A program made the translations under genes and the position numbers. Positions 1-64,000 of a stretch of 64,000 nucleotides of DNA are shown here, piece by piece; position 1 is the stretch's first letter; each line of letters begins with the position of its first letter. The stretch lies in contig OZ014412.1 of the NCBI GenBank assembly GCA_963965975.1, forward strand, positions 7,936,708 through 8,000,707, written 5' to 3'. The notes beneath the pieces were generated by a model. That model saw only the letters and a program-made list of their open reading frames with translations, searched no databases and was not told the DNA's origin. Origin of the DNA: Xestospongia bergquistia (Eukaryota > Porifera > Demospongiae > Haplosclerida > Petrosiidae).

Positions 1-672
1 AAAATCGATCACCAAATTATTCTTACCAGTGCTCACTGCACTTACATTGCTGGGGATGAATTCAATCCTGGTGGATTAACTAAGAAGATTACAGTTTATT
101 TTCCAGGACAACCTCCACAAGTAGCTACATCAGCTGCTAACCAGTTATGGGCGTGTCCAGAGTATATACAATATAAAGAAGAAGATAAACACAGAGCAAG
201 TCAAGATCATGACTATGGACTGATCAAATTAAAAGGAAGTAGCGAAGGAGGATTTGGTTGGTGTGCAAGAACTACTTGTAATAAGTTATGGGGTCGTGTT
301 GTCAGTAATTGTGGTTATCCAGGAGTAGTTCCAGAGAGAGGTGTTCATTTTACAAAAGAGGAAACGTGTATCTCCAGTATAGATACCAAACATACTCGTG
401 GACTATGGATTGCCCCTGCTACTATGTGGATAACAGGTGGTGAAATCATCCATGTAACAGACGAGCGTGTATTTTATAAGAATGACACAACAGGTGGTCA
501 AAGTGGTAGCCCCGTATACACATGGTATAAAGGATATTGGACAGCTATTGCCATACATAGTTATGGTGGTGAATTAAATTCAGGCACACGAATTCGTCCT
601 GAGATGATTAAAAAGATTACAGAATACCTTGATGTTATTGATTGGGGTCTTCTCTACAAACCAAAACATTAA
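1..672 (+). CDS. V8/trypsin-like serine protease, 3' part (5' truncated by window edge)
   Basis: The reading frame is open from base 1 to the TAA at 670-672, giving 223 residues, so the N-terminus lies outside the window. The chymotrypsin-fold triad is visible: His in LTSAHC (codon 12, bases 34-36), Asp in the DHDYGLIKL segment (codon 71, bases 211-213) and Ser in GGQSGSP (codon 168, bases 502-504). The TSAHC and GGQSGSP spacing and the lack of the usual trypsin disulfide layout resemble glutamyl endopeptidase/V8-type S1 proteases. It is probably secreted, but the signal peptide is not in view. The stretch has no internal intron. It points toward the gene at 2057-4241, so the two are convergent. 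Substrate specificity cannot be read from this fragment. Protease identity is firm; the V8-like subtype is inference. Confidence 0.88.
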   Translation, partial: KIDHQIILTSAHCTYIAGDEFNPGGLTKKITVYFPGQPPQVATSAANQLWACPEYIQYKEEDKHRASQDHDYGLIKLKGSSEGGFGWCARTTCNKLWGRVVSNCGYPGVVPERGVHFTKEETCISSIDTKHTRGLWIAPATMWITGGEIIHVTDERVFYKNDTTGGQSGSPVYTWYKGYWTAIAIHSYGGELNSGTRIRPEMIKKITEYLDVIDWGLLYKPKH

Positions 673-1401
673 TATATATAATTATGTCATATATATAATA
701 TATTCAGTTAATTTTATATTGTAACAGTACAGAGGTTAAAGGATGTATAGTTTGAATTGAGATTTGTGTGGTGGGACACATTATGATTTGAACAGAAAGA
801 TTACAAATTATATCACAAGATATAAATAGTTGTTGGTATATAGTAATGTTATAATAATAACAATATAAATTGTAAGTCATACTGGAACACACTAGACTTA
901 TTTTTGAGAGTGGAATATCAACAATTGGTCAGTTGAAGTAGTGTTTTGTCTCATATCAACAACTGTGAGAAATAGCCTACTGACTGCCAATGATTTATAA
1001 TTTAATTGTGATCTGATAAGATAAACTATTCTCTCTTATCATGATATTTGTGTGTGACCAAGTCAAATAAAGAACTCATCAATAGTCAGACCTAGAGACT
1101 TAACTTTATGAAACAACTGTATTTTACATTGTATTAGGATAGACTTTATGTTGATAGATATATGTTATATTAGTATCTGGAGTTAATAAATTTAAAACAT
1201 CTAGAAAGAGAGAAAATAAATTTATAAAACCTAAACATTTTAATTGTTTGTTCATAGGACTATATTGATGCCAATGAGAGAATATTAATATAATAATATA
1301 ATTATTACTTGTTGTCTTGACTGCTGACCTCTTCTCATCCAAAAGTAGTTTTGTATATGTACTCAATTACATAATTCCAATAATTATAATTCAACTCATA
1401 C

Positions 1402-1404
<3 letters not shown>

Positions 1405-1442
<38 letters not shown>
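1405..1442. repeat. (AT)n microsatellite
   Basis: About 19 uninterrupted AT units. A short open frame across it is an artefact of the repeat. Confidence 0.95.
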
Positions 1443-1445
<3 letters not shown>

Positions 1446-1887
1446 TATCTTATGGATCTAAACAGTAGATGGATCTACTTTCCTAAAATTAAGGTACAAA
1501 TGTCTTTCAATAAACATGACTCTACTTTAACATTATTCAGTTGTGTCCACTTTGTATTGTGTAGTATTCTGATTTGGTAAGACAGCTCATTAATGTATCA
1601 TTTAAAAATAATTAGTTGTTTTAACCAAGTCACCATTATTTACTTTAGCAATGTCAAAGCTATTGTCATAATAGATTTCTAACCATGGTCACAGCTGCTA
1701 TGAGTGAACTCAGTTCTGGTAAAAAGGAAAAGGAAACAATAGTGTAAGTATGCACTTCTGTATGATTTAATATGTTAATATCAAGATGTTAATTATTTTG
1801 CCAAAATTTTACAAAAATTAGCCAAAATCTGGCTGTGTACAAAAATGAATCAAATCATACAAACAATATCAAAATACACTACAGCAT

Positions 1888-1893
<6 letters not shown>

Positions 1894-1975
<82 letters not shown>

Positions 1976-1991
1976 TTGTGTGTGTGTGTGC
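1894..1991. repeat. (TG)n microsatellite, about 98 bp
   Basis: Alternating TG with single-base interruptions near 1938 and 1975. Alternating purine-pyrimidine sequence of this length can adopt Z-DNA. It lies just past the 3' end of the beta-helix gene. Confidence 0.95.
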
Positions 1992-2056
1992 ATGTATATA
2001 GTTTGTTTAAGCATTACTTTAATTTTGTGTCCCAAAAAGTATATGTTCAAGCTCAC

Positions 2057-4241
2057 CTATGTAGAACGTATTGTTGATCTCTTGGACCCAGCAGTTGACC
2101 TTGTATCTCTTCCTAATGATAGTTGATTAGTCTTAGAGTTGTCAGTTTTAATTGTATTAATAGTACTGCCATAAGTAGCAAGGACAGTAATATCTTGAGG
2201 TTGTGAGAGAGGTAAGTCATATAGTACATGTTGTACATGTTGTTCATCATAGTTATCTGGATGTTCCATACGATCAGCAATCCAGTTGTCATTATTTTCA
2301 AGTAATGGTTGAATGTCTACATGTTCTTCAGTACGAGATGGTTTACTGCTACCTCTACAATACACACAAATGCTAGCAATTTTCTTAAATGTCCAGACAA
2401 CAACTGAAATGAAGATTCCAAAAACAAGGATGCCAGAAAAGGTAGCAATCACTACTTGAGAAAATACTGCATCTATTGTTGGTTGATTATCTGGCCGATT
2501 ATCTGCAATTAAAGTTATAGCACTTGCTGCCATTAAAAATAAAAAAATTATTAAATTGCTAAAGTTTTGAAGATTAATTTTATATGGACGAAAGATCATA
2601 AACATTCCACCAAACAAAGCAAATAGTGCTATTTGACAGTAAAGAACAATAAATTGACCAGAAAATTTATAAGGAATGAAATATAGACATAAAATGATGA
2701 TTCTTAGGACAAAATAAAATCCAGCAAAGCAGCGATAATCACGTGTGTCATCAGAACCATTTTTATAGGGTCCAGTGAACACATCACACAAAGATATCAA
2801 TATTTCCTTTCTAAAATGTAAAGAGCTCAGTAATTTGTGGAATAGTTTAAATGAATAAAGTTGTATGTAGAGCATTGGTAAGAATATGATGAATACTAAC
2901 ACAATGATAGCAAAGATACCAGCTAGACAATGAAGTAAACTAAAATGCTTGACAACTCCATCATCAAATAAGGCATATGTGCTATTCCATACATACCATG
3001 TTGTAGGATATAATAGTTGAAGAGAAGTAGCAGCAAACTGAGTGAAACATAACAGATATATTGAGGCTATAGAATGAATCAAGGAAGGCTCAATCTTAGT
3101 CATACACCAGAAACAATCATAAAACCATTGGTCAATTGTATGTTGAAGACTATTATTATCAACACAACTATTGTTACTGGTAAGAGTTGTATTAAGATAA
3201 ACTTTATCCATCCTGGTAATGATGGATTCTGGTCACATTGGACACATCTATCAAGCTGGTTAATAGGAACTCCATAACCAAGAGTACATTTTCCTGTTCT
3301 ACTATCAGTGCAGTCCAACAGATTTACTGATAAGTTGTGTTGAAGGTTTTGGTCCATGAATCCTTGTGTTTGAAATGATAAAATAACTTCATTAGAATTT
3401 GTCATGTTATCTGATTTGGAATTGTAGAAGAGAATTATAGCAAAACTCCAGGATAATAATAATCACAGTCATAAAATATTGCGTCACATTGTCGATAATA
3501 AGGAAAATAAAAGGAATAAAAGGATGCTGGACCAGAGACAACGCATGCTTTCAAATCATACTTCCAATCATACCATTCATCATTACAGTTATATACTGAT
3601 GCACTAATATAAAATGCTTCTCCAGAGATAGATATGTTCCTATCATCAAGCATTTGTATATTTAAGTAGTAAGGACACTCTAATACCTTATTAGAGCCCA
3701 TAATAAACTTGTTGTCATACTCATAAGTATACTGAGTAAGTCTGGCATTACTTCCAGAATCTATCACTACATCAACTAACTGGACACCAGAAAATATTGA
3801 TGTATACATTTGGAAGTCCTTACTAGGGTTGATATGAATATTACCACAATTATGGAGAACCAGAGACATGAGGGTAGTGTTTGTAGATGATAGAAATAAC
3901 AGTCCATTGTGTGAACTACATGTAATAGTTGCTGTCTTACCTCCATCTTTAGTAGCAAGACCTACAATAGCAACATTAGACTTGTCTATCACCTTACTGG
4001 TATTGTCCAATATGTAGGTACCAGAATACAGGTAGATGACAGTGGAGTTGTGTTGTAGTCCTTGTAGAGCTAAATTTAGACTAACACAAGGTGTCTGGTC
4101 CTCTCCATTCCAACAAGAGGTAGTGTTCACACCAAATGATGAACTGACATAGATCTCATACTTCCAGTTAGCAGCAAATGTAAGGGAAACAAAGAGAGAG
4201 ACAAAGATAGCCAACAGCAACATGTTTATAGTAGACCACAA
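2057..4241 (-). pseudogene. Beta-helix head plus multipass membrane protein, frameshifted twice
   Basis: Three open segments lie in three minus-strand frames: 4241-3435, about 3440-3100, and about 3215-2057. The first starts with a signal peptide (MLLLAIFVSLFVSLTFA) and continues as a short Ser/Thr/Asn-rich, pectin-lyase-like beta-helix. The second has a Cys-rich stretch, a PGWIKF motif and one membrane helix. The third has several further helices (an IYLLCFTQF block, a GPYKNGSDDTRDYR loop, LRIIILCLYFIP) and a charged cytoplasmic tail. This order matches a family of large surface proteins that I recall from sponge genomes. Both frame changes fall at a TTTT run, near 3444 and near 3123, and one extra T in each would make the frame continuous. 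The segment that usually lies between the first membrane helix and the SLIHS block is also missing. It could be a young pseudogene, or intact with homopolymer sequencing errors. Confidence 0.7.
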
Positions 4242-4848
4242 TGTATCTTAGAAATTATTTTTTTTTGTATAATCTAATAATACTACCTGTGGTATAACTA
4301 TCTAACCAAAAGGCACAGCTATCCTATCTCACTATAACTTACTATACAAACAATTGTCTTTGGACATTTTCCACTAATGGATATACTGATTCTCTTCATA
4401 GTACCACACACTGATAATCTGTTACAAAACATACCATTACATTTCCTATTTCCTTATATTTCCTACTAAAATATATCATATGTCATTGCAACTGTTGCTC
4501 TCTAAATGTTTATAAGGATTATATAGAGTTAGTAGGCCATTGGTATTCAGTCACCATTAATAATTAGACAATGGTGACTGAATACTAATAGCCTACTCTA
4601 CTATAACAGTTACAACAAACCATCAATTGAATATTGATATTACTGAACTGATAGTTCTGTAATACTTTGCTCTCATAATTATTAGATAAACAGTGAAGAA
4701 ACCAACAGGAAATTACTTGTAGGCGAAAAACTGGAAATAAACATTATTATGAATATTAATTAATTAATAATATTATTCATTAGCTGTCATTGTAAGGGGT
4801 GTGTCATCATGTAGAACCAATACACCCTCCTCGTAACATGTTTACTAC
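4242..4848. other. Divergent intergenic region
   Basis: This 607-bp spacer separates the divergent starts of the beta-helix gene (-) and the P450 (+), so it should carry both promoters. I recognise no motif beyond the inverted repeat at 4524-4601. Confidence 0.6.
4524..4601. repeat. Imperfect inverted repeat (stem-loop)
   Basis: The left arm (about 4524-4558) and right arm (about 4570-4601) are near-perfect reverse complements, sharing TATTCAGTCACCATT, with a short AT-rich loop. It is probably a small foldback element or a cruciform-capable sequence. Confidence 0.75.
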
Positions 4849-7800
4849 ATGATGAGTTACAACACTGGTTTACTAGATGTACTATTCCTTCAAATCAATC
4901 TCTTCTCTCTAACTACAGTAATAGCTGTAGTACTAGTATTGTTGTTACTATGGTACAAGTAAGTCAATAAATTGTGTCAGTATTTAAATACATACATGAT
5001 ATATATGTTGCATGTTTAGGATTTCAATTTCAACATGGCATTAGACAGACCATCTGTAGATATATCATATAATATGTTATCATAATATTACTATGAGCTA
5101 CTGTAACAGTCAGTTAGTAAGTATAAATACATTATTTATATTGCAGAGTTGCATACTATCCTTACAATGTGTTCTACAAAGTTGGTATTCCTGGACCACC
5201 TCCTCGAGCTTTCTTTGGTAATGTTCTAGAACTACAAAGAAAGGTACTATAATACCATTGTCTAAACTACCAGCTGTCAATTTTGCTATCTCATTAGTTC
5301 TAGCTTGTGTTGTCAATGTTTTGTTATTGTTAGTTAATACATTGTTTTGTTTACTTGTTATTATTACAGGGAATATTTGAAACATATACAGAGTGGCATA
5401 AATTATATGGTGATGTTATTGGGTAAGAAATAAGTAATAACACAACCAAATCAGTGCATGAAGTTATCTGCTAATAAGTAGGACCAAATATAATCTAGAG
5501 TCTATCTTTTAGTTTTATTTACATGCACCATAGATCAGATGATCTGAGATAGTAGGTTAAAAATACTGGACACATGATTATTAACCCCTTAGTGACACAT
5601 GTTACGAATACATAACAACAATAATTGTTGGGAAAATCCATCTGTCAATGTAAACATTCTGGCTGTAACTATTAAAGTTTACATCCAAAAACTATCAAAC
5701 ATTCATAGTAAATAAAATGTACTACTTGGCTATCAATTGCAATCAAAATTAATTTGTTCTATATATAGCAAATATGCAAATTGATTCCAGTATCGAATAT
5801 CAAGCTGCTTCAACGATTGATGCTATATTTGAGACAAAAAGATACACCACGATGTTTTTGTAAGGTGGAAAACTTTAAAACTTGGATATACATCTCAACT
5901 ATAGTAGCTACAGCTATATAAGTTTTAAGCTTGTAGAAGACAACATGTTTTGGGTCGTACGAGGAAGTGACGAAGTTTTGGAGTCAATTGGCTTCTTGAA
6001 GTCTCAGTTGCAAATATCAACATTCATATTCCACAAAATGTTCTTGATCCAACAAGAAAATGATATAGAACCTACAAAAACTAAAAATATACTGAAAGAG
6101 CATATTTATTGCCATTTTATTTTTATAGTTAAATTAAAAGTGGGCGTCGCCTTTTAAGGGTTACCAACCAAATCCACAATATGAATCTTCTTAATTTTAA
6201 TATATAAAATATTTTATTGTTTTATTTGATGTAGTTTTTATATCGGATCTTCACCAACTTTACTGATAACTGATCTTGAAGTCATCAAATTGATTATGGT
6301 GAAAGAGTTTGACACTTTTTCAGATCGTAGAGTAAGTCTTCCATTATAATAACTAATTAATTATACAGAATTTAATTAGTTTTATTGTTTGTATTTAGAT
6401 AATCTTTAATTAATGTTTTGTTTACATATCTTTTAGTCCCCAGGGCTTGAAGTAGCACGAGGTGTACAATGTAATCTTCCTCCTAATTTATTTGATATGA
6501 GGACTGCTCATTGGAGGGAAACAAGACGATTAATAAATAATTGTTTCCATGGAAAGAAACTGAAAATGGTATGTTATGATAACTATATTATATGGATGAA
6601 TGGATAGACAAATAGATTAATGGATGGATGAATGGATGGATGGATTGATGGATGGATGGATGGACAGATAGAGTAATGGATGGATGGACAGATAGATGGA
6701 TGGATGGATGGACAAATGGATTAATTGATGGATTGATGGACAGATAGAGTAATGGATGGATGGATGGATTGATGGACGAATGGATTGATAAATATTGCAT
6801 GGATAGCTGGATGGTTGAATAGATAATAGATGGGATAAAGTTATATATCACATTTAGATGACTCCTTTGTTTAAAGAGAGTGTTACATCTATAATGACTA
6901 AACTTAAAGATATTGCTGATACTGGTAACAGTATTGATGTTGCTAAGTAAGCTAATATGATATGTTGTTACATCTTGTTTAACTAAACTTATATTAGATT
7001 GTTTTCTCACTTAACAATGGAGACCATATTAGCTGCAGGGCTATCATATAAAGTGGACATATTAAAAGGACATGGTGACCAGCTGGCAGAGACTGCAGAT
7101 GGTGTTTTTGAGGTGTCTCGTCAAGGAGCTTTAATATTTTCAGCATTTATCAGTAAGTTACTATAACAATTGATGACTACAATAACTTAACTAGTGGTAG
7201 CTAACAATAGAAGTTGATAATATACCATACCATACTTAAAAATAAGTGTATTTGTTCCTGTATAATATGTTCAGATCAGATCTAGACATATAGTTTAGTA
7301 TTCACTAAAAAGAGATGAGCCAGATATGTTGACATCCTGTATAGCTATCTTCAAAGTAGTTCGATTTGCTTAGTAAATACTGACTAAATTACACATGAAT
7401 GATTCAGTTTATTCTTGATTGTATTATGACAGTCAGTAAAATAATTATTGCATTCTACAGACACTTAATAATACTGTCAACTTGTTCACAGACATTTGTG
7501 GTAGATAAATATATATACACACAAAGACATGGTCAAAGTTAGCATGAACAGATTTTAATAAGCTCTAGTTTTAACAGTAATGATTTGTTTACAGGTCACT
7601 TCCCCTTTCTTATTCCCCTCGTACGATGGGGAGCTTCAAAAACACCAGCTGCTCATAAATTTGGTGCTCTAGCTACAGCATTGAGACATCTTATAAAAGA
7701 ACGACGTCAACAATTGTCACCACCTCAAAAAGTAACAATTGTCCACTACTTGTTACTACTGATATGCTATCCTTTATTTTTAAATCTTTAGAACAAAGAC

Positions 7801-10800
7801 TATTTACAGATTCTAATTGATGCCAGCAGAGATGATTTAAATGAATCTATTATTTCTCATCAGACTTGTTTGAATAATGATACAAACAAGGAATTAAATA
7901 TTAACTCAATGTCTACTACATTTAAATCAATACTGACTAATGATGAAGTTGTCAATCTCTCTGTGATGCTATTTTTAGCTGGTAAGGTTATACAATCTGG
8001 TAAAACTCAATGGATATATTTTGATCTGTACATTATATAGTGGAAATATTTGAGGAAAATAAACCTACTCTTATAATGTACATTTGACAGGCAAATTTAA
8101 CAATTTATACCAATTGAGTTAATAAATTAATACCTTTACCAAACATTATTAGAAACAAAACAGTGATACTAAATGTCATATTGTCATAGTATAACAGGTT
8201 CTTATATCATACTGTGATTGTTAACATCTGTTACAAACATAATGAAATGTTCTCACTTTCTTTCTTTAGGTTATGAGACTACTAGTAGTTTATTAACATT
8301 AACAGCATATATGTTAGCACTTAATACTGACAAGCAAGATAGATTATGTCAGGCAATTGATAATTATTATCTGGAGAATAAGGTAAGGGTATAGCATGTG
8401 TGTGTGTGTGTGTGTATGTGTGTGTGTGTGCAGACATTACAACTTACTGCATTACATTTAGGATTAATTTTATTTTAAGGAGATACATATAGTTTTACTA
8501 TATAAACGTTTCATTATATTTACAATACACATACACATAGACATCTTGTTTTTGTCAATTCATTTTTTACTTGGTATAGCAAGCATCTCTTAATGAAGCA
8601 TCTCAAAGCATTGAATATCTTGATTGGTGTCTTCAAGAATCATTGAGAATGTTCTCTCCAATTGCTTGGTACAGCCATGATACATGTACATGAATCATAT
8701 TATATATCTACATGTACATATCAATACATATATACATGTACATGTATCATATTATACATGTACATGTATAATATGATACATCTACATTTACTGTATTATA
8801 TGTACATATATAATATTATACATGTACATGTATAATACAGTAAATGTAGATATATCATATTATACATGTACACGTATAATACAGTAAATGTACATGTATC
8901 ATATCATATATGTACATGTATAATATGATTCATGTACATGTATAATATTATCCATGTACATGTATAATACAGTAAATGTAGATATATCATATTATACATG
9001 TACATGGATAATATTATACATGTACATGTATACTTAACTACTTATATCCATGACAATGTCCTTCGTCCGTTTGTTCATCCATCCATCTAATCTATCCATT
9101 CATTAACAATTAGATTAGACATGCCCACATAAACACACTATAATATTCATATTGTTATTTTAACAGTCCAATGCGTTATTGTCAACATACTACAACACTC
9201 AATGGGTACACAATACCTGAAGGAGTCAATGTATTAGTACCACTTAAAATATTACATCATGATTCAAGATGGTGGTCTGAACCACTCTCTTTTATACCAG
9301 AACGGTAAGTTATACTACTAACAATAATAATATACAATAGTATAATGGAATATCTATTTACTGTATAGCAGATAAATTTGGGGGGAGAAGACAATGGTGA
9401 ATTTAGCAAATTTTATTTCATTTGCTAAAATTTTATCCTCCAATATTTTAATTAGAGATGTGGTAGTAGGTAGACAAAAGTCATTTGTTAAGTTTAATTT
9501 TTGCTAAAATCTAATATTTTCTCCCTCCAAAATTGCCTGTTATAGAATACTTATTTTAAATTGTGTGATGATCACTATAATTGTACTTACCGATACTTAA
9601 AGTTCATATATTAAATTAAATTTGATGTGGGCCATGTGGCCGTGAAAATTATGCTACATCAGAACATTCACTAAATTTAATAGACATAAACGACAGTAGA
9701 GTTAAGGTATTTGGGGGTGCAATAAGAACACTTTCTTAATGACAGGACATTGTTTTCATCTTTTCTACTTTTTTAAATTGACATTTGAAGGGAGACACGC
9801 CTTTTTAAGAGGATTTTTATTAAGTTTTACTTAATAACATATCAAGTTTCCATAGCAATGATGATATGATCTATAATAACATCAAGGTGACTTTAGTAAA
9901 AGACTTTGAAACACTAGATTATTGATCTACTAGTATATTTTTGACTATATTTTTTAGAGTACTTCTCACTTTGCCTACATCTCATTTCACTTGCTCTTAT
10001 TTCAACAGGATATAAGGTTTAGGGCTTAGCTGTGTAGACAAATGACATAAACCAATAGGCAAAGTGATACTTAGCTAATGAAATGAGATATAGGTAAAGA
10101 GAGATGTAGTAAAGTGAGAACAGTTCCTTTTTTTGGCTTGCTACTTTTGTACATAGTAATACTTGTGTTAGTGGTTAAGGATCGATCTTTGAGGTTAATT
10201 AGAGGTTATTGTTGAGGTTTAGGGTTTAGGGTTTAGGTTAAGTAGCAATAAGGGTGCTCATTATTTGATTCTTTTTAACAACTTCTGAATGAGGCACCAA
10301 TGAACTCTATTATAGTTCATGTCAATCATTATCCTGTAGGTTTGCTCCAGAGGAGAGAGACAGTCATCATCCAATGTGTCATTTACCATTTGGGATTGGT
10401 CCTAGAAGTTGTCTTGGTGGTAAATTTGCCTTTATGGAGGCTAAAATGACAATGATTAGCATTTTAAAACAGTACCAATTCGTTCAAACAAAAGACACAC
10501 AAGTTAGTAAATGCTATGTTGTTAATAATTATATAACAGTGATGATGGGCAGTGTTATAACTATTCTATCTAGCTTATGATGGCTATATATCACATTTAA
10601 TATTATAGATTATACAAGTTGATTGTGTCAAGTAATTTAAGTTGGTTTATATATATGTAATGTATATTACACATAGTATATTATAACTACATTGTATATT
10701 ACAGTATTACATATAGTATATTATAACTACATTGTATATTACAGTATTACATACAGTACATTATAACTACATTGTATATTACAGTATTACATATAGTATA

Positions 10801-11066
10801 TTATAACTACATTGTATATTACAGTATTACATACAGTACTTTATAACTACATTGTATATTACAGTATTACATACAGTACATTATAACTACATTGTATATT
10901 ACAGTACTACATACAGTATATTATAACTACATTGTATATTGACATATATAATAAACATGTAAAATTATTGCATATTCAATATTAGGTTCCCATGGAAACA
11001 AAACTAGGTGTGACATTAGCTCCAGCTGGGAAAGTGAATCTCCTTTTACAATCAAGAAAAGTATGA
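4849..11066 (+). CDS. Cytochrome P450 monooxygenase, CYP3/CYP5-like (clan 3), complete
   Basis: This is a haem-thiolate monooxygenase, probably anchored in the ER membrane. Fourteen exons join in phase: 4849-4958, 5147-5243, 5370-5422, 6235-6331, 6437-6568, 6858-6946, 6998-7152, 7595-7731, 7792-7981, 8270-8382, 8580-8668, 9167-9304, 10340-10502, 10986-11066. They give 547 aa. Visible landmarks are an N-terminal hydrophobic anchor (residues about 22-39), a PGPPP hinge, helix-C WRETRR, I-helix AGYETTS (353-359), the K-helix ESLR pair Glu411/Arg414, a PER motif split by the last-but-two junction, and the haem loop [11 protein letters not shown] with Cys491. DYLQILIDA and the overall motif spacing resemble CYP3/thromboxane-synthase-type enzymes; that placement is inference. 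The protein is longer than the usual 500 aa, mostly through an Asn/Ser-rich insertion of about 30 residues encoded by exon 9, before the I-helix. Two ATGs stand in tandem at 4849; the first is used here. Confidence 0.93.
5581..6164. mobile_element. Candidate piggyBac-like non-autonomous element in P450 intron 3
   Basis: The left end reads TTAACCCCTTAGTGAC. The right end, reverse-complemented, reads GTAACCCTTAAAAGGCGAC. A TTAA target followed by CCC is the hallmark of piggyBac-family ends; here the right-hand target copy is TTAC, one base changed. The 584-bp body contains a 91-codon open frame (5882-6157) with no recognisable domain, so I call it non-autonomous. The ends match only over about 10 bp. 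Confidence 0.4.
6591..6830. repeat. Degenerate (ATGG)n array in P450 intron 5
   Basis: About 240 bp of ATGG/GGAT units with interspersed ATTG, ACAG and AGTA variants. It fills most of the intron. The 140-codon minus-strand open frame over it is repeat-derived. Confidence 0.9.
8690..9035. repeat. Palindromic TACATGTA array in P450 intron 11
   Basis: Roughly 345 bp built from TACATGTACATGTATAAT-type units separated by ATTATA or ACAGTAAATG spacers. Each unit is itself nearly palindromic, so the whole array can fold on either strand. There are at least ten recognisable units, none coding. Confidence 0.85.
9364..9545. mobile_element. Foldback/MITE-like element in P450 intron 12
   Basis: The outer ends are inverted copies: left TATAGCAGATAAATTTGGGG against reverse-complemented right TATAACAGGCAATTTTGGAG. 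They continue into GGGAGA and are followed inward by a second inverted pair around TTTGCTAAAAT. With TA at both borders, this fits a roughly 180-bp non-autonomous element with TA target duplication. No coding sequence. Confidence 0.5.
10650..10945. repeat. Minisatellite, about 40-bp unit x 7, in P450 intron 13
   Basis: Head-to-tail copies of a unit that contains TTACAGTATTACATA and TATAACTACATTGTATA. The copies differ mainly at ATACAGTA versus ATATAGTA. It lies between the haem-loop exon and the last exon. Confidence 0.92.
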
Positions 11067-13371
11067 TTGTCCGTTCATTAAAATGGGTGGAGCTAGTTAT
11101 GCTAGTTATTAAACCCTCAACTACATATTTATTTATATCATCTGTCTTATCAGAAATAAAATAAAACAAATTTGATCAACATTTGACGACTGAACTCTTG
11201 CAAAGTACAATAACTGAAATTATGCATAATCTTTATTAATTCAGTAAGATATTGTGACAACAGAAATTAACAAAACAAAATTCACCAAATAAAACAAGAC
11301 AAGAGATATCATATTACTCTGTTATGATAACAAAACAGGACCACACTTATATTACTTGTAATATTTTGCAAATGTTTTTGTATACAAACAATTACTTTTA
11401 GATACACTCAAATAAGACGCTTTTACTTATACTCTGTAAGTGTCTTTCTGATATTATAGATAGAGTGATTTGGCTTCATTAACATTTCAAATGTTAATGA
11501 AGCCAAATGTTCTCTTATTGCTGTCTAGTCTGAACAGGAAATAAAGTAAACCAAATAACATACTAAACAAACTAAACTCAACTTTGACCTTATAACTTTG
11601 ATGGTTTCAGTATGCACATGAATTTATATGTGTCATGATGACTATATTTAATACATGAATTTATATGTGTCTTTATATTTAATACATGAATTTGTATGTG
11701 TGTCCTTATGACTATATTTAATACATGAATTTATATGTGTCATAATGATTATGCTTTACTTATCAGTAATACAGCTAACTTGTTTATCGTGGTTTGTGTG
11801 TTATATTAACAGGAAGAAATATTGGAGTAGTGGCATACCTTATAATTAGAATAAAAGACAATGTTTTGATAGAAAACTTAACAAAAAGGTCAAACTTAAC
11901 ACGTTGAACAGATGTTAAAACTAATGCTATATTAAACACACTGCCCTACTGGCAAATAAAAATTATAAGACTAGACCTAACAGAAGGCATTTTCAATCTT
12001 TACCTGTACCTGGATAGTGGTATACTCACTGCTATTATTACTACAGACAATATAGCCTTTGTACAACATACTGTTACAAGAAGTTTATACAACGAAGCTA
12101 GTTGATGGTATTATTTAGCAAAAGAGTGATGTCATTTATCAATTAAGTGAATGAATGGACAGTGCCATTGTGCAGTAATGTTGTTATGAATAATAGAAAT
12201 AGTTTCTTAATAGGCTATTGTAAATGAACAGCTGGTTTAAAACCACACAACATTATAGTACAACAAATTAATAGAGTGAATTATGTTTGTGTTGAGTGAA
12301 TCAAATTAACTACACTAATTGGATTTGTTAATTGATTTATTAGATTTGTTGTATTAATTGAGACATGTATACTCCATTCCTTTTGAATTTGACTGTGAGA
12401 ACAGAAAAGATACCTTATAAGAGATTTTACACATGAATTTATATAGAGGATTATCTAAAGAGTACTTAGAGATAATGCCAACATGATAAGAACTGAAAGA
12501 GTGAGAGGAATCCAATGGCATCAAAAATAATCAGTATAACAAAGTTATAGGATGAAAATCAATCTGCAAAGTCACTTATTGTTACTATGACAACAACAGG
12601 AATGTTACTAAGATAATCTATTATAGATGATTCACTTAAATTTTTACTAAATTTTCTGTCTTGTTTTGGTAATAGTAATCTCCTTATCATCTTTCATTTC
12701 ATAAAATGATTTTTATCATTATACATGTACATAATAATATGTATTGTGTATATGTAATATATGTACATACTAAATGTAGTACATGTATGTATAATATATA
12801 TATATATACTCATTATAATATACTGTATTCTTATAATTAATATAGATCATAATAGAATATTAATATCCCAAGTATTGATCCCATTTATAAAAGGTCACTT
12901 TTAATGCTAGCAAAGTGTTACTCTAAAAACTATAAGAGCTTCACAGATTTTTACAGCTGGTAGAACCTGTGTGTATATAATCTTGATGTCACAAATAAGT
13001 CAGTTTAACAAAAAATTACTATCATAATTATGAACTAACTTTAACAAAAATACAATACTGACAAGAACTTTAAATGCACAGCAATAACGTCTATTAATAA
13101 TTATAAGTCATTAAAATATTGAATTAGTGATGACAATGAATTATTTAAAAAAAACAGCAATAAAATCAATAAAACATGACGAGATGATATATTGCATAAC
13201 ATCAGACGATAATTAAATAAATTCTAAAAATCTAAAAAGGTGGCAGCAACACAATTGACAAGCATACAAGAATAAAAAGGAGACAAAAACAGCAGTAATC
13301 TAATGGACATGTGGTTTGGGTATGTGATCATGAGGTTGAGTCTGTGAATCTTTTTGGGTATAATTATAGGA
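11067..13371. other. Intergenic region between convergent P450 and Capicua-like genes
   Basis: No coding segment supported. It contains a perfect hairpin (11468-11508), a short run of about 22-bp repeats with the core ATGAATTTATATGTGTC (about 11615-11745), and AT-rich sequence likely to be 3' UTR of both genes. Confidence 0.65.
11468..11508. repeat. Perfect 20-bp hairpin with 1-nt centre
   Basis: The arm ATTTGGCTTCATTAACATTT is followed by C and then its exact reverse complement. It lies about 400 bp past the P450 stop codon. Confidence 0.9.
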
Positions 13372-16300
13372 CTATTTCCTTTTAAGGAAGCGACAGCCGC
13401 CTTTCTTGGACTGGCAATTTGAACACCAGTTGGACTTCTCAGAAGGAAATCGTCTACGGCAACTGTAAATAAAAAAGAAACAACACATAATTCATTGTCA
13501 ATGGAAAGACAATATGACTATTGTGAGAGAGTATTATAAAATATCACATGGTTATCACATGTCATTTCTATACATATGACCATCACATGATATTACTACT
13601 ATTATGATATTACTACCAGTGATAGTATCAGAAGAGGCACATGCTGATCACATGCTCCATATCTAAACAATCCCCATGTCAAAGGTTGCTGAACTATACT
13701 TTCCATTCAAAGGTCACTAATGTTTTTATTGAAGCTAATGGTACCTATTAATCCTCTAAACAAGTTATGTCAACTACTATGGTCTCATACATGTCCCAAG
13801 TGAAAGCCAGTTTGATAACCTCTTGCTGATTCATCTTAACCACAATTAAGTTAAGAGGACACTTCAATTCCTGGTTGCTGTAGTTACAACAAACATAATA
13901 TGCACAGTACATGTACACTGGAATAAAGTACATGTAAGGATGCACAACACACTGGATTAGAAATTCTATTTTTATAAATTTTAAAGTGAAGGGCTGTTGA
14001 AGGCAGCATCAACAAAGGAAGCCAGTTAAGTGTGTGTATATGCTATCATGTCTCTTTCAGGAAGACAGATGGTTCAAGGATATTCAACTATTTCTTAGAA
14101 TGTCGGCTCCAATCTTTAAAAGGAAATGGCTGTATGTACTTTCCCTGTGATGTGGTATAATAAATAATATGGGTGTATTCCTCGAGTGAATATCTTTTAT
14201 TGTAGATTATACCAAAGAAAGTGGGAGCTATGGTTATTAAAATTATACCTAAGATAACACAGGATAATATTGATTGTTTTACTACAGACAGACAGAAGAG
14301 TTGATATTTACAGTCTAACCACTATATATAACTCCAGTGGGACAATTAAATATAATCTAGATATTATAATTTTATTACCTTTTTGTGAAAAGCTGTTGCT
14401 GTTCAATTTCACTCGACTGATATAAGGTGTCTTTCGAATCTTCTTTTATAGTTGTGTTCTGAGTTGGAGATGACACGTTGTCCTCACCCTCGTAGGTATG
14501 GACACTCTCGTTTGTTGACTCCATCTTTTGCATGGTAGATGGGGAATCATGCTTTATTAGGGGAGGTGGAGAGGTGGTGTCTTCAGTTTTAAAACTGTCA
14601 GGCTGAGTTTGTTCATTGGTGTTTGTCATTGGACTAGAATTAGACATAAGTGGTTTGATGTTGCTAGCCTCTGAGGATGGTGCTGTCAAAAATGGCGATG
14701 AAGGTTTGGGTGTGACTTGAGTAGGCATCCTAGATGAAGAGGTTTGAAGTGAAGGAGAAGAAACAACAAGTGGAGAGGAATAAGTAGATACTTGAAAGTT
14801 TCTGTGGTGCGATGGACTTTGTGGGTACTGCCTGTAAGGGCTCTGTTGGCCTGACATATGTGCGTAGGGAAAAACACTGGGGTTACTAGCATAAGGTGGG
14901 ATGGGACGTGCAGTGTGACTGTACATATTAGGGGAGTTGGCTCCGGGTGAAAACAAGGAGGATTGTGCTACGGGAGACATGGAATATGGGTGAAATGGCT
15001 GAGCAGGAGACGAATGGTGATGTCCTTGGATAGCATAGTGATGAGGTAAAGGGCCAGAATGATTGAATGGAAATGCAGTGTTAAGGGCTGGACTACGAAC
15101 CATTGGAGATGACATCATGTTTGGACTAGCTAGAGGTGCACCATACATTGGAGAGTTTTGAGCAGGAAGATTCATAGTTCCCGGGGCATGGCTAAGAGGG
15201 ATGGTACCTTTCCCTGAAATAGATGGCGTATGTGGAGAACTGGATGGACTATTAGAGGCAGAGTTAGGTGTTTGATAGTTAGTGACAGCAGCAGTTCTCT
15301 TGTTATTTGTAGCATCATCAGGAACCAAGTCAGAGAGGTTTTGTGATTTTTTGACATTCATCTCTTGTATATCTGGAACAGTTACTTGTCCTCTGTCGTA
15401 GTTCTGAAAAGGCTTATTCATTTCTTCTCCAGCTGCTTTTTCAATGGGGGGGCTAAGTGATCCAACACTGGACACAGATGACTGATAATTCAGAACGATA
15501 CCACTGTCTGGAGTCACGCGTTGTAAGGAACTGTCGCTCATCTTTGGTTTTTTCATAACATTGGGAAACTCAAAACTGTCCATTTCATTCTCGTAGCATT
15601 CTACATCGTGATCTGATCCAGACATGGATGGCATCTATAGTAAGTGGACAGACAAGGAGTAGTAACTCGATTGTGGTTATTACCATATCAATGTTATTTT
15701 AATGTTGTTAGGTACAATATCTGAACCATTACAAAATTGATCTAGTGCAGATAACTGTATAAACTAAGCTAATGAAACGCGCATATCCCCAAAAAATGTA
15801 TTTCCCACAAAACTACTCAAAACATCAGGGGCATGAATTGAAAAGGGGGACCACCCTGGGAATAGATAAGAAAATAACAGTGGCTAATTCTAAGTATAGA
15901 TAATGTACTTTTACTATGTGTGTGAGAATAATCATTGAATCGTATCACTTACTGTTTGACCATCTGCTGTGGGATGAGAAGTCATTTTTGTCTGTTCTTG
16001 GACAATCTGAGGTGGTAGCTCTGCACCATTAGTCCAAGGCACTGCATTTGGAGGGGTTCCATTGGTACTTGGTACTTGAAAAACAGATGAGTTTGGATGA
16101 TGCAAAAAAGATGGTGGGATGGCAGATGGATTATTGATATATTGCATTGGTCCTACATGTCCAGGATAAGGGAAACGAGGAGTCTCTATCATTCCTGGTG
16201 GATAATGATTACTGATTGCTGTTTTCTGGATTGGTCGTGGATAGTGCTGATTCATGGAAATTTGCGAAGAGAATTCTGGAAGCTCGGAAGGGCTTGCTCT

Positions 16301-17131
16301 GGCATAGAAGACGTCATTGCTTCCCGGAGAGATCAGATTAGGTGATTGAAGTGGTGAGAATGGTGTACTATTACGTGATCCACTAAGTCTAAAAAGCCCA
16401 TATATTGCCTGCTGCTCTGCATCTGTGAACTCCCCAAATGTACTGCTTTTGCATCCATCCATGGCCTCACCATTGTTTGCACTTGTAGGCTTGCCATTAG
16501 ACATGTTGTTGGTCAAAGCATCCCCTTCAGAATGAGTCCGTCTTTTCTTTATGTCGTTTCCCTCTTGTTGATTTCCTCTCTCTGATTGATCTGCAGAACT
16601 CCTTTTAGAAACAGAGGACATTCTACGAGGTGGCATGGCAACGGGAGGTGGGGTGGGAGAATTGAGATGCTTTGAACACAGACCACATTTTTGCGATTCT
16701 TTCCAACATTCATCAACTCCACACAGGCGTCTCCATTGCTTCCCATTAAATTTCTTTTTTATGCCTTCGGGAGTAATGATTATTTCACCCTTTTTGACAC
16801 CTTTGATGTCTTTAAGTTTGACCCTTGATCCACGAATTGTAGAGGCATATTGGAATTCTTGGGTCTGGATCAATGGAGGAGGTAACATTCCAGGTTGGGG
16901 AGGTGGTGGTGGGATTTGAGCTGACTGTGGTTGTTGGGGATAATAGAATTCTCGAGAAGGTGGTGTTTGTGGTATTTGTCCAGATGGTGTATCCATGTAT
17001 GGTAAAGCACCTAGGGGTTGCATGGGACCATATGTGGGTGAGTTCCCTCTTGGTAGCACCTTCTCTTCAATTGGTTTTGCCTGCTGATAGGGTGAGGTGC
17101 CAAGCGCAGCATCGACCGACATGGTAAGCAT
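13372..17131 (-). CDS. Capicua-long-like nuclear protein with C-terminal C-clamp
   Basis: Three exons join in phase (complement of 15953-17131, 14379-15634 and 13372-13462) to give 841 aa. An in-frame TAA upstream of 17131 fixes the start. Residues 98-156 form a basic region and a Cys/His knuckle: [13 protein letters not shown], then Cys137, Cys142, Cys152 and His155, ending CSKHL. Residues about 232-260 hold an acidic, hydrophobic stretch followed by [11 protein letters not shown]. Both blocks resemble the N-terminal part of the long Capicua isoform as I recall it. The remainder is Pro/Ser/Asn/Gln-rich low complexity with a basic KKRR signal near 195. The last exon encodes a C-clamp (Cys813, Cys825, Cys828, Cys835 in an NWCSNC...GGC layout), a DNA-contacting zinc motif known from TCF and HDBP/ZNF395 proteins. 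No HMG box is present. It is probably a sequence-specific transcription regulator. Coding status is firm; the family name is moderate inference. Confidence 0.75.
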
Positions 17132-19300
17132 TGATAAAGTAGCAGCTGGTCTGCTAACGATAGATTAATGCGAGAAAATAGATTGGTCTCTGCAAAGACT
17201 GCAGAAGAAACTAATTTAAAAGATTGGTATGGCGATAAAGACAATGTAGCTGGTACTACTAGAATGTAGCCAGATTGTTGTAGTCCACTGTGTAATAGAT
17301 TTCCTGCAGTAAAAAGAAGAGATAGTTTTGACTGATGAGTCTGTTAGCATTTAAAGAATGCATCACACATAACACATGTTCATACAGCAATAAAAAAACT
17401 TGCAGAAAAAGAAAGCACATCTTTGTAAACCAGTACATTTCATAGTGTAACTAATTAATTTAGAACTAGCAGGTGGGCATTACATCACAGACATAAATAC
17501 ATGTGTGTGTCTGTGACTAGAGAAAGAGAGACTATACTCCCACACTTATACCTCAGATATGCAGAGGATACAACAATGATATCATGCATCAGTGATGAGA
17601 CAAAAAGTTATAGTTACAATGCTACTTAATAATAATAAACGTTTGTTTGTTGTTACAGCAATAGCCATGCATAATAAGAGTTTCATATCATTACTTGCTA
17701 TAGTCTATGGTTATTATACCAAGTTGTAGGCATGTACAGATATTCACTAGTCCAGAGATTATACTAACAGAATTATATGATTGAGGTTACTATGCAAGGT
17801 CTTGTGTTAGATGGCAATAGAAGAGTCTGTTGGGTATAACAAAAACATCTTTTTAACATTTGGTCTGAATGGCTTCAGTATCTCCTGTGTTACTTCATCA
17901 AAGTTAACATATGCACGAAAGGAAGAGAGTGAGTAATAGTAACCCACTTTCACAAATTAAGTAGATGAGGCACTTTTTGACCTTGTTTGGTCATTGGGAT
18001 AATTTAGAGTTGAGAGACTAAAGGAGATTGGTGAAACCTTGCTACACTGCTGACCATATCAACAGCCCACACTGTCTGGTGAACACCTATCATAACATGA
18101 CTAGTATATACACATATACACGATGTACATGTGTAAGTGTGACATGTACCTAATAGTATGTGTTAAGACTTGTGATGCTGTCTACATCCTGTCACTGGAC
18201 CTTCAAGCAAGCACTTCTAAGTACTCTATCACTACTCTATTGAATTCATGCAATCTATCACTTTCATTAACGCTACTGATAAACTGAAGCAGTACAAGTG
18301 CAATATGAAGCCAAATATTTGTCAGCACTGTTTATTATCTGCAGTTGATAGCTGATGAATTCAAAGGTACACTTGTATCATTAGGCCAAAGAAAGCTTCT
18401 TTGCAGTTGAGCATATGGCATAACAGTTTACAGTATAGCTGATTTACATGCATACCAAAGGAAATGACTGTAAGTGCTCATGCATTGAGAGCTAATTAAC
18501 CATCACTGTTAAATGCCTGCATGCATCAAATTGGAAGGACACATGTAGTTAGTGTAACATTATTTTGAAATCAATATTAGCTATAATTCTAGATTCATGA
18601 TAACTCTATCATATAACATTTTGATTAAAAAACTTGAGCAGTAGTCAAGTTTTGTAGCAACTACAAAATCAATGGGAATAACATAGTCCATAACTTTGTC
18701 TGTTTAGCACAGACAGAGTTGGAATACTATCATGTACATATCATGTCATGCAACATTTGGTTGGGATTTCTTGTAATACAAGATCTCTGTGTTAAGTTGG
18801 CTCAGAGCCATTGAGGTTATGCCAAACCCATAACCAATAATCTATATAGAGATGCGGCCAATTACGTTAGAGACATATAGGTTAGCTATAGTTTACACTG
18901 TAGCAATACATGACTATCAGAGCATGACTCCTGCAGATAAAAGGGTTCATCAATTATATCAATAACACTTACAACTGTTCCATTTTCACAGTATTAAACA
19001 CCTCATATAATGGTAATAATATAATAATAACACTATCAGCAAGCTATTAAGTCTTCTATGAGACTTTTTACACTTACTGCCTCAGTGAAAGCTGGTATCA
19101 CTCCACAATATATATAAGAAACATGTGCTGACAATTTTACTCACCTTTTTGGCTATACGTATACTCCAGATACTCTACAACTCTTCGCGTGCAATCACTT
19201 GTAGCACAACTATGCAAGCAAGCTGTCAGATTTGCAACTCTTGCAGGATTTAAGTTGTAGTGTACTCTACTACAACACTCCAAAACACTAGCAGATTAGC
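17132..19300 (-). promoter_or_regulatory. Probable 5' UTR exons and promoter region of the Capicua-like gene
   Basis: On the minus strand a good acceptor (TTTTTACTGCAG) ends at 17307, starting a 5' UTR segment that runs to the ATG at 17131. Near 19145 the sequence CCAAAAAG|GTGAGT is a strong donor. A non-coding first exon of roughly 150 bp upstream of it (about 19145-19300), and a 1.8-kb first intron, would fit. No TATA box was identified, and the transcription start is a guess. Confidence 0.45.
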
Positions 19301-22300
19301 GTAGACAGTGCACATAAATGGCAACTCATATAATGATATTCATAACTGCCCTGCCTCCATCTGTCATTTTCCTTGTGGCCAGAACTATGCTCTATTTGGT
19401 ATCCCTTTATACAAGCTATGCCAGATGCTACGTAGTTGTCAACAATGTATTATCAGGCTAGGTTTGGACAAGACCAGGAAAACTGTGATGAATATGGTTT
19501 AAATTAGATATATATTGGCATTTATTATGCAAACTATTAAAATCTTGTTGTCCTAGGACAGTTGATACAGGGAGAGGTAATTGAGACAATTTGGATGCAG
19601 TCAAATCATTTGCTATTTCAATAATATGTCAAAAACAATTCATTTAATTAAAACAAAGAAATGATAAAGCTACATTCTCCATTACTTAATGTCAACATAG
19701 AGCAGGCTTTGGGACTAACTATAGCTGACAACCTATACCTCTTGCATAGGCTGATCTAAGTACAATTTGTATGCATGTCATAGATAGCACCAGTTACTTG
19801 GATATAGCAATTGTTGTTAGGTGGGTCAAAAAAAACTACTAATGTACTTTACTAGGAAATTTTGATCAATTGTAGGTATGTTAATGTGTAGTGCTGTGTT
19901 TAAGAGCACAAGTTGACACACGTTCAAATCACAACTGTTAAACAGAGTAAAAATCGTGAGTACTCTATTTCCATATACTACAAATAAGTGTTAGTGATTT
20001 GTTCTGTCTTCTGTACCATAAGTAGCAAGCAGTTTACTCTAGCTTGATTACTCATCTTTAAACTAGAACATACGTCAACCATATGCAGTGATTACAATTG
20101 ACATAGTTCCAATGGTAAAGTGTTAGTATGATAGGAAGTTTAAAGGGGAACAGAATTTACTATAGTTGAACAGTGTCCTTGTGTAAATTAATGTTAAGGT
20201 GAGCCAACTATAGCTTTTGTAATGACAGACATTCAAACAGCATACTTTTATTGCTTAGTTTCTGTTGTGATACTAAAAGAATGCTTTTCAAACCATAACA
20301 ACTAACAATGAACTCTTTTTTACATCCTAAATTATAGTAATAACAATTGAAATGAAGGCCTCTGTGGTAACTGTAGTGATGTATTATATGTCAATGTGGT
20401 GATGTGTACATCCATATATGCTGCATGTCTGTGTATCTAAGTGTACCATTAAAGAAAGGGAAGTTATGCACTGGAGTCAGTCAGCTTGAAGCAGTCTTTG
20501 ACATTGCATTAGTACTATAGTGTCATTTTACCACAAAATAAAATTCATAGCTCTAGAGAGTGGAAAGAATTTAACTAGACAGGTGTTGTGCAGTGTATAC
20601 ATGTCGCCTCACTATTCAATCAATGGTTTTGATAATACTTTGTTTTTTATAATATATTTATGACACCGAACCATCTTTTAGTATGAGGTCGCCATATTTG
20701 GAGGGGCCACCTTACTGCTCCTAACCACAATGTCCTCTTTTGCATCAGATAAGAGTGAAACCAATATCTGAAGTCATGCCTATGTTTCCTGCAATGGTAA
20801 CTACTTTCTTTTGAATTAATACAGTGGAAAAAGATGCGGCAAGTGACAAAGTGCAGCTGTTACACGTGATATACTAGTTGGTATGCTGTTAATGTCCATT
20901 AGACTATTCTTTTAACAACTTGTTCAAGTCTCATTAAGACTACATGTATAAATATAAACTGTTTATGATTTGAAGACAAAACTGTAGTTGAGCGGCAATT
21001 AATTTACTCCTTTTTAGCGTCAGATGGACAGATATACAGTCACAGTCTGTGAACAAACAGCTTTTTATGATGCTTTAGTTTAAGATATTTGTGATTACAA
21101 GTTGCATGCAGGAATTTACACTGACAAATAAGTCAGCAGTAAACAATTTAAACCGGTTATACAAGTTTACGTTCATTGTGCTATAACAAAGGTCACCATA
21201 AAGGTCCAGAGGTCACACAATAAAGGGATTCTATATTTATTTTACACACACACAAACTGAAGCAAGTGTGGTTGATGTCACCTAACAACCAATTCAGGAC
21301 TTGTCCTGTCTTGATAACCTGATATTCTATACATGAACATAACACATATATCATTTCTCTTGGCAACATATAAACATTGTCAATAATACTATTTACTAAT
21401 AAATTACCCATCTCATCAATGAACTTTCACTGAAAAGAGGACTTGACCTCTTATAAAAATAATTTCTCTAACTTGTTTTAATTTGCAGCCATGAATCCTT
21501 AAGCAGCTACCATTTAGCAGTTACAGCTTTAAAGCATTGTAAGGTGTCCTTGTTTGCGCATTTCTATGTGGTTGACGCTTTGAACTAGCCACATGTCTGC
21601 TTTGCTCTTAATGCTCACATTGGCCCTATCATGAACCAACAAATGGCCAGTGTTCACTTTGATGTTGTATATTGTTTGCAAGTGACAGTGCGTCTCCATT
21701 GGAAATAGTCTTTTAAGGGAAGGCAGTTTCTAGTCATATTGCTCGCCAGTGGCTATAAAGCAAGTGTATCCAAGTTAGGTTGGTGCTTTGTAAATGGCTG
21801 ACAATCAAAACAAAATCGATACACCTGTTTTCCCATGTTTACTGACTTGTTAGAGATATTAAAACCAGCGTGTACAATAATATGCACGGAATACTGTATA
21901 TGTGATATTAGCAGAGAAAGAATTAATGCACAGACCATATATTGCATTATAATATGGAGAACAACTATAAAAGTAACAGATGTTTTTGTCATAACAAAGT
22001 TAAGTGAAGGAAATGGTATTATTGAGGCAAAGTTGATTAGCAAGCCTGTGCAATAATAACATTTGCTACACATATATATAATACAGCAAAGGTTTAGGGA
22101 TTTTAACTCTTTAGTTTTACATATAAATACAAAGCACAAATAGATTTTTTACCAATAATAACAAAACAGCTATAGTGTTAATGATATTCATTACTACTCT
22201 TCTACAACTATACTACTCTACTACAGACCATCAACACGTGTGTGCAGAGCCTAATCTAACTGGTCTGTAGAGTAAGCACAGTTTCAGAAGAGCTATCCAC

Positions 22301-23104
22301 GTTTTATGAAGCGCCCATCACAAAAAGGCTGCATAATATACACAACTATTGTCTTATCATTGCCACTCACCACAACAGAAATTTGCAGAAGCTGTCCACT
22401 CTGTTGTTAGTCCTTAGCTCTTTGAACTCCTTCGACTGAGATGGGTTTTTTCTGCTACACTTCTTCTTTAAGAGTAGCTGATCATGACCAGGTCTCTAGC
22501 TACTGCAAGCTTATCAAGTGTCTATATAAATGCAGGCCATTATACTTAATACATGAGATATGTATAATTGTGAAGCCAAGTGACTGTTACCCACTAAACA
22601 CATACGGTCTTCCTTTAGAAACGGAAATATACTGATTCTCTGAGACCTCTGATGATGCTAAGTAATGGATCTGGCGACTGCCATTTACATGCACATGTAG
22701 TAAAAAGTAAGGGGAATTTAAATGAATTAAACACAGTGAAAATATTATGTTTTCGATATTCTCGTTGCTTTTTTGTACACAATTATTTTGTATTTTAGTA
22801 AAAGATAAATAATTAGTAGTAATGATTCCAAATTATATAAAATATTCTTATTGGTTTAATGAAATGGATAATTCCAAAGAAAGTGAAAGTCTTGTTGAAA
22901 TCAGGTTGCCAACTCCATTACAGTTTAAATGGCAACTGTCAAAGTCAGACTTTCTGTCTAAAGATAGTGTAATTTAAAACCACTTCATTCCGACTTGAGT
23001 CTCATTAGTTGATAGGTTTTCCTGCCTGCCTGAAGTACTTTAAAAGGCTATTTCCCAACACTAATATGTAACATAATAGGTGTTACTCAAACCATGAAAC
23101 CCCT

Positions 23105-23139
<35 letters not shown>

Positions 23140-26100
23140 GACATGTTAAGTGTATCATACATTACTACACTTATAACACTCTCAAATTGACAATAGTATA
23201 CAGTTTTTAACAATCACTAACACATTAGACTGTTTTTTCCTCTCTTTCTTTGATGTCTAAGTTCTAAAGAAGCCAGTACAGTATAGGTTTGTATATTGAG
23301 TTCAAAAGGTCCTTTTAAAACCGGTCTGACAAGTTTTAGCACAGGTAGGAGGAACAGGTTGTGGTAAGAGCTTGCCCGCTCTCTCTGCTGAGATCTGATT
23401 GGCTATTGGTTTAACAGATGTGGGGGAGAGAGGAGGTGGTCTAGCAGTTTATTCTTGATGCATGGGCTATGTAAACTGACATACCAACTCAAGACTGAGC
23501 TGCCACAATAAATACTAATTGAATTAGTTTATTCTGTAGCCAATTTTTACAGCGATCTGTTCCTGAAGTGGGTTTCATTGTTTTAGAGACATGATTTCAA
23601 GTTATACTCACATACACACAACTAAGTGTGTAGTTTACTATCTAATGCAGTGACAGTATACATGAGTGCAGCCATTCAGAGTAGCCTGGCCCTACTGCCC
23701 AAATGCACCTATAAAAGTATCTGGATATGTAAACTGAGATTATTATATGCTTGGATAAGCTGAGACTAATAGCGACAGTCAGTCTACTTGTGGTTAGGAT
23801 GATTCTTCTGAACTTGTACCAACAAGTTTACACAGGAAAATGGTATGGTTCACAGACAATTGGGTCATCGCTCATGTGAAGACAGTAGGGCTGGCCTATG
23901 TCCTCATAGGTTCTTGAGATAACATATATACATGATATATATAGTACAATGGTATATGACATTGCAGGAGAGTAGCATCAATGTGTATTGTGTATATTGT
24001 TAAAGCTCCTTATAATAAGTCAATAGGAGTTAAGAGATAATACTGGAATGATTGTTTAGTATTTCTTGAAATAGCAATAATCACTATGTCACGTTAGTAT
24101 AAAGGATGTTGTAATATAATAAAGATTTACTAATATTAGAATTCCTGTGTGTATACCATTGACATTCTACTCTAATAGATATTATGTAGATATGCACATT
24201 AGACACATAACAATTATATTACCATGGTAACACTATTTGTTTCAGTGTCCCTGTATATGTGATGCGTAAATATATAAGTTAAGTGATAACTTCAATACAT
24301 CACAGACCAGGTCAGCATTTTATATTACTTGATAAATGATTATTGCCAACACTTAAAAGGTCTTATGGTTTGTTGATTTGACTGCTAATAAGATTCATTG
24401 ATCTAGTTGCCACCCTCTTAGCTTAAGTGTTTTATCCTCTTCCAATAAGGGTTTGGTGGACCACAACCACTTTACCTCCTTAAGGAGGGATCAATAAAAG
24501 TGATAAAAAACCAGTAAAGACCATGATTGTATTGTCAGTTATTATTTTATTAGCATTATAATAAACCAGTCTATATAATAGTTTATACTGTGGTATTCTT
24601 TCAACAGTGATTACTATTGTAACTGTGCCCACTTTAAATTTATTGTGGCTAAGTACAACTATTATACAAGCCATAGTCAAGAGATATGATAGTTGACCTA
24701 TAAACAATGGTAAGTATACTAGGGTACTATGCTAAATGCTGTCATCATTCACTAGTCTAGAGCTTCTATTTTAAAATTTATCTATTCTAATGTATTTCTT
24801 TAAATAAGATCTGTATTAATATGCCCAACAAAAGGGGAAGCTACTATTTGAGGTTAAGGTTCAATCAAGGGGATCATTTTAATGTATGAACGATTACAAC
24901 CTGAGAAATAATTCAGATTTTTGTAATAGTTAGTAACATGATAACTTAAATTTTGATGGAATTTTAAAGCAAAAAATAAGTATTTATTTTGCAAAGTAAA
25001 AAGTTGTTAGTGTTACTTAATCATTTGCTCAATAGTTCAAAAAATTTTTAAACAGCAACTACTTTCTGGCTGTTAAAAGCTAACAGGTTAGGTCACCGTG
25101 CTAAGTACAAAAGTTCACTAATCTTGTGTAACTTGCTATGGTGAGTATTGACATTCATCAGCTTATTGCTTATTACTCTTGACCTTACCTAAAAGGTTAC
25201 TATGGTAAGTGAGTCATTGTGGTAAGTGGATCACTACAATAAGTGGGTCACAATTGGTGTTTATTAATTTATACTACTAGCTACCCAGAGCTTAAGTGAT
25301 CAGATACAATTAAGTGGAATTATCATAAAGTGTAGCAAATAGATTAGATATGATAACTTCTGCATTAAACTAGAAATAAATTGCAAGTGAGTCAAACCTG
25401 TTTACTTATATATGACACATCACAGACACCTATATGAGAGTTGTCTTAGATTATGTAACAATTCACATACAAAAACAGGAACAAGTCCTCCTACTTTGTT
25501 GTTACAAAAACACAAAAATAGGTCCTCAATCTAATTAGAATAATATATGATTCCGATTATGAAATATAACAGTTATGATAGACACATTATTCTTGTAGGA
25601 CTCACAAGATAATAGACTGGTCAACACAGACATATTAGTGATCAAATTAAATACGGTTAATGCAATTATGGTACAGTCTAATACTACTAGGAAAATCATT
25701 AACAATATCAGTCATTTTGAAGTGAGCAGGTGTAATAAAAGTGACAAATGTATTTTTATTATGCTTAATTAAGCAAACAGGTTTATATAATGCATTTTCA
25801 TATACTACGTGTAGGAGGGTTCAGACAGATATTATCACAAAGATATGCACCACTTCGTACATTAATCAAACAATTTTAATACTATATATGGAGAAAAGTA
25901 GAGCCTTTATAAGGTGCTACATCATCAGTTTATGATAGATCTTTTGTAGCTCTAACAAAAGAAGATGTCCCTTAATTGGAATAGACAAAATGGTTCCTTA
26001 ATAGGTGAGATTTAATTACATAATACACATTAACAATACTACAATGTGGCCCACTCATGTTGGCGGTTCCCAGGATACTTATTTGAGGTCAGGGCGGTAG

Positions 26101-27647
26101 ATTAGAAAGGAGTGGGTTATTACTCTACCAAATCCATTACTGACCAAATCAATGACACCAAAATTACAAATGTCAAACAAATTAATAAGAATACCACTAA
26201 AATATTGATGTATGGATTCACCAATTAAACAAAATTAGATTACAGTAATGATACGTCTTTGTATGAGATATACAACAATATTAAACAACAGCTTTGAAAC
26301 CTAATTCATGGAATATATACGTCAGAACAAGAACCAAGTAAGAATCCTTACATATGTCTAGCCACAGATTGAAATCCAATTTTCACTGTTACCAAGTCAT
26401 ATCAACGTTGGTATAAGCACCTGTAGATAATAACTGTGGCAACCACACTCCTTGTCTATGTGTATATGTACACATCCTTACATCCTTACATCACACATAA
26501 TGTGTAAACCATTTTAAGATATTAATAGTCCAAACTTTTGCTGACTTTACCAAAACACTAACACTCAAGGGGATACATCAAAAGAGTTAAGAAGCCAGTT
26601 TCTGATCAGTCATCAGCTGATCAACAGGCGTTTTAATAGATTGTAGTGTACGATAGTAAAGACTCCATTAGAGGTTGCCTTTCAGACTGTCTCATCTTGT
26701 GTTGTGTTATATTTTCATTATTACTACATAAATATGATATGAAGATGTATTGCGTGGAGTAGACTCCAGACCACATCACAAGAGTTTGAAATTTGTAACC
26801 TGAAATTAACACACCACAGATTACACTGCTAAGGAGACACTCTAGTTACCTTAACTAACTACTGCAAAGAATGTAGTCATTTTTATAAGCACATTGTACA
26901 CATCTGTTTTATGGGGGTTGCTAAGGTTGGATGCCAAACAGATCACCCAACGATTTTGCAATAGGCTTGTTTAAGCGTGCTTAGATTGCATACAATGCTG
27001 AGCTGTTTATTGGCTCAAAACCAAAGAATTCTTAAGGCTTTATTGCAGAGCTGACGCATAATGTTATTATTATTGATTACTAGAGGCTGTCCTTTGAGTT
27101 AAGCTTATCTTAACAGTGGTCTATAGAGAAACCTCTGAAAAAGATCCTTTCTACAATTACTGCATTGTCAGCTTCTGGAGGTGATTAAATCTCCTTAAGA
27201 ATGACAAAACTTTATTTTGATGTGGTCAAGAGTGGAGAGGTATTAACCAAAGGTCTGTCAGTTTACTTAAAAGCTTACATTACTTTTATCATGCAGCTGA
27301 ACAAGTCGATAACAACTGCTCTTATCAATCAAAGAGAATGCTGAGTATAAGCCTGACAGTTTAGACGAGATTTGTGCTTTGACATTTTATCAGTGTTAGT
27401 GTATTTTAAGACCACAATGAGTTGTTATAAGTGGCCAGCCTGCTTGCTCTAGCAAGCTGTTGAATATACCGACAATGCTAGCTACCACACTAATTGACCT
27501 CAGACACACACAATAATAACCAAAAAGTTATAATCCTATCCCATCAGGTGGTTTAATGCATAGCTGGTCTATTTTTGGTTTTAACAGATAGCATCAAAGT
27601 CTATAGAGGGTGATGTAATCAACTGATTACCTTAAACTATATGAATG

Positions 27648-27710
27648 ATCTGATTGGACTATGGTCACATGATTTAAAGTTTTAATCATGTGACCATGGT
27701 CCAATCAGAT
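27648..27710. repeat. Inverted repeat, about 30-bp arms
   Basis: Left arm 27648-27677 and right arm 27681-27710 are reverse complements apart from one or two bases, sharing GGTCACATGATT. The 3-nt spacer makes a long hairpin. No coding context. Confidence 0.85.
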
Positions 27711-28877
27711 TAATTTAAAATAGAATAGGCGTATTTTTAGTCAAGTAGATATAACAAAGTTAAGACGTAGATAGTTCTATCATAAACAAAGAGTATTGTC
27801 TTGAATGTATCATATCAAAGTACTTACATATAATATCAATGGGATGATCTAATAGTGTACCATGTCTGAAAAAGGACCATAAATACCACACTAAAGGAAG
27901 TTATTATACAATACTTTGACTTCATAAGATGCATCTAGAACTAATCTATCATAATGTGTTATCAATTATTACATAATAATGTACAGTCAAAAGTGAGAGT
28001 GAGAATGCAATATAAAAGCATGCTTTGATGGGGTATTTCAAATCATTTGTAGCTGACAAAACATATATAATTTAATAAAAAGAGTCCCACCATGAACAAA
28101 AAAGGCTAGCCAGGTATATTGTACTCTACTATGATGCATGATATAATCTAGGTTACAATGGGTGTTATCATTCTTGGCACATTAGATAGATACTAACCGA
28201 TCCAACCATGTCATTCTGTGACTGTATTGGTAAGCCAGGTTCATTCGACCTTGACATTCTAGACCGTACTCATGTGATTGTAATGTTAAAATCATTAGTC
28301 ATATGAAACTTGATCTTCCAACTTCAGAGAGTTAACAGAATGGAATTCTGTCATGAACAAGCAGATCGGATTTCAGAGGGAATATTAAGAGAGTGTTCTT
28401 TCTCAGAAAATACTTCACTCGTAACAAACTATCTAGTTTTCTCTGAGTACAAAATAATGAGGTGTTATAATTAAATCAGTATCTCTCAATTACAAATCAG
28501 TAAGCTGATCTATAGGTATCTTACTGGGAGATAAATATGCTACTGGTAGAGGAGATGAATAATCCCACATAATTTAGTGCTATTGTCCTACATAATTTAG
28601 TGCTATATTCATACATAAATTTAACACGAAATCCTATTCTCAACAGTCCAATTGAGACTGTAGAAAATGGAAAACATTTCAAAAATTTAAACCCTTGACT
28701 GATGAGTAAGCCAATATTAAATTGTTGTCACATTTTATTTCATTAAACCGGTTAAACAAACTAAACTCACTAGGGAATTCTGCATTGTTTGCTGTTATCA
28801 AAACTTCACACAACTCTTTGTCTCTGATTGTTTAAAAAATTAAAATCTAGACAGGGATATTATCTGTAATTTATACA

Positions 28878-28928
28878 GACATGTACATGTACATACATGT
28901 ACATGTACGTACATGTACATGTACATGC
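28878..28928. repeat. ACATGT/GTAC palindromic run
   Basis: About 50 bp of overlapping ACATGTACATGTAC units, self-complementary throughout. The same motif type builds the array in P450 intron 11. Confidence 0.85.
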
Positions 28929-30180
28929 TACAGACAGTATACTTGAATATATATAAAAACAAATTATGTGTGATCATCTGACCACAGTGAAGCCTCTTCA
29001 TGTTAGGAAACCTCATTAAATAAGATATAAATTAATTTCTCTTGAGGATTTTCACAGCATTAATTAATCTTACAAAAGAAATCAGGTACATGTACTGTAA
29101 GACAATTTTTTTGATCTCAATTGAGAAAGGTGATATAGATATATTACATTATCTGTTAGTGTGTGGAAATGTTACATTCTCTATTCTGTACAGTACATCA
29201 TAATATACATTAACATTATATTACATGTGAATGTTTACATGTAGTAAGGTACATGTTTTTAAAAGGCTTTAAAAAGGACAAAAGGAAAGATGACCATTTA
29301 TGTAAAAAATAAATTTGGCTTCATTTCAGAGACAGGAAAGAGAATCCATAAAATTATTATTAAATCAATTAGTGGAAGCTAACAACACAAATAGCATGAC
29401 ATTAGGTAGCAGCTGTGTTATATGGGTTGATAGATTGAATTAGTACATTAGAGCTTGTATACAAATAATGTAACAAATGGATGCATTGTATAGGCGTGTG
29501 TGAATAAATTAAAGAAGAATGACAAATGAAAAATTAGTATAGATTAATGATGGATGAATAGTCAATCCATTTTGGCATCCATCCTTTTGTTGATCCATTC
29601 ATCCATCAATCCATTCTTCTATCTATCTATTCTCCTATCAATAACAACGCAAACAATATGTTAACACTTATCAATAACAGTCTAAATTGGAAGCCACTAT
29701 AATTCTTGTTACTATCACAATCAAAGCGTTTAGTTGCCATAGTAACAGCTGTCAACAGCTGCCAACATTCTTGCTTAATGCACTATGAGCCAGCTATTTG
29801 ACTCAAATCGACATCCTACACCCTTTGCAAATACCTAATGACCGGTTACCATAGCAACAGGTGTAGAGTACTTTTGCTTTACAAGGTCTTTCACACAAAG
29901 ACCGAACAATGGATGAGTGAATTATTGTGGTAAAGACATATCAAGTTTCATAGTGTCCATTATGTGCTTGTGTGAATAGTGATAAATGAATAGTACTTAC
30001 CAGCTGTTGAGATTATACAATATAGAAAGTAGTTATACTTAATAGCATACAGTACTATCATGTTAAAAGGACATCATAAGAAAACCCACAGGTCTAATCA
30101 ATGTGTTAAATTTGTAATGTATACAATATAGAGTCAGGGTATTTTTTTGAAGTGTAGTTCAAATGATTACTAATCTATTG

Positions 30181-30240
30181 GGTAATCTATTGGGTGATCT
30201 ATAGGGTAATCTATTGGGTAATCTATTGGGTAACTTATAG
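30181..30240. repeat. 15-bp tandem repeat, about five copies
   Basis: Direct copies of GGTAATCTATTGGGT with small variants, 400 bp beyond the thioredoxin reductase stop codon and therefore possibly in its 3' UTR. Confidence 0.8.
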
Positions 30241-30634
30241 GTAATTTGTAGTAGTTAACAGAATCCTACAAACTTAACACCAAATACAGTCGTTTCTACT
30301 GAACACAACCACAATGATAAGTAGAAATATGACTGTTCATGTGTATGATGTAAGTATGTCAGTCAGTGATTGGAAGTCATTCAAGTGTCAAAACATGTAG
30401 ATGATAAACAATATAACAGTTTATAGTGACTTCACACCAAAACAAACATTTTAGTATAAGAGGTATCCTCTCACTGTACAGTGGACCAAATACAAATGTC
30501 CTGACTGATGGCTTTCAAGCTGGGTGGGTCTATCTATGATGGGTTTCAGACTGGATCTATGCTATCTATTTTGTCACTATGTATTCATTTTTAGCCTCAT
30601 CCACACTTACCCTCCTATGCTCCAGTCAGACATG

Positions 30635-43138
<12,504 letters not shown>

Positions 43139-43149
<11 letters not shown>

Positions 43150-43171
43150 GAGGGAATAGAACTGGAGCCAT
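43139..43171 (-). other. Upstream ORF overlapping the thioredoxin reductase start
   Basis: An ATG at 43171-43169 opens an 11-codon frame, out of phase with the main CDS, which ends at TAG 43139-43141, past the main ATG at 43149. If transcription starts upstream of it, it could reduce initiation at the main start. Confidence 0.4.
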
Positions 43172-43509
43172 TTCCAACTTATTAAAGTAGGTGTGGTTCA
43201 AGCTTAACACTCGAGGTGAGATTCGAAGTGTCTTACGTGCGACTGAAATCTTATACACTTCACAGTCCTTGAAATCTTTGAAAAGATTTTTAAAAATACA
43301 ATTGACAAAATCACGTTTCAGTGAAATTAGTAAAAATTAATGAAGAAAGTACAATGGACAAATTAAAAAATATTTACAATCTAATAATCGGTAAATTAAG
43401 AATTTAAAGAACTATACAATTAACTAAATCATGCTAAAACTTTCAGAAAAAATTAACACCAACAAAATGAAAAGAAAAAAATTCTTAAGACATCCATTAG
43501 CCAGAGAAA

Positions 43510-43745
43510 GTTATCCAAACAACATCTCTTGTATTGATCAGATCTGGGAGACAATAAGTCAGGCTGTGGTATCTGGTGAACTGGGAGCTACTGCTCAACA
43601 ATGAAGGTCAACCCAAATTTTTCAAACCCAAACATTAAAGTGAAATGTGCATATATTACAGCAGAAGATAGAGATGAGGTTGGAATGAATATACTGCTAA
43701 GAGTCTAATAAAAGAAGGTCTCCGGAGAATTGTGACTATATCACC
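43510..43745 (+). pseudogene. Decayed fragment resembling UPF0696/DUF1917 protein
   Basis: One frame reads CIDQIWETISQAVVSGELGA and then TAQQ-stop. A neighbouring frame continues with KVNPNFSNPN, CAYITAEDRDEVGMN and IKEGLRRIV. The W-x-x-I...GELGA...KV order and the following A-Y-T-x-D-x-x-D-E pattern recall C11orf68-type proteins. Stops and at least one frameshift break it. A second copy of the last part is at about 43978-44035. Family assignment is tentative. Confidence 0.35.
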
Positions 43746-43830
43746 AGCAGGCTACTAGTATATATTATCAAGTAGTAGCACTTATAATACAGAGAGGAAG
43801 ATCTTTGTGTTAGAAGGTGACAGCAATTGT

Positions 43831-44049
43831 TCACTCTCTCTGATCTGTATGGATCTCATCCAGTTTCTTGATATCTTGTGAGAGTACTGAATGGTTAATA
43901 AAGCTTAAGCCAGAATAATACTCTAAAAAGAACTTGATTAAAATTAACACTGAAACAGAAATTAAAATTTCAATTAGGTAAAGAGTCCAATGAAAGAAGG
44001 TCTCCAGAGAACTGTGACTACTAGCGAGATTACTAGCGAGGAACACCAA
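43831..44049 (-). other. 72-codon open frame, half of a duplicated block
   Basis: Its tail contains QDIKKLDEIHTDQRE. A second copy at about 46137-46215 reads DINNLDDIHTDQRD. The substitutions are mostly conservative (K/N, E/D), which suggests that both descend from coding sequence. A promoter-like block lies just upstream on this strand (44050-44100). Confidence 0.3.
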
Positions 44050-44065
44050 ACGCGTGACCTGTCAT

Positions 44066-44079
44066 TATGGCGGGAAAAT
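44066..44079. promoter_or_regulatory. E2F-like site in duplicated promoter block (copy 1)
   Basis: TATGGCGGGAAAAT, flanked by GCGTGACC and CACGCGT, in otherwise AT-rich DNA. It is one of a pair with 45606-45617. Confidence 0.35.
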
Positions 44080-44869
44080 ATAGCAGCAGGAGCACGCGTA
44101 CAGCAAAACGCTTACAAGAATAGCTTAATAGGTCTTAAATTAATTATTAAAAAAAAAGATTTTTAATTAAATAATTTAGCTTTTTGTTAAAAATATTAAT
44201 GATAATATGATCTAAAGAAATGTTAAATTAGTATGATGATTATGTGTAATACAAAAGATTAGTAAAAATTCAGTATGACTGTAGTTGTTTAGTAAAGATA
44301 AAAAATTAAATTCTAAATTACTTCAATTTACAAAGTTATATTAAATCTAGAATGTCACTTTTCGAAATTTCCAAGTTGGTGATTAGTGATCAACTTACTA
44401 TAAGTGAAATTAAGATAATTGACTTGAACAAGTTTTAGTGAAAAATGTTTTTTTAAGAAGTTCAATATAATAAATTAACAACAATATACTAACAAACTAC
44501 TTCAAACATGAAAAAATTACAATAAAAAAAAGAAAAAAATTAGAACAAAAGAAAACAAAGAATAACTTAAAATAAGACAGTTTCAGTAGTTGAAAGTCCC
44601 CAAGAGTCCAGTCACTCCACAAGTAGAGAACATAGAGAAAGAAAGAGAGAGTTAGTTATAACAACTGGATTGCTAAAGATGGATGAATGGATGGATAGAG
44701 AGCTCACCTTCTTCAACAGTGCTGCTCCTGCAAGGAAAGAAAAAAGTAACTAAACTGGTGGAGACAATGAATGGATAGAGAGAGAGTGAAGAGAGACAGA
44801 GGAAGTGAAAAGGGGCCATCAACACACACACATACACAGCACACACACACGCACCCTAGAAGATCAGAG

Positions 44870-44940
44870 CTCCTCCCCGCCACCTGGCGGCCTAGGATAT
44901 TAAAAAATTTTTTTTTAGGCCGCCAGGCGGCAGGGAGGAG
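44870..44940. repeat. GC-rich 25-bp inverted repeat, 21-bp AT spacer
   Basis: Left arm 44870-44894 (CTCCTCCCCGCC, then CCTGGCGGCCTA) and right arm 44916-44940 are reverse complements with two mismatches. The spacer is pure A/T except GG at its start. The base composition differs strongly from the surroundings. Confidence 0.9.
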
Positions 44941-45084
44941 ATAATTAACAGGATTTGTATGAGTGTGTGTATAGTGTATGGACTGAATAGCCCAAAATAA
45001 AATTTAAAAAAAAATTAAAAGAAGAGGAAAGAAGGCTTGAAGGAAGACAGAAGAGACCAAGCAGGAGAGCGACTCATCTTTTAC

Positions 45085-45190
45085 ATCCAGAGAACGTCAG
45101 AGAAGAACAGTCAAGAACATCAGAGAAGAACAGTCAAGAACATCAGAAAACACCAGAGAAGAACAGTCAAGAACATCAGAGAACACAAGA
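45085..45190. repeat. Tandem repeat around AGAACAGTCAAGAACATCAG
   Basis: About four copies of a 23-24-bp unit with one AACACC-bearing variant. The open frame over it (45037-45255) is low-complexity and not supported as a gene. Confidence 0.8.
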
Positions 45191-45605
45191 AAAGAACAGT
45201 TGAGTCCTGTAGAAACGAAGAGAGAAGATTTTTTTTAAATTCAAAAATCAATTGACAAAAATTAAAAAATAAAATAAAAGTTAAAGAACAAAAAAGAAAA
45301 AAAAAACAGATAAAGATGACATAACTAAAATAAAAAAGATGATCCAGCGACGAGAGGTTATCCAACGATGAGGCGAGTTGATCCAACGAAGTACGAGATG
45401 ATCCATCAATGAGGTGAATCCTAGAGAACATAGACAGAGAAAGAGAGAGTTATTTGTAACAACTGCAGAATAGATGAGAGATGGATGGATGGAGAGATAA
45501 CTCACCTGATAATAAAAATAGGCAAAATGGAGTAGTCCTTTTATATTATCATGAAATCTCGTCATGCTTCAATTTGACAACCAGTCGATACAAACTCGTG
45601 ACAAA

Positions 45606-45617
45606 TTTGGCGGGAAA
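45606..45617. promoter_or_regulatory. E2F consensus site in duplicated promoter block (copy 2)
   Basis: TTTGGCGGGAAA is an exact match to the textbook E2F consensus, preceded by CGTGAC and followed by ACACGCGTGACC. The same arrangement occurs at 44050-44100. Confidence 0.4.
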
Positions 45618-46136
45618 TAACTACACGCGTGACCAACATTAATTGATTTTTTTTGTGATTTGATTAACAACTAATTAAAATCTTCAAAATAATTATACAA
45701 GTATTTTTAACATTCTACAAGTTGTTAGTAGAAAGAAATATAGCAATGTCTATATACAATAAAAGGTATAATATATTTCTATCAGAAACTTCCAAACTAG
45801 ACAGTAGTGGTCTCAGGCTTTTTCTATAACAATATGTGTGTATATTTGTATATGTTATGAATTAGTGAAACTAGTGTATGAATGAAGGAGACAGCTATCA
45901 TAGTGTAGCCTACTAGCTAAATGAACCCAGATCTGTCAGTGCTAGCTTTAAAAAATTCTACATTTTAAATATATCATCTTTTAATGGACGCATTACAGTT
46001 TTAATTTTACCGACAAACTTTACGTTTTATAAATTTTAGCCATGAATGAAAACTGTAGGTTTGCCATTTAAACATGTTACTGTGTTATATGAGAATCAAG
46101 TGTCACTTAGTTTACTATATATGTACAGAGTAAGAT

Positions 46137-48060
46137 CTTTGAGTTGAAAGTTGACAGTGATTAATGTAGTCTCTCTGATCTGTATGGATATCGTCCAGAT
46201 TGTTGATATCCTGTAAGAGTATTAGAACACACAACACTTTAACCTATACTAGTAACAGTTTCTGATAATTCATTGACTATTGCTAGCTACCTAGCTCAGG
46301 GCTTGTTGAAGTTGTTAAGGAAAGAATTACTGGTTTCCTAGAATACATTTAAATACATGTAGACAGATATATGATTCTAATAATATGTATTACTTATAAA
46401 CTCTCATCCCTTTATTGCTACAAATGTGTTTATAGCACTGAAATTCTATATTGAAGAAAAAATATTACGCAACATAAAATTCAAATGGTCTTTTTTCAAT
46501 ATACCTAATCTAGTTATTTGTAGTGATAGAGCTCATTTATCTCATTCTGATACTGGATTAGGTAGGCGTGGTGTTAGAGCTAGAAGCTGAACACTCTTAT
46601 GAAGACAACGATATGTCTTGTCTTTACTAATGGAGAAGAACAAACATAATCATAAAAGCATTAATTATTTTATACTTCTAAAGTTATTTATTATTTGTTT
46701 AGTACTAGTAAAATTAAAACTGTCTAAATTTATTATTTACAGATTTTTAACCAATTCTGAATGGAAATCAACCAATAATATAAATTTTGTATTTGGTAGT
46801 TTTTGACATTGTTCATAACAAAATTGGAATAGCTATTTGGAATCAAAAGTACTTAATATATTCACTTATACTTTATCATTGTGCTGTACCAGTTTTGGCA
46901 GTCTACACCTAGAGTTAAATAAATGACACACACACATATTAAGAAACACAGTCACTCATGTGTACCTTTCATTATTGGTAAAGTGATCTCTCTCAAAGTC
47001 ATCAGATACATAGGCTCTGGCTATGAGATAAGCATCTGGTGTCCATTTATCTAAGAATAACAAGTCTTAAAGATCACCTTTTAATTAATTTAATTAGAGG
47101 ACCAAATAAAAGAATGACCAAACTTGAATGAGTCACATTATATGTATAGAAATAGATGAATGAAAAGCTACGAATGGATTCATGGATAAATCAATGGATG
47201 AATAAACAGACCTATCAATGGACATAAGAATGTCAGAAACATTTTTCCTACTATACCTTGTGAGTCTCCCACTCATTTTTAACCCTTAAATCCTGTATAA
47301 CTTTTTACACTCATCTAATGTGAGACTGTCCTCTCTTTTATCTTGATGAACAACTTCACTCTCAATATCAGAGTGATCATAACTGAACAAGAAAAAGAGA
47401 GGAGGTTAAGCTACAACAACATATTATACACGATGAATAATTATAGTACTTGAAAATACAGCATACAATGTATTGTAGTATTTAGTACATGAAGTTGTTA
47501 CTGTTGTATATCAGTAGTACCTTTGTTGCATTCTTTGTTCAATGGCTTTCATCAGTCAACTAGTTCGACTTCTTTCATTCTGTAATGCATTCTGTAACTC
47601 TCTTACTTTCTCCTCTAACATAAATGGTCTTAATTCATCCTCAGTCTCTGAGCTATAACTCTGTCTACTCTTTGAAGCTATAGAAAAGACACAGTCTGAA
47701 AAGTCTATATTAGTTATAGGTCTCAGTCTGAAAAGTCTATACTAGTTATAGGTCTCAGTCTGAAAAGTCTATACTAGTTATAGGTCTCAGTCTGAAGTAT
47801 GTATATACAAATGTGGGCAGTCCCAGTCTACATTGACTCAGTCTACATTTGAACCTAAATGTATTGATTTCACATTAAAGTACGGCATTTGATTACCGGC
47901 ACTATAGCCAGTAATATATACACAATTCACTCATTAATGGCTACAGTTGGTTACATGTAATGATGTACATGTATATACAGTGTACTAGTCTTCTATTTAC
48001 CAGCTTCATTCTCTGTTACTGGAACAGATATTATAGATGAAAAGCCAAAAGGACTGTGCT
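46137..48060 (-). pseudogene. Unrecognised gene remnant, several exon-like segments
   Basis: Minus-strand segments bounded by plausible splice sites: about 48002-48059 (PFGFSSIISVPVTENEA), 47522-47681 (acidic, then a helical ELRPFMLEEKVRELQNAL block), 47290-47385 (SYDHSDIESEVV...), 46966-47050 (KWTPDAYLIARAYVSDDFE...), 46137-46215 (DINNLDDIHTDQRD). The first three join in phase. The second carries an in-frame TGA where CGA (Arg) would read on, and no good donor follows the third. I do not recognise the family. Composition suggests a coiled-coil cytoplasmic protein that has lost function, or a gene whose exons I have mis-assembled. Confidence 0.4.
47693..47796. repeat. 32-bp tandem repeat, just over three copies
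   Basis: Direct copies of a 32-bp unit containing AGTCTGAAAAGTCTATACTA. The second and third copies are identical. Confidence 0.92.
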
Positions 48061-48314
48061 ACAGCTCCTGTTGAATAGTGAGCCTAGATAGGGTTACCAT
48101 AGCAACAGTTGTCATAGTAACAAGCTGGTTAAATTTAAAATGCTCTCATTAGTGAATGAAACCATACCCACATTGATTAAAGACATAATACCTTCAGAAT
48201 TTTTAAATCTGAGCATTGGTCACTTACCTTAGCAATCGTTCAGCATTATTTCTACATGTAGGTACTTCAATTAATAATGATTTTTTTAATTGAAATGTTT
48301 ACATTATCAAAGCT

Positions 48315-48318
<4 letters not shown>

Positions 48319-48404
<86 letters not shown>
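48319..48404. repeat. (AAT)n-(ATT)n palindromic microsatellite
   Basis: A run of AAT units (48319-48372) switches to ATT units (48372-48404), so about 33 bp on each side can pair into a hairpin. It lies 30-170 bp upstream of the putative GSAP first exon. Confidence 0.93.
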
Positions 48405-48406
<2 letters not shown>

Positions 48407-48622
48407 CTCATTTCCTTAATATAATTGGGCGTGGTAGTGTAGCAAGTGATTGGGTGTGGCGAGCAGCATCAGCATCGAGTCGAAGACAGTAAGTGAAATA
48501 GAACTAATAAATATGTTAATATTAGCGATGTACAAGATTTAAATCTATAAACATATTACTATAATTTAGCTTAGATTATGTTTACAAAATGACCACACCG
48601 ACTATTGTCTTTATTTTTAGTA

Positions 48623-51487
48623 ATGGCTCAAATAGACTCCAAAGCTGTGGAGATCTCACGTAAGACTACTACTACCCAAAAATCTACAAATATATCAGAT
48701 GGAGAGGAGACATCATTGTTAACTTTTCAGCCAATGTTTAATTTTCATCGATTCATACAAGAACACATGATGACACATAATAACCAAATTGATGAGTTAG
48801 TGAGTCAATCAGCTCATATCATTGGTCAAGAGGGTGATGGTAGTATGTTAATTGTATGGGACGCTCCCATCAGTGCGTTGTCTGAAAAGATAGTAACTCA
48901 CATTGGCATTTATCATCCCTCTAGTCCAAGCTATCGTACACTTTTCGTACACGAGCATCGTGTGGAGATAAGTGGAGCATCAGTTGACTCTTTTAGATCT
49001 CTATTAGCCTTTACAGTATGTGAAAAACTAACTGTTGGAGTAAATTATGATACCTTTGTAGCAGAAATCAATCCTTGTAATCGTGTTTTCTCATTAAATT
49101 TGTGCAGTACAGATTTTCGTAAACTCCAATTTGTCCAAGCGGCACAAAGTTCTCATAGACGTCATGCTAAGCCGACTCAGAAAAGTAGCCTGTTAATCAT
49201 CATACCAGACAACTGGATATGCCTGTATTCATTTCAATTAGAGCCCATTGATAAAGGTTACACAGTGATCTCTCAACCATCACAAGATATCATTGTTGAA
49301 GAGTGTCCCTGGTACCAATGGGACCCTGAACTACAATGGCTTTGTTATGCTCGTTTTGGGTCTACACCCACTCAAACAAAGCGTCCTGGGAAAGGCAATG
49401 TTGCTGATAGTTCTGTCATTCTTCATGTTGTATCCTTTATAGGTGGAGAGCAAAAGGTCATCCTTACAGTGGCATTGCCTATTCCATTTCATCATAATCA
49501 TTATACTGAGTCAGCCAACTATTACATGTCTCCACTGGCCTTCTCTCTACCTGTTCATGAGCTCAATATGAAGGTATGTTAATAACTGATTGTGTTGATA
49601 TTTTCATAAGCATTTGTCTTAATAGAATGATGATGTATTATATGCATTTCTCTCTCCCTCCCTCCCTCCTCCCCCCCCCTCTCTCTCTCTCTCTCATACT
49701 CATAGGTACTACACAACAAAGAAGGAATCTGGTGTGTCTGCTTACAACACAAAAATGGTTCTCCTATTCCAACCAGTCAACACCATCACTCGCAAAGTTC
49801 TCATAGAACAGAGCCCAAACTGGAATATTCTGTCTATATATTACATAATGGTCATGTGATTGATGGAGAGGTCCTATTAACAGAGGCTAAAGAAGGCGGT
49901 CATCACATTCAGTTCATGCTACTAGGGAATTTTATCCTAGCATATGTACCTGGTGTAATGTTTCATCTCTTAAACATTAGTATCCACACTGATCCCTGTC
50001 ATCACCTTATACTTAAAGGAAACCATTCACCCATGTTGCCAGAGGTACAAGATATGAACTCTCAACATGGACGGCGGGTATTGACTACAGCTGTTTCCTT
50101 AGGGATTAAAAGTGATGTCTCCTCACCAGTGTATGATTCATACAGCTCATGTTTTTATTCTTGTCGTTTAGAGCCGTTAGCCATTTTGTCTCTCTTTACG
50201 GCTACATCTGATCCTGAGCTTCATCTTACTTTATTGCATATTACTATAATTGGTATAAGACAGTACTCTGTGGCATTACAAATGATTGAACGTATCTGTC
50301 AGACTCCATTTTCTTTAGCTGATTGTCGTATTTTTCAGGAATTTATTCTCGCTTTAAGTTATGCCAATGTTCATCCAGAAAGCCCTGCCTTGTTAGCCAG
50401 GCATCTTCCATTTACCAATAGTCTAACATATCGAGGTGGCATTTACAAAGACCCTGATGGTACTAAGTATACTATTTTACGGTGTACCGAAATGCCCAAC
50501 TTTGTCAAACAGCTCCTGGTCCAATCTGATCAAAAACTTGTATCAGCTACCTCAGATCAGCTGTTCACATATGTGTCCAATCCAGTTGAGTCTTTTGACC
50601 ATCTTTGTTTTAGTGCTGTTCTTAGTCAGCCTTCTATCTATAGGAGAATGAATTTGGAAGATTTAGCTATGCAAGTGAGAGCTCTCGCTTTGAGCACGCC
50701 AGCTCTACCAGCTAATATTAAAAAGCGCATCTCTAAAAAAGACAAACTCGCCTCCCATGAGGCCAGTCCAACTTTGACAAAGAGTGGAATCTTTGTCAAC
50801 AAACTGAAAGATTTGATTCATTCTCCAAGAAGTGGACGTCATGGACAGTCTACAGGTCACATTGGGTCATTGCCATTCCTTTTGCCAGACGAAGACCTTG
50901 ACAATACAATAGTGCTTCACTCTAATCTTTTACACGATCGCTTGGTACAAGTTATGTCCTCTAAATTGGTACTTCATGTAAAAAACTCAATTACACGAAT
51001 GTACAAAAACTGTGAGGACTACTGGTCTGAACTGCAAAGGGTTTCACGCATTTTATTACATATTATATGGCAGTCAATGAAGTTTACTAACGAGACCCAT
51101 CCTCTCCAGATGTCAATTCATCGTCAAGCTTCTATGGAGGAACAGATATTGTTTGAGTTGTTGGAGTCGTACTATATGGCACATATGGAACTTGGGATTC
51201 CTGCTCCATCTGGGTTTGCCACTCTTTTTGTATGTATGGGATATATGTGTTTAGAACCATCTGTCTTTGTCCAGTATCTTTCTAATGGGGTCTTTATTCC
51301 AACACGTCGATTTTTGCAGCTGCTTCTTACGAATTGTGATGAAGTCGATGAACAGTTTTTGTATGAAATTGTGTCTAATTTAGGACTCGAGTCTCAAGAG
51401 ATTGCATTTGAACTTTGGAAACATCCTGTCTTAGTACAGCTGTTGTCTCGTGATAGCTCTGCTGGTAGTAGTGGCAGTCAGAAATAA
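48623..51487 (+). CDS. GSAP: Gamma-secretase-activating protein homologue
   Basis: Two exons, 48623-49573 and 49706-51487, join in phase 0 to give 910 aa (human GSAP is about 854). The ATG is the first in frame after a likely 5' UTR acceptor (TTATTTTTAG); a matching donor at 48490 (GACA|GTAAGT) suggests a short non-coding exon. The N-terminal half is beta-rich and repeat-like. Similarity to GSAP, from memory, lies in ILAYVPGVMFHLLNISIH followed by a CHHLILKGN block, in SLADCRIFQEFILALSY, in GIPAPSGFATLFVCMGYMC, and in the C-terminal IAFELWKHPVL segment, all in the same order as the vertebrate protein. The vertebrate protein was reported to bind gamma-secretase and the APP C-terminal fragment; the role in a sponge is unknown. 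Intron 1 carries a CT-rich tract. The next gene starts 214 bp downstream on the same strand. Confidence 0.8.
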
Positions 51488-51701
51488 ATAACTATGTAGT
51501 TTGTGTGTTTTTCTTCTGCTTGTTTTCAGATTTTGAGTGACTTTTTGGATAATTTTGTTATCGTTTATAATTTACAGACGTGAACGGAAACGTTCTGAAA
51601 TTTCTGCAAAAATGAAACGGAAGAAACAAAACGTAATTCCGTATACTTGAGTGGTGGGGGTGGAGCTTCTGCTTCTGACATCTCTCACTAATTGTAAGGT
51701 C

Positions 51702-53779
51702 ATGGCTGGTAATCCTCCACCTGTTGTACCGCGATCTCCTCTCTTGAAATTAGATCCTCCAGAATTTCTCTTATTTAGAGGTCAGTAGGAATAGTGCTAA
51801 AAGTTAGCGAACTGTAGATTGTACCAAATGCAGTCGTAGAATTGCTATATAATATATTATTATGTATGTGTGTGTGTGTTACATATTATTATATATGAAA
51901 CAAAATATAGAGTAGCTTATGTGTTATCCATTTTAAATGGACTGTTTATAATGTCTATAGAGATAAGTTTGTAAATAATGATATTTGTTTTTTATTTAAC
52001 TTAGTTAAATGCAAAATTATACTGTGTACTAGAATTAGGTCACTATTGAGAATACCAGCCATAATATTGATGCCATATTCTCAACTTATGATATAAAGTA
52101 GAGTCTAGAATGTAGCATTAATCTTTTCCCTATTAAAGTATGGCAATACCATCAGTGCAATCAAACCTAATAATAGCTTTGTAATACACCTTATCATTTT
52201 AACTTATTTTGTTTTCAATAGCTCCCTTTGATGAGCGAAAAGTTTGTCTTTTAACACTCACTAACCCTACTCTACGTAGGGTAGGTTTTAAAATGAGATG
52301 CACAGCTGCAGAGTGTTATGCTGCTAACCCTGCTAGTGGTATAGTCGAACCAAATGGACGTAATATTATCTCTGGTAAGAGAAAACTCAATGAATACTGT
52401 ATTGTAGACAAATAGAGGGATAATGGATGACTATATGGGAGATATGGATAGATAATGTGATGGACTCACAAATAAATGGATGACATCATTTGTATGGATG
52501 ATTGATGTATTGATAAATAAATAAACTGACTAATGACAACAGGATAGTTACCAACTATATACTTTGCATATTTCTATTGTGTTTATTGATCAGGGTTTCA
52601 TTTAGAAAAATGGACAAGGGGGGGCAAAATAATACTTAGAGAAAATTTAGGGGGGCGAAGGGACTGCGTGCGACAGTGTGCCCTCTAGGGAAGTCTGGAG
52701 GCATGTGCCCCAGAAAATTTTTGAATTTTAGACCCTCTGAGATTGCTTCTGGCACATTTTCAGACTATTTGTGGTTTTCAAATGACATAGAATAGAAAGA
52801 GTAGAAGAATAGCTGTTTAGGTTAAAAACTGTATATTCTTCTTGTGTTTAGCCTAAGGTTATCTTATGCTGTATATTCCTTGTGTTGAGTTTCAGTTCTG
52901 TATTCATTACATCCAATTACCCCTTTAAAAAAAGGCTAACCTAATGTCCAAGGGGGGGCAAGACTCTGGCAAGGGGGGGCAAATGCCCCCTCCCGCCCCC
53001 CCCTAAATGAAACCCTGTTGATGATATATTATTATTGTGTCACTACCAACACATTAGGTCAATAGGTCCAGTACTAGTTTAACACCTATTGTGTAGTACA
53101 TATGATGTCATATTAATGAATGGAATAAAGACAAGTTATGTTGAATTATGTACCAATAGAAGTTAACCATACATGTCCAGTATTACCAATGACTTTAACA
53201 TTTTAGTAAACTTGAAATGGACCTACTCTATAATATACTAGTTATCACTTCATTAATACACATTGTAGAATGTCTTCTAATAGTATAGCTTTGAAGGTTC
53301 TCACTTACCACTGACTAGTACTACATGTATATTAAGACAACAAGTCCTCAATAGATATCATTTGTATACAGTAACCATATAATAGTCTAGTCACTCAATC
53401 TTTTATACTACACATTTGTACACTTACTCTACATGTTATAAAATCTTCCCTAACATGTATTGGAGATATCCTAATGTAAACAGTATTAAGGAGCTGTACT
53501 ACTACTGTCAAAACAATTGACTTTCAATGTTTTCTATTTTTCATATAGTTTACTTGTGGGAACAGAAAGGAAAAGATCTTACAAAATTGGACTGGAAAAG
53601 ACATCGTTTTGGAGTAACTTATTTGACAGTTGCTAATGACTGTACCATTGAACAAATTGATGATATTGTAAGTAGTACTTACTTACTATAGAAGATTTCT
53701 TTAATATCACTAGAAATATATGATCTGTTTGTTTTGTGTTGAGTTTTACTGCTTGGCACACACAACATGCCAGGTATTC

Positions 53780-53814
<35 letters not shown>

Positions 53815-54600
53815 ATAAAATTCATAGCCATACATTTTGAACAGGAGTGTTGGTTGACTTGGTTCTATATATAGACTTCATAGCAAGTTAATATTTGAAA
53901 ATATTGTGCTGACAACTTAAACAGCTCTAGTTTTTTACTGACCTGATGATAAGCTTTATCATTTCTGTCATTATTGATGGGCCTATAAGCATTATAAACC
54001 TGTCAACCTAAGAATTTAAAAGACTGTAGTTCAACAGCTATGTGCTATTTTATTGAGCAATAATGACAGGCTAATATGAATCTCATGAAAAATTATATCA
54101 TATTATCATGGTTTATTGATGTATATGCATTATATAAACCTACCAACTCAGGATTTTGTAAAAGATATAACACCCTTGGGTTATAGACACTCATATATTT
54201 GTATATCCACTCATTTCTTTTTATTCTATTTGTTGTATTTGATAATTGAAAGCAACAATAAGCCACATATCACCAACACATATAGCATAGCATCCAATGA
54301 ATTTCATTAACTTTAACCACAAGCACTACAATATTGGGTATGACTGATAATGCTTACTAGCTATTCTATATCATTTATAGGTAATAGTCTTCCACAGACT
54401 GTTAATTATACTATTCACTGTGAAGTTAATATCTTCTAAAATAATTATAGGATGATTTTTAATTTACCATTTTGTTTAAAGTTATTATAAATGCAAATAG
54501 ATTTCTATTCAATAATCTAATTTTAATAATACTGCAATATACTGTACTCTGCTTTTTAATGTTTAATGCAGTAATATACATGTACATAATATACATAATA

Positions 54601-54652
<52 letters not shown>

Positions 54653-56180
54653 AATTGTATTTATGTTGTAGATTAGAAGGTCATCAAAAGATGTTCTTAA
54701 AACAGCCATCTTAAAGAGTTTAATTCTAAATGAGGAAGAATCTGAAGACGAGGCTCGTGACATGGTCGGCAATGCTGCTCCTCGTCTAAGAGTATGATCT
54801 TTTGTAATGTAATATTTCTTTTGTTCTATCCATCCATTTGTTTATTCATTTATTTTTCAATTATAATAATTCACTTTTGGTATTTATTTTTGGTAGTTAC
54901 ATACCATATCTTCAGTGAAATCAGGAGAGAATGTATCATCAAATTATCAACAGCAAGAAATAGAAGAACAAATTAAAGCACTAAAAACTGCTTTAGTAAC
55001 TAAAACAACAGAACTGACTATGTTAGCTGATGAACGCAATGATCTTCAAAAGAAGGTCACATTGAATGAGTCAATTATCACTGAAATGGAGAAGGAGAAA
55101 TTAAAATTAGAAAAAGATTTGAAATTATGGAAGGAGAGAGCCGAGGAGAAATTAAAATTAGAAGGAGATTTGAAATTATGGAAGGAGAGACTTGAACAAC
55201 AAGAAAAAGAGAATGAGTTTGCTATGACTCGTAACAAAATGAGAATAAATGAATTAGAAGTAGAAAATGTCCAATTGAAACAAGAAAGACAAAGTGCTGT
55301 TTTGTTCATGGAAGAAAGAGAGGAGGCTCATCGAAAGGAGATCTTGGCGTCGCAAGACATATCATTTTGGGAGGTCAGTTATAAAGACATTACTATCACA
55401 GGAACAGAATTAGGCAGAGGTGCTTTTGCTACAGTCAATGTGGGATATTTTCATGAGCAAAAAGTAGCAGTAAAAATGCTTCATCCTAATATTTTATCAA
55501 ATCACTATATTGAGCTGTTACGACGTGAAGTTGGTCTGATGGCTAAAGTACGTCATCCTCACCTCCTTTTGTTTATGGCTGTAGTATTTGATCACCCAAC
55601 AGAATGTCCCCTAATAATCACTGAGTTGATGACTATGTCATTAAGAAATGCTTTATACAAACCTCCAACTAAACTAGATAACCGTGCCAAGCTTCGTATT
55701 ATGAACGATGTTGCCTCTGCTCTTCATTATCTACACACCCAAAGGGAACCTATACTTCATCGTGATGTTAGTAGTGCCAATGTTCTCTTGGAAGAGCTGT
55801 CCAAAACTTGGAGAGGAAAACTATCTGATTTTGGTGCTGCAAATCTTGCACGATTCTCTATCTCAGCTGCTCCTGGAGCTGAGATATATACTGCTCCAGA
55901 AATTCCTAGAGCATCAGTTTTGATTGAAGAGAATGTAACAGAGCAGACACCTAAAGTCGATGTGTATAGCTATGGGATTTTGCTCTGTGAGGTCTTCACT
56001 GACAAGCCTCAACTGCCCACTAGAGATAGTTATGGTATTATGCTTAAAGCTATTGAAGTTAATTGGTCTCTAATGCATCAACTCATTTTATCGTGTGTCC
56101 AAGTAGAACCACATAAAAGACCAACTATGAAACAAATCCTACAAACATTTCGAGATACTTTTTCTCGTGTTTTGTCATAA
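51702..56180 (+). CDS. MSP-domain / coiled-coil / TKL protein kinase
   Basis: Five exons (51702-51780, 52222-52374, 53549-53667, 54672-54791, 54897-56180) join in phase to give 584 aa. Residues about 14-117 form an MSP/VAP-type beta-sandwich: LKLDPPEFLLF, NPTLRRVGFKMRCTA, NPASGIVEPNGR. In VAP proteins this fold binds FFAT peptides at the ER; here there is no C-terminal membrane anchor. Residues about 180-305 are a charged coiled coil with a repeated KLKLE-DLKLWKER segment. Residues about 318-580 are a protein kinase with all catalytic residues: GRGAFATV loop, VAVK Lys350, HRDVSSANVLL (Asp447, Asn452), DFG Asp468, YTAPE and KRPTM. The loop sequence places it in the TKL group, so Ser/Thr specificity is likely. 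The whole kinase domain and most of the coiled coil lie in one exon. It runs tail to tail with the receptor at 57217-59697. Lipid-contact-site or FFAT-guided signalling is only a hypothesis. Confidence 0.9.
52591..53017. mobile_element. hAT-like MITE in MSP-kinase intron 2
   Basis: A perfect 15-bp terminal inverted repeat, CAGGGTTTCATTTAG, lies at 52591-52605 with its exact complement at 53003-53017. The flanks TTATTGAT and TTGATGAT agree at 6 of 8 positions, as a decayed 8-bp hAT target duplication would. G-tracts next to both ends and the lack of an open frame fit a non-autonomous element. Confidence 0.75.
53779..53814. repeat. (TA)n microsatellite
   Basis: Short TA run in intron 3 of the MSP-kinase gene. 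A second one lies at about 54608-54651 in the same intron, ending about 20 bp before the exon 4 acceptor. Confidence 0.9.
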
Positions 56181-57216
56181 AATTGTATGAATTGTTATTT
56201 TTGTGTGTGTTAGCTTTGTATAATTTATATGTTATTTTCATTATCAAAATGATCTTTATATTGTTCAATGGAAATTGCATAATAACTGCTCTATCCAGTA
56301 CTGGAAATGAATGCCCAATTAATGTATTGATTCATATTTTGAACATTGAACATTTTATTTCTAGTAATATACTAGTAGTCTCATTCCCAAATCTACTAAG
56401 TATAGACATGGAATATTAAATTACACACATATATATCATTTCTGCCATTGACGTTATTAAAGATCTGTCAAATTTTACTTCAGCAATTGTTCATATACTG
56501 AGAAGAATGGTATAATATTGGTTCTGATTTATTTATAACAATAATCCATAGAGATTTGATACTAAGAAAACTATAACAGCATAGTTTAATACAATTATAT
56601 GAAAATAATTATATATATATAGATGGATAGATATGAGTGTCTATTGACATTAATTAATTTAATAATATATAATGATATAAACTTGCAGCACAGTTTTAGT
56701 CAGTGGAAGTTTTCTAATTCAAGGTCATTTTGATGATTGTGGTGTACTAATAGTATAACAACACAACAATAATAATATTAAAACAATACAAGTATATTCA
56801 TATCATGTGCTCTACATGTCACATCATTCTGTGTATTTCAGTTTATAATCACTCAATTATAAGTCATCATCATACTATAGTATGCTCAACTATTATTTTG
56901 TTTTGTCGTCCGTAGAGCTAATTATGACTTTAATATAGCTTCTGATTATTTTAATTTGCATTTAACTAATTAACTTGTTTCTTAAATAGACATCTATGAT
57001 ACATGGTGTTAATTAATAAATGACACCAATTACCTATATTAATAATTATGTAATTTTATTATCACTTTTTAAAAATTTACATGAAATGAAATTACAATTG
57101 TTCGTTCTGTAAAATCTTCTACTATACTCAATCTACATGTATTTCAATGTGTATATAGTAAGATTAATTAAATTGTAATAATATATAATAATACAAACTT
57201 GCATGCATAGTTTTGG
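56181..57216. other. Spacer between convergent MSP-kinase and receptor genes
   Basis: No gene seen. It includes the kinase 3' flank up to about 56610, which was copied with the kinase fragment to 62831-63250, and AT-rich sequence repeated around 61500-61800. Confidence 0.7.
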
Positions 57217-59697
57217 TCAGTCTGTTTTTGTATATTTTAATTCATGACCATTACCATTTCTATTATTATTATTCTCTGGTCTTTGACAACGGCGGCGTAC
57301 TAATAGTATAACAACAACAGCAATAATAACAGCAACGACAAAAACAATAATTGGACCCACTATGACAGGAATCAACCATTGTAGAGATTTGTCACCTAAA
57401 ATACATAATCTCTATGATTGATATGATGTCTACATGAACACACAACCATACCATTTGTAGGAATAGTAGTACTAATGGAGGAAGGTACAAGAGTAACAGT
57501 TGATGGTAGTGGAATGGATTGTGTGACAGCTAATGAGAAAGACATTGATGTGATTTTTTACATTACCTTGAACATACTTTCATACATATAATAGACATAT
57601 TACATATAATAGACATATTACATATAATGTACATATTACATATAATGTACATATTACATATAATGGACATGTTACATGTAATGGACATGTTACATGTAAT
57701 GGACATGTTACATATAATGTACATGTTACATGTAATGTACATGTTAGTAAGCAACCCATAATTGGCATTTGGATCAACAAGCTGCTCATAAGAAATCATT
57801 AATAGCAAGTCATTATTGCTATTATTGAACTGAGTATTTATTTTATTGTCTGATGATAATTATTCGAGTGATTATTAAGTAAACCACTCCTACATAATTA
57901 TTTCACACTAGTATTAGTACTATATGGAGAATCAATCAAAAGTTACATTCATCTGATCAATATAAGCATTATAAGAACTTACTTCCTCTTCCATCATTCC
58001 CACTGTCACATTGAGGAATGGTAACATTTAGTTCTATAACAGAGAAATATTAAATATTATCACAAACACAAACACACAAATGTGCTGATTATGCATACCA
58101 TATACCTGCTGGTATGCCTTGACTAAAGATATTAACTGGTTTAACACTGATAATGTAAGTTTGACTTGCAATAGCTTCAGTACTTGTCCAAGTAGTGTCA
58201 TATACTCTATGATAAGTGATATCTCCAGTTAAATTATGAGAGAGGTTATAATATTGAACTGGAGGTCGTATTTTCTCTTGTTCTTCCAGATCCTGCATAC
58301 AATGTAACTACAACATTAATAATAACATCATTATAACTTACTTGTATTGTAACTGTAATATTAGCATAACAATCACTTCCAGTTCTATTTGTGGCATTTG
58401 AAGTGTCTATTGACAACATTATTCTTGCTGGACCTATATAACATGTAGCAATGTCATTAAAGTGTTTCTAACTTGTAATCTTACTTAGTGTAAAGTCAGA
58501 GCTCTTAACACTCTGTGGTCCAATCCTGACTACACTGTCAATACCACTAACAGTGTAACTATATACAGCAGTAGTATTAACAAAAATGTTAGCATTAAGA
58601 AACAATGAAGACAAATTAGTATTATTATTGTAGACCTCATTTGTATTATTTGTAACATTAACTTGATATACATCACCACATGTCACATTGTCCCAACTAA
58701 GTATGACTTGAGACTCATTGTTAAAGATTATATTGAGGTTGCTAGGTTTCTCTGGAGGTCCTACAATATGACATGACAATATGAAATAGTTGTTGTAATA
58801 TAATAAACTAAATACTACCTATTTACATACATAAATTCAACATATTTTCTTAACATTGAACTGTTTACCATTTTCAGTTCCAATATCTTTCAATGTCATT
58901 GTTTGCACATATAATGGATTTTTTTACTTTGTGAAGCTTTTGTTATCAAAATAACCTCTTCTCATAATGTTTTTACTAATCACTATTATTCTCTAGTAGT
59001 TATCAATCAGTGCGTTGTTGCTTATTAATCATTGTTAATGAAAAGCATATTTAATTTGTCAATGTAGCTGTTCTTTACTATAAGCATACAAATATGAATA
59101 CAGACTTATCAATCTGAAGATCTCACAGTACAGCTTTTCAATTATCAATATATTTTGTTTTCATAATATTTACAAAAATTTAAAAGTATTCTATGTAATA
59201 ATTACCTGGATCTCTGACAGTACAGTTTTGGTAACTTGGTTGTACTCCACCATTAACACACTTGATATTCAAATCTGCTGTCTCATTCACTATGAATGTC
59301 AAATTTGATGAATACAGCACATTATCATAAGTAGCTAGAAACCCTTGACCTTCTTTACTTGTATTGTCTGATTTAATAAAGTCAAATCGTTGTACACTTG
59401 TGCCAGTTATATCCCAGGTTAATAATGGTGTGGTTGTATTACAATAGCACTGTACCAGGTTTCCTACACATATTCCATTACAAGCTCCATTACAATTAAA
59501 ATCCTCTACAATAGCACCTATACAGAATACAGTGGAATGCATTAAAAGATTGTAATTTGAAAAAGCTTACATGTGGGTTTGAGTAAACAGAGAAGACAGG
59601 TAATAAGTAGAACAATTATAGTTCCATCTTCCTGGAGAAAGTAGAAGGAAGAGGATGAATGAAGTTCTATATAGATATCACTTACTGTAGCAGCCAT
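57217..59697 (-). CDS. Type I membrane receptor-like protein with FN3 domains
   Basis: Nine exons (complement of 59686-59697, 59571-59631, 59206-59517, 58485-58760, 58342-58433, 58106-58292, 57983-58033, 57452-57529, 57217-57395) give 415 aa, all junctions in phase. The first exon encodes only MAAT. Exon 2 supplies the signal peptide core (IIVLLITCLLCLL). Exon 3 encodes a Cys-rich, Ig-like region with CNGACNGICVG. Exon 4 is a fibronectin-III domain (GPPEKPSNLNI...VILSWD...YSYTVSGID). Exons 5-6 look like a second, diverged FN3. Exon 8 is a Ser/Thr/Pro stalk. The membrane helix is at residues about 364-389, followed by a short basic tail (VRRRCQRPE, then Asn-rich). Many N-glycosylation sites. 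No catalytic domain. A cell-surface adhesion or recognition role is inferred from architecture; I do not recognise an orthologue. Confidence 0.85.
57590..57745. repeat. 20-bp tandem repeat, about eight copies, in receptor intron 7
   Basis: Copies of ACATGTTACATGTAATGGAC and ACATATTACATATAATGTAC. Two 70-80-codon minus-strand open frames over it are artefacts. Confidence 0.9.
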
Positions 59698-59699
59698 GA

Positions 59700-61470
59700 A
59701 CTCTAGCTTTAAACTTGATATATAATGTGAAACAAAAGACACAAGTGAATAAAACAAATCCTTTATATTTTCCTTATATCTTTGCAATTAACTATATTCA
59801 ATGTTTTGTTTCCATCCTACAAATCCATAGTTACAAGTATATTCATGACATGTGTTCACAATATTATTATTCCTTGTTTACAATCACTTAAATCACTAAA
59901 CAATCTTAGTTATTTCAATTATTAGTGTTATTCAATTATATTACATGTACTCTCAAGTTATGCGGTCCAATTCTGTCAACAATCATAATTCTACTAACAG
60001 TGTAACTATCTATGTATACTGATAGTATTAAAAATCAACAGTAATTTAAAAATGATATACTATTTCAGATTTCAGTTGTGTTACTTATTATATAATATCA
60101 ATTTGATATTTAATATATGTCACATTGTCCCAACTAGTCTGACTTAAGGTTGAGGATCATTGAACATTACATTGTGGATGATAAGTTTTATGTATCACTA
60201 ATGAAAACAAAACCATTTCAAGTCATTAATATTGTTCCAACTACTAAAACAGTTTTAATAGATAGATTGTTACTAACTCTAACATAACACAACATCAATA
60301 TAGTACACAATTACTAATAACTGGAGTGGAAGCTTCTTATACTATTACTAAAATACATATACAAAATGAAAAGCACTAAAATGAGGAGCCCTTGTCACAG
60401 TTTCTGTAGTAATGTTAGCGTACTTGAAATTGCCAAACTGCCACTGCATGACAACTCACTAAGTACTTCTAATAAAAGGCACAAGTGAATAAAACAAATC
60501 TTTGTATCTTTGTGCTTAACAATATTCAATGTTTTGTTTTCATACACCAACTCCATAGTCATTGGTATATTCATAACATGTGATCTACATAACATATTCC
60601 ATTCACTTATCAAGTTATTATTATACTATAGGACACATACATAGCTACACAAGTGAATAAGCAAATCTTTAAACAATATTTAATGTTTTGTTTCCATCCT
60701 ACAACTCCATAGTTACAGGTATATTCATGTAATGTGCTCTACATGACACATCATTCAATGTACTTCAAGTTTTTAGTCACTCAATTATCAAGTCAACATT
60801 ATACTATATGACACACATGTTAGCTCAATTTTTATTTTATTATGTTGTCTATAAAACCAATTATCTTAATAGTCTTTGATGGTTAATAATTTATTAATAG
60901 ACTAATACCATCTGATGTATAATTAGCAATGCTATCAATTAACCATCCAATTCAATTACCATATATTGTCAGCTTTATAAAATTTATAAGAATTATAATG
61001 TTAGTTCACCTGTAATTCACAATATTGTCTATGTTGTGACATTATCACTGTAAATCCAAACTCAAATCTAGAATAAGTTGCATGTATTATGACATGTATT
61101 ACAGGTATAGTAAAATTTAATCAATGCACTAATATTGACTCTAATTATATGCACACAAAATAAGACTGACTACAACTGTACATGTAAGTCTATATTTATT
61201 TAATGAACTCTGTATAGATATTAATTAATGCAATAGCCATGAGTTTTAGCTTTAAACTTGATATAGTGTGAAACAAAAGACACAAGTATATAAACAAATC
61301 TTTTATATTTCCTCCTAACTTTACAATTAACTATATTCAATGTTTTGTTTTCATCCTACAACTCCATGGTTACAAGTATATTCATAACATGAGTTCTATA
61401 CATAATTCATTGTTCCATGTACTTCAAGTTTATAATCACTCACTTATCGTGTCATCATTATAATATAGGA
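59700..61470. repeat. Local repeat family around CAATGTTTTGTTT
   Basis: A 150-200-bp segment starting near GTGAAACAAAAGACACAAGT and containing ATATTCAATGTTTTGTTT, then CATCCTACAACTCCATAGTTACA and a CATGTGCTCTACAT-like end, recurs at about 59700-59900, 60470-60610, 60640-60800 and 61250-61470. Partial copies lie near 56780 and 62195-62255. The first copy overlaps the receptor's 5' end, so these are serial duplications of the receptor's upstream region. Confidence 0.8.
59958..60172 (-). pseudogene. Decayed copy of the receptor FN3 exon
   Basis: 59958-60025 matches the end of receptor exon 4 (plus-strand GGTCCAATTCTGTCAACA against GGTCCAATCCTGACTACA, then ACTAACAGTGTAACTAT). 60118-60172 matches its start (CACATTGTCCCAACTA). 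The middle is degraded and no frame is open. Confidence 0.75.
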
Positions 61471-61794
61471 CACATACATTAGCTCAATTATTATTTTGTC
61501 ATGCTGTGTATAGATGACCTTAATATAGTCTCTGATTATTTATAATTTTTATTTAACATAGGGACTTGTTCCTTGATAAATATTTACATAATGTTTAATT
61601 AATGGCATCAATCACCCATAATAATTACTATTTAATTTGGTTATCATTTTTTTGTTAGTCTTATAAAATTTATTTGAAATGAAATTACAATTTTTCGTTC
61701 TGTAAAGTTACCCCACTCAATCTATATGTATTTCAATGTGTATTATAAAAAGAAATAATTAAATTGTAATAATACTATATAAACTTGCATGCAC

Positions 61795-62109
61795 AGTTTT
61801 AGTCAGTTTTTTATATGTTGTTTAATTCATGACTATTATTGTTTTCATTATTATTATTTCCTTGCATTTGACAAATGCAGCATACTATTAGTACAACGGC
61901 AATAATAGAAACAATAACGATAGCAACACCAATGATTGAACACACTGCAATACACTATGGTGGATATTTGTCACCTAAAATACATAATTTCTATGATTGG
62001 TATAATGTCTACATGATCATATAACAATACCAGTTGTAGCAATGTTAGTAGTAGTGGGGGAAGCTACAAGAGAAGCGGTTGATGGTAGTGGAATGGATTG
62101 TGTGACAGC
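61795..62109 (-). pseudogene. Decayed copies of receptor stalk and membrane exons
   Basis: 62028-62109 copies exon 8 (shared GTTGATGGTAGTGGAATGG on the plus strand). 61795-61975 copies exon 9, including the ATTGTTTCTATTATTGCCG-type helix coding. Early in the exon 9 copy the reading frame meets TAG after five codons (G-D-K-Y-P-P-stop), so it is not functional. Confidence 0.8.
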
Positions 62110-62259
62110 TAAACGAAAAAGACATCGATGTGATTTTTTTTCATTACTTTGAGCATACTTTCATACATACAATGTACATTTAACATATATAATACTCCAT
62201 GGTTACAAGTACATTCATGACATGTGCTCTACATAAGACATCATTCAATGTACTTCCAG

Positions 62260-62830
62260 TTTGAGTGTCCCCTAATAATCACAGAGTTGATGACTACGTC
62301 ATTAAGAAATGCATTATACAAACCTCCAACTAAACTAGATAACCATGTCAAGCTTCGTGTTATGAACAATGTTGGCTCTGCTCTTCATTATTTACACACC
62401 CAAAGGGAACCTATACTTCATCATGATGTCAGCAGTGCCAATGTTCTCTTGGAAGAACTGTCCAAGACTTGGAGAGGAAGAGCTTCTGATTTTGATGCTG
62501 CAAATCTTTCACGATTGTCAGTCTCAGCTGCTCCCAGAGCTGAGATATATACTGCTCCAGAAATTCCTAGAGTGTCAATTTTGACTGAAGAGAATGTAAT
62601 AGAACAGACATCTAAAGTCAATGTTTATAATATGGTGTTTTGCTCTGTGAGGTCTTCAATGAAAAGCCTCAACTACCCACTAAAGATATTATGCTTAAAG
62701 CTATTGAAGTTAATTGGTCTCTAATGCATCAACTCATTTTAATGTGTGTCCAAGTAGAACCACATAAAAGACCAACTATGAAACAAATCCTACAAACATT
62801 TTGAGATACTTTTTCTCGTGTTTTGTCATA
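62260..62830 (+). pseudogene. Decayed partial copy of the MSP-kinase catalytic domain
   Basis: It matches 55603-56180, from the ECPLIITEL segment to the stop. Two catalytic motifs are altered: HRD is HHD and DFG is DFD. A 1-base deletion near 62628 shifts the frame, a further deletion removes the GDSYG-equivalent region, and TGA replaces CGA in the terminal TFRDTF segment. It lacks the glycine loop, the VAVK lysine, the coiled coil and the MSP domain. The similarity continues past the stop to about 63250. Confidence 0.92.
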
Positions 62831-63464
62831 AAATTGTATGAATTATTATTTCAATTTTTTGCATTAGCTTTGTATAATTCATATGTTATTTTCATTCTTA
62901 AAATGATCTATATATTGTTCAATGGAAATTGCATAATAACTGCTGTATATCCAGTACTTGAAAGGAATGCCCAATTGATTTATTGATTCATATTTTGAGC
63001 ATTGAACATTTTATTTCTTGTAGTCACGTTCCCAGACCTACCAAGTATAGACATAGAATACTAAATTACACATATATAACATTTCTGTTGTCGACTATAT
63101 TAAAGCTTTGGCAAATTTTATTTCAGCAATTGTTCATAAGTTAAAGAGTATGACATAATATTGACTCTGATTTAATCTATAATAATAATCATTAGATTTT
63201 ATACCAAGAATACTATAACAACATGGTTAAATATAATTATATAAAAATAATAATTTTATTTAATTTTATATAATTATAGATGTATATTGACTATTTCTAC
63301 ATTTTCTAAATAATTGTTTCAGTTAGTCTATGAACAGAACTCTAATAATAATCACAATAATAACTAAAAACACTATTAGTATAATAATCTAAATATAAAA
63401 AGACCAAAGTATCATTATGAAAAATATCACCTAAAATGTCATTTTGATGGTTCATTTGATATAT
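62831..63464. other. Copied kinase 3' flank and spacer
   Basis: 62831-63250 is a diverged copy of 56181-56610. 63251-63464 is AT-rich with nothing recognised, and is presumably 3' UTR of the next minus-strand gene. Confidence 0.75.
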
Positions 63465-63967
63465 CTACTGACCATTTTGCTGTCTTCTAAAAAAACCTTT
63501 TAGTCGATGTCTACATTTGAACAGAGCTATAACTCCAAAAATAATTGTTATTATAATAACAACAACAATAATAATAATAGTAATAAAAACAATCCACCAC
63601 GGTGTGCCATTATCACCTAAATATATATTCTCTGTAATGTTCATACAAATAAATTAGCCACATACCTCCTCCTCCTCCTCCTCCTCCATCACCACTGTCA
63701 CATTGAGGAACGTTAACTAGTTGTACTACAATATAATTATAAATATCATAATATGCACACATATTCACAAACTCTACCTATTGGTATCCCTTGACTAAAG
63801 ATATTAACTGGTGTAACACTAATAATGTAAGTTTGACTTGCAATAGCATTGGCAGTTGTCCAAGTAGTGTCATATACTCTATGATAAGTGATATCTCCAG
63901 TTAAATTATGAGAGAGATTATAATATTGAACTGGAGGTTGTTCTATTTTCTCTTGTTCTTCCAGATC
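63465..63967 (-). CDS. Second FN3 receptor-like protein, 3' end (truncated by window edge)
   Basis: Exons (complement) 63778-63967, 63666-63725 and 63465-63616 are in phase; upstream exons lie beyond base 64000. The first is a close paralogue of exon 6 of the 57217-59697 gene (QYYNLSHNLTGDITYHRVYD shared). The second matches its exon 7 (VPQCDSG) but ends in a run of at least seven glycines from a (GGA)n expansion. The third encodes GDNGTPWWIVF, then an Ile/Val-rich helix and a basic tail (FKCRHRLKGFFRRQQNGQ) unrelated in sequence to the paralogue's tail. The Ser/Thr stalk exon is absent. Same transcriptional direction and spacing pattern indicate tandem duplication. Function unknown. Confidence 0.85.
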
Positions 63968-64000
63968 CTGCATACAATGTAACTACAACATTAATAATAA

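Follow-up and report, generated by a model that had tools for sequence, protein, structure and literature searches.

A predicted sponge gene joining an MSP domain, a probable coiled coil and a TKL-type kinase in one open frame

The window, meaning the whole stretch of DNA that was analysed, comprised 64,000 nucleotides of Xestospongia bergquistia contig OZ014412.1 (forward strand, positions 7,936,708 to 8,000,707), and positions below are those of the window unless a contig is named. A five-exon gene, hereafter MSP-kinase (copy A), was rebuilt from the sequence of the + strand; its introns are GT-AG throughout, and its exons join in frame from the ATG at 51702 to a stop codon ending at 56180, giving a product of 584 amino acids. 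The in-phase joining of all five exons was thereby reproduced from the initial annotation, including the 53667/54672 and 54791/54897 junctions. The features of the locus and of a nearby relative were as follows.

51702..51780, + strand: exon 1, residues 1-27; the ATG and the beginning of the MSP domain, aligned to VAPA; not found in copy B
52222..52374, + strand: exon 2, residues 27-78; MSP core, 98.0% identity to copy B with no amino-acid change
53549..53667, + strand: exon 3, residues 78-117; more of the MSP core, 100% identity to copy B
54672..54791, + strand: exon 4, residues 118-157; end of the MSP domain by VAPA alignment, then an acidic linker
54897..55364, + strand: exon 5, 5' part; E/K/L/Q-rich probable coiled coil ahead of the kinase
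55365..56180, + strand: exon 5, 3' part; TKL-type kinase domain and stop codon
62263..62831, + strand: kinase pseudogene fragment; related to the 3' half of the kinase but truncated and frameshifted, 90.5% nucleotide identity

Upstream on the same strand, an open frame at 49706-51487 matched the C-terminal part of gamma-secretase-activating protein (PF14959, 1.7e-28); it ends about 215 bases ahead of the MSP-kinase ATG.

The N-terminal part of the protein was matched by Pfam Motile_Sperm (PF00635) over residues 15-110 with an E value of 8e-16 and 58.3 bits against a cut-off of 25.9, and a weaker match to Cep192_D6 overlapping the same part remained under its cut-off (24.4 against 35 bits). The best solved-structure match of this part by phmmer was the MSP domain of VAPA (2cri, residues 11-133, E 4.6e-11), the similarity continuing through the exon 3/4 junction up to residue 133. 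The VAP-like MSP domain predicted at the N-terminus was thus recovered by both searches. No membrane anchor was seen on a Kyte-Doolittle scale, where the highest 19-residue mean was 1.59 and lay within the kinase; the C-terminal anchor of VAP proteins is absent, and the earlier statement that the protein lacks an anchor holds. Ahead of the kinase, E, K, L and Q are abundant in a stretch that has one glycine and lacks proline. A crude heptad test of this stretch was not significant, the observed score being reached by 129 of 500 shuffles with a window of 28 and by 49 of 500 with a window of 42. For this reason the proposed coiled coil, which the composition favours and the heptad test does not, is graded here as likely.

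The kinase domain was matched by PF07714 over residues 326-574 (E 2.9e-34) and carries a Gly loop (GRGAFATV from 330), the VAVK lysine (from 347), the HRD aspartate and loop asparagine (HRDVSSAN from 445) and DFG (from 468). Among the best 60 of 1923 solved-structure matches, the leading kinases were CTR1, B-Raf, TNNI3K and IRAK4, and the domain lies nearest to TKL members as judged by these best structure chains. The lysine two residues after the HRD aspartate is replaced by serine (HRDVSSAN against HRDLKSPN in CTR1), so that the claim of a complete catalytic set stands for the Gly loop, VAVK, HRD, loop asparagine and DFG but not for this lysine. When the catalytic loops of 30 related loci in the genome were compared, HRD[VI]SS[ASP]N was found in 27, HHDVSSAN in one and no loop within the open frame in two; the serine is therefore common to the family and does not indicate decay of the MSP-kinase gene. 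TNNI3K has asparagine in place of the catalytic-loop lysine and is still active. MSP-kinase is described here as a TKL-type kinase with putative phosphotransfer activity, against which the replaced lysine counts.

A second copy (copy B) was found about 22.9 kb downstream of copy A on the same contig, in which exons 2-5 are repeated with the same splice sites. Exon 1 was not found in copy B, where the first in-frame Met of exon 2 corresponds to residue 51 of copy A, and with exon 1 absent, the MSP domain of copy B may be incomplete. A haplotype duplicate was ruled out as the source of copy B, since both copies lie on one contig with other sequence between them, and a retrocopy was ruled out by the introns that both copies share. 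The coding parts of the two copies differ by 19 substitutions in 1676 bases, with no indel (dN 0.0077, dS 0.0254, dN/dS about 0.3), and nonsynonymous changes are in shortage (10 of the 19; binomial p 0.011). By comparison, introns 2-4 show 55 differences in 1776 aligned bases together with 625 gap columns, and the 3' flank shows 20 differences in 460 bases. The slower divergence of coding sequence relative to introns 2-4 (Fisher p 8e-5) supports the exons being coding, and gene conversion could account for part of the low coding divergence. Residues 28-130 are free of amino-acid differences between the copies; exon 4 carries three amino-acid changes in its 40 residues, which is 3/10 of all such changes.

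These comparisons bear on the reading of the duplicated locus as a decaying remnant without a working product. The missing exon 1 of copy B would fit such decay, as would the fragment at 62263-62831, which is matched in two frames, contains an in-frame stop and has HHD in place of HRD; copy A is nevertheless open from ATG to stop, and the dN/dS of about 0.3 between copies free of coding indels speaks against it, so that we regard decay as very unlikely. Farther downstream, some 62 kb from copy A, a further kinase 3' fragment with 98% protein identity was observed (C2:8055228-8055494).

The same duplicate bears on whether the MSP and kinase parts belong to two adjacent genes, one coding for MSP alone and finishing within or beyond exon 4, the other a kinase gene of its own confined to exon 5. 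Exon 4 runs into a stop codon one codon beyond its donor site, the complete kinase is contained in exon 5 alone, and AATAAA or ATTAAA words are present in intron 3 (one, at 53814) and intron 2 (three), as is common in A+T-rich sequence. Against this, intron 4 is short (105 bp in copy A, 109 bp in copy B), has splice sites that agree between the copies and contains neither AATAAA nor ATTAAA, and exon 5 has its first Met near residue 199, within the coil-like stretch. Two separate genes are on this evidence improbable. The fusion described in the initial annotation is upheld as one open, spliceable frame whose exons are conserved over the introns in the duplicate, though not every transcript need carry both parts. 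Because exon 4 is 120 nt long, its skipping would preserve the frame, and because of the stop just past its donor, an MSP-only product could arise by retention of intron 4, which at 105 bp is short enough for retention.

When the kinase was used as a query, all 142 scored places among 362 candidates in the genome matched, including the MSP-kinase gene, copy B and the two nearby partial copies. The five next closest family members share 52-55% identity over the kinase, and many family matches are clustered on contigs C11 and C14. A single in-frame TAA interrupts the match in many of the C11 members, among which there may therefore be pseudogenes or genes with an intron at that point. On inspection by eye, 27 of the 30 best loci have a coil-like stretch joined to the kinase in one open frame, with varied N-terminal sequence ahead; the exceptions are L013 and L022, which have no N-terminal part in frame, and L034, which is a fragment.

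The N-terminal parts of eight relatives chosen from these 30 (L010, L023, L024, L027, L028, L029, L032 and L033) were scanned against Pfam, and no family scored above its cut-off in any of them. In L027 the second half of a CAP-Gly domain came one bit short (25.5 bits against 26.5), and the first half was met in upstream frames of L027 (E 0.003) and L025 (E 0.001), both below the cut-off; L025 and L027 thus probably carry a CAP-Gly domain that is split by an intron and placed ahead of coil and kinase. The weak matches in L010, L024, L029 and L033 (E 0.002 to 0.008) seem to reflect chance or coil, and L023, L028 and L032 gave no Pfam match. In L023, residues ~1-240 of the open frame form a non-coil region, behind which come an extended coil-like segment and then the kinase; by eye we take this region to be HSP70-like, for which Pfam gave no match. 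Besides copy A and copy B, only four loci in the genome (L001-L004) gave MSP matches, and no kinase match among the 142 comes closer than 0.8 Mb to any of these. No MSP domain was found in the coil-kinase family L009-L036, and within the genome searched the combination of MSP and kinase was found only at the MSP-kinase locus and its copy.

For analysis of the peptide pocket, the 12 FFAT-contact residues of VAPA named in a passage of PMC7610837 were mapped onto MSP-kinase by alignment. Three of the 12 are identical (K50, T54, F95), three are changed conservatively (V51M, K52R, K94R) and the other six are changed (T53C, V61A, R62N, N64A, M96G, K125I), so that the pocket lacks several of the residues by which VAP holds its usual partners. 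In the four other MSP loci, inspected by eye, positions 52-54 read K-T-T in L001, L002 and L003 and K-G-T in L004. Over eight places (50-54, 61, 62 and 64), MSP-kinase has six changes; L004 has four and L003 three, while L001 and L002 have no more than one each. The place of M96 is occupied by Leu in L002 and L004 (by eye); tblastn gave nothing clear for the last MSP exons of L001 and L003, and residues 94-96 were not found there.

It had been suggested initially that the protein might be a soluble kinase directed to FFAT motifs. MSP and kinase in one frame without an anchor agree with the first half of this proposal, and the FFAT-directed half is weakened by the contact residues. A true reader of FFAT or phospho-FFAT motifs, by which a soluble kinase would be delivered to FFAT-bearing proteins, would be in keeping with VAPA as the best solved-structure match, with the retained K50, T54 and F95 and with arginine at the places of K52 and K94. 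In MOSPD2, mutating Arg404 and Leu406 abolishes FFAT binding, according to a passage of PMC10449529. The changes M96 to Gly, K125 to Ile, R62 to Asn, N64 to Ala, V61 to Ala and T53 to Cys in MSP-kinase count against such a reader, as do the K-T-T of L001, L002 and L003 and the Leu at the M96 place of L002 and L004. We take MOSPD2 Arg404 and Leu406 to occupy the places of VAPA K94 and M96; if this is right for Arg404, arginine is tolerated at the K94 place. With much of the FFAT contact surface changed, a canonical FFAT role is judged unlikely, as is FFAT-guided delivery of the kinase, and a different peptide or an MSP-MSP contact is a more likely partner of the domain than a canonical acidic FFAT motif.

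The reading that we favour, with confidence somewhat better than even, is that of a cytosolic TKL-type kinase in which the N-terminal MSP exons would serve as a recruiting or assembly module with a partner that is probably not FFAT, the coil-rich region would dimerise the protein, and the kinase domains, when clustered, would phosphorylate each other in trans. The gene is likely to have originated through the placement of MSP exons ahead of a coil-kinase exon, in a family that was expanding and whose members differ in their N-terminal parts. A more far-reaching version, offered tentatively and in our estimate rather unlikely, is that a lineage-specific family of soluble coil-kinases uses varied N-terminal recruiters (MSP, CAP-Gly and others), and that in the MSP version an altered VAP pocket may recognise peptides of a new class, by which membrane contact sites would be coupled to phosphorylation directly and within a single protein.

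As judged from the sequence, the combination of MSP and kinase looks real and unusual and would represent a new domain combination in an already known, TKL-like kind of kinase. No kinase with an MSP domain was described in the portions covered of the literature matches listed, which come largely from non-subscription journals. MSP is named among the domains integrated in NLR immune receptors (PMC8832786) and among integrated domains overlapping with the targets of effectors (PMC4759884), in passages that do not concern kinase fusions; of two kinome papers, PMC3019232 does not contain 'sperm' in its main text, nor PMC1420674 'MSP'. Phospho-FFAT motifs imply that VAP contacts can be under the control of kinases, and of the human VAP-family proteins, five in number, MOSPD2 alone bears an extra domain, which is not a kinase (both from passages of PMC7610837). 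A natural fusion of MSP and kinase would directly test the link between kinases and VAP contacts, and the way in which kinases acquire targeting domains could be studied well in this genome, where a large kinase family has its coil-kinase exon preceded by varied N-terminal parts.

Compared with known systems, MSP-kinase resembles VAPA and VAPB in the order of an MSP domain followed by a (here probable) coiled coil (passage of PMC7610837), but it has no membrane anchor, carries a kinase at its C-terminal end and has largely changed FFAT contacts. With MOSPD2 it shares the joining of MSP to a second, unrelated domain, CRAL-TRIO in that protein (passage of PMC7610837), whereas MOSPD2 is a membrane-anchored ER protein and its second domain is no kinase. 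The coil-kinase family of the same genome (L009-L036) has coil-like sequence and kinase in one frame and the HRDxSSxN loop in common with MSP-kinase and differs in its N-terminal parts, one of which has CAP-Gly halves. The TKL kinases CTR1 of plants, B-Raf, TNNI3K and IRAK4 are, among those 60 of 1923 matches, the solved-structure kinases nearest to it, and from these MSP-kinase is set apart by its HRDVSSAN loop, its MSP module and its membership in a large local family.
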